This document shows positions 1 through 64,000 of a stretch of DNA of 64,000 nucleotides, piece after piece. The notes beneath the pieces were generated by a model that searched no databases, was not told the DNA's origin, and worked only from the letters and a program-made list of their open reading frames with translations. The DNA is from Lutibacter maritimus (GTDB lineage Bacteria; Bacteroidota; Bacteroidia; Flavobacteriales; Flavobacteriaceae), in assembly GCF_900116115.1 (NCBI RefSeq), contig NZ_FOZP01000008.1, positions 131,501 to 195,500 on the forward strand, read 5' to 3'. Every line of letters begins with the position of its first letter. Positions within the stretch are counted from its first letter, which is position 1. The position numbers and the translations under genes were made by a program.

Positions 1-1
1 A

Positions 2-355
2 GTAGGACCTTCATCAATAATACTTGCAATGATGGCTTCTGGATTTAATGGGCAAAATTTTGCCTTTAATGGCTATTTACCTATTGACGCTGCTGAAAAA
101 AAAGCTGTATTAAAAAATTTAGAAAAATTATCTTTAGAGAAAAATCAATCTCAAATTTTTATTGAAACACCTTATAGAAATAATAAGTTCTTGTTAGATT
201 TAAAAACAATATTACATCCTGCAACTATGTTATGTGTTGCTTGTGATGTTACATTACCTACCGAATATATTAAAACCTTAAGTATAAAAGATTGGAAAAA
301 TGAAAATCCAGATCTACAAAAAAGACCAGCAATTTTTATTATCCATAGAATATAA
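2..355 (+). CDS. SAM-dependent methyltransferase, RsmI-like, 3' end only
   Basis: The reading frame is open from base 2 to a TAA at 353-355 and has no start in the window, so this is the C-terminal ~117 residues of a longer gene. It begins VGPSSIILAMMASG and continues NGQNFAFNGYLP, which resembles the tetrapyrrole-methylase/RsmI-type SAM methyltransferase fold of Bacteroidota, where the GPSS loop and the F-x-G-YLP strand form part of the cofactor and substrate pocket. ETPYRN and the ending RPAIFIIHRI also fit that family. The likely role is methylation of rRNA or another small substrate in the cytoplasm, but the specificity cannot be read because the N-terminal half is missing. A strong hairpin follows the stop. 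Confidence 0.75.
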   Translation, partial: VGPSSIILAMMASGFNGQNFAFNGYLPIDAAEKKAVLKNLEKLSLEKNQSQIFIETPYRNNKFLLDLKTILHPATMLCVACDVTLPTEYIKTLSIKDWKNENPDLQKRPAIFIIHRI

Positions 356-391
356 AAAAAGGTTTATTCAATTTATGAATAAACCTTTTTT
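354..391. terminator. Bidirectional intrinsic terminator
   Basis: A near-perfect inverted repeat (AAAAAAGGTTTATTCA, then 5 bases, then TGAATAAACCTTTTTT) lies between two converging genes. A-tracts and T-tracts flank the stem on both sides, so it can end transcripts from either strand. Confidence 0.85.
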
Positions 392-410
392 GTAAATCGA
401 AAATTAAAAG

Positions 411-1034
411 TTATTTAATTTTAGGTTTTTGGTTTGCTTCAATAAATGAAACATCATAGCCCGAAAACTGTTTTAAATAATTTCTTACTGAGGAACCAAA
501 AGCATCTGAAAAATAAAATTCTCCATTGCTTCGTAAAAACTTTTTCACATTTCCAGCTCCTGCTAAATGAGCAGCAGCAAGAATACCTGATTCTGTAATT
601 TTAATTCCATCAATTTTTTTTCCTACGGTTCTCTCAATATCTTTTCTTAAAATCCATTTATTTAATGAACATAGTGCTAAAAAAGCTTGTTCTTGTAATT
701 TTGGAGTGTTTAAAAATCTATGAGTGTCATAAATATTGAACCGTTCTAAGGTGCTTTTCCCAAATTGATATTTTCCTAAATATCCTAAAGAGTTCACAAC
801 ATCATATTGTCCTTGAGATTCTTTAAAAGCAATTGCTTCTCTAAATCCGTTGTACATTTTTCCAACAAAAGGGATGTTATTATACTCTTGGAAAATACTT
901 TCTTCTTCAGTAGGAACAGTACTTACAACTTCCGCTGCAATACTGTTTTTGCTGTAGTTGTTTTTATTTTTGGTAAAACTTGATATAAAAATTACCAAAG
1001 CTAAACAACTTAATATTAGTATTGTTTTTTTCAT
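411..1034 (-). CDS. Exported lysozyme-like (transglycosylase-fold) protein
   Basis: This is a 207-residue protein with an N-terminal signal peptide or anchor (about residues 1-21). Residues ~65-100 read FREAIAFKESQGQYDVVNSLGYLGKYQFG. A Glu-Ser pair followed by a G-x-x-GKYQFG stretch resembles the catalytic region of lysozyme/transglycosylase-like proteins, in which the Glu is the acid catalyst. A GILAAAHLAGAGNVKKFL segment near residue 150 fits the second half of such a fold. It would then act on peptidoglycan in the periplasm. The family call rests on motif shape alone. A TACCTTTG promoter element sits 35 bases upstream of the ATG. The gene converges with the preceding methyltransferase and is followed by a shared terminator. 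Confidence 0.55.
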   Translation of the reverse strand: MKKTILILSCLALVIFISSFTKNKNNYSKNSIAAEVVSTVPTEEESIFQEYNNIPFVGKMYNGFREAIAFKESQGQYDVVNSLGYLGKYQFGKSTLERFNIYDTHRFLNTPKLQEQAFLALCSLNKWILRKDIERTVGKKIDGIKITESGILAAAHLAGAGNVKKFLRSNGEFYFSDAFGSSVRNYLKQFSGYDVSFIEANQKPKIK

Positions 1035-1068
1035 AATTTAAAGGTTTTTCTCCTTTTAAATTTCGGGG

Positions 1069-1076
1069 CAAAGGTA
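1069..1076 (-). promoter_or_regulatory. Flavobacterial -7 promoter element (TACCTTTG)
   Basis: On the minus strand this reads TACCTTTG, a full match to the Bacteroidota TAnnTTTG -7 consensus, 35 bases before the ATG of the lysozyme-like gene. No clear -33 TTTG is visible at the expected distance. Confidence 0.6.
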
Positions 1077-1152
1077 ATTTTTATTTTTAAACCAACAATT
1101 TTTTTTAGCTTAAATGTGGTTTTTTAGCACTTTTTTAACGCTTTTTAGTTAA

Positions 1153-1179
1153 CGAAAACGTTTTATAAAGTTTTATAAA
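1153..1179. repeat. AAAACGTTTT palindrome followed by a tandem 10-mer
   Basis: Bases 1155-1164 form the perfect palindrome AAAACGTTTT. Immediately after it, GTTTTATAAA occurs twice in direct tandem (1160-1169 and 1170-1179). The element lies between the end of mltG and the promoter of the lysozyme-like gene. A CG-centred AAACGTTT core also occurs in the gap promoter and upstream of the rhodanese operon, so it may be a regulator site. No function is proven. Confidence 0.4.
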
Positions 1180-1201
1180 TCAAGTAGTTGATTTAAAATT
1201 A

Positions 1202-2236
1202 CTATCTATTTATTCCTTGTTTTGATAGCCAAATTTGATATTTTGCGGCATATTGGTTATGCTGAGCTAATGTCTTAGCAAACTCGTGTGTACCAATTTT
1301 TGTAGTACTTGCACACATAAAAAAGTAATCATGCGAAGCAGGTGATAAAACGGCATCTATTGAAGAAATATCAGGCATTGCAATTGGACCTGGAGGTAAT
1401 CCTAAATTTTTATAAGTGTTGTATGGTGAATCTATTACAAGATCTTTTGTTAAAACTCTTTTTATAATTACATCGTTACCTAATTTTTGTTTTACTGCAA
1501 AAATAATGGTTGGATCAGCTTGTAAAGGCCATTGTTCATGTAAACGATTTAAATATAATTTAGCAACCATAGGTCTTTCACTCACTGTTGATGTTTCTTT
1601 TTGAACAATGGAAGCTAATGTAATTACTTCAATTGGTGATAGATTTAATTTTTTTGCTTTGTCTAATCGTTCTTTATTCCAAAATCTATGATATTCATCT
1701 TTCATCTTGCTTCTAAAAAGATTGGCAGATGTGTTCCAATAAAACTCATATGTATTAGGTATATACATTCCTAAGGCAGTTTTCTTATTAAATCCGTTTT
1801 CTTTTAAAAATATAGTATCTTGAAAAGCTTGTAATAGTGTAACGGAATCGGCTTCAATTTGTTGGGCTATTCTTCCAGCAAGTTTTTCAAAATTATCTTG
1901 GTTATTATAAGATAATTTTACAGGAGTTTGCTTACCATTGCGCAATAAGTTAATTAATTTATTATTGCTCATTCCTTCAGTAATTTTATATTTTCCTGGT
2001 TTAATTGATTTTGGATAATCTTTTAAATTGGCTATAAAACTAAAGGTATTTACTCTTTTTAAATACGGACGAACTAAATTTTCAACAGTGGCATAATTAC
2101 TATTTGTTGGAATGTATAAAAAACCTTCTTTTATAGTATTTGGTTTGTATATTTTGTTGTAAAAATTATAACCGAATACTACACCAATAATTATTAATAG
2201 GCCAAAAATCAATAAAAAAAGTTTTTTTAAATTCAT
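1202..2236 (-). CDS. mltG: Endolytic transglycosylase MltG (YceG)
   Basis: This inner-membrane lytic transglycosylase cleaves nascent glycan strands and is thought to release them from the synthetic machinery. The 344-residue protein has one N-terminal membrane helix (about 5-24) and the YceG-type catalytic domain. The signature LASIVQKETSTVSERPMVA contains the catalytic Glu, followed by YLNRL, the QADPT stretch, and LPPGPIAMP...AVLSPASHDYFFMCA, where family members normally have P-x-P-I-x-N-PG-x-x-AI. Length is normal. It is the third gene of an operon with dapF and a GNAT acetyltransferase, five bases after the latter. Confidence 0.95.
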   Translation of the reverse strand: MNLKKLFLLIFGLLIIIGVVFGYNFYNKIYKPNTIKEGFLYIPTNSNYATVENLVRPYLKRVNTFSFIANLKDYPKSIKPGKYKITEGMSNNKLINLLRNGKQTPVKLSYNNQDNFEKLAGRIAQQIEADSVTLLQAFQDTIFLKENGFNKKTALGMYIPNTYEFYWNTSANLFRSKMKDEYHRFWNKERLDKAKKLNLSPIEVITLASIVQKETSTVSERPMVAKLYLNRLHEQWPLQADPTIIFAVKQKLGNDVIIKRVLTKDLVIDSPYNTYKNLGLPPGPIAMPDISSIDAVLSPASHDYFFMCASTTKIGTHEFAKTLAQHNQYAAKYQIWLSKQGINR

Positions 2237-2241
2237 TCGTT

Positions 2242-2760
2242 TTATTTTATTAATTGATATAATAATTCGTCTTTATATTGTTTATTGGTGTAAATCCAAT
2301 CTTTTTTGGTGCCTACCAATTTAAAATTTAATTTTTCAAATAATGCTATACTTTTTTTGTTTTCAGAAGTAATATTGGCATATAATTGATGAATATTTAA
2401 ATATTGAAATGCATAATCAATTACCAATTCTAGAGCATCGGTTGCATAACCTTTATTTTCATATTGAGGAAGTAATAAAATACCAATTCCTACACGATTG
2501 TGTTGTGGGTTAAAATCAAATAAATCAATCATACCAATAGGTATATTTGTTGAATTACAAATTACAAATCGGTATTGTTTAGCCTCGTATATATCTTGAT
2601 GAGCATTATTTATGTATTGTTTTAAAAGGTGTTTTGAAAAAGGAACTTGAGTACTGCTTACTTCCCAAAAAAGTTCGTTATTTTCTGTAAGGAACAGAAA
2701 ATCAATATCTTCTGGTTCTAATGCTCTTAAACTAATATTTTTTCCAATTAAGTTAGCCAT
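2242..2760 (-). CDS. GNAT-family N-acetyltransferase (RimJ/RimL type)
   Basis: This 172-residue protein is predicted to transfer an acetyl group from acetyl-CoA to an amine. The acetyl-CoA pyrophosphate loop is QYENKGYATDAL at about residue 118, preceded by the IGILLLP strand. A C-terminal NKKSIALFEKLNFKLVGTK segment is typical of the RimJ/RimL-like branch that acetylates protein N-termini or small amines. Its ATG overlaps the stop of dapF by one base (TAATG), which suggests translational coupling, and mltG follows after five bases. The natural substrate cannot be read from the sequence. Confidence 0.85.
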   Translation of the reverse strand: MANLIGKNISLRALEPEDIDFLFLTENNELFWEVSSTQVPFSKHLLKQYINNAHQDIYEAKQYRFVICNSTNIPIGMIDLFDFNPQHNRVGIGILLLPQYENKGYATDALELVIDYAFQYLNIHQLYANITSENKKSIALFEKLNFKLVGTKKDWIYTNKQYKDELLYQLIK

Positions 2761-3539
2761 TATATTTCTATGGTTCCTTCAAACACAAATTGCGCTGGTC
2801 CTTTTAAAAAAACATTGGTATAATTTTTACCTTCATTTTTAAACGAAACTTCTAAGTTACCACCTAAAACTTCAATTTCTATAGTGCTTTTGGTTGTTTT
2901 TAGAGTTTTATGTGCAGCTATTGCAACGGCTGTAACACCTGTTCCACAAGCCAACGTTTCATCTTCAACGCCACGTTCATAAGTTCTTACTTTAAAAGTA
3001 TTGTTTGAAGTTTTTTCAACAAAATTTACATTTGCGCCCGTTTTAAAATATGGTGCTCCATATCTAATTTTAGCACCTTCTTCTTTAACATTTATTGCAG
3101 AAACTGAATTACAAAAAGTAACATGATGTGGCGAACCTGTATTTAAAAAAGAATGTGTGCTTTCTTCAACAATATCAGAAACATCTATCATTTTTAAACT
3201 AACAATTTCATTTTTAACACTTGCAAAATGCAATCCGTCAATTGCATCAAATGAAGTTTCATTTTTTATAATTCCTAACTGTTTTGCAAAAGCAACTATG
3301 CATCTACCTCCATTACCACACATACTACCTTCATTTCCGTCAGCATTGTAATACATCATTTTAAAATCCTGTTTTTCAGAATTTTCTAATAAAATAAGTC
3401 CATCTGCTCCAATACCAAAACGGCGATTGCATAATTTTTCAATTAATCCTACATTGCTTTTAGGAAAAAATAGACTTCTATTATCAATCATAATAAAGTC
3501 GTTTCCTGTACCTTGGTATTTGTAAAAATGTAATTTCAT
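2760..3539 (-). CDS. dapF: Diaminopimelate epimerase
   Basis: DapF interconverts LL- and meso-diaminopimelate, the last step before lysine and the source of meso-DAP for peptidoglycan. Both catalytic cysteines are visible: Cys74 in GSMCGNGGRC and Cys198 in ETLACGTGVTA. The N-terminal GTGNDFIMIDNR strand is intact. Its 259 residues are normal for the family. The gene heads an operon with a GNAT protein and mltG. A TACATTTG element ends only five bases before the ATG, so the mRNA may be almost leaderless. dapA, the other lysine/DAP gene in the window, is elsewhere at 27.8 kb. Confidence 0.97.
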   Translation of the reverse strand: MKLHFYKYQGTGNDFIMIDNRSLFFPKSNVGLIEKLCNRRFGIGADGLILLENSEKQDFKMMYYNADGNEGSMCGNGGRCIVAFAKQLGIIKNETSFDAIDGLHFASVKNEIVSLKMIDVSDIVEESTHSFLNTGSPHHVTFCNSVSAINVKEEGAKIRYGAPYFKTGANVNFVEKTSNNTFKVRTYERGVEDETLACGTGVTAVAIAAHKTLKTTKSTIEIEVLGGNLEVSFKNEGKNYTNVFLKGPAQFVFEGTIEI

Positions 3540-3544
3540 CGGTA

Positions 3545-3552
3545 CAAATGTA
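3545..3552 (-). promoter_or_regulatory. -7 promoter element of the dapF operon
   Basis: The minus strand reads TACATTTG, a full TAnnTTTG match, ending five bases before the dapF ATG. With initiation about three bases past the element, the 5' leader would be only about 2-3 nt. No good -33 element is seen. Confidence 0.55.
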
Positions 3553-3601
3553 ATAAAATATCTATTGTTTTGATGATTTTAAATTTGTGAATTTTGTTTT
3601 T

Positions 3602-3638
3602 GTTAAAATGAGTTAAATGAGCGTTAATAAAGCGTTAA
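3602..3638 (+). promoter_or_regulatory. Helically phased GTTAA direct repeats upstream of the HtrA gene
   Basis: GTTAA occurs at 3602, 3612, 3623 and 3634, that is, with spacings of 10, 11 and 11 bp, one DNA turn. Direct repeats phased this way are typical of OmpR/PhoB/CpxR-family response regulator sites. The block ends about 28 bp before the TAATTTTG element of the protease gene. Bases 3603-3628 recur almost unchanged at 53045-53069. Confidence 0.5.
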
Positions 3639-3646
3639 AGCATATT

Positions 3647-3673
3647 TTTGAATATAATAAATATATAATTTTG
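3647..3673 (+). promoter_or_regulatory. Putative promoter of the HtrA protease gene
   Basis: TAATTTTG at 3666-3673 matches TAnnTTTG. TTTG at 3647-3650 could be the -33 element, although the 15-base spacer is a few bases shorter than usual, which would fit an activator-dependent promoter beside the GTTAA repeats. Confidence 0.45.
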
Positions 3674-3709
3674 AATGTTATTTAATTAAAATTTAAAAAA
3701 TATATAAAG

Positions 3710-5116
3710 ATGAAAAAAATATTGAGTATTGTGCTGTTTTCAGCTTTAGGAGGCGCTTTAACTTTAGGGGCTTATAAAATATTTTTAGAAAAACCTCAAG
3801 TAGTAATTGAACAATCAGGTATAACAAATCCTAAAACAGTAGCTGCAAATTATAGTGATGCACGTTTTGGAGGTGCGGAAAATATAGATTTCACTACAGC
3901 TGCTGAAAAAACATTAAACTCGGTTGTACATGTTAAAAACACAATGATGCAAACAATAAAAGACCCATTTGCTGAATTTTTCTACGGTCAAGGTAATGGA
4001 ACTCGTCAATTTTCACAAATTGGAACTGGAAGTGGAGTTATTATTTCATCAGACGGCTATATTGTTACCAATAACCATGTAATAAATAATGCTACTGATA
4101 TTGCGGTTGTTTTAAATAATAAAAAGGAATATAAAGCAAAAATTATTGGTACAGATCCAACAAATGATATTGCGCTAATAAAAGTGGATGCTAAAGATTT
4201 GCCTTACGTAACTTTTGGTGATTCTGATCATATTAAAATAGGAGAATGGGTGTTAGCTGTAGGTAATCCATATAATTTAACATCAACAGTAACCGCCGGA
4301 ATTATAAGTGCAAAAGGTCGTGATTTAGATGGAAACGGAAGTGTAGATTCATTTATACAAACTGATGCTGCTGTAAATCCAGGAAATAGTGGTGGAGCTT
4401 TAGTAAATACAAGAGGAGAACTTATTGGTATTAATACGGCAATTTCATCAATGACAGGCTCTTTTGTTGGTTATTCTTTTGCAGTTCCTTCAAATATTGC
4501 TAAAAAAGTTATAGAAGATTTAATGGAGTTTGGAAATGTTCAAAGAGCAGTTTTAGGTGTTGTTGGTGGCGAATTGGATGGTAAAGTTGCTGCAAATTTA
4601 GACGTAAACAATACTGAAGGTTTTTATATTTCTGAAGTATCTGAAGGTTCAGGAGCTGCAAAAGCAGGATTAAAACCCAAAGATATAATTATACAATTAG
4701 ATGGAAATAAAATTTCTACTTTTTCTGATTTGACAGGCTTTTTAAGAACAAAAAGACCAAATGATAAAGTTCAGGTTACTTTTTTAAGAGATAATAATCA
4801 AAAAACGGTTGAAGTATTGCTTTCAAAAAATGAAATTAGCAAAGTTTCAACTTTAGGTTTAGAGCTAAAAAACTTAAATAATACCGAATTAAAAAAATTA
4901 AAAATTGAAAATGGAGTTAAGGTTTCCAATATTTTAAATAAAGAATTACTTAGCTATGGAGTTAAAAAAGGATATATTATTACAGAAATAAATAATAAAA
5001 AAGTGTATTCAGTTGACGATGTAAATGATATGATTTCGGCAAAATCTTCAAACGAAGTAATGCGAATTGAAATGATTAATTTACAAGGAGAAGTTGAACG
5101 TTATATTTTTAGATAA
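3710..5116 (+). CDS. Deg/HtrA-type periplasmic serine protease with two PDZ domains
   Basis: This envelope protease/chaperone degrades misfolded periplasmic proteins. The 468-residue protein has an N-terminal signal or anchor helix (about 4-22) and a trypsin-like domain with the triad His123 (TNNHVINNATD), Asp153 (TNDIALIKV) and Ser227 (NPGNSGGAL). Two C-terminal PDZ domains follow (about 275-370 and 385-465); in the first, GFYISEVSEGSGAAKAGLK is a clear ligand-binding region. It stands alone, with its own terminator. Four phased GTTAA repeats upstream suggest control by an envelope-stress response regulator, as for degP in other bacteria. That regulator is not in this window. Confidence 0.95.
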   Translation: MKKILSIVLFSALGGALTLGAYKIFLEKPQVVIEQSGITNPKTVAANYSDARFGGAENIDFTTAAEKTLNSVVHVKNTMMQTIKDPFAEFFYGQGNGTRQFSQIGTGSGVIISSDGYIVTNNHVINNATDIAVVLNNKKEYKAKIIGTDPTNDIALIKVDAKDLPYVTFGDSDHIKIGEWVLAVGNPYNLTSTVTAGIISAKGRDLDGNGSVDSFIQTDAAVNPGNSGGALVNTRGELIGINTAISSMTGSFVGYSFAVPSNIAKKVIEDLMEFGNVQRAVLGVVGGELDGKVAANLDVNNTEGFYISEVSEGSGAAKAGLKPKDIIIQLDGNKISTFSDLTGFLRTKRPNDKVQVTFLRDNNQKTVEVLLSKNEISKVSTLGLELKNLNNTELKKLKIENGVKVSNILNKELLSYGVKKGYIITEINNKKVYSVDDVNDMISAKSSNEVMRIEMINLQGEVERYIFR

Positions 5117-5138
5117 TAATTAAGTTTGTTTCATTTTT

Positions 5139-5172
5139 AAAAAAAGCCTTTCTTTTTAAGAAAGGTTTTTTT
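5139..5172 (+). terminator. Intrinsic terminator after the HtrA gene
   Basis: AAAAGCCTTTCTT pairs with AAGAAAGGTTTTTT across a short T loop and is followed by a T run, 23 bases after the protease stop codon. Confidence 0.85.
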
Positions 5173-5184
5173 ATGCTTAAAATA

Positions 5185-5215
5185 TTTGCGAAAACGTTTG
5201 AAATGGGTATTTTTG
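5185..5215 (+). promoter_or_regulatory. gap promoter with an AAACGTTT palindrome in the spacer
   Basis: TTTG at 5185-5188, a 19-base spacer and TATTTTTG at 5208-5215 form a textbook Flavobacteriaceae promoter for the gene starting at 5242. The palindrome AAACGTTT (5192-5199) lies between the two elements, where a bound repressor would block RNA polymerase. CG-centred palindromes of this type are usual operators for LacI-family sugar regulators. The 16-mer CGAAAACGTTTGAAAT recurs exactly at 14786-14801. Confidence 0.7.
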
Positions 5216-5241
5216 CCGAAATTTAAAAAAAACAACACAAC

Positions 5242-6687
5242 ATGTCATTTAACGAACTTTACGAAAAAGAACTTGCTTTTCAAACCGACAGAAGAAGAGC
5301 AACTGTTGAATTTATTAGAATAATTAGTGATTTATGGTATGATGATACTATTGAATTAGTCCTATTTAGAAATCAATTAATTGATAGAAATGTAAGCGAA
5401 ATTTTAAATTTAGTGGAATACGCAAGTGATTTTGTTCAAAAACCAATTTCTATTTTTGATGCTGTTGAAATTGCACGAGAAATTAAAAGTCAGGCATTTC
5501 CTCCTTCTAAAATTGATATTGGAAAATTAGTGTATGAATTTCATTTAGATGAAGATCAGCATTCAATTAGAGATTTTGTAGTTGAAAGATTAGAAGCGTC
5601 TAATAATTCAGAAGAAATTGAACCAAAAGACGTTGTTTTATACGGTTTTGGTAGAATAGGTCGTTTATTAGCACGTGAATTAATGGCAAGAACAGGAAAA
5701 GGAAATCTAATGCGTTTGCGAGCTATTGTTACACGCGATGAAATTACTGAATCAATTCTGGAAAAAAGAGCAGCATTATTACAAAATGATTCTATTCATG
5801 GAGAGTTTAAAGGAACTGTAAGTTTTGACATCAATAAAAAAGCATTAATTATAAATGGAACAACTGTTCATATTATAAAAGCAAATGCACCTGAAGAAAT
5901 TAATTATACAGAGTATGGAATTTTTGATGCTTTAATTATAGATAATACGGGAGCTTTTAGAGATAAAGAAGCTTTAAGTAGACATTTAAAAGCTAAAGGA
6001 GCCTCAAAAGTATTATTAACTGCACCAGGAAAAGGAGTGCCAAACATTGTACATGGTGTAAATCATAAAGATTACAACCCGAAAGAAGTTGATATTTTTT
6101 CTGCAGCATCTTGCACTACAAATGCAATAACACCCATTTTAAAAGTGATGGAGGAAAGTTTTGGTGTTGTTTGTGGACATTTGGAAACAATTCATGCATA
6201 TACAAACGATCAAAATTTAGTAGATAATATGCATAAAAAATACAGACGAGGCAGAGCTGCTGCATTAAATATGGTTATTACAGAAACAGGCGCAGGGCAA
6301 GCAGTTACCAAAGCATTACCTTCTTTTGAAGGGAAATTGACATCAAATGCCATTCGTGTTCCAGTGCCTAATGGTTCTTTAGCTATATTAAATTTGCAAT
6401 TAGAAAATGCAGCTAGCAAGGAAACCATTAATACTGTTATGAAAAAATATGCTTTAGAAGGCGATTTGGTAGAGCAGATTAAATATTCTTTAAGTAATGA
6501 GTTGGTATCCTCTGATATTGTTGGCACTTCAGCTCCTGCAATTTTTGATAGCCACGCAACTATATCAGCAAAAGATGGTTCAAATGCAGTGCTGTATGTT
6601 TGGTATGATAATGAATATGGGTATAGCCATCAGGTCATTCGTTTGGCTCGTTATATTTCACAAGTAAGAAGGTTTGTATACTATTAA
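5242..6687 (+). CDS. gap: Glyceraldehyde-3-phosphate dehydrogenase, long form
   Basis: This enzyme performs NAD(P)-dependent oxidative phosphorylation of glyceraldehyde 3-phosphate, or the reverse in gluconeogenesis. At 481 residues it is about 145 longer than classical GapA. The extra length is an N-terminal domain (about 1-125) before the Rossmann motif YGFGRIGRLLARE at 134. The catalytic Cys291 is in AASCTTNAITP. HAYTNDQ, RRGRAAALNMVITETGA and the final WYDNEYGYSHQV are intact. Long GAPDHs of this type are common in Bacteroidota. The upstream promoter carries a possible LacI-type operator, so expression may respond to sugar supply. It is flanked by terminators and is monocistronic. Confidence 0.95.
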   Translation: MSFNELYEKELAFQTDRRRATVEFIRIISDLWYDDTIELVLFRNQLIDRNVSEILNLVEYASDFVQKPISIFDAVEIAREIKSQAFPPSKIDIGKLVYEFHLDEDQHSIRDFVVERLEASNNSEEIEPKDVVLYGFGRIGRLLARELMARTGKGNLMRLRAIVTRDEITESILEKRAALLQNDSIHGEFKGTVSFDINKKALIINGTTVHIIKANAPEEINYTEYGIFDALIIDNTGAFRDKEALSRHLKAKGASKVLLTAPGKGVPNIVHGVNHKDYNPKEVDIFSAASCTTNAITPILKVMEESFGVVCGHLETIHAYTNDQNLVDNMHKKYRRGRAAALNMVITETGAGQAVTKALPSFEGKLTSNAIRVPVPNGSLAILNLQLENAASKETINTVMKKYALEGDLVEQIKYSLSNELVSSDIVGTSAPAIFDSHATISAKDGSNAVLYVWYDNEYGYSHQVIRLARYISQVRRFVYY

Positions 6688-6708
6688 AAGATACTAACAA
6701 ATAAATAT

Positions 6709-8780
<2,072 letters not shown>

Positions 8781-8783
8781 TTT

Positions 8784-9578
8784 TTATTTATAAAAAATAT
8801 CATAAGCATACCTAATTATCATTAAAATAACAATAAATAAAAAGATAGACCGAACAAAAGTATTTCCTTTTTTTAATGCTAATTTTGTTCCAAGTATATT
8901 TCCTAAAATATTACAAATTGCCATTATAATTGCTAATTCAAGTAAGTAATTTCCTTGTTTTATAAATACAATTAATGCAAAAATATTTGTAATGCAATTA
9001 ATTACTTTAGAGTAAGCAGATGCTTCAACAAACTCAAACCCAAAAACAACTACAAAAGCTAATACTAAAAAGCTTCCAGTTCCTGGGCCAAAAAAGCCAT
9101 CATAAAAACCTATAATTAAACCTATAATTGAACCGTAAATTATCATCTTTTTAAACGATAATTTTTTAGTTTGTATGGCTCCTAAATTCTTTTTTATAAA
9201 AGTATAAATAGCAATTAAAATTAAAATTACTAAAATTAAAGGTTTTAGTGTATTTACATTTATGTAGCTAACTGTTTTTGCACCTAAAAATGAAGCTATT
9301 GCAGCCCAAAATGCAATAACAATCAGTACCTTATAATTGAATTTTATTTTTTTTGAATATTGAGCAGCTGAAATACTTGTGCCCGATAGTGCAGCTATTT
9401 TATTGGTTCCAAAAAGAGTAGGAATTGATGTGTTTGGTAAATTTATTAGTAATGCAGGAAGTTGAATTAATCCGCCACCACCAACAACTGAATCTATAAA
9501 ACCAGCAACAAATGAAAAAAAAGCTAATGAAAGTAAAGTTATAAAACCATAATCTGCAGCTATACTTAAAAAATCCAT
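8784..9578 (-). CDS. TauE/SafE (TSUP) family membrane permease
   Basis: This 264-residue, very hydrophobic protein has about eight membrane helices. The opening GFIDSVVGGGGLIQLPALL and the repeat GFYDGFFGPGTGSFLVLA in the second half are the two symmetric signatures of the sulfite exporter TauE/SafE family. Members move sulfite, sulfoacetate, thiosulfate or other organic and inorganic anions across the inner membrane. It is monocistronic and about 1.2 kb from the sulfur cluster, so a role in exporting a sulfur product is possible but not shown. No clear promoter was found in the 160 bases upstream. Confidence 0.88.
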   Translation of the reverse strand: MDFLSIAADYGFITLLSLAFFSFVAGFIDSVVGGGGLIQLPALLINLPNTSIPTLFGTNKIAALSGTSISAAQYSKKIKFNYKVLIVIAFWAAIASFLGAKTVSYINVNTLKPLILVILILIAIYTFIKKNLGAIQTKKLSFKKMIIYGSIIGLIIGFYDGFFGPGTGSFLVLAFVVVFGFEFVEASAYSKVINCITNIFALIVFIKQGNYLLELAIIMAICNILGNILGTKLALKKGNTFVRSIFLFIVILMIIRYAYDIFYK

Positions 9579-9738
9579 TTCATTAATTGTTGGTTTAAAT
9601 TTTTGTTTAAATATATTCTTTTTATTGATTTAGTAAACTTAAAATAACTACTTAATTTGCAGGTTTGTTTGATGAAATTTGGATTAATGAGTAAGACCCT
9701 AAAATAAACGAACTTTTTAAATTTAATGTCATCTTCAA

Positions 9739-10689
9739 CTATTTAAAATCATTTGGGTTTTTTAAGTATTTCTTTATTTCTCTTTTACTAAATTCTTCAA
9801 ATAGAATAGTTTCATTTAATTCTGAAATGTATTCATTATTATTTTCTAGAATAACAACACCTTTATTAGTTAAAAAATACGGCGTTATATATTTTAAACC
9901 GCTATTTTGACTTTTAAGTGTTTGATTTTTTCTATTTAAGTCTGTAAAAAACAATTGGTAAATTGAAAAGTCAAGCTTGTAATAATCACCACCAAAATTT
10001 TCCAATATTCCTATTTTTGAATGGGGATAGACAGTTTGGCCCAGTTTAACAAACAATGTATTTTTATTTAACCCTTTGTAAGAAGCATAAGAGCCATCAT
10101 CATGTTCAACAACAATATAATTTCGTTTGCTTGTGTAAGCTATTTCAGGTGACGAGTTTCCTTCAAAATCATCAACAATTTTTACAACAATTCCTTTTCT
10201 CATTGCAAAAATGGTGTCAGGTTCTTTTGAGCGAATAGCGTAAGATTTCCAATTTAAAGGTTTTTCACTTCCAAAATACCTTTCTCCTAAAAATGATGCT
10301 TCATAAATTTTTACTTTTTTTCCTTTTTTAATAGGAAGAGTGTAAGTAAATAAACTATCTATTTTAGCTTTATTGTTGCCCATAGTATAAGAAAAAGTAT
10401 AGGAAAAATTAATAGAGCTTTTGTTGTTTATTGGTTTTAAATGCAAAAGATTTCCCCTATAAGAATTTATTACACCATTATAACCGTTAGAGTAGGAGTT
10501 AGTTAAATTTATTAACTCTAATTTTAAATAATAGCTACCGGGTACTTTTTTAGTATATGAAATATCTACACTTTTATCGTTATTTCTTTTAACAATTATA
10601 GATATATTTTTCTCTTGTGAGAAAATTTTTAAATTAACTCCAATAATTAAATAAGTAATTATTGCGTACAGCAATTTTTTATTTTCCAT
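9739..10689 (-). CDS. Exported M23 (LytM)-like protein with degenerate metal site
   Basis: This 316-residue protein has an N-terminal signal peptide (to about residue 24). The region ~165-255 has the beta-rich layout of M23 peptidases: DTIFAMRKGIVVKI, NYIVVEHDDGSYASYKGL, VKLGQTVYPHSKIG and YYKLDFSIY. In active enzymes the last two of these areas give zinc ligands in YAHL and HLHF. Here they read SYKGL and YKLDF, without histidine, so the site cannot bind zinc in the usual way. It may be a scaffold or a regulator of other cell-wall hydrolases, as EnvC-like proteins are, but that is inference. The gene stands alone between TSUP and the Crp/Fnr gene. Confidence 0.7.
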   Translation of the reverse strand: MENKKLLYAIITYLIIGVNLKIFSQEKNISIIVKRNNDKSVDISYTKKVPGSYYLKLELINLTNSYSNGYNGVINSYRGNLLHLKPINNKSSINFSYTFSYTMGNNKAKIDSLFTYTLPIKKGKKVKIYEASFLGERYFGSEKPLNWKSYAIRSKEPDTIFAMRKGIVVKIVDDFEGNSSPEIAYTSKRNYIVVEHDDGSYASYKGLNKNTLFVKLGQTVYPHSKIGILENFGGDYYKLDFSIYQLFFTDLNRKNQTLKSQNSGLKYITPYFLTNKGVVILENNNEYISELNETILFEEFSKREIKKYLKNPNDFK

Positions 10690-10781
10690 TTTCTGGCAAT
10701 AGCAATTTTAGGTAATTTAATAATATACAAATTTGTTAAGTATAAATTAGTTATAATTAACGATACTTTTTTTTGATTAAA

Positions 10782-11435
10782 TTATATATTATCAATAATT
10801 ATTCTATTTCTTCTAATTTTAATTTTTCCTTCGTGTTCCAATATTTTTAATAAACGTGATACTACAACGCGTGATGTATTAATATCGTTTGCAATTTCTT
10901 GGTGAGTTATTATTAAAGTGTTGTTTTCCATTATTTTAACCTTGTCAGTTAAGTATTTGTGAAGTCTGTCATCTAATTTCATAAATGCCAAACTATCAAT
11001 AGAATCTACCATTTCAATTAAACGCATATGATAAGTATCTATAATAAAATGCCTCCAACTTTTATATTTAATAAGCCATTCTTCAATTTTTTCTACAGGG
11101 ACAAAAATACCTTCTGTTTCTTTTTCTGTTAACCCTCTAAACATACTTTTTGTAAGGTTAATACAGTTTATAAATGAAATAGCACAAGTATCTCCTTTTT
11201 CTAAAAAATATAAGGCAATTTCTTCCCCATTTTTATCTTCTCTAATTATTTTTACTGCACCATTTAAGATTAATGGTACGTGCGACATTTTGTCGCCAAT
11301 ATCAATTAAAAGTTCATTTGCTTTAATGCATCTGTATATGCCTACATTTACAATTTCATCAATTAATTCTTTTTCAAAAATAAGCGAATAATAATCTTTT
11401 AACTTTTCCCGTAGAACATCTTTATTTGTAGTCAT
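10782..11435 (-). CDS. Crp/Fnr-family transcriptional regulator
   Basis: This 217-residue protein has an N-terminal cyclic-nucleotide-binding-like barrel (about 20-125) and a C-terminal winged helix-turn-helix: ITHQEIANDINTSRVVVSRLLKILEHEG. The SR pair in the recognition helix matches FNR, whose boxes are TTGAT-N4-ATCAA. The four-cysteine N-terminal cluster of FNR is absent, so it is not an Fe-S oxygen sensor of that kind. The start at 11435 is preferred to the ATG at 11480, because a TAAATTTG promoter element lies between them and the upstream start falls in the porin terminator. It borders the sulfur cluster, whose two main promoters carry FNR-like boxes, so it is a good candidate regulator. 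Confidence 0.9.
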   Translation of the reverse strand: MTTNKDVLREKLKDYYSLIFEKELIDEIVNVGIYRCIKANELLIDIGDKMSHVPLILNGAVKIIREDKNGEEIALYFLEKGDTCAISFINCINLTKSMFRGLTEKETEGIFVPVEKIEEWLIKYKSWRHFIIDTYHMRLIEMVDSIDSLAFMKLDDRLHKYLTDKVKIMENNTLIITHQEIANDINTSRVVVSRLLKILEHEGKIKIRRNRIIIDNI

Positions 11436-11458
11436 ATTTTTTAGAATAGCGATTGTTA

Positions 11459-11466
11459 CAAATTTA
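11459..11466 (-). promoter_or_regulatory. -7 promoter element of the Crp/Fnr gene
   Basis: The minus strand reads TAAATTTG (TAnnTTTG), 23 bases before the ATG at 11435. It lies downstream of the porin terminator, so the regulator gene is transcribed on its own. Confidence 0.6.
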
Positions 11467-11480
11467 AACATTTTCCACAA

Positions 11481-11510
11481 AAAAACTCCTGATTTGCATC
11501 AGGAGTTTTA
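11481..11510 (-). terminator. Intrinsic terminator after the porin gene
   Basis: AAAACTCCTGAT and ATCAGGAGTTTT pair around a four-base loop. On the minus strand the stem is followed by a run of seven or more T, so it ends the porin transcript. Confidence 0.85.
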
Positions 11511-11536
11511 GTTTCAAATAATTTATATATAATAAA

Positions 11537-12586
11537 TTAAAACTTAACTTGTAGTTGCATTAAAAGTGCGTCGTTATCTATAGTTGTAGCTGTTTCAATT
11601 TTGTTTTGATAATTGATTTGTAATCTTGTATTATCATTAAAGAAATAGTTTACACCTAAAGTCATCATTTCTTGATAACCTATTTTTTTAATATTTAAAT
11701 CTTGATCAAAGTATTCATATTTAAATACTGGTTGCCATTGTTTGTTTATGTCATATGATGCCATCACGTAAGCTCCAGCTCTTTTTGCACCTAATTCTAA
11801 AGGAGTTGCTCCACAACCACCACCTGCAGCTCTGTTATAATCGCCTTCATCATAAATATATTCACTAGTAACATTAAATTTATTGTATGTTAATGCAATT
11901 TCTGCACCATAAGAAGTTCTATCAGTTTCATTATTATTTGGGTAACCATATCTAAAACTACCACCAATACTCATAAAATCAAATAATTTATATGATGCGC
12001 GTCCAATAATATCTTTTTTAGTGTTATTATCAGCAACACCTAAACCTCTACCATTCATTAAAGCTAGAGAATAACGGAACTTAGTTTTAGAAGTACCTCC
12101 TAATAACATTACACCCATATCTCTTTGGGGAGATACTAATTGATCAGAAACAATTGCTCTGTCAATAGTAGTTAAACTATGGCAAGGTGTGTTCACTTCT
12201 AAACCAAAAGGTTGTTTAAAAGAACCAACAGAAACTTTTGCCCACTCATATTTGTCATATGTAATAAATGCATCCATTAAATAAACATTACCATCAGATG
12301 AAATAAAGTCACTTGTTTCTATCATTGCATAGTAAGAAAACGTTCTGTTTACTCTACCTCGAACTCCAAAACGAGCTCTTTTAAATTTAAAAGTACTTGT
12401 TTTATCATCAGTAAAATGTGAATCATATTCTGGTTGAAAATATCCAAAAAATGTTGTGCTACTAGTTTTTGGAACCCCGCTATTTGTAGCAGAAGTACCA
12501 GCATCATCTTCACAGCCTTGTGCATAAGTTGCAGAAAAAGAAAGAGTAAAGATAATAGTAAAGATGAATATTATTTTTGTTTTCAT
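11537..12586 (-). CDS. Outer-membrane porin, OprO/OprP-like, with three cysteines
   Basis: This 349-residue protein has a signal peptide ending near AQG at residue 24. It is a beta-barrel of the phosphate-selective porin O/P type, with GYFQPEYDSHF, FKFKRARFGVRGRVNRTFSYYAMIETSD, QPFGLE and a C-terminal LLMQLQVKF ending in Phe, as needed for Bam-mediated insertion. It would admit anions to the periplasm. Unusually for a porin it has three cysteines: Cys25 (right after the predicted cleavage site), Cys135 (NTPCHSLTT) and Cys258 (AAGGGCGATP). It is last in the operon after two exported rhodaneses, which suggests transport of a sulfur compound; that role is inference. Confidence 0.85.
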   Translation of the reverse strand: MKTKIIFIFTIIFTLSFSATYAQGCEDDAGTSATNSGVPKTSSTTFFGYFQPEYDSHFTDDKTSTFKFKRARFGVRGRVNRTFSYYAMIETSDFISSDGNVYLMDAFITYDKYEWAKVSVGSFKQPFGLEVNTPCHSLTTIDRAIVSDQLVSPQRDMGVMLLGGTSKTKFRYSLALMNGRGLGVADNNTKKDIIGRASYKLFDFMSIGGSFRYGYPNNNETDRTSYGAEIALTYNKFNVTSEYIYDEGDYNRAAGGGCGATPLELGAKRAGAYVMASYDINKQWQPVFKYEYFDQDLNIKKIGYQEMMTLGVNYFFNDNTRLQINYQNKIETATTIDNDALLMQLQVKF

Positions 12587-12606
12587 AATTTGTGTTTTTA
12601 ATAAAA

Positions 12607-12680
12607 AGCCCTAAAAACTTACGTTACTTATTGGTATGTAAAACAGCATTTTAAACATTGTGTTTACAATTTTTAGGGCT
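12607..12680 (-). terminator. Long-looped stem between the rhodanese lipoprotein and porin genes
   Basis: AGCCCTAAAAA (12607-12617) and TTTTTAGGGCT (12670-12680) are perfect complements separated by about 52 bases, with a small inner hairpin (AAACA-TTG-TGTTT). On the minus strand the stem is followed by a short T-rich stretch. It could be a weak terminator, an attenuator or an RNA-processing site that sets the porin level separately from the upstream genes. Confidence 0.45.
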
Positions 12681-12704
12681 TGGTTTTGTTAATTCATTTA
12701 TTAA

Positions 12705-13694
12705 TTAGTTACCAAATGGTAAATCTTTTGATACGCTAGCACTCCATTTATTAGATGACCAAGCAGCATTACTATTATATAATCCGTTCATTCCAAAAGT
12801 TAAACTATAAGCATCGTATCCTAAAACACGTAGCCAAGCTGTAACAACTGCTGATGTTTGACCAGTGTAACAGTAAGTAACCACTTTTGCATTTGGATCT
12901 AAACCTAATACACTATTATCAGCTATTGATAATGGTTGTATTCTATAGGCACCTTTAATGTGTCCAAATCCTGTAAAATCTGTTGAGCTAAAGAAATTAT
13001 TAATAAAATAATTAGTTGGAGCAGCTAATACATCACTACCTTTTACGGTTTTAAAACCTGCAGCAACAACTTCTTCAACACGTTTTTTAAGAATGGCTTC
13101 ACCTGAAGTAGATAAACTTGTAAAAGATGGTTTTGAAAATACTTGATTTGCAGGCGCAGCATCATAAGACCAATTTGCATTACCATCGGCAATATTTCCT
13201 ATGTTATTATTCCAAGATCCAGCAGTTGATGAGTTCCATCCTGACATTCCCCATTTTAAAGCTTGTGTATTTTTATAGCCATACATACGCATTAAAGCAG
13301 TTGCATAACAAGCTGTTTGGCCAGTGTAACATACTACTAAAACTGGCTTAGCTCCTGCAGCAGTTCCTTCAGCTAAAATGTTTGAGAAAGCAACATTTTT
13401 TGCTCCTGCAATATGACTTGTTGCGTAATCAGAAGCGCTTCTAATGTCAATAATATAATATTTTGCTAAAAAAGCGGGTAAATCTGCTTCAGCTGGAGCT
13501 GCAGTTACAAATTTTGCTCCATCAACACTTGTATCTACATTAGGCAAATCTAAATTTGCTGTTAACATATAATCAACCATTAGTGTTTGAGCAGGAGTTT
13601 GTACAACTTGTAAGTCGTCACCTTTGTCGCAAGAGGTTAAGAATATTGATGGAATTAAGAATAGTCCAATTAATATTAATGATATTTTTTTCAT
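12705..13694 (-). CDS. Lipoprotein with two rhodanese domains
   Basis: This 329-residue protein has a lipoprotein signal ending FLTSC (Cys22), so it is membrane-anchored outside the cytoplasm. It contains two rhodanese-like domains (about 60-155 and 200-315), each with an active-site cysteine: Cys122 in VVCYTGQTACY and Cys275 in TYCYTGQTSAV. Single-domain and classical rhodaneses carry sulfane sulfur on this cysteine as a persulfide. Here both domains keep it, whereas in classical tandem enzymes the first is inactive. The loop lacks the usual arginine. It follows a second, related double-rhodanese gene by 42 bases, and a stem-loop and the porin gene come next. The likely role is periplasmic sulfane-sulfur binding or transfer. 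Confidence 0.88.
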   Translation of the reverse strand: MKKISLILIGLFLIPSIFLTSCDKGDDLQVVQTPAQTLMVDYMLTANLDLPNVDTSVDGAKFVTAAPAEADLPAFLAKYYIIDIRSASDYATSHIAGAKNVAFSNILAEGTAAGAKPVLVVCYTGQTACYATALMRMYGYKNTQALKWGMSGWNSSTAGSWNNNIGNIADGNANWSYDAAPANQVFSKPSFTSLSTSGEAILKKRVEEVVAAGFKTVKGSDVLAAPTNYFINNFFSSTDFTGFGHIKGAYRIQPLSIADNSVLGLDPNAKVVTYCYTGQTSAVVTAWLRVLGYDAYSLTFGMNGLYNSNAAWSSNKWSASVSKDLPFGN

Positions 13695-13736
13695 GATTTG
13701 TTTGTTTTGGTTATTATAATTAAGCCTTTTGGCGTT

Positions 13737-14729
13737 TTATTCTACTACTGGGTATTCTTTAATTTCCTCAGATGAAAATCCATTCCACCCTTTTTCCTTT
13801 AAAACAGTGTTCATATAACTATTTGCTCCATATCCTAAATTATAAACATCATAGCCTAATACTTGCAAATAAGCAACAGCATATGCTGCAGACAAACCTG
13901 TATCACAACTAACTAATATTTTTTTGTTTGTAGGTAAAGTGTATAAATCTGCAGTTGAAGAAAGTGAAGAGTTTGGTTGATATCTTACAGCTCCTGGTAC
14001 GTGACCAAAATTGTATTTATCTTCACTAACATAATTTACTGTATAATAATCACTTGGGTTTTCAAAAACAGTTTCAGCTTTTACAATAAATTCTTTGTAT
14101 GGTTTAGCGAAAGCTTCTTCAATACGTTGTTTTAAAATATCCTTTCCTTCAGTTTTTCCTGTTGAAATTGTAGGTGTTGTTGTTTTTTCTGGTATTGGAT
14201 TTACTGTGGTTTCTAATTGATTAGCAAATGCATCTGAAGAATTTTTTTTCCAAATGTTTGTTGCAAATTCATCAGCCCAAGAACTCATGCCCCATTTTAA
14301 ACTATATACATTATTATAACCAGCTAAACGAAGTAATCCTGCATAATAAGCAGCAGATTGACCTGAGTAACATACAATTGTAATTTTGTCATAATTTTCT
14401 GGAGTTATTTTAGTTTCAAAATATTTTAATAACTCAGGACCTTCAACATTTTCAGCATTTTGAATGTGTCCATAAGCATACCAATCTTCACTTCTAATAT
14501 CTAAAACAAGGTATTTTTTGTTTCTTACATTATCTTTAATTTCTGGAGCTAAAATAATTGCAGGAGCTAATTCACTGTTTATAAAATTTCCATTTTCTTC
14601 TAAATATTTAACCAATATTTCAAACTCTGTAGGGTCGTTTATTGGTTGTTGTTGCACATGGTTTTTAAAACTACTTAATAAAATAACTGTAGTAAAAAGC
14701 AGTATTGCATATATTGATATTTTTTTCAT
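13737..14729 (-). CDS. Exported protein with two rhodanese domains
   Basis: This 330-residue protein has an N-terminal signal or anchor helix (5-20) and no lipobox. Two rhodanese-like domains have candidate sulfur-carrying cysteines at Cys120 (TIVCYSGQSAAYYAG) and Cys275 (LVSCDTGLSAAYAV). It shares domain order and motifs (KWGMSSW, LGYDVYNLGYG) with the next gene, so the pair arose by duplication. It is first in its transcription unit, with a -7 element 45 bases upstream of the ATG and an FNR-like box centred 29.5 bases above that. The probable role is periplasmic sulfane-sulfur handling. Its natural donor and acceptor are unknown. Confidence 0.87.
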   Translation of the reverse strand: MKKISIYAILLFTTVILLSSFKNHVQQQPINDPTEFEILVKYLEENGNFINSELAPAIILAPEIKDNVRNKKYLVLDIRSEDWYAYGHIQNAENVEGPELLKYFETKITPENYDKITIVCYSGQSAAYYAGLLRLAGYNNVYSLKWGMSSWADEFATNIWKKNSSDAFANQLETTVNPIPEKTTTPTISTGKTEGKDILKQRIEEAFAKPYKEFIVKAETVFENPSDYYTVNYVSEDKYNFGHVPGAVRYQPNSSLSSTADLYTLPTNKKILVSCDTGLSAAYAVAYLQVLGYDVYNLGYGANSYMNTVLKEKGWNGFSSEEIKEYPVVE

Positions 14730-14773
14730 CCTTAATAAATTTTTAATTAATAATTTGCTATAATTGTTACATC

Positions 14774-14817
14774 AAAATTAAATACGAAAACGTTTGAAAT
14801 TTATGACTTTTATCATT
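14774..14817 (-). promoter_or_regulatory. Promoter of the double-rhodanese operon with an FNR-like box
   Basis: On the minus strand TAATTTTG (14774-14781) matches TAnnTTTG, and no -33 TTTG is present. Bases 14804-14817 read ATGAC-TTTT-ATCAT, a 5-N4-5 dyad like FNR sites, centred 29.5 bases above the first base of the -7 element, near -40 from the start point. The promoter of the molybdoenzyme operon has the same box at the same distance. The 16-mer CGAAAACGTTTGAAAT lies between box and -7 element. Confidence 0.65.
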
Positions 14818-15002
14818 AATTAGCTATATATAATTGTTCTGTTTAGATACTTTAGTTACACAACTAAGTGTCAGTAAATCAATTGTTTAAGCTAATTTTT
14901 TGATGATTAATTTTGATGAAATTTTAAGTAGGAAAAAGAGGTGTTGTATTATTATTTTTTTTTAAGTAAAAACGAACTTTTGGAGTTTAAAAAAGACACA
15001 AA
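14818..15002. other. Intergenic stretch without a recognised gene
   Basis: The 317 bases between the two rhodanese groups hold the promoter region at one end and a terminator at the other. The middle is AT-rich and has no reading frame with recognisable coding character. An imperfect dyad around 14863-14880 (TTAGTTACACAACTAAG) is the only other structure seen. Confidence 0.5.
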
Positions 15003-15034
15003 AAAAAAGCTGTTTTATTTTTAAAACAGCTTTA
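15003..15034 (-). terminator. Intrinsic terminator of the molybdoenzyme/YeeE/rhodanese operon
   Basis: AAAGCTGTTTTA and TAAAACAGCTTT form a 12-base stem around a short loop. On the minus strand a run of about ten T follows. It lies 13 bases after the stop of the last gene and separates this operon from the double-rhodanese operon. Confidence 0.88.
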
Positions 15035-15046
15035 TAATGATTAAAA

Positions 15047-15664
15047 TTAACAACCACCTTCGGCGGGTTTTTTCTTTTTCTTTTGAACAGTAATTACCTT
15101 TTTAGGAGTCACAACTTTTACAGGTATTGGTTTTGATTCAACAGATGCTTTTTTTATAGATTCATCAATAAATTCTTTAATATCAGCAATAGATTTTTCT
15201 ATAGTATCATTTATTGTAATTAGTTGATTTTGATAATAACTATTTTTAATAGTAGCCATTTTTACATTACTATATCCTAACTGATTTAACAGTAAAAAAG
15301 GAACTGTAACATCATTGGTGTTTGAACCGTATAAAACAATAGTTTGGTTAGTTGCTTTTAAGTTGTTTAAAATTTTTGAGTTTTCATCATTTAAAATTTC
15401 AGGAGTATAAATGTTTATTGCATTTTCAAGATGCCCTTTTTCAAACTCAAATTGGTTTCTAACATCTATTAATGCTAAATTTTCACCTTTTAAATCTTCT
15501 AATGTTGCAAAAAAGTTGCTATTAGTGATAGTTTCTAAGGTGCTTTTAGTATTATTAGCATACAAATGTTTAGGTTTTTTGTATGATAAAACAGCTATTA
15601 AAACAACTAATATTGTTATTACTGCGGCTATTGATATTCTTTTAGTTTTTTCTAATTCTTTCAT
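15047..15664 (-). CDS. Membrane-anchored degenerate rhodanese-like protein with a KKKKKPAEGGC tail
   Basis: This 205-residue protein has one N-terminal membrane helix (about 10-27) and a rhodanese-like domain (about 45-150) with LALIDVRNQFEFEKGHLENAINI. The active-site loop reads IVLYGSNTN, so the normal sulfur-carrying cysteine is missing (Gly113). The only cysteine in the whole protein is its last residue, Cys205, at the end of a basic, proline-containing tether: PKKVITVQKKKKKPAEGGC. The preceding gene product has the same last 18 residues. The layout suggests a domain that presents a swinging C-terminal thiol, comparable in principle with the GGCGG arm of SoxY, but no homology to SoxY is visible. 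It is last in the operon with YeeE and the molybdoenzyme. Confidence 0.75.
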   Translation of the reverse strand: MKELEKTKRISIAAVITILVVLIAVLSYKKPKHLYANNTKSTLETITNSNFFATLEDLKGENLALIDVRNQFEFEKGHLENAINIYTPEILNDENSKILNNLKATNQTIVLYGSNTNDVTVPFLLLNQLGYSNVKMATIKNSYYQNQLITINDTIEKSIADIKEFIDESIKKASVESKPIPVKVVTPKKVITVQKKKKKPAEGGC

Positions 15665-15748
15665 AATATATATTTTATAAAAATTGAAAAATTAACAACC
15701 ACCTTCAGCTGGTTTTTTCTTTTTCTTTTGAACAGTAATTACTTTTTT
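15047..15748 (-). repeat. Near-identical 57-base gene ends encoding the GGC tail
   Basis: Bases 15047-15103 and 15692-15748 (stop plus the last 18 codons of two adjacent genes) differ at only three positions, all silent, while the rest of the two genes is strongly diverged. This points to recent duplication, gene conversion or strong constraint acting on the tail. Confidence 0.75.
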
Positions 15749-16348
15749 TGGTGCCACTTTTTTAACTTCTATAGGTTTATCAACCTTAAATTGTTCTGGA
15801 TATGCTACACCAAAAAACATACTTGCAGCTTTTCTAGTATTATAAAGTTCATAATCTAACGAAGTCATATCTTCAGTTGGAACTGGTGGGTTTATAATTG
15901 TTTTATACCAATTATTGATACCTCCTTTTAAAACTTTTAAATTTTTGTAACCTAATCTATTGCATAAAACCCAAGCTTGATCTGCGTAAAAGTTATCATT
16001 AGAAAATAAGATAACATTGTATTGAGCTTGATTTAAGTATGGAATAGATTCTTCATCTAACAATTTTTTAAGTGGAATATTAATAGCATTTGGTAATGAG
16101 TATTTAGTATATTCTGATTCCTCTCTCACATCAATTAATATAAAAGAAGGGTCTTGGTTTACTAATTTGTCAGCTAAAATATCAGTTGAAATATATCTTT
16201 CCGGACTTATTGCTTTGCTTAGTAATTCTTCCGGTTCAATTCCTTCATGTTTTTGGTATTTAGGTAATAAAACCAAACCTCCGGCTAGAACAATAAGAAT
16301 GGCTGCAAGAAATACATATCTTTTTGACACTGATTTTGTTGTGTTCAT
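15692..16348 (-). CDS. Second membrane-anchored degenerate rhodanese-like protein with a KKKKKPAEGGC tail
   Basis: This 218-residue protein has one N-terminal membrane helix (about 11-29) and a rhodanese-like domain (about 50-150) with FILIDVREESEYTKYSLPNAINIPL. The catalytic loop reads VILFSNDNFYADQAW: serine (116) stands where rhodaneses have cysteine, so persulfide chemistry there is unlikely. One other cysteine, Cys129, sits in the following helix. The C-terminus is again PKKVITVQKKKKKPAEGGC. It lies 15 bases after a YeeE/YedE gene and 27 bases before its paralogue in the same operon. The domain may dock sulfur species or partner proteins, with the terminal Cys218 as carrier; this is inference. 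Confidence 0.75.
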   Translation of the reverse strand: MNTTKSVSKRYVFLAAILIVLAGGLVLLPKYQKHEGIEPEELLSKAISPERYISTDILADKLVNQDPSFILIDVREESEYTKYSLPNAINIPLKKLLDEESIPYLNQAQYNVILFSNDNFYADQAWVLCNRLGYKNLKVLKGGINNWYKTIINPPVPTEDMTSLDYELYNTRKAASMFFGVAYPEQFKVDKPIEVKKVAPKKVITVQKKKKKPAEGGC

Positions 16349-16363
16349 AATTTTTAGTTGTTA

Positions 16364-16954
16364 TTAATAAAATACTTTTTTAATTTTTTTGCCTAATAAA
16401 TCTGTTAAATAAAAGGCTAGAATCGCAGCAATAGTTAGTATAAAAATAAACCAATAAGGATTAACACCAAAGCTATCCACTACAGTAATATTTCCTAAAA
16501 ATGAGCCTTCATATAATGGTTGAAAGAGTGTGTAAAATTCAGCAAAGATAAAAACTCCAATCATAATTCCAACTACATAAACCATTGCATCTATTTTGCC
16601 AATAGCTACAGAAGTTAGTGCTGTTCCTGGACAAAATCCTGCTGCAACAAATCCAACACCCATAATTGCTCCACCAACAATTCCTCCCCAAAGGTAAGTA
16701 GGTTGAACATATAATTCAGCTACTCTTATATAACCAAGGTAGTCCATATAATATAATCCAATAGAAGCTACTACAGCTGCCGTAAAAAATACTTTTAAAA
16801 CGGCAAAGTCATAACCGTAAAATACTCCTGCAAGTTTTCTTGATGATGAAAATCCTGATGATTCTAGTACAAATCCGAATGCAATACCTATTAAAATAGC
16901 TAAAACACTGTCCCACTCATAAGGAATTACACCGTTAGGAATTAATGGTCCCAT
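16364..16954 (-). CDS. YeeE/YedE family transporter half (GFCPGT motif)
   Basis: This 196-residue integral membrane protein has about five helices. Its signature GFVAAGFCPGTALTSVAIGK holds a conserved cysteine (Cys108) of the YeeE/YedE family. TsuA, a characterised member, takes up thiosulfate through a path lined by conserved cysteines. Full-length TsuA has about twice this length; here the family is encoded as two short genes, this one and the one just upstream, which carries the other cysteine motif. They probably form a heteromeric thiosulfate or sulfane-sulfur transporter. A rhodanese-like gene follows after 15 bases, an association also found for other YeeE genes. Confidence 0.87.
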   Translation of the reverse strand: MGPLIPNGVIPYEWDSVLAILIGIAFGFVLESSGFSSSRKLAGVFYGYDFAVLKVFFTAAVVASIGLYYMDYLGYIRVAELYVQPTYLWGGIVGGAIMGVGFVAAGFCPGTALTSVAIGKIDAMVYVVGIMIGVFIFAEFYTLFQPLYEGSFLGNITVVDSFGVNPYWFIFILTIAAILAFYLTDLLGKKIKKVFY

Positions 16955-16981
16955 AATTTTTATTTTTTTATAATGTTTTAA

Positions 16982-17509
16982 TTAAATCCAATTTTTTCTA
17001 AAGAAATACGCAGCTATATAACCTGTGCCAAAAATGGCAATAGTTGTTATAAAACCACCTACAGAAAGTACTGACATTCCGCTTAATGCAGCTCCACTAG
17101 TACAACCTCTGGCAATTTGCGCGCCTATTCCAAATAATGCTCCACCTCCTAAAGCAAAATACAAACGTCTTCTGCTAGTTATTTTAGGAGAGTGTTGCAC
17201 TCTTAAACCAATTCGTCCAGATAAACCACCAGAAATCATTCCTCCAATTAACATTCCAAGTACTTCAAATACTAACCAAGTATTTAAAGGAGATTTATCT
17301 TCACTTATAAATTTACTGTAATAGGCATTATTTGCTGCGTGTGTTGGAGCTACAGTTTCAACAACTGCAACAACGCCACTTTTCATAGCGCCACTTGCAC
17401 CTAACCCTCTTCCTGTTGTGTAAAATGTGAAAATTACAATTAATCCTAAAAGAAATCCTCCAAAATATGGATTCCAATAAATATGTTTATTTTGTTCTAT
17501 ATTTTTCAT
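16982..17509 (-). CDS. YeeE/YedE family transporter half (RGCTSG motif)
   Basis: This 175-residue membrane protein has about four helices and ends in the signature IGAQIARGCTSGAALSGMSVLSVGG with the conserved Cys136. It complements the partner gene 27 bases downstream, which carries the GFCPGT cysteine motif. Together they cover the two homologous halves of a single-chain YeeE/YedE protein. It lies 10 bases after the NrfD-type subunit gene, in the same operon, which ties transport to the molybdoenzyme. The probable substrate is thiosulfate, by analogy with TsuA. Confidence 0.87.
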   Translation of the reverse strand: MKNIEQNKHIYWNPYFGGFLLGLIVIFTFYTTGRGLGASGAMKSGVVAVVETVAPTHAANNAYYSKFISEDKSPLNTWLVFEVLGMLIGGMISGGLSGRIGLRVQHSPKITSRRRLYFALGGGALFGIGAQIARGCTSGAALSGMSVLSVGGFITTIAIFGTGYIAAYFFRKNWI

Positions 17510-17519
17510 TTTTCTATTT

Positions 17520-18461
17520 TTAATAAAGGTAACGAGTTATTTGACCAGCTTCAACCATTACAAATCTTAATACCATTCCGCCAATTAAAACTAATATTGC
17601 TGGAACAGCCACTGGAATTTTAAATCCTCTTAATTCTAAAAACTCTAGAATAGCTGGGGCAATTAATCCAAGAATGATTACAAAACCAAAGAACATCATT
17701 GTAAATTCTCCGCCTACCAATAATTGCATTGCTTCTAATTGAACTTCAGAACCAGCGTACATTCCCATTAACATATGTACAATTAAACCTAATTCTAAAA
17801 CAATTAATGCTAAATCTATTTTACCAAATAGGTGTTTTTCTTTTTGAGTTTTAGCTAATAATATAATTGTAGCTGCACCAGTTGATAAACCAGAAACTAA
17901 AAATAAAGGGCCTAAAATTGCATTATTCCATAATGGTCTTGCATTAAATGCTGATAACAAAATACCAGTATAAACTCCTAAAATAATTGATAATGGAATT
18001 AAAGCATACGCCATATTTTTTCTATTACCTTTTAAGAATTTTTCAAATTTATTTAAGTTCTCATATTTTAATTGCCATTTCGGAAAAATTTCTGAATAAT
18101 AACTAAACACCCATAAAAATGATATTGGTGTAATAATTAACAATACCCACGCTCCCCAACTCATTGGAGATTCTATTCTAATTGTGGTGTAAAGTCTCCA
18201 AAAATAAAACTTGTGAGTTAAATCATAAAATAAAGCCAACAAACCTAATGTTAATGCTATTGGCGAAATAATTGAAGCATATTTAACAGCCGCTGGGTAA
18301 TCTTTTTCTTTACCTAAAACTGTAATTAAACCTGCAAAAAACAATAAACCTGCAGCTAAACCTCCTAAAAATAAATAGAGTGATATTGGCCAATGCCATA
18401 TTTCTAATGAAGGATCTATATGTGGTAAATTTCTTCCACTTGTAAATAATTCTTCTTGCAT
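17520..18461 (-). CDS. NrfD/PsrC-type quinone-interacting membrane subunit
   Basis: This 313-residue protein has about eight membrane helices and belongs to the NrfD/PsrC family, which anchors molybdoenzyme/Fe-S pairs and exchanges electrons with the quinone pool. Family features include the opening HWPISLYLFLGGLAAGLLFFAGL, the FWRLYTTIRIESPMSWGAW segment and LLSAFNARPLWNNAILGPLFLVSGLSTGAA. It lies 12 bases after the Fe-S subunit gene. Whether the complex reduces polysulfide or thiosulfate, or oxidises a sulfur compound into the quinone pool, cannot be decided from this subunit. Confidence 0.9.
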   Translation of the reverse strand: MQEELFTSGRNLPHIDPSLEIWHWPISLYLFLGGLAAGLLFFAGLITVLGKEKDYPAAVKYASIISPIALTLGLLALFYDLTHKFYFWRLYTTIRIESPMSWGAWVLLIITPISFLWVFSYYSEIFPKWQLKYENLNKFEKFLKGNRKNMAYALIPLSIILGVYTGILLSAFNARPLWNNAILGPLFLVSGLSTGAATIILLAKTQKEKHLFGKIDLALIVLELGLIVHMLMGMYAGSEVQLEAMQLLVGGEFTMMFFGFVIILGLIAPAILEFLELRGFKIPVAVPAILVLIGGMVLRFVMVEAGQITRYLY

Positions 18462-18473
18462 ACTATAAATTTT

Positions 18474-19007
18474 TTAAATTAAATAATAAACCTGAGGCTT
18501 AGTTCCAGCTTCTGGAGCCAATGTTTTATATTTTCTATTTTTTAATAATTCTGAAACTTCACTATTTGGATTGTCTAAATCTCCAAAGTACATACACTTT
18601 GTTGGGCAAACAGAAACACACGCAGGAAGTTGTCCTTTTTCTAATCTGTGATGACAAAAAGTACATTTATCTACATAACCATCAGGATGTTGGAAACGCG
18701 CATCGTATGGACAAGATTCTATACAAGCACCACAACCAATACATTCATCACCAGTAACCAAAACAATTCCATTATCTAATTGATGACTTGCTCCGGTAGG
18801 GCAACAACGCACACAAGGAGCATTTTCACAATGATTGCAACGTTCAGATTTTAATTCTAATTCTATATTTGGATATGCACCATTTACGGTTTCAGTAATC
18901 CAATCTCTACAGTACCCAATTGGTACATCATTTTCAGTTTGACAAGCAACAACGCAGTCGCTACAACCAACACATTTTAATGTGTCTATAACCATTGCAT
19001 ATCTCAT
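18474..19007 (-). CDS. Ferredoxin-like electron-transfer subunit with four [4Fe-4S] motifs (PsrB/PhsB type)
   Basis: This 177-residue protein has four cysteine clusters typical of PsrB/NrfC/PhsB subunits: CVGCSDCVVAC, CNHCENAPCVRCC, CIGCGACIESC and CTFCHHRLEKGQLPACVSVC. It passes electrons between the molybdenum catalytic subunit and the membrane subunit. No signal peptide is visible, so it would be exported bound to the Tat-targeted catalytic subunit. Its ATG overlaps the end of the catalytic gene by four bases, a sign of translational coupling. Confidence 0.93.
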   Translation of the reverse strand: MRYAMVIDTLKCVGCSDCVVACQTENDVPIGYCRDWITETVNGAYPNIELELKSERCNHCENAPCVRCCPTGASHQLDNGIVLVTGDECIGCGACIESCPYDARFQHPDGYVDKCTFCHHRLEKGQLPACVSVCPTKCMYFGDLDNPNSEVSELLKNRKYKTLAPEAGTKPQVYYLI

Positions 19008-21247
19008 ATCTCAGTATTTTTATGTGGATTTTCGGTTAAAATTGTTACAAAATTTCCTCGCATTCCAGTTCCTCCCATAATTGGATCAACAGCAACCGTT
19101 GTAATTAATTCAGTATCATTAATACCTTTGCCAAAAGCACGGCTTAATTTTTTTTCTTGATGGCCAAAACCATGAACCATATACACTGAATCCCAACGAA
19201 CTCTTTCTGTTACTCTTACTTTTATTGAAAAAGTTGAAATAATATCATCTTGATTTTTTAACCATACTTCTTGACCGGTTTTTAAACCTAAGATTCTTGC
19301 AACTTTAGGGTTTACCCATAAGTTATTTTCACTCTTTAAATCGTTTAAATTTGGATTATTTGCAGTTCTGCTAAATGTGTGCATAGGAGCTCTACCATAA
19401 TTTAATCTATAAAAACCTTGTTGAGGTTCTGGATGTCTCGTATACTTTGGAAGTGGATCAAAACCTAAATTTTTTAATTCATGGGAGTATAATTCTATTT
19501 TACCACTATTTGTTGGAAATTCATGAGGACCAGTTTCATTTAAGTACATTGGTCCTGATTTACGTGGAAAATGTTTAACTCCAATTTTCTCCATTTCCTC
19601 TAAAGAAGTTCCCATTTGTTGCAATTGCCATTCTATTACTTCTTTATAATCGGTATAATTAAAATATGCACCAACACCCATTCTTTCACCAATTTCTTTG
19701 GCAATCCACCAAGAAGGTTTAGAATCGTATTTTGGAGCTACAGCAGGTATTCTTACTGCAATAGAAGGTTCTCTGTTGGTTGCTGATCTAATTTCATCAT
19801 AACGTTCTAAATAGGTACATTCAGGTAAAACAACATCAGCATAACCTGTAACATCCATTGGCATTGTGTCAATAACCACCATAAAATCAAGTGCATCAAT
19901 TGCTTCTTCTAATAATTTTTTATTTGGAATTGATTTTGTAATGTTTGTACCAGCTACCATTAATGCTTTTACTGGATATTTATTATCTTCACTAGGTATT
20001 GCACATTTTATTACTTCGGTGGTAATACCCATTTGTGCTAAAGGATACTTTGCTCCAATTTCTTTCCATCCCCATTTTGGATGTGGATATTCTGGTGCTG
20101 GAAATTCAGGAACTTTTATACTTTCTTTAAAATAGAAACCACCTCTTCTTCCCCAAGAGCCCAATAATGCATTTAAAATGGCCATTGCTCGTGCTCTTTG
20201 TGAATCATCACCATACCAAACAACGTGGCGTCCTGGATGTATAATTACTGATGGTGAAGCACTTGCCATTTCTCTGGCAGTTTTTCTAATTTCATCTGGT
20301 TTTATTCCTGTAATGCCGTAAGCCCATTCAGGAGTGAAAGTGCTAACATGTTCTTTTAATTCATTAAAACCAGTAGCATATTTTTCAATATATTCTTTAT
20401 CGTAAATATTTTCGTTTATTAAAACGTTCATCCAAGCTAGCATTAAAGCTATATCAGTTGCAGGTTTGATAGCTAACCAGTATTTAGATTTGCTTGCTGC
20501 AGTTGAAAAACGAGGGTCTACAGTTATAATTGTAGCTCCGTTATCAATAGCATCAGACATTTCTTGTACTTGGCTATTATGCATGTTTTCACCTATATGT
20601 GAACCTATTAAAACCAAACATTTAGTGTCTCTAATATCAGTTGGTTCTGGTGATCCAACCCAAGATCCGAAGGTTAAACTAAATCCTGTTTCACGTGGGC
20701 CTCTACATTGTGCATAGGCAGGTTCAGCAATAGTATCGGAGCCAAAAGATTGAAACAAATGTTCTAAATGTTTGCCTGGAGCACCGTGTTTTATTAACGC
20801 TAATGATTCAGCACCAAATTCTTCTTTAATTCCATTAAATTTAGAGGCAATTAAATCAAGTGCTTCTTCCCAAGTTGCTTCTCTAAAGGTTTCTTCCCCG
20901 TTAACAGTTGTTCTAATTAAAGGTGTTTTTAATCGGTCTTCATCATTATACATTCCTACGCCACCAGTTCCTCTTGGGCATAAACGGCCATAACAATGAG
21001 GGTCATTCTCATTACCAATAATTTTTTTAATAGAACCTTCTTCATCTGTATAAGTCCAAGCAGCGCACTTCCAAAAACAAACTTCGCAATAGGTAGCAGT
21101 TCTTTTAAAGTTTTTAGCAACATTTTCTTTTACCAATTCATCAATATATGAACTGGCACCAAACATATTTAATGCTGTGGTTGATGCCGCTACACCTCCC
21201 AAACCTAAAGCAGAAATTTTTATAAATTTTCTTCTTGAAGTAGTCAT
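19004..21247 (-). CDS. Tat-exported molybdopterin oxidoreductase, PsrA/PhsA-like catalytic subunit
   Basis: This 747-residue protein opens with a Tat signal (TTSRRKFIKISALGLGG) and is therefore periplasmic. It has an FS0 [4Fe-4S] motif (Cys54, Cys57, Cys61 in CEVCFWKC, and Cys90 in CPRG). The probable Mo ligand is Cys181 in YAQCRGPRETG, as in polysulfide, thiosulfate and other sulfur- or arsenic-handling members of the DMSO reductase family. C-terminal molybdopterin-dinucleotide binding segments such as HTFSRTANNPNL are present. The companion genes (Fe-S, NrfD, YeeE, rhodaneses) favour a sulfur substrate such as thiosulfate, polysulfide or tetrathionate. Direction and substrate are inference. 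It is first in the operon, behind an FNR-like box. Confidence 0.88.
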   Translation of the reverse strand: MTTSRRKFIKISALGLGGVAASTTALNMFGASSYIDELVKENVAKNFKRTATYCEVCFWKCAAWTYTDEEGSIKKIIGNENDPHCYGRLCPRGTGGVGMYNDEDRLKTPLIRTTVNGEETFREATWEEALDLIASKFNGIKEEFGAESLALIKHGAPGKHLEHLFQSFGSDTIAEPAYAQCRGPRETGFSLTFGSWVGSPEPTDIRDTKCLVLIGSHIGENMHNSQVQEMSDAIDNGATIITVDPRFSTAASKSKYWLAIKPATDIALMLAWMNVLINENIYDKEYIEKYATGFNELKEHVSTFTPEWAYGITGIKPDEIRKTAREMASASPSVIIHPGRHVVWYGDDSQRARAMAILNALLGSWGRRGGFYFKESIKVPEFPAPEYPHPKWGWKEIGAKYPLAQMGITTEVIKCAIPSEDNKYPVKALMVAGTNITKSIPNKKLLEEAIDALDFMVVIDTMPMDVTGYADVVLPECTYLERYDEIRSATNREPSIAVRIPAVAPKYDSKPSWWIAKEIGERMGVGAYFNYTDYKEVIEWQLQQMGTSLEEMEKIGVKHFPRKSGPMYLNETGPHEFPTNSGKIELYSHELKNLGFDPLPKYTRHPEPQQGFYRLNYGRAPMHTFSRTANNPNLNDLKSENNLWVNPKVARILGLKTGQEVWLKNQDDIISTFSIKVRVTERVRWDSVYMVHGFGHQEKKLSRAFGKGINDTELITTVAVDPIMGGTGMRGNFVTILTENPHKNTEI

Positions 21248-21271
21248 AAGTTTAATTATTTATTTCTTTTG

Positions 21272-21315
21272 TAAAGGTATTTACTCAATGATGTTTAATG
21301 TATGATAAAAATCAT
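21272..21315 (-). promoter_or_regulatory. Promoter of the molybdoenzyme operon with an FNR-like box
   Basis: On the minus strand TACCTTTA (21272-21279) is a near match to TAnnTTTG, 24 bases before the ATG. Bases 21302-21315 read ATGAT-AAAA-ATCAT, a perfect 5-N4-5 dyad close to the FNR consensus TTGAT-N4-ATCAA. The centre lies 29.5 bases above the first base of the -7 element, exactly as at the double-rhodanese promoter. Confidence 0.65.
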
Positions 21316-21333
21316 TAAATCTGAATAGGAATG

Positions 21334-21347
21334 GTAACAATGGTTAC
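21334..21347. promoter_or_regulatory. GTAAC-N4-GTTAC palindrome between divergent sulfur operons
   Basis: Bases 21334-21347 read GTAAC-AATG-GTTAC, again a 5-N4-5 dyad of the kind bound by Crp/Fnr dimers but with different half sites. It lies 86 bases above the molybdoenzyme ATG and 154 bases above the cytochrome ATG, so it could act on either. Confidence 0.4.
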
Positions 21348-21474
21348 ATTAAGCGTTTGTAAATCAATAATATATGTGTAATAAAAGTTGCATAAAATGT
21401 TTAAATAACTGTTTGTAAATGCTTTAAATAATTATGTAAAATAAATGGTATTATTTTTAGAAATTAAATTCATG

Positions 21475-21482
21475 TAAATTTG
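21475..21482 (+). promoter_or_regulatory. -7 promoter element of the multiheme cytochrome gene
   Basis: TAAATTTG matches TAnnTTTG and ends 19 bases before the ATG at 21502. No -33 TTTG stands at the expected distance, which would fit activator control. Confidence 0.55.
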
Positions 21483-21501
21483 TAATGTATAGTTTGCTGA
21501 A

Positions 21502-23391
21502 ATGAAAAATAAAAAACATTGGTATTTTTTTAGTGCTATTTTAATTATAATAGCTATTATTTTTTTAATTATAAATAATCTTAATAATTTTCAGGTTATT
21601 GAAGATGATGGTTACGTTAATATTGAAAATGCTTCAAAAGAATCTTGTTTAAATTGTCATATAAACACTACAGGATATTCATCCTATCATAATCCAGAAT
21701 TAATTGGTTGTGCAAGTTGCCATTTAGGAAATACAGCTTCAAATGATAAAGATGAATCTCATAAAGGGATGATTTTAATTCCTGGAAATTTAGTTGATGC
21801 TAAAGAAACTTGTGGAAAATGTCATCCAAATGAATTGTCAAAAATTGAAAATTCATTAATGACCACCAATAGTGGTATCGTTGCTGTTGATAAGTACATT
21901 TTTGGTGAAGCAGATTCTCCGAATTATCAATATCATATTAAATTGATTAAGAACTCTGCATCTGATAAGCATTTAAGAGATTTATGTGCCAATTGCCATT
22001 TAGGAGCTGAGAAAAAGGAATATGGACACATAACTCAATTAAGTAGAGGAGGAGGTTGTAATGCTTGCCATTTAAATTATAGTGAAGAGGCTAAAAAAGA
22101 TTTAGAAGCGTATTTAAAATCTGAAAAAAAAGTACTTCCTAAAATGCATCCTGCAACTAATATTTTTGTAAAAAACGAGCATTGTTTTGGTTGCCATAGT
22201 CGTTCTAGTAGAATTTCAACCAATTATGAAGGCTGGCAAGAAACCTTGTTGGAAGAAAATGATATTAAAGGTAAAAATGGCTTTAAAACTTTTGAAGATT
22301 TACGTATTTATAAATTTATTGAAGAAGACGTGCATCATACCAAAGGTATGTTGTGTATAGACTGTCATTCATCACACGAAGTTATGGGTGATGGTAAAAA
22401 ATATACGCACGAAGAACAAGCTGTAAAATTGCAATGTGCCGATTGTCATTTTAAAGAAAAACCAAACACTATTCCGTATAGTAAGTTGGATGCAGAAAGT
22501 TTATTGGTGTTTTTACATAGAGATTATAAACATTCCGATAAACAAATAATAGCTGTTAAAAAAGACGGACATCCATTAGTGAATACTTTTGTAGATTCTG
22601 TTGGAAATGCTTTTTTAATTGGAAAAAAAGATGGAAAAATTCACAAATTAAACCCTCAATCTGAAATTTGCTCACGAGATAATGCACATAAAAACGTGAG
22701 TTGTTCAACATGTCATTCTTCTTGGACTTCACGTTGTATTGGCTGTCATAACCAATTTGATAAAAATGAACCGCGCGCTTTTGATTTATTAGACAAAAAG
22801 TATGTAAAAGGTCAGTGGAAGGAACATGTTGCTGAATTTTCTTCATCATTACCAGCAATGGGAATTAGAGAAAATGCAGAAGGAAAACATATTGAACCAG
22901 CAGTTCCTGGAATGATTTTAACTATTGATAAAGGAAGTTATGTTGGAAAAGAAATAGGAAAAGATGTAAGTTTTCATAGACTTTATGCGCCAAATTCTCC
23001 TCATACAACTATTTCAAAAGCTAGAGATTGTAAAAGTTGTCATACAAATTCAGCAACTTTAGGTTATGGAAAAGGAGTACTTAATTATATTATTGATAAA
23101 GGAAAAGGAATGTGGGAATTTACACCCGAGTATGCTAAAAATCTGAATGATAATTTACCAGAAGACGCCTGGATTCCATTTTTAAAACCTACTAAAAAAG
23201 GAATGGTAAACTCTACCAGAACAGATTTTAGACCATTTACTGTAAAAGAACAGCAGCAATTATTGTTAGTTGGTGCGTGTTTACAATGCCATAAAGAAGA
23301 CTCTAAAGTAATGCAGCAAAGTTTAATTAATGGTATTCAGCCACTATTAAAAAAACTCGACAAAAAGTGTATATTGCCAACTTGGAATTAA
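21502..23391 (+). CDS. Membrane-anchored 12-heme cytochrome c
   Basis: This 629-residue protein has an N-terminal membrane helix (about 9-28) and twelve CxxCH haem-binding motifs: CLNCH, CASCH, CGKCH, CANCH, CNACH, CFGCH, CIDCH, CADCH, CSTCH, CIGCH, CKSCH and CLQCH. Haem attachment takes place in the periplasm, where it would carry electrons or act as a reductase. Octahaem enzymes such as tetrathionate or hydroxylamine-type cytochromes have fewer motifs, and I cannot assign it to a named family. It is divergent from the molybdoenzyme operon with 254 bases between, which suggests joint regulation and possibly electron exchange with that complex. The gene for YhhN follows after 11 bases. Confidence 0.88.
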   Translation: MKNKKHWYFFSAILIIIAIIFLIINNLNNFQVIEDDGYVNIENASKESCLNCHINTTGYSSYHNPELIGCASCHLGNTASNDKDESHKGMILIPGNLVDAKETCGKCHPNELSKIENSLMTTNSGIVAVDKYIFGEADSPNYQYHIKLIKNSASDKHLRDLCANCHLGAEKKEYGHITQLSRGGGCNACHLNYSEEAKKDLEAYLKSEKKVLPKMHPATNIFVKNEHCFGCHSRSSRISTNYEGWQETLLEENDIKGKNGFKTFEDLRIYKFIEEDVHHTKGMLCIDCHSSHEVMGDGKKYTHEEQAVKLQCADCHFKEKPNTIPYSKLDAESLLVFLHRDYKHSDKQIIAVKKDGHPLVNTFVDSVGNAFLIGKKDGKIHKLNPQSEICSRDNAHKNVSCSTCHSSWTSRCIGCHNQFDKNEPRAFDLLDKKYVKGQWKEHVAEFSSSLPAMGIRENAEGKHIEPAVPGMILTIDKGSYVGKEIGKDVSFHRLYAPNSPHTTISKARDCKSCHTNSATLGYGKGVLNYIIDKGKGMWEFTPEYAKNLNDNLPEDAWIPFLKPTKKGMVNSTRTDFRPFTVKEQQQLLLVGACLQCHKEDSKVMQQSLINGIQPLLKKLDKKCILPTWN

Positions 23392-23402
23392 CTTTTTTGT
23401 AA

Positions 23403-24053
23403 ATGAATAAAACTAAAGTAACTTTTTTGTTTTTTGTACTTGTATCATTACTAGATATTGTAGGAATTATTTTTAAAATACCAATACTTGTTTATGTTTT
23501 TAAGCCTTTAATTATATTTTCATTGATTTTTTTATATGTATTTTCATTACCAAAAAGATTAAAATGGTATGTAATTGCATTGGAATTCTCTTTTTTTGGT
23601 GATGTATTATTACTATTTAATGGAGAATTATTTTTTATTCTCGGACTTATTTCTTTTTTATTAGCACATATTTTATTTATTAAAATTGTAATTGATAGAG
23701 TTGAAAAAGTACAATTAAAAACAGTTTTACTTGCTTCAATTCCTTTTTTATTGATATTTGGTTTATTGATAAATACTATAAAAGATTCTCTAAATCAATT
23801 ATTAATTCCAGTAATAGTTTATGGTTTAGTAATTTCTGCATTTGGAACAGTTGCTTTCATCGATTTTTTAAAAACAAAATCGAAACGCTCTTTATTAATG
23901 CTTATTGGTGCTGTTGTTTTTATAATTTCGGATGCTACATTGGCAATCAATAAGTTTTATTCACCTTCACATTTTTTTGAAATTTTAGTAATGGTAACAT
24001 ACGTTTTAGCGCAGTACTTAATTTTTAAATCTATGATTTTAGTAAAGAAATAA
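23403..24053 (+). CDS. YhhN/TMEM86-family membrane protein (lysoplasmalogenase-like)
   Basis: This 216-residue protein has about seven to eight closely packed membrane helices. The pattern LEFSFFGDVLLLF...FILGLISFLLAHILFI and FIISDATLAINKF, with Asp residues in helices 3 and 7, is typical of the YhhN family. Its eukaryotic member TMEM86B hydrolyses the vinyl-ether bond of lysoplasmalogen, but bacterial functions are mostly unknown. It lies 11 bases after the cytochrome gene and may be co-transcribed, although nothing links it to sulfur metabolism. Its last 15 bases overlap the convergent DoxX-like gene. Confidence 0.85.
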   Translation: MNKTKVTFLFFVLVSLLDIVGIIFKIPILVYVFKPLIIFSLIFLYVFSLPKRLKWYVIALEFSFFGDVLLLFNGELFFILGLISFLLAHILFIKIVIDRVEKVQLKTVLLASIPFLLIFGLLINTIKDSLNQLLIPVIVYGLVISAFGTVAFIDFLKTKSKRSLLMLIGAVVFIISDATLAINKFYSPSHFFEILVMVTYVLAQYLIFKSMILVKK

Positions 24054-24428
24054 CTTTTTAAAAAATGGTATATTTCTTCTTTCATTCCAAATTATTATTC
24101 CACTTAAAATTAAAACAATTAAAGCCATAAAAAATAATAAACCACCATCATTATTTATTTGAATACCTAAAATTGTCAAGTGAATTAGAACAGCTCCACT
24201 TATTATTCCAAAAGTTAATAATGCACCTAGCCAAATTGTTTTAGGTATTAAAATTAAAATTGCTGCAACTAATTCTAAAATTCCAATAAAAATTCTTCCA
24301 AAAGGTTCTAATCCAACTTTGGAAAAAATATAAACGCTATCAGGATGTGCAGTAAATTTAAATCGAAGTGTTTGTAATAAAATAACTGAAATTAGTATTC
24401 TAAAGAAGCGTAAAACATATTTATTCAT
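24039..24428 (-). CDS. DoxX-like small membrane protein
   Basis: This 129-residue protein has four predicted membrane helices and the flavobacterial DoxX-like opening RFFRILISVILLQTLRFKFTAHPDSVYIFSKVGLEPFGRIFIGILELVAAILIL. DoxX-family proteins were first linked to thiosulfate:quinone oxidoreductase in archaea, but the bacterial family is broad and this member lacks specific support for that role. Its ATG directly follows the T run of the guaC terminator, so it is probably expressed by read-through or from an unrecognised promoter. The 3' end overlaps the convergent YhhN gene. Confidence 0.8.
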   Translation of the reverse strand: MNKYVLRFFRILISVILLQTLRFKFTAHPDSVYIFSKVGLEPFGRIFIGILELVAAILILIPKTIWLGALLTFGIISGAVLIHLTILGIQINNDGGLLFFMALIVLILSGIIIWNERRNIPFFKKLFLY

Positions 24429-24429
24429 A

Positions 24430-24466
24430 AAAAAAACTTTCTCATTAAGTCGAGAAAGTTTTTTTA
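24430..24466 (-). terminator. Intrinsic terminator after guaC
   Basis: AAAAAACTTTCTC and GAGAAAGTTTTTT pair around an eight-base loop. On the minus strand the T run continues up to the DoxX start codon. Confidence 0.8.
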
Positions 24467-24488
24467 TGATTACAATTTTAAATAAAAG

Positions 24489-25529
24489 TTATTTTGAAAA
24501 CACTTCGTTGTGTTGTTCTTGTACTCTAATAAAAGTTGTTCTTTTTGTTAACTCTTTAAGTCTGTTTGCCCCAACGTATGTGCAAGTTGAGCGAAGACCT
24601 CCTAAAATATCTTGCAAAGAATTCTCAACAGAACCTCTGAATGGAATTTCAACTGTTTTACCTTCTGAAGCTCTGTATTCAGCAACGCCACCAACGTGTT
24701 TATTCATAGCGGTTTCTGAACTCATGCCATAAAACTGTTTAAACTTTTTACCATTAATTTCAATGGTTTTTCCACCACTTTCTGTATGTCCTGCAAACAT
24801 TCCTCCAAGCATCACAAAATCTGCTCCACCGCCAAATGCTTTTGCTACATCACCCGGAACTTTACAACCGCCATCGGAAACAATTTGTCCGCCTAATCCG
24901 TGTGCAGCATCAGCACATTCTATAATTGCCGAAAGTTGCGGATAACCAACACCAGTTTTCACGCGTGTTGTACAAACAGATCCTGGACCAATACCTACTT
25001 TTATAATATCAGCTCCAGCTAATAAAAGTTCCTCCACCATTTCACCAGTTACTACATTTCCTGCTAAAATTACCTTGTCTGGATATTGTTCTCTTGTTTG
25101 TTTTACAAAATTTACAAAATGTTCAGAATAGCCGTTGGCAACATCAATACAAATAAATTTTAATTGTGGGTTTTGAGCAAAAATTGCTGCTATTTTTTTA
25201 GAATCATTTGTTCCGGTTCCAGTACTTACTGCAATATAATTTGAAATTTCTTTTGGTGCTGTTGCCATAAAAGTATTCCATTCTTTTAATGAATAATGCT
25301 TATGTATGGCGGTAAATAATTTATGATTTGCCAAAGCAGTAGCCATTTCAAAAGTGCCAACTGTATCCATATTCGCCGCCATTATTGGAACTCCAGTCCA
25401 TTTATGATTGCTGTGTAAAAAAGTAAAAGCTCTGTCTAATGATACTTGTGATCTTGAACTTAAAGTTGATCGTTTTGGACGAATCATTACATCTTTAAAT
25501 CCTAATTTTAAATCTGTTTCTATGCGCAT
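24489..25529 (-). CDS. guaC: GMP reductase
   Basis: GuaC converts GMP to IMP with NADPH and ammonia release, linking guanine to adenine nucleotide pools. The 346-residue protein keeps the IMPDH/GMPR barrel: [17 protein letters not shown] at the start, the catalytic cysteine in [22 protein letters not shown], and [35 protein letters not shown]. There is no CBS insert, which separates it from IMP dehydrogenase. It lies 15 bases after the metallophosphatase half of a split 5'-nucleotidase, so the three genes form a plausible nucleotide-salvage operon ended by a hairpin. Confidence 0.95.
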
Positions 25530-25544
25530 TCTTTCAAATTATTT

Positions 25545-26459
25545 TTATACAATTATACTTTTTCCTTTACTTTCTATATTTTTATCGGTATCAAAATAAA
25601 AATCAATTCTTCCTAAATTTAAACCGTAACAACCAACCTGATTTACTAATACATTTTCGCCTACAATATTTTTAGTTACCGTTGGTTTAGGTAAAAAAGT
25701 ATGCGTGTGTCCACCAATAATTAAATCAATATCTTTTGTTTTTGAAGCTAATTCTAAATCACTAATTTTATTTTCTTCTTTTTTATAATGGTATCCTAAA
25801 TGTGATAGACAAATAACCAAATCACAGTGTTCTTCTTCGTTTAAAATTCTGCTCATTTCACGAGCCGTTTCAACAGGATTGTTATACACGGTTTCTTTAT
25901 ACATTCGTGGGTCAACTAGGCCTTTTAATTCAATTCCTAAACCAAACACCCCAATTTTAATGTCGTTTTTTACAAAAACTTTATAAGGTTTTACGTGTGT
26001 ATCTAACACTGTGTTTTTAAAATCGTAATTGGCTGAGAGAAAGTCGAATTTTGCATGAGGAAGTTGTGCATATAAACCATCAATTCCATTATCAAAATCG
26101 TGATTGCCAATTGTTGCAGCATCATATTGCAGCATACTCATCAATTTAAATTCTAATTCGCCGCCATAAAAATTAAAAAAAGGTGTTCCTTGAAAAATAT
26201 CACCAGCATCTAATAATAAAGTGTGCGGATTTTCTTTTCTAATACCATCAATTAAAGTGGCTCTTCTTGCAATTCCACCTAAGTTTGGATATTTATAATG
26301 TGAATTTTCAAAAGGCTCAATATGGCTATGTACATCGTTGGTATGTAATATGGTTATATGTTTTTTTTCTGATGTTGCAAATGATTGTAATGGTAAGCCT
26401 CCTAAAGTTAGCAAAGCAGTAGCAGCGGATGTTTTTTTTATAAAATTTCTTCTTTTCAT
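25545..26459 (-). CDS. Tat-exported 5'-nucleotidase, metallophosphatase half
   Basis: This 304-residue protein begins with a Tat-type signal (KRRNFIKKTSAATALLTLGGL) and contains the dinuclear-metal phosphatase motifs HTNDVHSHIEPFE, LLLDAGDIFQGTPF, ATIGNHDFDNG, LSHLGYH and IIGGHTHTF. These are the N-terminal catalytic domain of UshA-like 5'-nucleotidases, which remove phosphate from nucleotides in the periplasm. The substrate-binding C-terminal domain is absent here and is encoded by the gene four bases upstream. The two products may act as a pair. Confidence 0.92.
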   Translation of the reverse strand: MKRRNFIKKTSAATALLTLGGLPLQSFATSEKKHITILHTNDVHSHIEPFENSHYKYPNLGGIARRATLIDGIRKENPHTLLLDAGDIFQGTPFFNFYGGELEFKLMSMLQYDAATIGNHDFDNGIDGLYAQLPHAKFDFLSANYDFKNTVLDTHVKPYKVFVKNDIKIGVFGLGIELKGLVDPRMYKETVYNNPVETAREMSRILNEEEHCDLVICLSHLGYHYKKEENKISDLELASKTKDIDLIIGGHTHTFLPKPTVTKNIVGENVLVNQVGCYGLNLGRIDFYFDTDKNIESKGKSIIV

Positions 26460-26463
26460 AATC

Positions 26464-27216
26464 TTATTTTTCTTTCATAAATCTTCCATCTAAAGTAACT
26501 TTAATGGTATCATTTTCTTTAAAATAATCAATAATAGTGTTTCTAATTTTGTAGTCTAGATTATAACTACTAATGGAGTTTTTGAAAAAATTCATATTAT
26601 CGCCACCTGTTTGTAAATAATCTGAAGTAAGTACAAAATAGGTTTTGTTTTTATCAAAAGGTTTGTTGTTAATTTTTAGATTGTAGCCATCTTTTGTAAT
26701 TACCAAATTAAATTGTTTTGAAAGTGGATGCGCTTTATTTTCTGTGATTAAATAATAAACTAACTCCTCAATTTTTTTAGAAGATAATTCTAAAACTACT
26801 AAACTATTTTCAAAAGGCATTAAGTTAAATGCGTTTTGAGTAGTAATATTTCCTTGTGTAATTCCTGCTCTAATGCCGCCATAATTAAACATTGCAAAAT
26901 CAATATTTTTGCCTGTTCTGCTATTAAAAATTGCATTTCCTTTTAAATAACACAAATCAGCCATTAAATTTCCTAAAGAACTTTCTAATTCGCCATCGGT
27001 TCTAACTAAATTATGTGGTGTATAACTTAGTACAGTATTCATCTCTTTGTCAACACTTTCTTTAAAAGGTTTTATAAAATCTTCAATTTCTTGTTTTGAT
27101 TTAATTCCTTCAGTAATAGGAAGTTGTTTTCCTTCAATTTTAGTTAAAAACGGAGGTTTATTTTTGCAACTTAGTAGTGATGAAATTATAAAAATGTGAA
27201 TAATAAATTTTTTCAT
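26464..27216 (-). CDS. Lipoprotein, 5'-nucleotidase C-terminal (substrate-binding) half
   Basis: This 250-residue protein has a lipobox (SSLLSCKNK, Cys near residue 17). It matches the 5_nucleotid_C domain: ESSLGNLMADLCYLKG, FAMFNYGGIRAGITQGNITTQNAFNLMPFENSLVVLELS and YFVLTSDYLQTGGDNMNFF. In one-chain 5'-nucleotidases this domain binds the nucleoside base and rotates towards the catalytic domain. Here it is a separate gene placed directly before the catalytic half, an arrangement seen in other Bacteroidota. Confidence 0.9.
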   Translation of the reverse strand: MKKFIIHIFIISSLLSCKNKPPFLTKIEGKQLPITEGIKSKQEIEDFIKPFKESVDKEMNTVLSYTPHNLVRTDGELESSLGNLMADLCYLKGNAIFNSRTGKNIDFAMFNYGGIRAGITQGNITTQNAFNLMPFENSLVVLELSSKKIEELVYYLITENKAHPLSKQFNLVITKDGYNLKINNKPFDKNKTYFVLTSDYLQTGGDNMNFFKNSISSYNLDYKIRNTIIDYFKENDTIKVTLDGRFMKEK

Positions 27217-27240
27217 TGTTGAAATACTAATGTTTTTAAT

Positions 27241-27248
27241 TAATTTTG
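27241..27248 (+). promoter_or_regulatory. -7 promoter element of the DUF6913-dapA operon
   Basis: TAATTTTG matches TAnnTTTG and ends 20 bases before the ATG at 27269, in the divergent intergenic region opposite the 5'-nucleotidase lipoprotein gene. Confidence 0.55.
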
Positions 27249-27268
27249 TAAATCAATCGTAAATATAG

Positions 27269-27790
27269 ATGATTTTTACAGGATTTAAACGAAAAAGCAA
27301 TCAAATTTTTATTAATAAAAATTGGCAAGAACTTCTTGAAAAATCAAGTATAGTTTCAAAAGGTGATATTAAAAATGTGCTAATAATTGTAAACAATCAA
27401 TTAGAAAAAGAAGCAATAGTAAAATCTTTAAGCGAAATTTTAAAACTACCCCAAAACAATATTGATACTATAATTTTTCAGCCGAAAGTGAAAAAAGAAC
27501 AGCGTGATTTAGGTATAATAACACCTAAAGACTTTGGCTGGAATGGTAAAGTTCCAACCCAAAAACTGGAGAATATTTTAACAAAAAACTACGATTTGTT
27601 AATAAATTATAGTAAAGTTGATTCTGTATATGTGAACTTATTATGTTTGCATTGTAAAACAGCTTTTAGAGTTGGGTTTGGTCATTTAAATAAAAATTTA
27701 TACAATTTTATTGTAAAATGTGATCCAACAGAATTAAGCTTATTTCATACAGAGTTAATCAAATATTTAAAGATTTTAAAAAAAATATAA
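27269..27790 (+). CDS. DUF6913 family protein
   Basis: This is a 173-residue protein of unknown function. It opens [20 protein letters not shown] and is mixed alpha/beta without signal peptide or membrane helix, so it is probably cytoplasmic. It resembles the conserved flavobacterial family found directly before dapA. Its stop overlaps the dapA start by one base (TAATG), which indicates translational coupling and perhaps a role connected with lysine or peptidoglycan precursor supply, though nothing in the sequence shows an activity. Confidence 0.75.
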
Positions 27791-28665
27791 TGAAGGAATT
27801 ATTAGGAACTGGAGTAGCGTTGGTAACGCCATTTAATCAAGACAAATCTGTAGATTTTGAAGGATTAAAGCGGTTGGTAAACTTTCAAATAGATAACGGT
27901 GTTAATTATTTAGTAGTTTTAGGAACTACTGGAGAACCAGCAACATTAACTGCTGAAGAGAAAGAACAAGTAAAAAAAACAGTTATTGAAACCAATAATG
28001 GTAGATTGCCATTGGTAATTGGTATTGGCGGAAATAATACAATGGCAGTTGTAAATGAAATTAAAACAACAGATTTATCAGCGTTTTGTGCAATTCTTTC
28101 AGTTTCGCCATATTATAATAAACCAACACAAGAAGGAATTTATCAGCATTTTAAAGCAATTTCTGAGGCTAGTCCATTACCAATAATTGTATATAATGTT
28201 CCTGGAAGAACTGGACGTAATTTTGAACCAAAAACAGTGCTTAGGTTGGCCAACGATTTTAAAAATATTGTTGCAGTAAAAGAAGCCGCAGGAGATATGG
28301 TACAAGCAATGCGCATTATACAACACAAACCAAAAGACTTTTTGGTGATTTCAGGTGATGATATGATAGCTTTACCGATGACTTTAGCTGGCGGAGCAGG
28401 AGTAATATCAGTAATTGCACAAGGCTTACCAAAAGATTTTTCTGAAATGATACAAGAAGGTTTGAATGGAAATGTTGAGAAAGCAAATGCACTACATTAT
28501 AAAGTTATGGACAGTATAGATTATATTTTTGAAGAATGTAATCCATCAGGAATAAAGGCGTTTTTAAAAGCCGTAAATATTTGTTCAGAATACGTTCGTT
28601 TACCTTTAGTTGAAGCATCGGGTGTTTTACAACAAAAAATTAATAACTTTGTAGCAAATTATTAA
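27790..28665 (+). CDS. dapA: 4-hydroxy-tetrahydrodipicolinate synthase
   Basis: DapA condenses pyruvate with aspartate semialdehyde, the first committed step of the DAP/lysine pathway. The 291-residue protein has the Schiff-base lysine Lys164 ([11 protein letters not shown]), the GTTGEPATL pyruvate-binding loop, the conserved tyrosines in [16 protein letters not shown] and [10 protein letters not shown], and a full-length barrel. It is translationally coupled to the DUF6913 gene. Confidence 0.97.
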
Positions 28666-28705
28666 TTACTTTAAATAAAATTTACACTACTTAAAATATA
28701 GAATT

Positions 28706-29221
28706 ATGTTATCAGAAAGAATGCAAAAAGCCTTAAACGATCAAATTAGAATTGAAGCTGAATCTTCACAAATATATTTAGCAATGGCTTCATGGTCTGA
28801 AGTAAAAGGATTAGAAGGTATAGCTCAATTTATGTACGGACAATCTGATGAAGAGCGTATGCATATGTTAAAGTTTTTTAAGTATATAAATGAAAGAGGT
28901 GGTCATGCAGTAGTGTCAGAATTAAATAAACCATCAGTAGAATTTGGATCAATAAAAGAAATGTTTGAAACATTATTTAAACATGAAGTTTTTGTATCAC
29001 AAAGTATTAATGAGTTAGTTCATATCTCTTTAGAAGAAAAAGATTACGCAACACATAACTTTTTACAATGGTATGTTGCAGAGCAAATTGAAGAAGAAGC
29101 ACAAGCAAGAACCATTTTAGATAAAATTAATTTAATTGGTGATGATAAAGGTGGATTGTACTTGTTTGATAATGATATTAAACAATTAACTGTTGTTAGT
29201 TCAGTAGCACCAGGAGCTTAA
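28706..29221 (+). CDS. Ferritin (iron-storage protein)
   Basis: This 171-residue non-haem ferritin is expected to form a 24-subunit shell that oxidises and stores iron. Ferroxidase-site residues are visible in the four-helix bundle: Glu in RIEAESSQIYLAMA, the EExxH-type YGQSDEERMHMLKF, and EQIEEEAQARTIL near residue 130. It has its own short upstream gap and lies between dapA and bamD. No Fur-type site could be recognised. Confidence 0.95.
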   Translation: MLSERMQKALNDQIRIEAESSQIYLAMASWSEVKGLEGIAQFMYGQSDEERMHMLKFFKYINERGGHAVVSELNKPSVEFGSIKEMFETLFKHEVFVSQSINELVHISLEEKDYATHNFLQWYVAEQIEEEAQARTILDKINLIGDDKGGLYLFDNDIKQLTVVSSVAPGA

Positions 29222-29328
29222 CAATTAACAAACAATTAAGATTGTTAAGCTACATATATTGTAAAAGCGAGTTATTTTTGTGAATTATTGATGTAAAAAA
29301 ATCATTTTAATAATCCATATTAAATAAC

Positions 29329-29336
29329 TAATTTTG
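29329..29336 (+). promoter_or_regulatory. -7 promoter element of the bamD-rpoZ-coaBC operon
   Basis: TAATTTTG ends four bases before the bamD ATG at 29341. Initiation about three bases after the element would leave almost no leader. No -33 TTTG is clear. Confidence 0.55.
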
Positions 29337-29340
29337 CCAA

Positions 29341-30168
29341 ATGCAAAAAAATAAAATTTTCATTTTCATTTTATTAGTCGCTATAGGTTTTTCATCTTGT
29401 AGTGAATATCAGAAAGTATTGAATAAAGGTACAGTAGAAGACCAGTATAAAATGGCAACAGAATTATACGAATCTCAAAAGTACAATAAAGCAATTCAAT
29501 TATTTGAGAAAATTACGCCAAGTTACAGAGGGAAACCTCAAATGGAGCGTATTCAATACATGGTTGCACAGGCGCACTACAATACAAAGCAGTATAGTTT
29601 AGCAGCTTATTATTTTGATAAATTTGTTAAAAATTATCCAAAAAGTTCAAAATTAGAAGAAGCAGAATATTTATCTGCACATAGTTATTATTTAGCTTCG
29701 CCAGTTTATAGTTTAGATCAAAAAGATACACACGAAGCTATTAATGCATTGCAAAATTTTATATATAAGTTTCCAGAATCTGAACATACAGCAGCTGCAA
29801 ATAAAAATATTAAAGAACTAACACATAAATTAGAAAAAAAATATTTTGAAATTGCAAAACAATATTATCATACAGAAGATTACATTTCTGCAATTGCAGC
29901 GTTTGATAATTTATTAGCAGATTACTTAGGAACCTCTTATAAAGAAGAAGCTTTATATTTTAAGTTTAAAGCCTCTTATGAATTGGGAATAAATAGTTAT
30001 ATTTTAAAGAAAGAGTCAAGATTAAAAGATGCGATTAAAGCACACGAAAAGTTTAAAAGAAACTTCCCAGATTCTGAATATTTAAAAGAAACAGAAAAAT
30101 TAGTAATAAATTTAAATGAAGAGTTAAACTCTTTGCCAGATATTAAAACTCAAACTAATGGAATATAA
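29341..30168 (+). CDS. bamD: Outer membrane assembly lipoprotein BamD
   Basis: BamD is the essential lipoprotein partner of BamA in outer-membrane beta-barrel assembly. The 275-residue protein has a lipobox (AIGFSSC, Cys20) and tetratricopeptide repeats through most of its length, beginning DQYKMATELYESQKYNKAIQLFEKI. It is the first gene of a flavobacterial operon; its last 11 bases overlap rpoZ. A TAATTTTG element ends four bases before the ATG, so a leaderless message is possible. Confidence 0.95.
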   Translation: MQKNKIFIFILLVAIGFSSCSEYQKVLNKGTVEDQYKMATELYESQKYNKAIQLFEKITPSYRGKPQMERIQYMVAQAHYNTKQYSLAAYYFDKFVKNYPKSSKLEEAEYLSAHSYYLASPVYSLDQKDTHEAINALQNFIYKFPESEHTAAANKNIKELTHKLEKKYFEIAKQYYHTEDYISAIAAFDNLLADYLGTSYKEEALYFKFKASYELGINSYILKKESRLKDAIKAHEKFKRNFPDSEYLKETEKLVINLNEELNSLPDIKTQTNGI

Positions 30169-30484
30169 AAACACAAAGGCAGCTTCAACTACAATAACTT
30201 ATGATAAAAATAAGATTGAGGCTCCAACAGACAACATTTATGAGGCTATTACAATTATAGCTAAAAGAGCGCAGCAAATAAATGGAGATTTAAAAAATGA
30301 ACTAATTGAAAAATTAGAAGAATTTGCTACGTATACTGATAGTTTAGATGAGGTTTTTGAAAATAAAGAACAAATAGAGGTTTCAAAATTTTACGAAAAG
30401 TTACCTAAACCAACTGCAATTGCAGTACAAGAATGGTTAGAAGGTAAAATTTATTATAGAAATCCAGAAGAAAATCAAAAATAA
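30158..30484 (+). CDS. rpoZ: DNA-directed RNA polymerase omega subunit
   Basis: This 108-residue small RNA polymerase subunit helps assemble beta'. The conserved DNIYEAITIIAKRAQQIN segment corresponds to the omega signature near the N-terminus. An acidic C-terminal extension is usual in Bacteroidota. It overlaps the end of bamD, and coaBC starts directly after its stop, so the three form one transcript. Confidence 0.9.
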   Translation: MEYKNTKAASTTITYDKNKIEAPTDNIYEAITIIAKRAQQINGDLKNELIEKLEEFATYTDSLDEVFENKEQIEVSKFYEKLPKPTAIAVQEWLEGKIYYRNPEENQK

Positions 30485-31708
30485 ATGACTGTTTTAAGCG
30501 GTAAAAATATACTATTAGGAGTAACTGCTGGTATTGCTGCTTATAAAACTGCGCATTTAGTTAGACTTTTTATAAAAGCAGGTGCAAACGTAAAAGTAGT
30601 TATGACACCTGCTTCTAAAGATTTTGTTACACCATTAACATTAGCTACACTTTCCCAAAATCCTGTTTATTCAACCTTTTTTGAAAAAGGAGACAATGAA
30701 AATGAAGAATGGAATAGCCATGTTGAATTAGGTTTATGGGCAGATTTAATGGTGATTGCACCAGCAACTGCAAATACCTTATCTAAAATGGCAAATGGAG
30801 TTTGCGATAATTTATTGTTAGCCACATATTTATCAGCAAAAAGCTCTGTTTATTTTGCTCCTGCAATGGATTTGGATATGTATCAACACCCAACAACCAA
30901 ACAAAGTATTGAAAAATTACAGAGTTTTGGAAATATTTTTATACCGCCATCAACTGGTTTTTTAGCAAGTGGTTTAGAAGGTGAAGGCAGAATGGAAGAG
31001 CCAGAAAATATAGTTGCTTTTATTGAGAATAATCTTTTAAAAGGATTACCATTATTCGAAAAGAAAGTATTAATAACTGCTGGTCCAACATACGAAGCAA
31101 TAGATCCTGTACGTTTTATAGGAAATCATTCGTCAGGTAAAATGGGTTTTGAATTGGCTAAAACTGCTGCAAATTTGGGTGCTGAAGTTTTTTTAATAAC
31201 GGGTCCATCTAATGAAAAAGTTAGCAATAACTTAATTCATAGAATTAATGTTGTAAGTGCTGAAGAAATGTATAATGAAGTTCATAAATATTATAAAACT
31301 TCACATATTGCTATTTGTTCAGCGGCAGTTGCAGATTATAAACCAAAAGTTGTTGCCAATAATAAAATTAAAAAATCAACAGAAACTATTTCAATAGAGT
31401 TGGTTAAAACACGTGATATTTTATCATCATTAGGGAAAAGTAAAGAAAATCAATTTTTAGTTGGTTTTGCGTTGGAAACTGAAAATGAAATAGAAAATGC
31501 TAAAACTAAATTAAAGACAAAGAATTTAGATTTAATTGTTTTAAATTCGTTAAATGACAATGGTGCTGGTTTTAAAAAAGAAACTAATAAAGTAACTATT
31601 ATTGATAAAATTGAAAATATTTCTGAATTTAGTTTAAAATCTAAAGCAGAGGTTGCTAAAGATATTTTTAATGAAATATTAAAGAAACAGTATGTTGAAA
31701 GTAATTAA
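30485..31708 (+). CDS. coaBC: Bifunctional phosphopantothenoylcysteine decarboxylase/synthase
   Basis: CoaBC makes 4'-phosphopantetheine for coenzyme A. The 407-residue protein has an N-terminal FMN-binding CoaC domain (GVTAGIAAYKTAHLVRLF, catalytic His in NSHVELGLWADLMVIAPATANT, APAMDLDMY) and a C-terminal CoaB domain starting around residue 185 with VLITAGPTYEAIDPVRFIGNHSSGKMG. It starts at the base after the rpoZ stop, and its 3' end overlaps the DUF4835 gene by 17 bases. Confidence 0.96.
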   Translation: MTVLSGKNILLGVTAGIAAYKTAHLVRLFIKAGANVKVVMTPASKDFVTPLTLATLSQNPVYSTFFEKGDNENEEWNSHVELGLWADLMVIAPATANTLSKMANGVCDNLLLATYLSAKSSVYFAPAMDLDMYQHPTTKQSIEKLQSFGNIFIPPSTGFLASGLEGEGRMEEPENIVAFIENNLLKGLPLFEKKVLITAGPTYEAIDPVRFIGNHSSGKMGFELAKTAANLGAEVFLITGPSNEKVSNNLIHRINVVSAEEMYNEVHKYYKTSHIAICSAAVADYKPKVVANNKIKKSTETISIELVKTRDILSSLGKSKENQFLVGFALETENEIENAKTKLKTKNLDLIVLNSLNDNGAGFKKETNKVTIIDKIENISEFSLKSKAEVAKDIFNEILKKQYVESN

Positions 31709-32579
31709 AATTATTTTTATTTTTTTTTCGGTATTACAATTAAATGCACAAGAGTTAAATTGTACAGTTACTGTGAATGCAGATAAAATTCCTGGATCTA
31801 ATAAGCAAATTTTTAAAACGCTCGAAAATTCATTAAATGAATTTGTCAATCAAAAGCGCTGGACAAACTATAATTACAAACCTCAAGAACGTATAAATTG
31901 TAATTTAACCCTTACCATTTTAGAACAAACAGGAACTGATTTTAGAGGACACATTCAAATACAATCTTCACGTCCAGTTTATAATACAACATATTTAACT
32001 CCAGTTTTCAATTTTAAAGATGACAACTTCTCTTTTCAATATACTGAGTTTGAACCACTACAATTCAATCAAAATTCATTCGAATCTAATTTAGTTTCAA
32101 TGGTTACTTTTTATACTTATATTATTTTAGGAATGGATGCAGATACCTTTATGTTAGATGGAGGTTCAACATATTTTACAATGGCGCAAAATGTGCTTGT
32201 GCAAGCACAACAAAGCGGTTATTCTGGCTGGAATCAGAATGATGGATCTAAAACAAGATTTACTTTAATTGATAATATTATTTCACCAACCTATAGTATG
32301 TTTAGAAATGTTATGTATAAATATCATAGAAATGGATTAGATATTTTAAGTACAGAAACTAAAAATGCGAAAGAAAATATAGGTGAAAGCATTTTAATTT
32401 TAAAATCTATTTATGATTCAAGACCAAATGCATTTTTATTAAGAATATTTATGGACTCAAAAGCTGATGAAATTGTAAATATTTTTTCTGATGGTCCAAA
32501 ATATGATACTTATAAATTAAAAGAAAACCTCATAAAAATTTCGCCAGTAAATGCTGCGAAGTGGAATGAAATTAAGTAA
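31692..32579 (+). CDS. DUF4835 family exported protein
   Basis: This 295-residue protein has an N-terminal signal peptide (about 1-19, ending LNAQE). It matches the Bacteroidota DUF4835 family: LNCTVTVNADKIPGSNKQIFKTLENSLNEF, QERINCNLTLTILEQ, SSRPVYNTTYLTPVFNFKDDNF and YYTYIILGMDADTF-like stretches. No biochemical role is known. It sits between coaBC and recN, its constant neighbours in Flavobacteriaceae. Confidence 0.88.
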   Translation: MLKVIKIIFIFFSVLQLNAQELNCTVTVNADKIPGSNKQIFKTLENSLNEFVNQKRWTNYNYKPQERINCNLTLTILEQTGTDFRGHIQIQSSRPVYNTTYLTPVFNFKDDNFSFQYTEFEPLQFNQNSFESNLVSMVTFYTYIILGMDADTFMLDGGSTYFTMAQNVLVQAQQSGYSGWNQNDGSKTRFTLIDNIISPTYSMFRNVMYKYHRNGLDILSTETKNAKENIGESILILKSIYDSRPNAFLLRIFMDSKADEIVNIFSDGPKYDTYKLKENLIKISPVNAAKWNEIK

Positions 32580-32602
32580 ATTGCTTAAAATTTTAAATAC
32601 AA

Positions 32603-34255
32603 GTGCTTACAAATCTTTCCATAAAAAATTACGCTCTAATTGAAAATCTTTCAGTTAATTTCAAAGATAATTTATCAATTATTACTGGAGAAACAGGTGC
32701 TGGTAAATCTATTTTATTAGGTGCTTTGGGTTTGGTATTAGGTAAAAGAGCCGATTCCACAACATTAAAAGATACTAATAATAAATGTGTTATTGAAGCC
32801 CAATTTTCCATTGGAAATTATAAATTAGAATCATTTTTTGCAGAAAATGATATTGATTTTGAAAAGGAAACCATTATCCGTAGAGAAATTTTACCAAACG
32901 GAAAATCAAGAGCTTTTATAAACGATACGCCAACAACATTACAACTTTTATTAGCCTTAAGCGAATTACTTATTGATGTGCATTCACAACATCAAACATT
33001 AGAATTGGCAGATGTAAATTTTCAATTTCATATTATTGATGCTCTGGCAAATAATTCCGCAAAAATTGAATCGTATAAAAGAGGTTTGGTTTTATTTAAC
33101 AAATTAAATAAGGAATTAAGTAAGCTTAAAAAAGATCAGGAAGTTGCCAAAGAGCAATACGAATATAATTTACACCTTTATAAAGAATTAAGTTTAGCAA
33201 ATTTTGTTGCAGATGAACAGGAAGTAATTGAGCAAAATTTAGATAAGCTTAACAATATTGAAGAAATAAAATTAAATCTTTCTGAAGCGCAGGCAATTGG
33301 TTTAAATGAAGAAGTTGGTGTACAAGCCTTATTAATTGCTTTTACACAAAATTTAAATAAAATAGCTTCGTATGCTTCTGAATATAAGGAGTTGTATGAT
33401 AGAATAGTAGCTGTAAAAATTGAATTTGATGATATTGCTTCAGAAATAGAAAATTTAAATGAAAATGTAGATTTTGATGCTTCTGAATTAGAGAAGTTAA
33501 ATGATAGATTACAATTGATTTACAATCTTCAAAAAAAGCACAATGTTAAAACCATTGCTGAATTACTAGAAATTCAAGAACAATTATCAGTAAAAGTTGA
33601 TGCGGTTGAAAATTCATCATCAACAATTAAAGCCAAAGAAAAAGAAGTTAAAGATGTTGCTGAAAAAATTGATATTTTAGCCAAAATAATATTTTTAGAA
33701 AGGGAAAAAGCAATTCCGGTTTTAATTAAAAAATTAGAAGCTTCTTTAGCCAATTTGGGAATGGAAAATACTCGATTCTCCATAAAAATTAATCACAGTA
33801 AACAGTATTATCAAAATGGTAAAGATGAATTACAACTTTTAATTTCTGCTAATAAGGGTGCTAATTTTGGAGAATTAAAAAAAGTTGCTTCAGGAGGAGA
33901 AATGTCTAGAATAATGCTAATTGTCAAATCTATTTTATCAGAATATTTAAAGTTGCCAACCATTATTTTTGATGAAATTGATACTGGAGTTTCTGGAGAT
34001 GTATCTCAAAAAATGGCTGATATAATGCAGCAAATGAGTGCTAATATGCAAGTAATTACAATAACGCATTTACCGCAAATTGCAGCAAAAGGAAAGCAAC
34101 ATTATAAAGTTTATAAAGAAGATATTAATAACAATATTGTTACTCAATTAAAAGAATTGTCAGAGAATGAGCGAGTTGAGGAAATTGCTGAAATGTTAGG
34201 AGGTAAAAATATTACTTCTACAGCTATTGAACATGCAAAGCAACTTTTAAATTAA
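32603..34255 (+). CDS. recN: DNA repair ATPase RecN
   Basis: RecN is an SMC-like ATPase that acts on DNA double-strand breaks. The 550-residue protein has Walker A GETGAGKSILLGALGLVLGKRAD near residue 30, a central coiled coil (about 150-350), and the C-terminal signature SGGEMSRIMLIVKSIL with Walker B PTIIFDEIDTGVSGDVS. The start is a GTG at 32603 (read as Met), giving LTNLSIKNYALIENL, the usual RecN beginning. It follows DUF4835 by 23 bases. Confidence 0.95.
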   Translation: MLTNLSIKNYALIENLSVNFKDNLSIITGETGAGKSILLGALGLVLGKRADSTTLKDTNNKCVIEAQFSIGNYKLESFFAENDIDFEKETIIRREILPNGKSRAFINDTPTTLQLLLALSELLIDVHSQHQTLELADVNFQFHIIDALANNSAKIESYKRGLVLFNKLNKELSKLKKDQEVAKEQYEYNLHLYKELSLANFVADEQEVIEQNLDKLNNIEEIKLNLSEAQAIGLNEEVGVQALLIAFTQNLNKIASYASEYKELYDRIVAVKIEFDDIASEIENLNENVDFDASELEKLNDRLQLIYNLQKKHNVKTIAELLEIQEQLSVKVDAVENSSSTIKAKEKEVKDVAEKIDILAKIIFLEREKAIPVLIKKLEASLANLGMENTRFSIKINHSKQYYQNGKDELQLLISANKGANFGELKKVASGGEMSRIMLIVKSILSEYLKLPTIIFDEIDTGVSGDVSQKMADIMQQMSANMQVITITHLPQIAAKGKQHYKVYKEDINNNIVTQLKELSENERVEEIAEMLGGKNITSTAIEHAKQLLN

Positions 34256-34263
34256 GAAATTAC

Positions 34264-34271
34264 TATATTTG
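34264..34271 (+). promoter_or_regulatory. -7 promoter element of fabI
   Basis: TATATTTG matches TAnnTTTG and ends 36 bases before the fabI ATG, just after the recN stop. A -33 TTTG is not evident. Confidence 0.5.
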
Positions 34272-34307
34272 CTGACTAAATAAAAAATAAATCAAAACAA
34301 ATACACT

Positions 34308-35174
34308 ATGTATAATTTACTGAAAGGAAAAAAAGGAATTATTTTTGGAGCGTTAGATTCTAAATCAATTGCTTGGAAAGTTGCTGAAAGAGCGCATGAA
34401 GAAGGAGCAAAATTTGTTTTAACAAATGCACCCGTTGCAATGAGACTTGGATCAATTACTGAATTAGCAGAAAAAACTGGCTCTGAAATTATACCAGCCG
34501 ATGCAACTTCAATAATGGATTTGGAAGATTTAGTAGATGGAGCAATGAAAATTTTAGGCGGAAAAATTGATTTTGTATTACATTCAATTGGAATGTCTGT
34601 AAATGTTCGTAGAGGAAATCATTATACATTACAAGATTATAATTTTACAAAGACAGGATTTGATGTTTCTGCATTATCTTTCCATAGAGTAATGAGCGTT
34701 TTATATAAAAAAGACGCAATGAACGAGTGGGGAAGTATAGTTGCTTTATCTTATATGGCAGCTCAAAGAGTTTTTCCAGATTATAATGATATGGCAGATA
34801 ATAAAGCATATTTAGAATCTGTAGCGCGTAGCTTTGGCTATTTCTTTGGTCGTGATAAAAAAGTAAGAGTAAATACTATTTCTCAATCGCCAACACCAAC
34901 TACTGCAGGTAGCGGTGTTAAAGGTTTTGATGGATTTATTGCTTATGCAGAAAAAATGTCGCCACTAGGTAATGCAACAGCTTTGGAATGTGCAGATTAT
35001 ACTATTAGTTTATTCTCAGATTTAACTAAAAAAGTAACACTTCAAAATTTATTTCACGATGGAGGATTCTCAAATATGGGCGTAAGTACTGCTATTATGG
35101 AAGGTTTTATGAATAGCTATGAACCTACTAAAGAAGATGTTATAGAAGAATCGAAAAAAAGTGATAAAAAATAG
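34308..35174 (+). CDS. fabI: Enoyl-[acyl-carrier-protein] reductase (NADH)
   Basis: FabI performs the final reduction in each cycle of type II fatty-acid synthesis. The 288-residue protein has a Rossmann start (GKKGIIFGALDSKSIAWKVAERAHEEGA) and the FabI catalytic arrangement Tyr-x6-Lys within SYMAAQRVFPDYNDMADNKAYLES, which is more widely spaced than in ordinary SDRs, and IDFVLHSIGMS for the nucleotide site. It is monocistronic and ends in a strong hairpin. Confidence 0.95.
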   Translation: MYNLLKGKKGIIFGALDSKSIAWKVAERAHEEGAKFVLTNAPVAMRLGSITELAEKTGSEIIPADATSIMDLEDLVDGAMKILGGKIDFVLHSIGMSVNVRRGNHYTLQDYNFTKTGFDVSALSFHRVMSVLYKKDAMNEWGSIVALSYMAAQRVFPDYNDMADNKAYLESVARSFGYFFGRDKKVRVNTISQSPTPTTAGSGVKGFDGFIAYAEKMSPLGNATALECADYTISLFSDLTKKVTLQNLFHDGGFSNMGVSTAIMEGFMNSYEPTKEDVIEESKKSDKK

Positions 35175-35195
35175 TATTTAGTACTTTTAAATATT

Positions 35196-35231
35196 TAAAA
35201 AGCGAAGATTTTAAAATCTTCGCTTTTTTTA
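35196..35231 (+). terminator. Intrinsic terminator after fabI
   Basis: AAAAAGCGAAGATTTT and AAAATCTTCGCTTTTTT form a 16-base perfect stem followed by a T run. Confidence 0.9.
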
Positions 35232-35340
35232 TGCCTTTTTTTAAAAGTTAAATTTTAGAAGTATGAGTATTATCATGGTTTGAGTGAAGAAATTCCTATA
35301 AATTTAGATGTTTAATACTAATACAACCAAATATTTAAAT

Positions 35341-36216
35341 ATGAGACCACTTAAAATTGTAGTACTCGCCAAGCAGGTTCCAGACACAAGACACGTTGGT
35401 CCGGATGCAATGAAGCCTGACGGTACTGTTAATAGAGGTAAACTTTCAACTGTTTTTAATCCAGATGATTTACATGCCTTAGAACTTGCTTTAAACATAA
35501 AAGATAGAATTCCAGGAACCGAAATAACCATACTAACCATGGGACCGCCAAAAGCTGCCGATATTATTAGAGAAGGTTATTACAGAGGTGTAGATTTTGG
35601 AGTAATGATTTCTGATAGAAGATTTGGAGGTGCTGATACTTTAGCAACAAGTTACACCTTAGCAAAAGGAATTGAAAAACTTGCCCCATTTGATTTAATT
35701 GTTGGTGGTAGACAAGCTATTGATGGTGATACTGCACAAGTTGGACCGCAATGCGCCGATAAATTAAACCTTCCACAAGTAACCTATGTTGAAGAAATTT
35801 TAGAAATAAAAGAAGATGAAATTATAGCTAGAAGAAGATTAGAAAAAGGGATTGAAGTTGTTTCGGCACCTTTTCCTTGTTTAATGACGGTTCATGGATC
35901 ATCACCTGCTTGTAGATCTAGACATGCAAAAAGAGTAATGAAATATAAATACGCAAGATCTGCTACAGAATTAAGATCTGCGGATGAATTTATGATTGAT
36001 TTACACACTAAAAGACCACACTTAACTATTCCAGAATGGAATGTTGAAGATATAAATGCCGATGTTGAAAAAATAGGCCTTTCTGGTTCGCCAACAAAAG
36101 TAAAAAGTGTAGAAAATATTGTTTTAACAGCCAACGAAGCTAAATTATTAAATGATTCTGATGCTGATATTGAAATGATGATTAAAGAATTAATTGAACA
36201 TCATACCATTGGGTAA
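35341..36216 (+). CDS. etfB: Electron transfer flavoprotein, beta subunit
   Basis: With its partner EtfA it carries electrons from acyl-CoA dehydrogenases. The start MRPLKIVVLAKQVPDTRHVG at 35341 is chosen because the family begins here; an ATG 33 bases upstream would add an 11-residue polar extension. The ~291-residue protein contains the nucleotide-binding segment DLIVGGRQAIDGDTAQVGPQCADKLNLPQVTYV and the family motif ARRRLEKGIEVV. At this length it is longer than the ~250-residue ETF beta of aerobic beta-oxidation. etfA follows after 26 bases and an acyl-CoA dehydrogenase gene after that. Confidence 0.92.
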   Translation: MRPLKIVVLAKQVPDTRHVGPDAMKPDGTVNRGKLSTVFNPDDLHALELALNIKDRIPGTEITILTMGPPKAADIIREGYYRGVDFGVMISDRRFGGADTLATSYTLAKGIEKLAPFDLIVGGRQAIDGDTAQVGPQCADKLNLPQVTYVEEILEIKEDEIIARRRLEKGIEVVSAPFPCLMTVHGSSPACRSRHAKRVMKYKYARSATELRSADEFMIDLHTKRPHLTIPEWNVEDINADVEKIGLSGSPTKVKSVENIVLTANEAKLLNDSDADIEMMIKELIEHHTIG

Positions 36217-36242
36217 TTTGTATAATTTTAAAAGTTAAAAGT

Positions 36243-37262
36243 ATGAAAAGTGTAATGGTATATTGCGAAGTTGAAAATCAAAAAGTCGCAGATATAAGTC
36301 AAGAATTATTATCAGCTGGAAAACGCTTAGCTCAAAAATTGGGTTGTCCTTTAGAAGCTATGATTTTTGGCTCAAGTTTAAATGGCATAGAAAATCAAAT
36401 TGCTCCGTTTGGTGTTGATAGATTATTTGTGGGAAACAGCATGAGGTTAGAACCTTACAGAACACTACCTCACGCAGCGTTGGCATCAAAAATATTAAAA
36501 GAAGAAGATCCGCAAATTGTTTTATTCGGAGCAACTTCAGTTGGTAGAGATTTAGCGCCAAGATTAGCATCGGTGTTAAATTGTGGATTAACAGCGGATT
36601 GTACAATTTTAGATATTGGAGATCATTTGGTTAAAAAAGAGAAAAAAGAATATAAAGATTTACTGTATGCAATTCGCCCAGCGTTTGGAGGAAGTATTAT
36701 GGCAAATATTATAAATTGGGATATGCATCCACAAATGGCAACAGTGCGCGAAGGTGTTATGAAAAAAGAAATTTTTGATGAACATTATGCAACTGAAATT
36801 GTTGAGGTTGATGTAAATGCCGTATTAAAAGAAGAAGATTTTGTTGTAAAAATAATTGACCGACAAATAAAAGAATCTGGTGTAAATTTAAAAGATGCAC
36901 CAATTATTGTTGCTGGTGGTTATGGTGTGGGCTCAAGAGAAAATTTTGATTTGTTGGTAGAGCTTGCGCAATTATTAGGCGGAGAAGTTGGAGGCTCTAG
37001 AGCAGCTGTTGATGCAGGTTTTATTGAACACAACCGTCAAATTGGTCAAACGGGTACAACTGTTCGTCCAAAATTATACATTGCTGCGGGTATTTCAGGT
37101 GCAATTCAACATACTGCTGGAATGCAAGATGCATCCATGATTATTTCCATCAATAATGATCCAGATGCACCAATAAATAAAATAGCAGATTATGTAATTC
37201 ATGGTGATTTAGGAGTTGTAGTTCCTAAAATGATTAAGTTTTATAAACAAAACGCAAAATAA
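36243..37262 (+). CDS. etfA: Electron transfer flavoprotein, alpha subunit
   Basis: This 339-residue FAD-binding subunit of ETF has the C-terminal FAD signature intact: VAGGYGVGSRENFDLLVELAQLLGGEVGGSRAAVDAGFI, followed by GQTGTTVRPKLYIAAGISGAIQHTAGM and INNDPDAPINKIADYVIHGDLGVVVPKMI. It accepts electrons from the dehydrogenase encoded 60 bases downstream and passes them on to a membrane ETF:quinone oxidoreductase or a similar acceptor not present in this window. Confidence 0.95.
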   Translation: MKSVMVYCEVENQKVADISQELLSAGKRLAQKLGCPLEAMIFGSSLNGIENQIAPFGVDRLFVGNSMRLEPYRTLPHAALASKILKEEDPQIVLFGATSVGRDLAPRLASVLNCGLTADCTILDIGDHLVKKEKKEYKDLLYAIRPAFGGSIMANIINWDMHPQMATVREGVMKKEIFDEHYATEIVEVDVNAVLKEEDFVVKIIDRQIKESGVNLKDAPIIVAGGYGVGSRENFDLLVELAQLLGGEVGGSRAAVDAGFIEHNRQIGQTGTTVRPKLYIAAGISGAIQHTAGMQDASMIISINNDPDAPINKIADYVIHGDLGVVVPKMIKFYKQNAK

Positions 37263-37322
37263 TTAAAAACAATATTGTTTTGGCAAAATCTTATTTTGTT
37301 GAAGCAAATAAAAATATAGAAA

Positions 37323-39068
37323 ATGGATAATTTTTTTAATGATACGCCAGATTTTAAATTTCATTTAGAGCATCCAATAGTAAAAAAAATAGTGAAACTA
37401 AAAGAGCGCAATTTTGAAGAATCAGAAACTTATGATTATGCTCCTTTAAACCACGAAGATGCTATTGATACTTATGAAAAAATATTAGAAATTGTTGGTG
37501 AAATTTGTGCTGATACTATTTCAGTAAATGCAGAAGGTGTGGATATTGAAGGTCCGCATATTGAAAATAACGAGGTTATTTACGCAAAAGGAACTACTGC
37601 AGATTATAAAGCTTTATACGATGCGGGTTTAATTGGAATGTCACTTCCTAGGAAATATGGCGGATTAAATTTTCCTTTATTACCATATGTAATGGCTGCA
37701 GAAATGGTTGCTAGAGCCGATGCCGGTTTTGCAAATATTTGGGGATTACAAGATTGTGCCGAAACAATTTACGAATTTGGTAGTGAAGAACAACGAGAAA
37801 AATATTTGCCGCGTTTTAACAGAGATGGAGCAACTGCAGCAATGGTTTTAACAGAACCTGATGCAGGATCTGATTTACAATCTGTAAAATTAAAAGCAAC
37901 TTTTGATAAAGAAAAAAATAAGTGGTTTTTAAACGGAGTAAAGCGTTTTATTACCAATGGTGATGCAGACATTTCGTTAGTTTTAGCACGTTCTGAAGAA
38001 AATACAACAGATGCTCGAGGATTATCTATGTTTATTTATGATAGAAATGACCACGCAGTTGAAGTACGTCATTTAGAAAAAAAATTAGGTATAAAAGGTT
38101 CACCAACTTGTGAATTGGTATTTAAAAATGCACCAGCAGAATTGGTTGGGAAAGAACGTTTTGGACTGATAAAATATGTAATGGCATTAATGAACTCTGC
38201 ACGTTTAGGTGTAGGTGCACAATCTGTTGGTATTGCAGATGCTGCATATAGAGAAGCTTTAAAATATGCTGAAGAAAGAGCACAGTTTGGAAAATTTATT
38301 GTAAAATTTCCAGCAGTGTATGAAATGCTTACTAATATGAAAGTAAAATTGGATGCGCTTCGTTCTTTATTGTATGAAACTACCAGATTTGTTGATATTT
38401 TTAAAGTATATGAAGATGTTTCAAGTGCACGAAGTTTAGAAAGTGAAGAGCGCACTGAAATGAAGCATTATTCAAAATTAGCCAATGTTTTTACGCCATT
38501 AATTAAATTAATTGCCAGTGAAGCTTGTAATAGAATGGCTTATGATTCTTTACAAATTCACGGAGGAACCGGTTTTATGCAGGATTTCCCAATTGAACGA
38601 ATTTATAGAGATGCCAGAATTACTTCAATTTATGAAGGAACAACTCAATTACAAGCAGTTGCAGCTATAAAAGGTGTAACTACTGAAGTGTTTTTAGAAC
38701 AAATTATACAGTATGACAGCGAAATTTTAGAAGACAGTCCAACTAGAACAAAACTTCAAAAAATGACTGCCAAATTTGATATTATTGGTAAAAAAGTAAT
38801 AGAAACTAATAATACCGAGTATTTAGATTTTCATGCAAGACGTTTAGTAGAAATGGCTGGAAATATTATTATGGGTTATTTGTTGCTTTTAAACAGTCAG
38901 CGTGATGAAAAATTTAGCAAATCAGCGAAACTTTATGTGAATTTAGTAAGCTCTGAAAATAATGAAAAGTTTGATTATATTGATAATTTTGAAATTGAAA
39001 ACTTAGAGTTGTATAAATTAACGCAAGTTGAAATTTTAAAAGCTGCTGAAGAATTAGAGGAAGTATAA
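37323..39068 (+). CDS. Acyl-CoA dehydrogenase with C-terminal extension
   Basis: This FAD enzyme introduces a trans-2 double bond into acyl-CoA and gives its electrons to ETF. At 581 residues it exceeds the usual ~380. The core (about 60-445) has AMVLTEPDAGSDLQSVKLKA (FAD contact), RFITNGDADISLVLARSE, EERAQFGKFIVKFPAV, LQIHGGTGFMQDFPIERIYRDARITSIYEGTTQLQ, with the catalytic Glu in IYEGT. The remaining ~130 residues are an added helical domain, as in long bacterial ACADs. Together with etfB and etfA it forms a complete dehydrogenase-ETF operon. Chain-length specificity is not readable. Confidence 0.93.
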   Translation: MDNFFNDTPDFKFHLEHPIVKKIVKLKERNFEESETYDYAPLNHEDAIDTYEKILEIVGEICADTISVNAEGVDIEGPHIENNEVIYAKGTTADYKALYDAGLIGMSLPRKYGGLNFPLLPYVMAAEMVARADAGFANIWGLQDCAETIYEFGSEEQREKYLPRFNRDGATAAMVLTEPDAGSDLQSVKLKATFDKEKNKWFLNGVKRFITNGDADISLVLARSEENTTDARGLSMFIYDRNDHAVEVRHLEKKLGIKGSPTCELVFKNAPAELVGKERFGLIKYVMALMNSARLGVGAQSVGIADAAYREALKYAEERAQFGKFIVKFPAVYEMLTNMKVKLDALRSLLYETTRFVDIFKVYEDVSSARSLESEERTEMKHYSKLANVFTPLIKLIASEACNRMAYDSLQIHGGTGFMQDFPIERIYRDARITSIYEGTTQLQAVAAIKGVTTEVFLEQIIQYDSEILEDSPTRTKLQKMTAKFDIIGKKVIETNNTEYLDFHARRLVEMAGNIIMGYLLLLNSQRDEKFSKSAKLYVNLVSSENNEKFDYIDNFEIENLELYKLTQVEILKAAEELEEV

Positions 39069-39086
39069 AAAAACAAATCTACAAGT

Positions 39087-39127
39087 TAAAAAAGCTGTTT
39101 GAAAACTTAACTTCAAACAGCTTTTTG
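39087..39127 (+). terminator. Intrinsic terminator after the acyl-CoA dehydrogenase
   Basis: AAAAAGCTGTTTGAA pairs with TTCAAACAGCTTTTT over a short loop. The terminal T run overlaps the -33 element of the next gene. Confidence 0.88.
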
Positions 39128-39152
39128 TTTTATATAAAATACAGTAAATTTG
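39124..39152 (+). promoter_or_regulatory. Promoter of the glycosyltransferase gene
   Basis: TTTG at 39124-39127, a 17-base spacer and TAAATTTG at 39145-39152 match the Flavobacteriaceae promoter consensus. The GTG start follows 18 bases later. Confidence 0.65.
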
Positions 39153-39170
39153 AATTCTTAAAAATTATTT

Positions 39171-40121
39171 GTGGAGCTACATTTTTCAATCATTATTCCA
39201 GTTTATAATCGTCCTCAAGAAATTGAGGAATTATTAGCTAGTTTGTCAAAACAAACGTATTCAAAGGGTTTTGAAATTATAGTAGTTGAAGATGGATCAG
39301 AAAATACTTCAAAAGAAATTGTTGAAAATTTCTCGAATAAATTAACTATTCAATATTTTTTAAAAAATAATACGGGAGCTGGAGCAAGCAGAAATTTTGG
39401 AATGCAACATGCTATGGGAAATTACTTTATAATTTTTGATTCAGATTGTGTTATTCCGCCAAACTATTTAGTGGAGGTTGAAAATGCTTTAACTAAAAAT
39501 TTTACCGATGCTTTCGGCGGAGCAGATGCTGCTCATACTTCTTTTACAGATATTCAAAAAGCTATAAATTATAGTATGACTTCCTTTTTTACTACTGGAG
39601 GAATTAGAGGGAATAAAAAAGCAGTTGATAAATTTCAGCCTCGTAGTTTTAATTTGGGGATTTCAAAAAAAGCTTTTGAAGTTACTAATGGATTTTCTAA
39701 AATGAAAATTGGTGAAGATATTGATTTAACTTTTAGGCTTTGGGAACACAATTTTGAAACCCAGTTTATTGAAAATGCTTTTGTGTACCATAAACGTAGA
39801 GCAACATTTCAGCAATTTTTTAAACAAACATTTGCGTTTGGAAAAGGTAGACCATTTTTAAATAAAAAATATCCTGGAACAGCGAAAATCACCTATTGGT
39901 TTCCTTCTATTTTTATTGTTGGTTTTTTGTTTTCAGTGTTAATCTATATATTTAATTTTCCCTATTTTATATGGTTTTATGCTGTGTATTTTATAATAAT
40001 TTTTGTTGATTCTATACTGAAAAATAAAAGTATTAAAGTTGCTTTTTTAAGTATACTTACTACTCTAATTCAATTTACGGGTTATGGTTTTGGTTTTTTG
40101 AAAGGAATTGTTTCAAATTAA
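39171..40121 (+). CDS. Family 2 glycosyltransferase, membrane-associated
   Basis: This 316-residue protein begins with a GTG at 39171 (MELHFSIIIPVYNRPQEIEELLASL). It has the GT-A fold of family 2 with the nucleotide-sugar strand EIIVVEDGSE, the metal-binding FDSDCVIPP (a DSD motif) and a later GEDIDLTFRLWEHNF acceptor-side motif. Two to three C-terminal membrane helices (about 240-305) place it at the inner membrane. It probably adds a sugar to a lipid-linked glycan. Donor and acceptor are unknown, and there are no polysaccharide genes beside it. It has its own promoter and terminator. Confidence 0.88.
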   Translation: MELHFSIIIPVYNRPQEIEELLASLSKQTYSKGFEIIVVEDGSENTSKEIVENFSNKLTIQYFLKNNTGAGASRNFGMQHAMGNYFIIFDSDCVIPPNYLVEVENALTKNFTDAFGGADAAHTSFTDIQKAINYSMTSFFTTGGIRGNKKAVDKFQPRSFNLGISKKAFEVTNGFSKMKIGEDIDLTFRLWEHNFETQFIENAFVYHKRRATFQQFFKQTFAFGKGRPFLNKKYPGTAKITYWFPSIFIVGFLFSVLIYIFNFPYFIWFYAVYFIIIFVDSILKNKSIKVAFLSILTTLIQFTGYGFGFLKGIVSN

Positions 40122-40123
40122 AT

Positions 40124-40167
40124 TAAAAAAAAACTGACTAAAATTTTAAATTTCAATCAGTTTTTTA
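40124..40167. terminator. Terminator between the glycosyltransferase and clpC
   Basis: AAAAAACTGA and TCAGTTTTTT form the stem with an AT-rich inner part; A and T tracts flank both sides. It serves the converging genes on both strands. Confidence 0.75.
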
Positions 40168-40184
40168 AAAGTTAATAACGAATT

Positions 40185-42728
40185 TTATTCAACTTTATCT
40201 TTCCCTTTTCCCTTACTAATTTTAATAGTAAGTTCATTTTTTTCTTTATCTAAATCCATGTTTATAGCATCACCTTCTTTTAGCGAAGAATTTACAATTT
40301 CTTCTGCCAAGGCATCTTCAATATATTTTTGAATAGCACGTTTTAAAGGTCTTGCTCCATATTGTTTATCAAATCCTTTGTCAGCTATGTAATCTTTTGC
40401 TTCTTCAGAAAGATTTAATTTATAACCCAATCCTTCAATACGAGTTACTAATTTTTTCAATTCAATATCAATAATGGAATGAATATCTTCGCGCTCTAAA
40501 GCGTTAAATACAATTACATCATCAATTCTATTTAAAAATTCTGGTGCAAAAGATTTTTTAAGTGCGTTTTCTATCACACTTTTGGCATTTGCATCAGCTT
40601 GAGCTGTTTTAGAAGCGGTTCCAAAACCAACACCAGCGCCAAAATCTTTTAGTTGACGTGAACCAATGTTAGAAGTCATAATAATAATGGTATTTCTAAA
40701 ATCAATGCGTCTTCCTAAACTGTCTGTAATATGTCCATCATCCAAAATTTGTAGTAACATATTAAAAACGTCAGGATGCGCTTTTTCAATTTCATCTAAT
40801 AAAACAACGGCATACGGTTTGCGTCTAATTTTTTCAGTCAATTGTCCACCTTCTTCATAACCAACGTACCCAGGAGGTGCTCCAATTAAACGAGAAATGG
40901 CAAATTTTTCCATATACTCACTCATATCAATTCTAACAAGCGAATCTTCGCTGTCAAATAATTCACGTGCTAATACTTTAGCTAATTGCGTTTTTCCAAC
41001 ACCAGTTTGACCTAAAAATATAAATGAGCCAATTGGTTTGTTTGGGTCTTTTAAACCAACTCTGTTACGTTGAATTGCTTTAACAACTTTAGAAACAGCA
41101 TCATCTTGCCCAATAACTTTTCCTTTAATTAAAATTGGCAACTCATTTAAACGTTTGGTTTCAGCTTCAGCAACTCTATTTACAGGAATTCCTGTCATCA
41201 TGGAAACTACTTCAGCAACATTATCTTCAGTAACGGTTTCACGATTTAATTTTGAAGCTTCTTCCCACTTTTTTTGTTCAGTTTGAAGTAATCCTTCAAC
41301 ACGTTTTTCATCATCACGTAAACGAGCCGCTTCTTCATATTTTTGACCGTTTACAGCTGCAGTTTTATCTTCTTTAATTTTTTCTAATTGTGCCTCAAGG
41401 TTTAACACTTCTTTTGGAACAATAATGTTTGTAATATGAATTCTTGAGCCAGCTTCATCTAATGCATCAATTGCTTTATCTGGTAAAAAACGATCCGTCA
41501 TGTATCTGCTGGTTAATTTTACACAAGCTTCAATAGCTTCATCAGTATAAGTTACATTGTGATGATCTTCGTATTTATCTTTAATATTATTTAAAATTTG
41601 AATAGTTTCTTCAACGTTTGTTGGTTCTACTAACACTTTTTGAAATCTACGTTCTAAAGCACCATCTTTTTCAATATTAGTTCTAAATTCATCTAAAGTT
41701 GTAGCTCCAATACATTGTATTTCGCCTCTAGCTAAAGCAGGTTTTAACATATTAGAAGCGTCTAAAGATCCTGTAGCACCACCAGCTCCAACAATGGTAT
41801 GAATTTCATCAATAAATAAAATAATATCATCATTTTTTTCAAGTTCATTCATTAGGGCTTTCATACGCTCTTCAAATTGTCCACGGTATTTTGTGCCAGC
41901 AACCAAACTTGCTAAATCTAAAGAAACAATACGTTTGTTAAAAAGTATTCTTGAAACTTTACGTTGAATAATTCTTAAAGCCAAACCTTCTGCTATGGCA
42001 GATTTACCAACACCTGGTTCACCAATTAACATTGGATTGTTCTTTTTTCTTCTACTTAAAATTTGAGAAACGCGCTCTATTTCTTTTTTTCTACCAACAA
42101 CAGGATCTAAGTTACCTTCTTCGGCTAAACGTGTTAAATCGCGTCCAAAGTTATCTAAAACAGGTGTTTTTGACTTCTTTAAAGGGGCTTTTTCTCCAGG
42201 TTTAGATTGTTCAAAAGGGTTAGATTTTGGTGAGTCAAAATCATCATCTGATGAATTTTCAGCTTTCGGTAAATCAATTTCTTCCTCTAAGAATAGTTGT
42301 TTAAATACGTTTTTTACATCTTCGTATGATGCATCAAAATTATGCATAAGCTTTGTTGTTGGGTCGTTTTCATTACGTAAAATACAAAGTAATAAATGCG
42401 CAGTATTAACAGCATCACTTTGGTATAATTTAGCTTCTAAAAACGTAGTTTTTAATGCTTTTTCAGCTTGTCTTGTTAAGTGTAAGTTTTTCTTTTCATT
42501 TGAAAATACACTACTAGGATTTACAGGACTTAAGCCTTCAATTTTTTTTCTTAAATGATCTAAATTTATTTCTAAATAATTTAATATTTCTATTGCTTTT
42601 CCTTCTCCTTTTCTTAAAATGCCTAACATAAGGTGTTCCGTGCCTATAAAATCATGTCCTAAACGCAAGGCTTCCTCTTTGCTATATGCAATCACATCTT
42701 TAACCTTTGGTGAAAAATTATCGTCCAT
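40185..42728 (-). CDS. clpC: ClpC-type AAA+ ATPase
   Basis: This Hsp100 unfoldase feeds substrates to ClpP and controls protein quality. The start at 42728 ([33 protein letters not shown]) is the conserved family start and gives ~847 residues; an ATG 51 bases upstream would only add a basic, unconserved stretch. The order is a double Clp-N repeat (1-140), first AAA+ module ([13 protein letters not shown]), a UvrB/UvrC-like motif in the middle domain ([15 protein letters not shown]), second AAA+ module ([15 protein letters not shown]), and a Clp C-terminal domain ([18 protein letters not shown]). It is divergent from gyrA. Confidence 0.96.
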
Positions 42729-42985
42729 TTTTTTAAGTTTATATGGTAAAATTAACTGATTTTTTTCTTTTTTTTGCACAAAAACAAGTCCACTTTTTAT
42801 TAATTTAATTTTTTAACATTTTTTTAGGTCTTAAATTTGTTGTTAATCAGTTAATTATGAATGATATAGATAAGTTGTTTGTTGTTGATAAATATTAAAA
42901 AAACAAGCGTCTATTTGACTTGTAAAAAAGTGAAAAATTGTATATTGCTTTGTTAAAAAAAGACACTAAAATAAATTAAAAATAT

Positions 42986-45508
42986 ATGGCAGACGGAGAA
43001 AAACTGATACCAATAAATATTGAAGATGAAATGAAATCTGCGTACATTGATTACTCAATGTCCGTAATTGTTTCAAGAGCTTTGCCTGATGTTCGAGATG
43101 GTTTAAAACCAGTACACAGAAGGGTATTATATGGTATGCATGAATTAGGAATTAAAGCTACTGGATCTTATAAAAAATCAGCAAGAGTTGTAGGGGAAGT
43201 TTTAGGTAAATATCACCCACATGGTGATACATCTGTTTACGACTCAATGGTGCGTATGGCACAAGATTGGAGTGTGCGTTATATGATGGTTGATGGACAA
43301 GGTAACTTTGGTTCGGTTGATGGTGATAGTCCAGCAGCAATGCGTTATACAGAGGTGCGTATGCAAAAAATATCAGAAGAAATGTTATCTGATATTGAAA
43401 AAGATACTGTAGATCACAAATTAAATTTTGATGATACTTTAAATGAGCCTACAGTTTTACCAACCAGAATTCCAAACCTTTTAGTTAATGGAGCATCAGG
43501 AATTGCAGTTGGTATGGCAACAAATATGGCGCCACATAATTTAACCGAAGTTGTTAATGGAACTTTAGCTTATATTGATAACAGAGATATTGAAATTTCT
43601 GAATTAATGCAGCACATAAAAGCTCCAGATTTTCCAACAGGTGGTATTATTTATGGATATGATGGTGTAAAAGAAGCTTTTGAAACTGGTAGAGGTAGAA
43701 TTGTTATGCGTGCAAAAGCTACTATTGAAGAAGTGCAAGGAAGAGAATGCATAATTGTTACCGAAATACCTTACCAAGTTAACAAGGCAGAAATGATTAA
43801 AAAAACTGCTGATTTAGTTAACGAAAAAAAATTAGAAGGTATTGCTAATATTCGTGATGAGTCGGATAGAAATGGAATGCGTATTGTGTATATATTGAAG
43901 CGTGACGCAATTCCAAATATTGTACTTAATAAATTATTTAAATACACAGCGTTACAAACGTCTTTCAGTGTAAACAATATTGCATTAGTAAAAGGTAGAC
44001 CACAACAATTAAACCTAAAACAATTAATTCATTACTTTGTTGAACACAGGCATGAAGTAATTGTTAGAAGAACTGAATATGAACTTAAAAAAGCTGAAGC
44101 CAGAGCGCATATTTTAGAAGGTTTAATTATTGCAAGTGATAATATTGATGAAGTAATTAAAATAATTAGAGCTTCTTCAAATGCTGATGAAGCTAGAGAG
44201 AGTTTGATGACACGTTTTGAATTAACTGAAATTCAAGCAAGAGCCATTGTAGAAATGCGTTTGCGTCAACTTACTGGTTTAGAGCAAGATAAATTACGTG
44301 CTGAATATGAAGATATTATTAAATTAATTGCTGATTTAAAAGATATTTTAGCAAATGAACCAAGACGTTACGAAATTATTAAAGAAGAATTAGTAGCTGT
44401 TAGAGATAAATATGGCGATGATCGTAGATCGGTAATTGAATATGCAGGTGGAGATTTATCTATTGAAGATATGATTCCAAATTCAAATGTGGTTGTTACA
44501 ATTTCTCATGCAGGATATGTAAAACGTACTAATCTAGATGAATATAAAGTTCAAAATAGAGGAGGTAGAGGCCAAAAAGGAGTTGCAACAAGAAATGAAG
44601 ATTTCTTAGAGCATTTATTTGTTGGAACAAACCACCAATATATGCTGTTTTTTACTCAAAAAGGAAAAGTATTTTGGATGCGCGTTTATGAAATTCCAGA
44701 AGGAGGCAAAAACTCTAAAGGTAGAGCAATTCAAAACTTAATTAACATTGAACAAGATGATAAAGTAAAAGCTTTCCTTGTTACTGAAGATTTAAAAGAT
44801 GAAGATTATGTAAACAACCACTACATAATTATGGCTACCAAAGAAGGTCAAGTTAAAAAAACACCGCTTGAGCAATATTCTCGTCCACGTACAAATGGTA
44901 TAAATGCTATTACTATTAAAGAAGGTGATGAGTTGCTAGAAGCAAAATTAACCAATGGTACAAGTCAAATTATGTTGGCTGTAAAATCTGGTAAAGCTAT
45001 TCGTTTTGAAGAAGAAAAAACACGGCCAATGGGTAGAAATGCTTCAGGTGTTAGAGGAATTAAATTAGCCAATAAAAAAGATGAAGTAATTGGTATGATT
45101 GCTGTTGACGATTTAAGTAGCAATATACTTGTGGTTTCAGAAAATGGTTATGGCAAACAATCTAGTATTGAAGATTATAGAATTACAAACCGTGGAGGTA
45201 AAGGTGTAAAAACTATTAGTATCACAGAAAAAACAGGAAATTTAGTTGCTATTAAAAATGTAACAGATGAAGACGATTTAATGATTATCAATAAATCAGG
45301 TATTACAATTCGTTTAGCAGTTACAGATTTAAGAGTTATGGGGCGTGCAACACAAGGTGTGAAACTGATTAATATTAAAGATAATGATTCAATTGCTGCA
45401 GTAGCTAAAGTACCGCATGAAGATGATGAAGATTTAGAAAATATTGATGGAATGGAAAATGGCACGGAAATTGAAAACAATAATGATGAGAGTACAAATC
45501 AAGAATAA
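42986..45508 (+). CDS. gyrA: DNA gyrase subunit A
   Basis: This is the catalytic breakage-reunion subunit of gyrase, which introduces negative supercoils. The 840-residue protein has the active-site Tyr121 in [10 protein letters not shown]. The quinolone-determining region reads [13 protein letters not shown]: Thr stands at the E. coli Ser83 position and Asp at the position of Asp87. Six C-terminal beta-pinwheel blades carry GyrA-box-like sequences ([10 protein letters not shown]). The last 30 residues are very acidic, as in other GyrA tails. Three tandem copies of a 10-base unit begin at its stop codon, before a TPR gene that is probably co-transcribed. Confidence 0.96.
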
Positions 45509-45530
45509 ATAAGAATAAATAAGAATAAAT
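45501..45530 (+). repeat. Three tandem copies of AAGAATAAAT at the gyrA stop
   Basis: The 10-base unit AAGAATAAAT is repeated exactly three times. The first copy contains the end of gyrA (the last Glu codon and TAA), and the others fill most of the 30-base spacer before the TPR gene. Slippage could alter the spacer in whole units without changing GyrA. Confidence 0.85.
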
Positions 45531-45538
45531 CAAATACA

Positions 45539-46822
45539 ATGAAAAATCAAATATTATTTTTGTCTGTTTTTTTAATAAGCATGACAATTTTCGGACAGAA
45601 AGATGAAATAAAATCGGCCGAAAAAGCTATAAAATCAAACGATTTTAATACGGCAATATCTGCAATTCAGCAAGCTGAAAATTTAATTTCTAATGCAGAC
45701 GATAAACTGAAAGCAAAATTTTATTACATAAAAGGATTAGCTTTATATCAAAATGGTGGTCCACAAATGGATGTAAATAAAACTGCAGCAGCATTTAATG
45801 AATTACTTGCTTTTGAAAAAAGCATAAATTCTTATAAATACAGTGATGAAGTTAACAGTTTAATTGGTAAAATGGTTAATGATATTGCAACAAAGGCTAC
45901 TGAAGATTATACTTTAGCACTAGAAACTAAAGAACCTGAAGATTTTAAGAAAGCAGCAAAACAATTTCATCAAGTTTATTTGTTGAGTAAATCAGACACA
46001 GTATATCTAGACAATGCAGCTTTAGTTTATTATTTTGGTAAAGATTATGCTACTTCTCGAGATTTATACCAACAACTTTTAGATTTAAATTATACTGGTA
46101 TTGCTGAAGAATATATTGCTACAAATAAAGCTGATGGCCAAGATGTTACTTATCCAGATAAAAAAGCAATGGATTTACAAGTTAAGTTAGGAATTGCTGA
46201 AAATCCAAGAGTTGAAGTTAAAGAATCTAGACGTGAAATGATTTTCAAAAACTTAGCACAAAATTATTCTGACCTAGGTGAGATGGATAAAGCATTAGAA
46301 TATATTGCAAAAGGTAGAGTTGAATTTCCAAAAAGCTATTCATTATTAATTGACGAAGCTAATATTTATTACAAGTTAGGGGATAATGCCAAATTTAAAG
46401 AGCGTTTAGAAATGGCTATTGAAATGAATCCTACTGAGCCTACTTTATATTATAATGTAGGTGTAATGAACATGGATCAAAAAAACTTAGATGAAGCCAT
46501 CAAATATTTTGAAAAAGCAATTGAGTTAAATCCAGATTATGGTGATGCATATAACAATATTGGAGCTGCAATTATTGATAAAGCTGCACCTATTATTGAT
46601 GAAATGAATAAAAGTTTATCAGATTTTGCAAAATATGATAAATTACAAAAGCAGCAATTTGAAATTTACGGGAAAGCAGTTCCTTACTACGAAAAAGCTT
46701 TTGAATTAAATAAATCTAGTATAAGCGTGGTTCAAACATTAATGGGGTTATATGAAAACCTTGGAATGAATGAAAAACTTGAAGCGATGCAAGCTGTTTA
46801 TGAAGAGTTAAAAGCCGAATAA
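45539..46822 (+). CDS. Exported tetratricopeptide-repeat protein
   Basis: This 427-residue protein has a signal peptide (about 1-20, ending FG-Q) and tetratricopeptide repeats over its whole length. The clearest are KNLAQNYSDLGEMDKALEYIAKGRVEFPK and LYYNVGVMNMDQKNLDEAIKYFEKAIELNPDYGDAYNNIGAA. TPR arrays act as protein-binding scaffolds in the envelope. The partner is unknown. It follows gyrA by 30 bases, through the tandem repeat, and ends at a strong bidirectional terminator. Confidence 0.88.
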   Translation: MKNQILFLSVFLISMTIFGQKDEIKSAEKAIKSNDFNTAISAIQQAENLISNADDKLKAKFYYIKGLALYQNGGPQMDVNKTAAAFNELLAFEKSINSYKYSDEVNSLIGKMVNDIATKATEDYTLALETKEPEDFKKAAKQFHQVYLLSKSDTVYLDNAALVYYFGKDYATSRDLYQQLLDLNYTGIAEEYIATNKADGQDVTYPDKKAMDLQVKLGIAENPRVEVKESRREMIFKNLAQNYSDLGEMDKALEYIAKGRVEFPKSYSLLIDEANIYYKLGDNAKFKERLEMAIEMNPTEPTLYYNVGVMNMDQKNLDEAIKYFEKAIELNPDYGDAYNNIGAAIIDKAAPIIDEMNKSLSDFAKYDKLQKQQFEIYGKAVPYYEKAFELNKSSISVVQTLMGLYENLGMNEKLEAMQAVYEELKAE

Positions 46823-46834
46823 TTAAAATAATAT

Positions 46835-46870
46835 AAAAAAAAAGCTCACAATTTTGTGAGCTTTTTTTTT
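46835..46870. terminator. Bidirectional intrinsic terminator
   Basis: AAAAAAAAAGCTCACAA and TTGTGAGCTTTTTTTT form a strong stem between converging genes. The stop codon of the minus-strand NlpC/P60 gene overlaps its edge. Confidence 0.9.
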
Positions 46871-47639
46871 ATATTATTTTCTTAATAACTCTCAGCTTAT
46901 GAGAATGTCTTTGAGTATCAATATTAAATATTCCGCTATGATCAATTCTATCAATTCTAACTTTGCCATGTGCGTGAATAATATAATTGTCATTCATAAT
47001 AATACCAACATGAGTAATAGTACCTTCGTTGTTATCAAAAAAAGCTAAATCTCCAGGTTCACTTTCTTCTATAAAACTTAAAACTTCACCCTGTGTTGCT
47101 TGTTGTGATGCGTCACGTAATAATTTATACCCACAAAGTTTATAAACCATTTGTGTAAAACCAGAGCAATCAATACCAAAAGGTGATTTTCCTCCCCATA
47201 AATAAGGGGTATTTAAAAAAATATAAGCAATTTCAATAATGGAATTTTTGGTTAATTTTTTATCAAATATTTTTCCTTCATATTGGTAATTAGTGGTATT
47301 AATAACTAATTGTTGGTTGCTATAAAAAGGCAAACACGAACCAATAGGGATAGTTAAAAAACTTTGATCAGTTTTAGTTACAAAATCAATAATTTCAGCA
47401 GACAATATAGTACTAGAACTTTCAATAGATAAAAATAATTCTTCTGAAATTTCTTCATACTGTTTTTTATCTACCCAACCTTCATAATTATCAAAAGCTA
47501 CTCTAATTTTACTCCAATTTTTACGTACTTCTAACACCTTAAAATGTTCACCAAATAATAATTGAGAAACCATTTCACTGGCATCATCTGGTTCAATTCT
47601 TAAGGGTATTATACTTAAATTACAAATTCCGTAATGCAT
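46869..47639 (-). CDS. NlpC/P60 family cysteine peptidase with SH3 domain
   Basis: This 256-residue protein combines an N-terminal bacterial SH3 domain (about 1-65, FKVLEVRKNWSKIRVAFDNYEGWVDKKQY) with a C-terminal NlpC/P60 domain. Catalytic residues are Cys158 (GIDCSGFTQMVYKLCG) and His210 (TITHVGIIMNDNYIIHAHG). These enzymes cleave the D-Glu-DAP bond of peptidoglycan stem peptides. No signal peptide is evident, which suggests recycling of muropeptides in the cytoplasm, as with YkfC-like proteins, or unrecognised export. It lies nine bases after the thiolase gene in the same direction. Confidence 0.9.
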   Translation of the reverse strand: MHYGICNLSIIPLRIEPDDASEMVSQLLFGEHFKVLEVRKNWSKIRVAFDNYEGWVDKKQYEEISEELFLSIESSSTILSAEIIDFVTKTDQSFLTIPIGSCLPFYSNQQLVINTTNYQYEGKIFDKKLTKNSIIEIAYIFLNTPYLWGGKSPFGIDCSGFTQMVYKLCGYKLLRDASQQATQGEVLSFIEESEPGDLAFFDNNEGTITHVGIIMNDNYIIHAHGKVRIDRIDHSGIFNIDTQRHSHKLRVIKKII

Positions 47640-47648
47640 ATAATTTAA

Positions 47649-48824
47649 TTACATTCGTTCAATAACAATTGCACTTGCACCGCCGCCGCCATTACAAATT
47701 CCTGCTGCTCCAAGTTTCGCATTTTTTTGTTCTAATATAGATGTTAAAGCAATTACAATTCTTGCGCCAGACATTCCTAATGGATGTCCTAAAGAAACTG
47801 CACCGCCGTTAACATTTACTTTGTCAGGATTTAATCCTAAAATTTTAATATTAGCTAAACCTACAACTGAAAAAGCTTCATTTAGTTCAAAATAATCTAT
47901 TTCATTTTGATTAACACCGGCATTTGACAATGCTTTTGGTAATGCTTTTGCTGGAGCTGTTGTAAACCATTTAGGTTCATGTGCAGCATCGGCATAACCT
48001 CTTATTTTTGCAATTGGTTTTAAACCTAATTCTGTTGCTTTTTCAATACTCATTAAAACTAAAGCTGCAGCACCATCATTTAGTGTAGAAGCATTTGCGG
48101 CTGTAACTGTTCCATCTTTACTAAAAACAGGTCGTAAAGTTGGTATTTTTTCTAAAATTACATTTTTGTATTCTTCATCTTCAGAAAATAAAATTGGATC
48201 GCCTTTTCTTTGAGGAATTTCTACTGGAACAACTTCATTTTTAAAATTTCCGTTTTCCCAAGCCTTTGCAGATTTTTTGTAAGACTCAATAGCAAAATTA
48301 TCTTGATCTTCTCTAGAAAAACTATATTCAGTAGCACATAAATCGCCACAAGTTCCCATATGTTGGCCATCATATACATCAGTTAAGCCATCAACTAATA
48401 AGCCGTCTTTTAAAGTAATATTGCCAAGTTTAGCACCTTTTCTACCTTCCATATAATGTGGAATACTACTCATATTTTCCATTCCACCAGCAACAACAAT
48501 TTCGGCATCACCACATTTAATTGCTTGAGTTGCTAACATAATAGCTTTCATTCCTGATGAACAAACTTTATTGATAGTTGTACACGGAACAGTATTAGGA
48601 ATTCCTGCAAATATAGCTGCTTGTTTAGCTGGCGCTTGTCCTAGCCCAGCAGAAACAACATTTCCCATGTAAACTTCATCAACAAGATTTGGATTTAAAT
48701 TTATTTTATTTAAAGCGCCTTTTATGGCTATTGCTCCTAATTTTGTAGCTGAAATATTTGATAAGCTACCTAAAAAGCTTCCAATAGGAGTTCTGGCTAC
48801 GGATACTATAACTACTTCTTTCAT
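47649..48824 (-). CDS. Acetyl-CoA C-acetyltransferase (thiolase)
   Basis: This enzyme makes or splits acetoacetyl-CoA, linking beta-oxidation, ketone bodies and branched-chain degradation. With the start at 48824 ([19 protein letters not shown]) it has about 391 residues; the ATG 18 bases upstream adds six unconserved residues. Catalytic residues are Cys88 in [15 protein letters not shown], the His in [16 protein letters not shown], and the second Cys in [15 protein letters not shown]. The NlpC/P60 gene follows after nine bases. No direct link to the ETF operon 9 kb away is seen. Confidence 0.94.
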
Positions 48825-48968
48825 ATACTTGGTTAAATTCAATTGCGAATTTATGAATTTTTAAGCAATCTTTTAAATTATGCAACAGTCTTTATTAAAT
48901 GTAATAATTATTACTTTGAAGAGTAGTAGGTTTTATAATTTTCATGAAGTATTCAAAAACAACTAATT

Positions 48969-50366
48969 ATGAAAAAAACTACACAATTTAAAAATCATTA
49001 TATAGCTATAATTGGAGGTTCTATATCAGGCTCGGAAGCTGCTAATGTGTTGGCTCAGAATGGATTTAGAGTAGTAGTTTTTGATATGAATAAGTTGCCA
49101 TATGGTAAAATAGAAGATGGTTTACCAAATTGGCATGTAAATTTAAGAGATCGGCAAATTGCTGAAATAGATTCAAAATTGGATCAAGAAAATATTCGAT
49201 TTGTACCATGTGTAAAGATTGGAAATGATATTGATTTTATAGATTTAGTAAATAATTGGGGTTTTTCGGCAATTATTTTAGCAAATGGAGCTTGGCAAGA
49301 TAGAACACTTCAAATTCCTTCTACCGAAAAATTTATTGATAGAGATATTATTTATCAAAATTCATTTATTAATTGGTTTAACCACAAACATGAGCATGAT
49401 TATTTTGGTAAAAATTATTTTATTAAAAACAATACGGTTGTAATTGGTGGTGGTTTAGCATCATTAGATGTTATAAAAGTAGTTATGATTGAGTTGGTTA
49501 AAAAACAATTGTATTTAAAAAAAGGGATTGATATAGATCTATTTACGTTAGAAAAGGAAGGTATTTTAGATATTTTGCAAAAAAATAATACCACATTAAA
49601 TGAATTAGGAATAAAAAAAGCAACATTGGTTTATAGACGAACTGCAAATGATATGCCTTTAAAATCTCCAAAAGATGAGCGTATTGAAAGTGTTGAAAAA
49701 GCAAAACTAGTTTCAGAAAAGTTGTTAAATAAATATGTTGAAAAATATCAATTCAATTTTATTCCGTTATCAATTCCTGTTAAATTAAGTGAAAAAAATG
49801 GAAAACTTTCAGGTTTAATTTTACAAAATGTAGAAATTATAAATGGAAATGTAGTTCCTATTGAAAATAGTTTTAATAAAGTAATTTGTGAAATGTTAAT
49901 TTCATCTATTGGTAGTATTCCTGAGAAAATAGAAGGTTTAAATTACACTAATTCTTCTTTGAAAATGAGAGATGAGAGAGATTATCATGTGTATGGATTT
50001 GAAAATGTTTTTGCCATTGGAAACGCTGTTACTGGTAGAGGAAATATTCAAGAATCTAAACAACACGGAAAGCAGATGACTGAAATTATTATAGATAAAC
50101 ATTTAACTGAAGATGCCTTTGAGAAATGGTTAACAAATCATAACAATCAAATAAAAAGTAAGGTTAAAAAACAATTAAATTCTATAATTGAACAAATTAA
50201 AATACAAGAAATTAAATCCGAAGAAATAACGCAAGAAATTTTAAATAAAACTGCAGCTATTCATAAAAAATTAAATTATACTACTTATAAAAATTGGATT
50301 TTTAAAAATACGCCTATCAGATTAGAAGATATCTTAAAAAATAAAGATGATTGCAAATGTTCATAA
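48969..50366 (+). CDS. FAD/NAD(P)-dependent oxidoreductase, ferredoxin-NADP reductase (FprA/GltD) type
   Basis: This 465-residue flavoprotein begins with a Rossmann strand for FAD (IAIIGGSISGSEAANVLAQNGFRVVVFD) followed by PYGKIEDGLPNWHVNLRDRQ, similar to the PxGK/R-xGV-pd-H segment of adrenodoxin-reductase and GltD-like enzymes. A second nucleotide site, NTVVIGGGLASLDVIKVV, lies near residue 157, and FAIGNAVTGRGNIQESKQHG contacts FAD near residue 350. Electrons would pass between NADPH and a small Fe-S partner. The C-terminus ends in DDCKCS. The electron acceptor gene is not nearby. It is not obviously co-regulated with the next gene, which has its own promoter element. Confidence 0.82.
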   Translation: MKKTTQFKNHYIAIIGGSISGSEAANVLAQNGFRVVVFDMNKLPYGKIEDGLPNWHVNLRDRQIAEIDSKLDQENIRFVPCVKIGNDIDFIDLVNNWGFSAIILANGAWQDRTLQIPSTEKFIDRDIIYQNSFINWFNHKHEHDYFGKNYFIKNNTVVIGGGLASLDVIKVVMIELVKKQLYLKKGIDIDLFTLEKEGILDILQKNNTTLNELGIKKATLVYRRTANDMPLKSPKDERIESVEKAKLVSEKLLNKYVEKYQFNFIPLSIPVKLSEKNGKLSGLILQNVEIINGNVVPIENSFNKVICEMLISSIGSIPEKIEGLNYTNSSLKMRDERDYHVYGFENVFAIGNAVTGRGNIQESKQHGKQMTEIIIDKHLTEDAFEKWLTNHNNQIKSKVKKQLNSIIEQIKIQEIKSEEITQEILNKTAAIHKKLNYTTYKNWIFKNTPIRLEDILKNKDDCKCS

Positions 50367-50378
50367 AATAATTATTGC

Positions 50379-50386
50379 TATTTTTG
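50379..50386 (+). promoter_or_regulatory. -7 promoter element of the 7TM-HD gene
   Basis: TATTTTTG matches TAnnTTTG and ends 18 bases before the GTG at 50405. It lies just downstream of the in-frame ATG at 50375, which would be upstream of the transcript start. This supports the GTG start. Confidence 0.5.
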
Positions 50387-50404
50387 AAATGCAAAAATAA
50401 CTTC

Positions 50405-52459
50405 GTGAAAAACACTATAAATAAATTACTTGTAAACCACTCCTTATTTTACAAAGCACTTTTATATGTTGCTACAGTAATTTTAGTTGTGTATTTATTT
50501 CCTAAAAGTGGACATTTTAAATATGAATTTCAAAAAGGAAAACCTTGGCAATATGAAAATTATTATGCTCCTTTTGATTTTGCCATTCAAAAAACACAAG
50601 AAGAAATAGATAAAGAAATACTTGAAACCAAAGAATTTTCTAAACAATATTTTTATTATAATGAAGACATTGTTGCAAATGTAAAAGCAACAATTAATGA
50701 ATTGGTTGAAGAAGTAGTTTCAGCATCAGATCTTTCTAAAGTTGAAAAAAATACTTTAATTGAAAAGTCAAATCAAATTATTGAAAAGGTTTATGAATTC
50801 GGGTATTTAGAGAGTTCTAGTGAGCAAAAAAATGAACAAACTATAATTACCTTACGAAAAGGGAATAAAATTCAGGAAATTCAACTTCATAAAATATTTT
50901 TATCAAACCAACTATTAGATTTTATTCAGGCAGAAATCGGTAAAGAACCTTTCAATGAAACCGAAATTACTGTTATTAATATAATACATAAAGAGCTAAA
51001 ACCAAATGTAAGTTTTGATGAAAGTTTTACTCAAAAAGTGTTGAATGAAAATTTAAGCAAAATATCATATACAAAAGGACTTGTGTCTGAAAATGAACGA
51101 ATTATTTTTAAAGGAGATATTGTTGAAGGTAAAAAATTTATGATTTTAACGTCGTTAAAAAATGAGTTTGAATCGCAAGTTTGGAGTAAATCTAATTATA
51201 ATTGGATTGTTACAGGTTACACATTATTAGTCGCGTTATCCTTTTTAATGATATTTTTATTTTTAAGAAAATATCGTTTAGATATTTTTGAAAATAACAC
51301 CAAAGTATCGTTTATATTTTTCAATATAATTTTAATAATATTACTAATTACATTTATAGTAAAGTACGATGCAAAGTACGTTTATATTGCACCAATAGTG
51401 ATATTGCCATTAGTTCATAAAGCTTTTTTTGATGCTCGTTTAGGATTATTTACACACGTTTTAACAGTATTATTGTTAGGTTTTATAGTACCTAATAGTT
51501 TCGAATTTATTTTCTTACAAATTATAGCTGGGATTGTTACAATATTAACAATTTCTGAATTGTACAAAAGAGCCAATTTATTTATATCAGTATTGCAAAT
51601 TACCTTTGTATATTTTGTAGCGTATTTTGCATTCTCTATAATTCAAGAAGGAAATGCACAAAACTTAAATTATGAAAAATTTGTTTACTTTGTTTTAAAC
51701 GGAGCTGCTACATTATTTGTTTTACCGTTAATTTATATATTCGAAAGGTTATTTGGTTTAGTTTCAGACGAATCGTTAAAAGAATTATCCAATACTAATT
51801 CAAAATTATTAAGAGAATTAGCAGAAAAAGCACCTGGAACTTTTCAACATTCTTTACAAGTTGCAAATTTATGTGAAGCATGTGCAAATGAAATTCATGC
51901 AAACGCAATGTTGGTGAGAACCGGAGCATTATATCATGATATAGGAAAAATGCTAAATCCAATGTATTTTACCGAAAACCAAACAACTACAGTAAATCCA
52001 CATAGTGATTTAACGCCAAAAGATAGTGCGCAAATAATTATTGACCATATTATAAATGGTGTAGAATTAGCTAAAAAAAATCATATACCAGACAGAATAA
52101 TTGATTTTATAAGAACCCACCATGGAACAACATTAGTTTATTATTTTTATAAAAAAGAAGAACAATTTGTAGGTGGTAAAGTTGAATTAAACGATTTTCA
52201 ATATCCAGGACCCATACCATTTTCAAAAGAAACCGCCATTTTAATGATGTGTGATTCGGTTGAAGCAGCTTCAAAAAGCTTAAAAACACCTAGCTCACAA
52301 TCTATTGATGAGCTGGTTGATAAGATTGTAAATAAGCAAATGGAAGATGGTCAGTTTATGAATGCAGATATTACTTTTAAAGAATTACAAACCATTAAAA
52401 AGGTGTTAAAGAAGAAGTTAAAGAATATTTATCATTTGCGAATTGAATACCCAGAATAA
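50405..52459 (+). CDS. 7TM-HD family phosphohydrolase (PgpH-like)
   Basis: This is a predicted cyclic-di-AMP phosphodiesterase of the PgpH type. From a GTG at 50405 it has 684 residues. It has one N-terminal membrane helix, an extracytoplasmic 7TMR-HDED domain (about 40-260), seven membrane helices (about 265-445), and a cytoplasmic HD domain with metal ligands His482 (FQHSLQVANLCE), His511-Asp512 (LYHDIGKM) and further His residues in RTHHGTT. The ATG at 50375 is rejected because a TATTTTTG promoter element lies between the two. A perfect 12-base inverted repeat overlaps the stop codon. The tRNA genes follow. Confidence 0.9.
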   Translation: MKNTINKLLVNHSLFYKALLYVATVILVVYLFPKSGHFKYEFQKGKPWQYENYYAPFDFAIQKTQEEIDKEILETKEFSKQYFYYNEDIVANVKATINELVEEVVSASDLSKVEKNTLIEKSNQIIEKVYEFGYLESSSEQKNEQTIITLRKGNKIQEIQLHKIFLSNQLLDFIQAEIGKEPFNETEITVINIIHKELKPNVSFDESFTQKVLNENLSKISYTKGLVSENERIIFKGDIVEGKKFMILTSLKNEFESQVWSKSNYNWIVTGYTLLVALSFLMIFLFLRKYRLDIFENNTKVSFIFFNIILIILLITFIVKYDAKYVYIAPIVILPLVHKAFFDARLGLFTHVLTVLLLGFIVPNSFEFIFLQIIAGIVTILTISELYKRANLFISVLQITFVYFVAYFAFSIIQEGNAQNLNYEKFVYFVLNGAATLFVLPLIYIFERLFGLVSDESLKELSNTNSKLLRELAEKAPGTFQHSLQVANLCEACANEIHANAMLVRTGALYHDIGKMLNPMYFTENQTTTVNPHSDLTPKDSAQIIIDHIINGVELAKKNHIPDRIIDFIRTHHGTTLVYYFYKKEEQFVGGKVELNDFQYPGPIPFSKETAILMMCDSVEAASKSLKTPSSQSIDELVDKIVNKQMEDGQFMNADITFKELQTIKKVLKKKLKNIYHLRIEYPE

Positions 52460-52477
52460 ATAAACTTATTTATTCTG
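52452..52477 (+). repeat. Perfect 12-base inverted repeat over the 7TM-HD stop codon
   Basis: CAGAATAAATAA and TTATTTATTCTG are separated by two bases, and the TAA stop lies in the left arm. The hairpin is followed by A-rich rather than T-rich sequence, so it is not a standard terminator. It may mark a 3' end made by processing. Confidence 0.7.
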
Positions 52478-52496
52478 TAAAAAAAGTAAAAAAATG

Positions 52497-52527
52497 TTGT
52501 GTAAATGCTTTTCTAATGCTACATTTG
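52497..52527 (+). promoter_or_regulatory. Promoter of the tRNA cluster
   Basis: TTG at 52497-52499, a 20-base spacer and TACATTTG at 52520-52527 match the flavobacterial consensus. The first tRNA starts 34 bases further on. Confidence 0.65.
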
Positions 52528-52560
52528 CACTCGCAAAAATAAGTTCATAAACATATTTTA

Positions 52561-52644
52561 GGAGAGGTGCCGGAGTGGTAACGGAGCAGATTGCTAATCT
52601 GTCGACGGGTAACTGTCGCCAGGGTTCGAGTCCCTGTCTCTCCG
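52561..52644 (+). tRNA. tRNA-Ser (anticodon GCT)
   Basis: An 84-base class II tRNA. The acceptor stem is GGAGAGG/TCTCTCC, the anticodon loop TTGCTAA gives GCT, a long variable arm (CGAC...GTCG) is typical of serine tRNAs, and the T arm contains GGTTCGAGTCC. No CCA is encoded. It decodes AGC/AGU. Confidence 0.95.
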
Positions 52645-52657
52645 CTTTTTTTATTTT

Positions 52658-52732
52658 CGGGGTGTAGCGTAGCCCGGTTATCGCGCCGCGTTTGGGACGC
52701 GGAGGTCGCAGGTTCGAATCCTGCCACCCCGA
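52658..52732 (+). tRNA. tRNA-Pro (anticodon TGG)
   Basis: A 75-base tRNA with acceptor stem CGGGGTG/CACCCCG. The anticodon stem CCGCG/CGCGG encloses TTTGGGA, giving TGG. The T arm is GCAGGTTCGAATCCTGC. It lies 13 bases after tRNA-Ser and belongs to the same transcript. Confidence 0.95.
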
Positions 52733-52759
52733 CAGATAACCAGGATTTTTAATCCTAAT

Positions 52760-52833
52760 GGTCGCGTAGCTCAGCTGGATAGAGCATCTGCCTTCTAAGC
52801 AGACGGTCACAGGTTCGAATCCTGTCGCGATCA
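52760..52833 (+). tRNA. tRNA-Arg (anticodon TCT)
   Basis: A 74-base tRNA with acceptor stem GGTCGCG/CGCGATC (one G-T pair). The anticodon stem TCTGC/GCAGA encloses CTTCTAA, giving TCT. The T arm is ACAGGTTCGAATCCTGT. It is the last of the three tRNAs, before a terminator. The boundary to accessory genes lies just downstream. Confidence 0.95.
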
Positions 52834-52860
52834 CAATTGGTTGAGTTAACCAAAAAAACT

Positions 52861-52911
52861 AAGTGCTATTGCATAGTTAAAACGCTATGTTTTAGCACTT
52901 TATTTTTTTAA
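52861..52911 (+). terminator. Terminator of the tRNA cluster
   Basis: AAGTGCTA (52861-52868) and TAGCACTT (52893-52900) form the outer stem, with GCATAG/CTATG nested inside, followed by a T run. Confidence 0.85.
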
Positions 52912-53044
52912 CTCAATAAATCCAATTTTTTAAATGAACACTTCAGAAGCGATCACTTTGTAAATCCGTAACTGTATTTTTTTCAATTGGTTACGTTTTT
53001 TTTGTTTTGCTAAATTCACAACGGCTTCACAACTGAAATAGCTT

Positions 53045-53069
53045 TTAAAATGAGTTAATGAGTGTTAAT
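53045..53069 (+). promoter_or_regulatory. Near copy of the GTTAA regulatory element of the HtrA gene
   Basis: Bases 53045-53069 match 3603-3628 except for one deleted A and one C-to-T change, and contain two GTTAA motifs 10 bases apart. A short open frame starts 48 bases downstream. Such a match in two noncoding regions suggests a shared regulator. Confidence 0.45.
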
Positions 53070-53116
53070 TTATTTTTTAATAAATTATTTTTAGTTATTT
53101 TATTAAAAATTTATCT

Positions 53117-53236
53117 ATGAAAAAATACAACTCTAATTCCTATATTAATAAATTAAAAATCTACGAATTAAAAGTAGTATTGTTTAATAAAAAAAGTTCA
53201 CCATTACTAGAACGTAATCTCTTAGAATCTTCATAA
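53117..53236 (+). CDS. Possible small protein of 39 residues
   Basis: An ATG at 53117 opens 39 codons (MKKYNSNSYINKLKIYELKV, then a Ser/Pro/Leu-rich end SSPLLERNLLESS) to a TAA at 53236. It lies downstream of the GTTAA element at 53045-53069 in the large gene-free gap after the tRNAs. There is no recognised family, and the AT-rich composition makes chance open frames common. It is listed because of the upstream element only. Confidence 0.2.
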   Translation: MKKYNSNSYINKLKIYELKVVLFNKKSSPLLERNLLESS

Positions 53237-53510
53237 ACTTTTTACTTCATTTCTATTGCTTTCTGAAAATCATTAATATTTTCTATAGTTTTTGGCTGTT
53301 TTTTTTATTTTAGATATTAAATTATTTAAACCGCGTTTTTACCTTTTAATTCTCATTTTTTTCTTTGTTTTAAGTTGCGAAAAAAACAAATAAGTGCACA
53401 AATGCCAAATTTCAAAAGAAGATGAATGCTGTAGCTTGTTTTTATTAACTAAAGTCAATTAAATCTAATTTATTTGCCAGTAATTTTGCATAAAATTTAA
53501 TATGTGAAAT
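53237..53510. other. AT-rich gap with a stranded lipoprotein signal remnant
   Basis: No intact gene is visible here. Codons 53331-53393 translate to PRFYLLILIFFFVLSCEKNK and then stop, which looks like a lipoprotein signal peptide and lipobox (VLSC) followed at once by a stop, without a good start codon. This is probably the decayed front of a lost lipoprotein gene at the core/accessory border. Confidence 0.35.
53481..53488 (+). promoter_or_regulatory. -7 promoter element of the DUF4386 gene
   Basis: TAATTTTG matches TAnnTTTG and ends 23 bases before the ATG at 53512. No -33 TTTG is at the right distance. Confidence 0.5.
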
Positions 53511-53511
53511 T

Positions 53512-54195
53512 ATGAAACAGATAGCGAAAATTTCTGGTGTAGCGTATATAATGATTTTTCTAGCTGGTTTTTATGCCAATTTTGCGGTGCTAGAAAATCT
53601 TATAGATAGTGATGATATGCAGATAACAACAGTAAATTTCATTAATAATCATTTACAATTAGGGTATGGATTAATTGGTTTTATTATTATGTTATTTTTT
53701 GATGTATTATTGGTTAGGTCTCTTTTTGATTTGACAAAATCAATAAGCAAAAATATATCTTATTTAGCTTCTTTTTTTAGGTTATTACACGCTGTATTTT
53801 TTGGTGTTGCTTTATTTAAGTTTTTGGAAATATATCAGCTTACAAGAGAAAGTAATTCTACAAACATACAAAATAGTGTAGCGGAGTTATTATTAGATTT
53901 TGAAAAACTTTGGACAGTTGGATTGCTTTTTTTTGGAGTCCATTTAATTGTTTTGGGGTATCTAGCAATAAAATCAACATATATTCCTAAAACATTAGGA
54001 GTATTGTTGCTACTCGCAGCAATAGGTTATATAATAGATGGACTGGCAAAACTATTCATGTCAAATTATAGTGACTATAAAGATGTTTTCGAAGTTATAG
54101 TAATTATGCCTTCGGTTATAGGTGAGTTCTCGTTAGCCGTTTGGCTTTTGATTAAAGGGTTTAATAAGAAACAATTTAAAATTCTAACCACATAA
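53512..54195 (+). CDS. DUF4386 family membrane protein
   Basis: This 227-residue protein has about six membrane helices. The opening IAKISGVAYIMIFLAGFYANFAVLENLI, then RSLFDLTKSISKNISYLASFFRLLHAVFFGVALFKF and HLIVLGYLAIKSTYIPKTLGVLLLLAAIGYIIDGL, fits the DUF4386 family. Its function is unknown. It is the first intact gene after the tRNA cluster and stands apart from the following amidohydrolase by 135 bases. Confidence 0.85.
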   Translation: MKQIAKISGVAYIMIFLAGFYANFAVLENLIDSDDMQITTVNFINNHLQLGYGLIGFIIMLFFDVLLVRSLFDLTKSISKNISYLASFFRLLHAVFFGVALFKFLEIYQLTRESNSTNIQNSVAELLLDFEKLWTVGLLFFGVHLIVLGYLAIKSTYIPKTLGVLLLLAAIGYIIDGLAKLFMSNYSDYKDVFEVIVIMPSVIGEFSLAVWLLIKGFNKKQFKILTT

Positions 54196-54330
54196 ATCTT
54201 GTAACATTTGTGGATGTTTTTGAGTCTTAAAATAAACTAGCAAAGATATCAAGGTGGTTTCTTAAGGTATCTTAAGATTTTTTAGAAATCAACTAACTAA
54301 TTTTATCAAAACCAAAATACACATATAGCA

Positions 54331-55722
54331 ATGCTATTTATAACAAGGATATTAAAATCATTTTTTTTAATTGTAGATTTTAGATTTCATAATCTTCATA
54401 AAATCAAGTTGATAATATTAATGCTTGGTTTTATAAGAGGGGCTCATGCACAGAGAAATGACACTATTTTGATTGAAAATGTAAATGTTATTCCGATGAA
54501 TAAGGAGATTGTTTTAAACAATCAAAATATAATAATTGTTAGTGGTAAAATAATTTCTATTGAACCTTATAAAAGAGAAATAAATTACACCTCACATCTA
54601 GTAATTGATGGAACAGGAAAATATGTGATGCCTGGATTTAGTGAAATGCACTACCACTGGCGTAATAAACAAGGAGGCATAGATCGTGATTTTAAATTGC
54701 TGATTGCTAACGGTGTAACAACCGTTAGAAATATGGCAGAGTATGATTGGCAAGACCATGTAGCCATTAGAGATAGTATTTCAAAAGGAGAAAAATTTGG
54801 TCCTAATTATTATACCGCTGGACCTTATTTAAATTCTAATGATTTAAAAACAATAGTTGATGCTATTGCGGTTGTAAAGAGTCATAAAGTTAAAGGATAT
54901 GACTTTTTAAAATTAGCAGATAATTTACCTAAAGATGTTTATTTAATAATATTAGAGGAATCTCAAAAACACCATGTTTCGGTAATTGGTCATGCACAAC
55001 GAGAAATGCCTTTAGAATTTTCACTGCGTTTGAAGTCTATAGAACATGTAGAAGAATTTGTGTATATTTTTAAGGATGAGCAAAGAAATGATGCTTTGTT
55101 TTTAAAACAAGCAATTGAACAAATTAAAGTAAGTGGTTCTACAATAGTTCCAACCTTAGTTGTTTTTGATATGATTGTTAAAAGTATTGACAATCAAAAG
55201 TTTAAAACACTCAATCAAAATAAAAGCGCACAATATATGTTGTTAAATGATTTTAATTATTGGAGTTCCGATGAAAATCCCTATCGAAAGAACTTAAAAG
55301 GAAAAGTTATCAATGGACAAGACGCTTTACCGCTTTTAGAAGGGTATTTTAAATGGATGAAAACATTCATAAAAATGTTAGCAGATGCAGGCGTTCCATT
55401 AATGACAGGTAGTGATACGTTTGGGTTTGTAGTACCTGGGTTTTCATTGCATGAAGAATTTCAGTTTTTACAAGATTGTGGTTTATCATCTTTTCAAATT
55501 TTAAAAGCAACTACAGTAACACCAGCAAGATATTTAAATACTATAGCTACTGAAGGAACTGTTTCAGAAGGTAAAAATGCAAATTTGGTATTACTTAACA
55601 AAAACCCATTAAATGATATTGAAAACACAAAGGCTATTGAAGGCGTTTTTCTAAAAGGAAGATGGCTCGATAGAATTAAGCTAGATAGTCTATTAATGGA
55701 AACAAAAACATTAAATAAATAA
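54331..55722 (+). CDS. Exported amidohydrolase (imidazolonepropionase-like)
   Basis: This 463-residue metal-dependent hydrolase has a signal-like helix near residues 26-40 ending AHAQ; an internal Met at residue 31 (MLGFIRGAHAQ) could also be the start. The metal-binding HxH is in SEMHYHWRN, further ligands are His in VIGHAQREMP and Asp in LMTGSDTFGF, and the C-terminal beta domain reads GTVSEGKNANLVLLNKNPLNDI. Relatives act on peptides or cyclic amides; the substrate here is unknown. A broken serine hydrolase gene follows after 16 bases, probably in the same transcript. Confidence 0.88.
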   Translation: MLFITRILKSFFLIVDFRFHNLHKIKLIILMLGFIRGAHAQRNDTILIENVNVIPMNKEIVLNNQNIIIVSGKIISIEPYKREINYTSHLVIDGTGKYVMPGFSEMHYHWRNKQGGIDRDFKLLIANGVTTVRNMAEYDWQDHVAIRDSISKGEKFGPNYYTAGPYLNSNDLKTIVDAIAVVKSHKVKGYDFLKLADNLPKDVYLIILEESQKHHVSVIGHAQREMPLEFSLRLKSIEHVEEFVYIFKDEQRNDALFLKQAIEQIKVSGSTIVPTLVVFDMIVKSIDNQKFKTLNQNKSAQYMLLNDFNYWSSDENPYRKNLKGKVINGQDALPLLEGYFKWMKTFIKMLADAGVPLMTGSDTFGFVVPGFSLHEEFQFLQDCGLSSFQILKATTVTPARYLNTIATEGTVSEGKNANLVLLNKNPLNDIENTKAIEGVFLKGRWLDRIKLDSLLMETKTLNK

Positions 55723-55738
55723 TCAAAAAACGAACAAA

Positions 55739-56821
55739 ATGAAATCAAAAAATTTAAAAACAATTTTAATGCTTATAATAGCCTTATTGATTGTACAGAT
55801 TACCCAATCACAAACTTTAGAGACTCAAATTGATAGTGTTCTATTGGCTGTATTTAAAGCCTCTGATGAACCTGGAGCAGTGTTTTTGGTAGCTAAAGAT
55901 GGAAAACCTATGTATCGAAAAGCTTTTGGTAAATCTAACATTGAATTGGATGTGAATATGAAACCAGAAAATATTTTTCAAATAGGTTAGATGACCAAAC
56001 AATTTACAGCTATTGCCATCATGTTATTAGTAGAACAAGGTAGATTAAACGTGAATGATGCGATTTCAAAATACATTTCAAATTACCCAAACGGAAAAAA
56101 TATAACTATTCATCATTTATTGACGCATACATCTGGTATTAAAGACTTTACTAAGATGAAATCCATTATGAGTATTGCAAAAAAAGACCTTACACCCAAA
56201 GAATTGGTCAATTTTTTTAAAGATGAACCTGTAGATTTTTTGCCTGGAGAAAAATTTGATTATAACAATTCTGGATATGTCGTATTGGGATATATAATAG
56301 AATTAGTGTCAGGAGAGACCTATGAACACTTTATAGAAAATAACATTTTCGAAAAGCTTGGAATGAACAATTCCCGTTATGCAAGTGATAAAGAAATAGT
56401 AAAGAATAGAGCTTATGGTTATCATAATAGAGGCGAGTTTTCAAACAAAATGCAAATTAGTTTAAGAATCCCTTATGCTTCAGGCTCATTAATGTCTAAC
56501 GTTGATGATATGTTGAAATGGCAAAAAGCCATTAAGAACAATTCATTAATCACAGAAGCATCAAAGGAAAAAGTATTTACTAATTACACCCTAAACAATG
56601 GAGAGCATATTAAATATGGTTATGGTTGGCATTTAAAAGATATTAATGGCATACCAACAAGAGAACATGGTGGAAGTATATTTGGATTTAAATCGATGGG
56701 AGTTTATGTGCCAAGCTTGGATATTTATGTAATAGGATTTAGTAATTGCGATTGTAATTCGCCAACAAAAATAACAAGGGATATTGCCAAACTGGTTTTA
56801 GATTGGATTCAACCACAATAA
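55739..56821 (+). pseudogene. Serine hydrolase (beta-lactamase/class C-like) interrupted by an amber codon at the catalytic serine
   Basis: Two in-frame open segments, 55739-55990 and 55991-56821, together encode one beta-lactamase-related serine hydrolase of about 360 residues with a signal peptide (about 1-24). They are divided by a single TAG at 55988-55990. The junction reads ENIFQIG-stop-MTKQFTA; intact relatives have IGSMTKQF, where S is the nucleophile of the SxxK motif. The stop therefore replaces the catalytic serine, as a TCG-to-TAG change would. The rest looks sound, with FDYNNSGYVVLGYIIE and the late HGGSIFGFKSMG motif. Either it is a recent nonsense mutation (or a sequencing error), or the downstream part restarts at the ATG as an inactive protein. 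Confidence 0.85.
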
Positions 56822-56846
56822 TTGTATAACTTAAAAACAAAAAATT

Positions 56847-57191
56847 ATGCCACATTTTATTATAGACTGCTCAGAACAGGTCATAAAATTAAAATCACCA
56901 CAAGAAATTATACAGAACGTATATAATACTGCAGAATCAACTGGGTTGTTTCTTCCCGAAGAAATTAAAGTGAGAATCAATCCATTTCAATATTACACTA
57001 TTGGTAATTCAAAAGATAACTTCATACATGTTTTTGGGAATATCATGGAAGGAAGAACCAGCCAACAAAAGTTTAATTTATCAAAGAAAATTGTTTCAGA
57101 ACTCAAAGCAATGTTTCCAAAAGTGCCTATTATTTCCATAAATATTCGGGATTTTGAAAAAGCTACCTATTGTAATAAAGAAATGGTTTAA
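56847..57191 (+). CDS. 5-carboxymethyl-2-hydroxymuconate isomerase-family protein (tautomerase superfamily)
   Basis: This 114-residue protein begins MPHFIIDCSEQV; after Met removal Pro1 is the catalytic base of the tautomerase superfamily. FIHVFGNIMEGRTSQQKFNLSKKIVSEL matches the HpaF/CHMI family, with Arg in the GRT loop. CHMI acts in homoprotocatechuate degradation, but no other gene of that pathway is present, so the real substrate may be another enol or keto acid. It lies 25 bases after the broken serine hydrolase gene and may share its transcript. Confidence 0.82.
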   Translation: MPHFIIDCSEQVIKLKSPQEIIQNVYNTAESTGLFLPEEIKVRINPFQYYTIGNSKDNFIHVFGNIMEGRTSQQKFNLSKKIVSELKAMFPKVPIISINIRDFEKATYCNKEMV

Positions 57192-57324
57192 ATAATATCT
57201 TTTTATGAAAAATCAAACGCTAGATAGAGGTAAGTGCGCTATATAATCTTTTGTTAAATAATAGATTTAGAAAGGTTGTGAAAAGAAAAACAAGAGCGAT
57301 TAACACTATTAAAAAAATTAAAAC

Positions 57325-58188
57325 ATGAACACTTTAAAAATTAATAATCTAGAGCTGATCTATAAAAACGGACATCAAGCAATTAGAAATATTTCTTTAG
57401 AAATAAAGAATGGAATGTTTGGTTTATTGGGCCCAAATGGTGCTGGTAAATCTTCTTTAATGAAAACCATTGTTGGATTACAAAAACCCACGTCTGGCAG
57501 TATTAGTTTTAATGATGTTGATATTGTTAGCAATCCCGATAATATTAAAAAGAATTTAGGGTTTTTACCTCAGGATTTTGGAGTGTACCCTAAAGTTAGT
57601 GCTTCTAATCTTTTAAATCATATTGCTCTTTTAAAAGGCGTAAAAGATAATACAGAGCGTAAAAACCAAATTCATTATTTGTTAGAGAAAGTAAATCTAT
57701 GGGATTTTAGAAACAAAGAAGTACATACATTTTCAGGTGGAATGAAACAACGTTTTGGCGTAGCTCAAGCTTTATTAGGAAACCCAAAAATAGTTATTGT
57801 TGACGAGCCTACTGCAGGTCTTGATCCAGAAGAGCGAAACCGTTTTAATATGTTGTTGAGTGATATAAGTAATGAGGTTGTTGTAATATTATCTACACAT
57901 TTGGTTGAAGATGTAAAAAATTTATGCTCAGAGATGACCATTATGAACAAGGGGCAGATTTTAAAAACAGGTAAGCCAAAAGAACTAATTTCTGAACTAG
58001 AAAATAAAATTTGGTCAAAGTCAATTAAAAATGATGACCTGGAAAATTATCAATCAAATTACCAGATAATTAGTAAGCAATTAATTGAGCGTGTATTAAA
58101 TATTACCATCTTTTCTGAAACAAAGCCTAAAGGTTTTGTAGCTATAACACCTTTACTGGAGCATGTATATTTTAAAACACTTGCCTAA
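57325..58188 (+). CDS. ABC transporter ATP-binding protein
   Basis: This 287-residue ATPase has Walker A GLLGPNGAGKSSLMK, Q-loop LPQDFGVYPKVSA, signature FSGGMKQRFGVAQALLG and Walker B IVIVDEPTAGLDPEERNRF, then a His switch STHLVED. The C-terminal ~70 residues resemble those of exporter ATPases of the CcmA/NodI branch. The next gene, 11 bases downstream, encodes a permease fused to an M1 peptidase and is its evident partner. The transported substrate is unknown. Confidence 0.93.
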   Translation: MNTLKINNLELIYKNGHQAIRNISLEIKNGMFGLLGPNGAGKSSLMKTIVGLQKPTSGSISFNDVDIVSNPDNIKKNLGFLPQDFGVYPKVSASNLLNHIALLKGVKDNTERKNQIHYLLEKVNLWDFRNKEVHTFSGGMKQRFGVAQALLGNPKIVIVDEPTAGLDPEERNRFNMLLSDISNEVVVILSTHLVEDVKNLCSEMTIMNKGQILKTGKPKELISELENKIWSKSIKNDDLENYQSNYQIISKQLIERVLNITIFSETKPKGFVAITPLLEHVYFKTLA

Positions 58189-58199
58189 ATAATTTTTTT

Positions 58200-61100
58200 A
58201 TGATGAATGCTATATTTCAATTCGAGTTAATTCAATTAACAAAACGATGGATTGTGTATCCAATTTTTTTGGTCATTGTATTTATAGGAGTTTTTTGCGG
58301 TAATAAATTCAATCTAACTGCAGGAGAAGGAATTTATCTAAATTCTCCATACACTATTGGTTTTATGATTGGAATGTTAAGTTTGTCTATAATCTTTTTT
58401 GCCATTCTATTTTCAAATCAATTACTATTTAAAGAATGGGATGCAAAATTTGACATTCTATTTTTTGCACTTCCGTTCTCTAAAATGACTTATTTAAATG
58501 GTAAGTTTTGGTTTCTTTTTCTTAAAACAGCTTTAAGTTTTGTTTTGTTGATTTTAGGCTTTGTAATTGGTCAAAATTTGAGAAATGGAAATGAAATACA
58601 AGCTACTTTTAATATATGGCATTATTTGTATCCACTACTTATTTTTGGCATACTTAATTGTTTTTTGGTTTGTAGCTTTTTGTTTTTCATCGCTTATTCA
58701 ACACGCAAAAAATTATTAGTGGTTGTTGGAGGACTTCTACTTTATGTACTTTATATGGTGCTTTTAATTTTTTCTAACTCTCCATTCATGTCAAGTAGTT
58801 TGCCGCAGTCTATTGAAGCACAACAAATTTCTGCGTTTATTGATCCTTTCGGGTTATCAGCTTATTTTTATGAAGCAAAGACATTTTCGGTACAACAAAA
58901 GAATGAGTTTATTTTGCCATTGAGTGGGTTACTATTAATAAACAGATTAATTGTAGTACTAGTATCTGGATTCTTTTTATGGATGAGTTATAGATTGTTT
59001 ACTTTTTCTAATAGTAAAACACATAAAAAGAATAAAAAAATTGAATTAGCAAAGTCAAATTCAGGAATAAAATTGACTGTTTTAAAAACACCAAAACTTA
59101 GTTTTGGAAATTTGGTGAGTTTTAAATCGTTAGTATCTTTTGCAAAAAATGATATAATGTATCTTTTTAAGAGCATTACCATTGTTGCAGTTTCTATGCT
59201 GTTGTTATTTTATATAGGAATGGAAATGTTTGCTGAAATAGATAAAGGAATTCGATTACCCGAAAAATACGCGAGCTCAGGACTTTTAGCTACGTCAATT
59301 TCTAAAAACTTTTATTTATTTGGATTATTGATTTTGGTCTATTTCATTAATGATGTTTACTGGAGAAGTCACGCTTCAGGATTTGAATTAATTGAAAAAA
59401 GTACTTATTTATCTAAAAATAAGTTAAAAGGACATTTTGTTTCCATAAGTATTTTAGTATTTTTTTTCACTTTTATTTTAATTGCTGAAGCTTTAGTATT
59501 TCAATTTAGCTATAATTACTTTTATATTGATTGGTATGCATATCTCGGTGTTACTACCTTTAATACAATTCCTTTAATAATTTTTTCAGCTTTTTTATTG
59601 TTGATAAACGATACTATAAAAAATAGATTTGTAGCCTTAGGAGTTTCAACAGTAGCAGTTTTTATATTAGCAACCCCTTTGGCTAAAACAATTATTTCAT
59701 ATCCATTAGTACATATATTTTCTGGTTTTAAAGGAAATTATAGCGATTTTAATGGATACGGAATTTACATTGCAGCTTTCTCACAACGATTATTTTTTGG
59801 ATTCGGTTTTATTGCTTTATTATGGGTTTTAAATGATTTCCTAAAGACAAGAGTGTGGCAAATTGGAAAATCTATTTTTGTTACTGTTTTAGTGATTTTG
59901 AGTTTTTTTAGCGGAACTCATTTTATGAAATGTTACACTCCAAAGGATGAAGAAAAAGCTATTGCAGAAGCAGTACAATACGAAAAAAACTTTCGAAACT
60001 ATCAAACTTTAGCACAACCAACAATTACAGATGTAACTACGGAAATTCACCTTTACCCTTCAGAAAACGCATATCAAATACATGGAGAATATATTTTAAG
60101 AAATTTAACAGAAAAACCTATAACCAATGTATTAATCAATTTTCATCCAGATTTAAAAATTGAATCGGCTTTATTTAACAATACTAATGAAAGTGTGAAA
60201 ATAAATGATTATGTATCTGAAATAAAACTAAAAAAAACATTATTACCTAATGAGGAAGCAACTTTAAACTTCACGTTATCGTACAAGTGGTTTGCTGTTA
60301 ATGGCCATCAATCTTTCAATGCTATTGTTAAAAATGGATCTTTTATGCGAATTAGCAACTTTTATCCTACTATTGGTTATCAAAGTGATCGAGAAATTGA
60401 AGATGAACAAAAGCGTAAAGAATTTCAACTAGGAAAAGCTTCTGAAATAAAGAAATTGGAAGCACCAGAAGTTTCTAAAAACGATTTTATAAATTTAAAT
60501 ATGACGCTTTCAACGGAAGCAAACCAAACGGCAGTAGGTACTGGAGATTTAGTAAAAAAATGGTCTGAAAATAATAGAAATTATTCAAGTTATGTAGCAG
60601 AAAAGTTACCATTTAGATTTGCTGTGTCATCTGCTGACTATGAGCGCAAATCAATTCAATATAAACATATAAATATCAATGTGTATTACACCAAAAATCA
60701 TTTTGAAAATGTAGACCATTTGCTAGGTAATGCTAAACTAACATTGGATTATTGTACAGATAATTTTGGACCATACCCTTTTAAGAGCATCAATTTTGTT
60801 GAAGTTTCATCTTTTACAAAAGGCTTTGCTGGTACTGCGTATCCTTCAGCAATCTTTATGACCGAGGATATGATTTTTCATACAAACATTCAAACCGACA
60901 CAAAACAAGATGTTATTAATGAGTTGGCAGGACACGAACTTTCACATCTTTGGTGGGGCAATAGTCAAATCAACCCAGACAATAGAGAAGGTGCTACAAT
61001 GCTTACTGAAACTTTGGCAATGTATACAGAAATGATGCTGTATAAAAAGATGTATGGTAAAGAAAAAATGATGGAAAGATTACAAATTCATCAACAAATT

Positions 61101-61373
61101 TATGATAGCGAAAAAGGATTGTATGGCAATCACCCTCTATATAAAGTGAAGCATGGACATTCACACATTGCATATTCTAAAGGAGCAATTGTTATGGTAC
61201 AATTAAGTGAATTAATTGGAGAAGAACAAGTAAATATTGCGCTCAAAAACTTCCTTTTGAACAATCAGTATCCTAAAAAACCAACATCGTTAGATTTACT
61301 TAAGGAGTTTTATAAAGTTGCACCAAATAAAACTATAAAATCTGAAATTGATAAATTATTTAAGATAATTTAA
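58200..61373 (+). CDS. ABC permease fused to an M1-family aminopeptidase
   Basis: This 1057-residue two-part protein has an N-terminal ABC-2-like permease (about 1-585) with two groups of membrane helices, then a periplasmic M1 metallopeptidase (about 605-1057). The zinc site is HELSH at 912-916 with the third ligand Glu in LTETLAMYTEMMLY about 20 residues later. A tyrosine is expected further on, in YSKGAIVMVQL. The usual GAMEN exopeptidase motif is not visible; GFAGTAYPS stands in that area, so substrate choice may differ from classical aminopeptidases. The fusion implies peptide export coupled to trimming, or membrane-tethered processing. It is transcribed with the ATPase and an alpha/beta hydrolase. 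Confidence 0.9.
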   Translation: MMNAIFQFELIQLTKRWIVYPIFLVIVFIGVFCGNKFNLTAGEGIYLNSPYTIGFMIGMLSLSIIFFAILFSNQLLFKEWDAKFDILFFALPFSKMTYLNGKFWFLFLKTALSFVLLILGFVIGQNLRNGNEIQATFNIWHYLYPLLIFGILNCFLVCSFLFFIAYSTRKKLLVVVGGLLLYVLYMVLLIFSNSPFMSSSLPQSIEAQQISAFIDPFGLSAYFYEAKTFSVQQKNEFILPLSGLLLINRLIVVLVSGFFLWMSYRLFTFSNSKTHKKNKKIELAKSNSGIKLTVLKTPKLSFGNLVSFKSLVSFAKNDIMYLFKSITIVAVSMLLLFYIGMEMFAEIDKGIRLPEKYASSGLLATSISKNFYLFGLLILVYFINDVYWRSHASGFELIEKSTYLSKNKLKGHFVSISILVFFFTFILIAEALVFQFSYNYFYIDWYAYLGVTTFNTIPLIIFSAFLLLINDTIKNRFVALGVSTVAVFILATPLAKTIISYPLVHIFSGFKGNYSDFNGYGIYIAAFSQRLFFGFGFIALLWVLNDFLKTRVWQIGKSIFVTVLVILSFFSGTHFMKCYTPKDEEKAIAEAVQYEKNFRNYQTLAQPTITDVTTEIHLYPSENAYQIHGEYILRNLTEKPITNVLINFHPDLKIESALFNNTNESVKINDYVSEIKLKKTLLPNEEATLNFTLSYKWFAVNGHQSFNAIVKNGSFMRISNFYPTIGYQSDREIEDEQKRKEFQLGKASEIKKLEAPEVSKNDFINLNMTLSTEANQTAVGTGDLVKKWSENNRNYSSYVAEKLPFRFAVSSADYERKSIQYKHININVYYTKNHFENVDHLLGNAKLTLDYCTDNFGPYPFKSINFVEVSSFTKGFAGTAYPSAIFMTEDMIFHTNIQTDTKQDVINELAGHELSHLWWGNSQINPDNREGATMLTETLAMYTEMMLYKKMYGKEKMMERLQIHQQIYDSEKGLYGNHPLYKVKHGHSHIAYSKGAIVMVQLSELIGEEQVNIALKNFLLNNQYPKKPTSLDLLKEFYKVAPNKTIKSEIDKLFKII

Positions 61374-61374
61374 A

Positions 61375-62499
61375 ATGAAGATTAATTACATAAAACTAAA
61401 ATCACATGAAATGAAAGACATTATAAAATTATTAGGGGTAATAGGAATTTTTACTATCTCTATTTCTTGTTTTGCAAACAGCAATTTGCGTTATAGAGAT
61501 TCACTGTCAGTTGACTTAATCATTAAAACAAAAGAGGTTAAAATTGGCGGTACCCTAACTATACCAACAGATCTTAAAACGTCATCCTTGGTTATAATGC
61601 TATCAGGAAGCGGTGATCAGGATAGGGACGAAACATTAGAAAGCTTTAAAATAATGAAGATTATAGCCGAACATCTAGCTTCTCAAGGAATTGCATCTTT
61701 CCGTTATGACGATAGAGGTGTAGGAGAAAGCACAGGTGATTTTGTAAATAGTACAATTGAAGACCATTCAAAGGACTTGGAAAACATAATGAACTATTTT
61801 AAAACTAGCAAAGAGCATTATTTTAAGGATTTTGTTTTATTTGGACATAGCCAGGGCGGCATTCTTGCTGGTAAAGTGGCTGTTGGGAATGAATCAGTTA
61901 AAAAGGTGGTTTTAATGGGGGCACCAGGAGTACCATTAATCGAAGTAGTAACTTATCAGGTGAGACAAGATTATGAACAAACAGATTTACCTAAAAATTT
62001 AATTGAAGCAGATGTGACTGCACATAATAAACTCATGAGGGCTATCGAAGATGATAAGAATATTAATGAAGCTTACCAATTATTCAGACAAACAACTGAA
62101 TCTATTTTATTTGAAATGGATGTAAAAAATAGCGTTGATTCCGTAAAAATAAAGCAACAAGCAATAGCAAAAGCCGATGAATTTAAAATTATTTATGGGC
62201 TACCTTCTCTAACATCATTTCTTTATTACGATCCTTCAAAAGATTTAGAACAATTGGAAGTACCTGTATTGGGTTTATTTGGAGGTTTAGATTTTCAGGT
62301 TCCTATTCACCAAAATAAAGACCGAATGGAAAATGCCCTTTTAAAATCAGGGACGGATTATCATTTCATAACATTTGAGAATGCGAATCATTTTTTCCAA
62401 AAAGCAAAAACGGGTAAAAGAGATGAGTACAGCAAACTTGAAAAGAAATTTGTAGACAATTTTTTAGATGAAATTTCAAATTGGATCATCGAAAATTAA
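61375..62499 (+). CDS. Exported alpha/beta hydrolase
   Basis: This 374-residue protein has a signal-like helix at about 15-33, so either Met1 or Met13 could be the start. The alpha/beta hydrolase fold shows the oxyanion strand LVIMLSGSGDQDRDE, RYDDRGVGESTGDF, the nucleophile elbow GHSQGG (Ser) and late acid/base residues in GGLDFQVPIHQN and FENANHFFQKAKTG (Asp and His). Family members hydrolyse esters or peptides. It begins two bases after the permease-peptidase stop, so it is part of that operon, perhaps acting on the same substrate. Confidence 0.88.
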   Translation: MKINYIKLKSHEMKDIIKLLGVIGIFTISISCFANSNLRYRDSLSVDLIIKTKEVKIGGTLTIPTDLKTSSLVIMLSGSGDQDRDETLESFKIMKIIAEHLASQGIASFRYDDRGVGESTGDFVNSTIEDHSKDLENIMNYFKTSKEHYFKDFVLFGHSQGGILAGKVAVGNESVKKVVLMGAPGVPLIEVVTYQVRQDYEQTDLPKNLIEADVTAHNKLMRAIEDDKNINEAYQLFRQTTESILFEMDVKNSVDSVKIKQQAIAKADEFKIIYGLPSLTSFLYYDPSKDLEQLEVPVLGLFGGLDFQVPIHQNKDRMENALLKSGTDYHFITFENANHFFQKAKTGKRDEYSKLEKKFVDNFLDEISNWIIEN

Positions 62500-62522
62500 T
62501 GAATTATTTAAAGCAATATAAA

Positions 62523-62966
62523 ATGAAAAATAGAATTGACTATATAGATAAAGTTGAATATAGAGAAGTTGTAGATGTTTGGGAAGCATCTGTAAGAGCA
62601 ACTCATCGCTTTTTAAAAGAAGAAGACATCGCCTATTTCAAACCTTTAATTCTGAACACTTATTTAGACGTTGTTGAATTAAGATGTTATAGAGATGAGA
62701 ATTATAAAATTATTGGGTTTGTAGGTGTAGCTGATGGAAATATAGAGATGCTATTTATTCACCCAGCACATAGAGGTAGAAGAATAGGTAAAACCTTGTT
62801 GAATTATGCACTCAAAAATTTGAACGTTACCAAAGTAGATGTGAATGAACAGAATGAACAAGCTGTCGGATTTTACAAACACTGTGGCTTTGAAACCATA
62901 GGGCGATCTGAATTGGATGCCTCTGGAAAACCCTATCCAATTTTACACATGGAATTAATAAAATAA
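62523..62966 (+). CDS. GNAT-family N-acetyltransferase
   Basis: With the start at 62523 the protein has about 147 residues (MKNRIDYIDKVEYREVV...). An in-frame ATG at 62499 overlaps the hydrolase stop (TAATG) and would add eight residues; that start is possible through translational coupling. The acetyl-CoA site is FIHPAHRGRRIGKTLLNYAL, and NEQNEQAVGFYKHCGFETIGRSELD is the usual C-terminal part. The segment VWEASVRATHRFLKEEDI is common in GNATs annotated as YafP/YjgM-like. The substrate is unknown. Confidence 0.88.
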   Translation: MKNRIDYIDKVEYREVVDVWEASVRATHRFLKEEDIAYFKPLILNTYLDVVELRCYRDENYKIIGFVGVADGNIEMLFIHPAHRGRRIGKTLLNYALKNLNVTKVDVNEQNEQAVGFYKHCGFETIGRSELDASGKPYPILHMELIK

Positions 62967-62971
62967 AAAAC

Positions 62972-63433
62972 ATGAAACTAAAATTTATTTTTATCACGCT
63001 ATTGTTTAGTGTTCATAATATGGTTCAAGCACAACAAAACAACATAATTACACATAAAGATTGGCTCAACTATACTTTAAATCAGTATTATAAGCTCAAC
63101 CTAATAGTATTTCAGCAAAACTCAACCTTAAAAGACATCGATAAAATCTTTGAACTGTTTACCGATGATTTCACTTATGTGCATCCAAACTATGGTGGTG
63201 TTTATACACGTGAAGAGCTTTACAAAGGTTACAAGAGAAATCAAGGTAATGGAGGCTATGACGGAAGTGTTGTTGATATAAAAATCCAGAACATTATTTA
63301 TGGCTTAAATGCCATTACAGTAAGTAAACGCTTCATCACAAAAGAAAATGGTAAAATGGTTGAAGGTAATGAACAAATGGCACTTTTTAAATTTAAGCAT
63401 GGGAAGATTTTTATGATTAAGGAGTATTGGTAA
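62972..63433 (+). CDS. Exported NTF2-like (SnoaL/DUF4440) protein
   Basis: This 153-residue protein has a signal peptide (about 1-20, ending VQAQ). The rest fits a cone-shaped NTF2-like fold of the SnoaL/DUF4440 kind: IDKIFELFTDDFTYVHPNYGGVYTREELYKGY, VVDIKIQNIIYGLNAITVSKRF and MALFKFKHGKIFMIKEYW. Such proteins bind small ligands or act as isomerases; no active-site assignment is possible. It lies five bases after the GNAT gene, in the same operon. Confidence 0.78.
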   Translation: MKLKFIFITLLFSVHNMVQAQQNNIITHKDWLNYTLNQYYKLNLIVFQQNSTLKDIDKIFELFTDDFTYVHPNYGGVYTREELYKGYKRNQGNGGYDGSVVDIKIQNIIYGLNAITVSKRFITKENGKMVEGNEQMALFKFKHGKIFMIKEYW

Positions 63434-63455
63434 CATTTTAAAAAATTGAGTAATC

Positions 63456-64000
63456 ATGAAACACGGAATAGTAACAGGAAGTAGCAGAGGTATTGGTTTG
63501 GCAACAGTTGAGTTGTTGACCAAACATTCAAATTTTAAGGTGATTGGCTCTTCTACTTCAGGAAATCATCTATTAGATAACGTTAATTTTAAATGCTTTA
63601 AACTTGATTTAGCTAATAGCGATTCTATTGCTGAATTTGTAGAGAATTTAGGCGATGTAAAACTTGACTTTTTAATCAACAATGCAGGAATATTACTAGA
63701 AAAATGGGATGAGTCAAATATTAATATGCGGCAGTTAAAAAATACTTTTGATATTAATTTTTTTGGAACAATCGAGTTAACTGAAAAACTTTTACCATTA
63801 TTAAATAAAGAAGCTCATATAGTAAACATTACTTCTGATTGGGGATCTTTTAGTGAACAGAATTTTGATGCTTTTCAGCCACATTATAAAATGTCTAAAG
63901 CAGCTTTAAATATGTATACTAAATTATTAGCAAAAAGATTAGATAACAAAGAGATAACAGTTTCATCACTAGATCCAGGATGGACACAGACAGATATGGG
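63456..64000 (+). CDS. Short-chain dehydrogenase/reductase, 5' part only
   Basis: An ATG at 63456 opens a frame that runs off the window end without a stop (about 181 codons seen). It begins MKHGIVTGSSRGIGLATVELL with the TGxxxGxG cofactor motif, followed by LDFLINNAG, the catalytic serine in NITSDWGSF, the YKMSK (Tyr-x3-Lys) motif and SLDPGWTQTDMG. It is therefore a classical SDR that reduces or oxidises an unknown carbonyl or alcohol with NAD(P)(H). It follows the NTF2-like gene by 22 bases. Confidence 0.92.
   Translation, partial: MKHGIVTGSSRGIGLATVELLTKHSNFKVIGSSTSGNHLLDNVNFKCFKLDLANSDSIAEFVENLGDVKLDFLINNAGILLEKWDESNINMRQLKNTFDINFFGTIELTEKLLPLLNKEAHIVNITSDWGSFSEQNFDAFQPHYKMSKAALNMYTKLLAKRLDNKEITVSSLDPGWTQTDM

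Follow-up and report, generated by a model that had tools for sequence, protein, structure and literature searches.

Within the window, the 64,000-nucleotide stretch of Lutibacter maritimus DNA analysed here, a series of minus-strand genes runs from a molybdopterin oxidoreductase (MopB, 19004..21247; Pfam and NCBIfam), which has a twin-arginine-like start and PhsA as its nearest NCBIfam model, through a 4Fe-4S ferredoxin subunit (FeS, 18474..19007; nearest NCBIfam models NrfC, ArrB, DsrO and TtrB, all below cut-off) and an NrfD-type membrane subunit (17520..18461; PF03916), to two half-length YeeE proteins. The first of these, YeeEa (16982..17509), corresponds to the C-terminal half of PF04143 and is PmpA-like, with an RGC cysteine, and the second, YeeEb (16364..16954), corresponds to the N-terminal half and is PmpB-like, with a CPGT cysteine. 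R1 and R2, the two proteins considered here, come next, and behind them lie two double rhodaneses that retain both catalytic cysteines by Pfam and the catalytic alignment column (RDD1, 13737..14729, whose relatives are tailed in some loci, and RDD2, 12705..13694, with a lipoprotein-like start), a Porin_O_P porin with a conserved GGCG motif (11537..12586) and a Crp-type regulator (10782..11480) that adjoins the cluster in many relatives. On the plus strand, a divergent multihaem cytochrome, nearest to the NCBIfam model ExtM (21502..23391), adjoins the cluster in many loci.

R1 (218 residues, 15692..16348) and R2 (205 residues, 15047..15664) are both present on the minus strand where the first-pass annotation had placed them, and each combines a predicted membrane anchor with a rhodanese domain and a C-terminal arm ending in cysteine. 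Pfam assigns both to the rhodanese fold (PF00581; 48.5 and 52 bits, cut-off 22.2), and both lack the catalytic cysteine of the active loop: when they are aligned with the four active domains of the double rhodaneses next to them, its place is taken by Ser116 in R1 and Gly113 in R2, the replacements that the same annotation had read from the sequence. It was also right that the terminal cysteine is the sole cysteine of R2; R1 has two. The identical C-terminal stretch ending in GGC likewise stood, at a length of 19 residues instead of the 18 given before, the last 19 codons of R1 (15695..15751) encoding PKKVITVQKKKKKPAEGGC and those of R2 (15050..15106) the same peptide. An AlphaFold2 model of R1 (mean pLDDT 86.9) predicts an N-terminal helix at residues 7-26 and a confident rhodanese-like core to about residue 180, with low confidence from about residue 181 to the end (block pLDDT 69, 62, 62 and 53), and Foldseek returned rhodaneses as the top matches of this model (best E 3.5e-8).

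The tail is confined to these two proteins by both searches made in the genome, neither of which revealed a third tail-bearing protein. A query with 18 residues of the tail gave no match at E ≤ 10 besides R1 and R2, and a pattern of GGC followed by TAA or TGA matched six places, the four besides R1 and R2 ending frames of only 4-12 residues. Because the tail query matches two places only and the other GGC-stop patterns close such short frames, a chance origin of the common tail is unlikely.

Conservation of the terminal cysteine

Loss of the tail cysteine from orthologues had been named at the outset as the result that would speak against a role for it. In a genus set of 30 loci including that of the window, which yielded 30 R1 and 28 R2 sequences, EGGC is instead invariant (30/30 and 28/28), as is Ser116-Asn-Asp in R1, while the bodies vary, with a mean column identity of 75% for R1 and 62% for R2. 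The search behind this set, made with the tailed rhodanese P0002, matched 58 of 100 relatives at E ≤ 0.001, many of them by generic rhodanese similarity alone. A contig profile search with a model that included the tail gave 160 confirmed loci, the best 80 of which were used; these come mostly from Lutibacter and other Flavobacteriaceae, plus five from Bacteroidales and five from Saprospiraceae. Among the 79 R1-bearing loci of these best 80 (the sequence of L097 ends before R1), both half-YeeEs are present in 76, and the three exceptions are L036 and L085, whose sequences end at R1, and L098, which is without half-YeeEs. Taking these best 80 of 160 together with the phylum loci, and leaving out the window's own locus (L113), a terminal cysteine followed by at most two glycines is found in 105/105 R1 proteins, 8/8 YeeEb-R1 fusions, 69/73 R2 proteins and 6/47 RDD1-type proteins, figures that lean towards tails because the queries included the tail. 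The tail is thus absent from four of the 73 R2 proteins, which suggests that the second arm is dispensable. The terminal cysteine is the only cysteine in 48 of 74 R2 and 43 of 106 R1 proteins, and one further R2 of the 74 has a single cysteine that is not terminal.

We also approached the family without the tail in the query, by searching 395 Bacteroidota genomes with a YeeEa alignment (E ≤ 1e-15) and scanning the region beside YeeEb with a body-only rhodanese profile; the alignment derives from operons with tailed proteins and the body profile was built from tailed proteins. YeeEa matched in 65 of the 395 genomes, the window's included, at 68 loci besides the window's. The tail-including phylum search covered the same 395 genomes, so that 57 genomes are found by both searches, G390 by the tail-including one only and eight by YeeEa only. 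A rhodanese-like protein lies beside or is fused to YeeEb at 66 of the 68 loci, and in 65 of these 66 proteins one of the last two residues is a cysteine; the same holds for 3 of 568 other mechanically called open reading frames of at least 200 residues and none of 92 recognised neighbours in the same loci. In the one exception, L208, the rhodanese frame is broken, and a stretch reading KPKKKKREGC-stop lies in another frame; the two loci with no rhodanese-like protein (L239 and L240) are also the two weakest of the 68 YeeEa matches. At the scale of the phylum, too, the tail cysteine is therefore conserved, at 65 of the 66 loci found without the tail in the query. Outside Bacteroidota, 72,556 plasmid records gave one weak match (Gemmatirosa, 29.5% over 48% of the query).

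The arm is typically rich in lysine and arginine and then ends in GGC, EGC or GGC-X. Among 66 tails, a count that includes one second protein in L175, the endings are GGC (32), EGC (19), MGC (4), GGCA, GGCG, GGCS and GLCS (two each) and DGC, GGCT and FQC (one each); 65 of the 66 carry a net positive charge in their final 25 residues, and a glycine adjoins a single cysteine, as in a SoxY-like arm, in 63, the two GLCS tails and the FQC tail being different. The catalytic column holds Ser, Gly, Ala or His in 186 of 188 family members and Cys in two (L133 and L134). The porin, the double rhodaneses and the second tailed protein are absent from many distant loci. Taken as sequence families, R1 and R2 thus appear to represent a group of membrane-tethered, catalytically dead rhodanese-fold proteins of Bacteroidota with a conserved C-terminal cysteine arm. 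From single-domain rhodaneses of the GlpE/PspE type (PF00581), whose fold they have, they differ in the replaced catalytic cysteine and in carrying a thiol at the end of the arm.

The form of the endings also bears on the alternative offered in the first-pass annotation, covalent attachment at the terminal cysteine, taken here to include processing, with a lipid, a protein cross-link or a sorting signal as examples. The C-terminal position and the basic cluster would suit such a site, but the final 28 residues show no conspicuous hydrophobic stretch, several lineages have one residue after the cysteine (GGCG, GGCS, GGCA, GGCT) and the proteins already possess an N-terminal helix, so that our data lend this alternative no support and we regard it as very unlikely.

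Transporter halves, redox partners and the side of the membrane

YeeEb covers positions 8-149 of PF04143 and YeeEa positions 175-309, and the two therefore form a pair of the PmpAB type, in which two half-length YeeE proteins match opposite halves of the family with one conserved cysteine each. Cys136 of YeeEa is invariant in 37 of 37 aligned sequences, its GCxSG motif occurs in 71/72 and 68/68 relatives in two sets, and the CPG motif of YeeEb in 77/77 and 67/67. Excerpts of PMC11582611 give PmpB and PmpA one cysteine each, equivalent to Cys91 and Cys293 of TsuA, and state that TsuA has three conserved cysteines, the first of which is without counterpart in PmpA and PmpB. The same excerpts call sulfur import to the cytoplasm poorly understood, have E. 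coli TsuA work with the cytoplasmic TsuB/YeeD, and call a passage of sulfur from the SoxY cysteine along the channel cysteines of SoxT conceivable, with direct transfer between cysteines doubted because those of TsuA lie ~7 Å apart (PMC11582611); other YeeE/YedE clusters are treated in the parts of PMC12998232 and PMC13047784 consulted. While our pair resembles PmpA/PmpB in its two half-proteins with one conserved cysteine each, it differs from YeeE/TsuA, SoxT and PmpAB in the tailed dead rhodanese that stands beside, or is fused to, the protein of the N-terminal half, and in that the tailed proteins also occur without half-YeeEs, in L098 and L115.

The redox partner of the cluster is exchangeable. 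Among the 66 loci, 25 have a MopB protein, 33 an octahaem-type cytochrome (30 of these with a small cytochrome b) and eight neither within the stretch read; the 33 octahaem assignments rest on a PDB comparison for one protein, on Pfam for three and on length and the number of CxxCH motifs for the rest. Of the octahaem proteins, the three that were scanned fall in PF11783, as two of the small membrane proteins do in PF01292, and the octahaem protein of L174 is similar over its full length to 1sp3 (E 5.1e-120 over residues 55-470). The PDB name of 1sp3 is 'cytochrome c, putative', and we take it to be the octahaem tetrathionate reductase. The tailed domain is fused to YeeEb in 35 of the 66 loci, 32 of them of the octahaem type, one with MopB and two unassigned. 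With MopB at 25 loci and an octahaem cytochrome at 33, the half-YeeE and the tailed rhodanese form, as far as gene neighbourhoods tell, a module that goes with either of two different redox enzymes.

These partners also bear on whether the module handles oxyanions of selenium, tellurium or arsenic, the tail cysteine binding the reduced element. The best NCBIfam model of YeeEb is indeed the YedE selenium transporter, a weak match (30.7 bits, cut-off 200), and the divergent cytochrome is nearest to ExtM of selenite/tellurite operons, well below cut-off (246.6 bits, cut-off 800). By contrast, MopB scores best with PhsA (NF012032, 466 bits, below the equivalog cut-off of 694), ahead of formate dehydrogenase (264.8), arsenate ArrA (146.5) and selenate YnfF (143.2), the best model of YeeEa is the thiosulfate transporter TsuA (44 bits, cut-off 400), and the alternative partner is a homologue of octahaem tetrathionate reductase, which together make this reading improbable.

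Two loci, L098 (Robertkochia sediminum) and L115 (genome G390), show the tailed proteins apart from the transporter. There NrfD is followed by R1 at a distance of 63 and 14 bases, respectively, and then by R2, with no half-YeeE between; R1 and R2 are tailed in both loci, and MopB is visible in L098, while the sequence of L115 ends at FeS. YeeEa finds no match at E ≤ 1 in G390, a genome that is 99% complete; its matches in the L098 genome are partial, weaker and elsewhere (best 1.5e-10). Docking to the transporter as the sole role of the arm was ruled out by these two loci, each with two tailed proteins and no half-YeeE. The arm can thus apparently do without a half-YeeE transporter, so that completing a cysteine relay would not be its only role, and the redox complex emerges as its likely client.

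As to the side of the membrane, the charges flanking the anchors of R1 and R2 were not decisive. The same tail recurs on a third protein in L109-L112 (Saprospiraceae) and L105 (Bacteroidales), a double rhodanese with an active-site cysteine and a lipoprotein-like start. Lipoproteins are located outside the cytoplasm, as are twin-arginine molybdoenzymes and c-type haem proteins. Given tails on lipoprotein-like double rhodaneses and partners of the twin-arginine and c-haem kinds, the arm probably works in the periplasm.

The main rival to a sulfur-carrying arm is a tail cysteine that serves as a redox or structural thiol, whose disulfides with the half-YeeE, the redox enzyme or the other tail would act in assembly, gating or sensing of the complex. 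On this reading fusion and synteny would be no different, the tails kept without a half-YeeE in L098 and L115 fit a role on the redox complex, and an excerpt of the SoxT paper mentions a neighbouring DsbA-like protein that ends in a CxxC (PMC11582611). The swap of partners between two classes of thiosulfate/tetrathionate enzyme, however, fits a substrate-bearing thiol better, as does a Gly-Cys arm in gene contexts like those given for SoxY in the parts of PMC11237559 consulted, and a structural disulfide needs no long arm, whereas this one is modelled with low confidence and is probably disordered. We therefore rate the redox or structural thiol as unlikely, though as the strongest of the alternatives.

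Matched tails within genomes

The least expected result was that the tails are matched and co-varying on bodies that differ. Over the last 13 residues, R1 and R2 are on average.892 identical within a genome and.825 across nearest genomes in the 66 loci (of 67) retained after nine of 76 paired loci, more distant ones among L103-L112, had been left out and one near-duplicate dropped; by locus, within-genome identity is higher in 40, equal in 16 and lower in 10. The bodies are only 26.5% identical in the same loci. L073, in which the pair consists of R1 and RDD1, was included in tail identity and dropped from the codon and co-change counts. Compared with the nearest genome, both tails have gained one and the same new residue at 62 positions, and one tail alone has changed at 29, in a count that omits positions with unlike new residues in the two tails and in contrasts that are not independent, because partners are common to several of them.

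Such a pattern could arise simply from gene conversion between the paralogues, without the tails having any function in common. The paralogues are adjacent, the last 13 codons of R1 and R2 in the window are.95 identical in DNA, and non-lysine codons agree slightly more often within genomes (.644) than across them (.594; p=.083). Against this, different synonymous codons are used at 27 of the 62 co-changed positions, identical residues do not share a codon significantly more often within genomes than across them (.694 versus.661, p=.18), DNA identity falls directly after the stop codon (from.89 over the final 15 bases, counting the stop, to.39 in the next 15), the serine of L110 is AGC in one tail and TCA/TCC in the other two, and the terminal cysteine is kept in fusions at loci where no second tailed copy is seen. 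Without five methionine positions, counted by eye, co-changed codons are identical in 30 of 57 cases (.53), compared with.51 (1622/3183) in the bodies. Gene conversion was thus disfavoured by the codon-level tests, and as the sole cause of the common tail it seems to us the least probable of the explanations considered. Since synonymous codons at co-changed positions differ about as often as the background does, the evidence favours co-selection over copying for the matched tails of most loci. L115, where tail DNA is.97 identical and all five co-changed codons are the same, may be a recent copy.

We infer a single partner site, drifting between lineages, to which both tails must be fitted. Matched tails on two or three proteins fit a common docking site, and in that respect, or by pairing between tails, they would also be compatible with the redox or structural thiol discussed above.

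A putative sulfur-carrying arm and its known counterparts

Two kinds of flexible C-terminal arm with a cysteine offer themselves for comparison. The arm of SoxY has the form GGCGG. DsrC/TusE has a flexible C-terminal arm with a cysteine at or next to its end, and the tailed proteins resemble it in this, while differing in fold and in that DsrC/TusE is cytoplasmic and has two arm cysteines. Classic PhsABC and Otr operons have, to our knowledge, no tailed rhodanese, although Phs/Psr thiosulfate/polysulfide reductases and octahaem tetrathionate reductase (1sp3) are the counterparts of the redox partners in the two architectures. The sulfur-binding 'swinging arm' of SoxY is described in excerpts of PMC11237559, according to which SoxY-S3 is found with soxZ and an octahaem tetrathionate reductase gene (otr), and SoxY-S1c with YeeE/D, dsrAB and, further upstream, dmsAB. 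The likeness thus extends from a carrier-type cysteine in a flexible C-terminal arm to the neighbours, either YeeE with an enzyme of the DMSO-reductase type or octahaem tetrathionate reductase, as described there for SoxY-S1c and SoxY-S3 (PMC11237559). By this analogy, SoxY would stand where Bacteroidota have the tailed rhodanese. Unlike SoxY, the tailed proteins have a rhodanese fold, a membrane anchor of their own and a basic linker, their cysteine is mostly the last residue, and in many genomes they are fused to a transporter half.

SoxY itself (PF13501) is absent from the Pfam matches of R1 and R2 at E ≤ 0.1 and from their own genome; 60 relatives gave no SoxY match either, in a search whose positive control matched nowhere there. 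Across the phylum, SoxY scores above cut-off in 45 of the 395 genomes, most of them in one family (f32). Of the 65 genomes with YeeEa, one (G104) is among these and 64 are not, a near-exclusion that is confounded by phylogeny because the SoxY genomes belong mostly to that single family. In our searches of open-licence PMC papers we saw no account of a C-terminal cysteine arm on a rhodanese, nor of such a fusion of YeeE and rhodanese.

We consider it somewhat probable that the tail is a periplasmic thiol carrier arm, SoxY-like in function, on a dead rhodanese scaffold, serving a redox enzyme and usually a PmpAB-like transporter, because the same arrangement recurs in many related bacteria beside enzymes and transporters of sulfur compounds. 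The earlier suggestion of a SoxY-like arm on another scaffold gains from the fusion to YeeEb, the exchange of MopB for octahaem cytochrome and the published neighbours of SoxY; its sulfur chemistry is the part that we still infer. The working thiol would have moved from the active loop of the rhodanese to the end of a flexible basic arm that probably lies in the periplasm. There its cysteine would carry sulfur covalently, as a persulfide or as a thiosulfonate derived from thiosulfate or tetrathionate, swinging between the redox enzyme (a PhsA-like molybdoenzyme or an octahaem cytochrome) and the active double rhodaneses where these are present, and it would also reach the pore of the half-YeeEs in nearly all genomes seen. 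One step further, and with less weight, the tail cysteine might stand in for the first cysteine of TsuA/SoxT, which is without counterpart in the half-proteins.

Somewhat less probably than the carrier arm itself, this could be a third kind of sulfur-carrier arm besides those of SoxY and DsrC, in which, across Bacteroidota, a cysteine arm on a dead rhodanese presents sulfur to exchangeable redox enzymes of the thiosulfate/tetrathionate type and, in nearly all genomes seen, to a half-YeeE, often by fusion. The tail would then act as a portable, lineage-specific docking tag, its sequence co-evolving on two or three scaffolds, and might provide a relay cysteine. If the arm does work in this way, many Bacteroidota would gain a periplasmic sulfur carrier other than SoxY, and, since the putative carrier and a transporter half are often one fused protein, the question of sulfur import would be open to a single change of cysteine to serine. 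Should the matched tails represent a docking code, they would be an unusual instance of one partner keeping paralogues in step across different scaffolds.

Cysteine-bearing and redox proteins around the cluster

The Porin_O_P porin of the cluster (window positions 11537-12586, - strand) contains a conserved, SoxY-like GGCG motif, which is kept in 35 of 36 orthologues and reads TGCG in the remaining one; it may represent a sulfur-binding loop of an outer-membrane channel. Two further recurring cysteine contexts, a start-proximal QGC and T-A-C, are present in the porins of four loci (L246-L248 and L250), and the sole distant paralogue seen (L251) is devoid of cysteine. SoxY itself scored above the cut-off in a single one of the 65 genomes encoding the half-YeeE protein YeeEa, namely G104, whose locus (L188) has the octahaem cytochrome architecture and encodes the tailed rhodanese as a separate protein. 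A divergent multihaem cytochrome (window positions 21502-23391, + strand), for which ExtM is the nearest model with a score far under the cut-off, adjoins the cluster here and in many named loci as well.

Catalytic and terminal cysteines

Among 188 members of the R1/R2 rhodanese-like family, a cysteine occupies the catalytic position in only two, the R1-type proteins of L133 and L134. As both also retain the terminal cysteine, they possibly represent an intermediate state.

Variation, absence and possible relocation of the tail

An RMGC-tailed form adjoins YeeEa-YeeEb in L218, L220, L228 and L232, where neither the molybdoenzyme subunit MopB nor the octahaem cytochrome was recognised within the locus stretch; double-rhodanese-like genes adjoin it in L218, L220 and L232. 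The 232-aa relative in L224, encoded close to a 561-aa rhodanese-like protein, has the unusual terminus EEDLRFQC. In L105 and L109-L112, each locus encodes three proteins, built on two different scaffolds, that have one lineage-specific tail in common; serine is encoded by AGC in one of the L110 tails and by TCA/TCC in the other two.

R2 lacks the tail in four loci (L063, L073, L078 and L090), being short (154 aa) in L090. In L073, the EGGC end is found instead on the double rhodanese RDD1, as if the arm had been transferred there. Finally, tailed R1 and R2 directly follow NrfD without a half-YeeE in Robertkochia (L098, 9953-11334, + strand) and in genome G390 (L115, 7-1314, - strand), and thus the arm is able to exist without the transporter.
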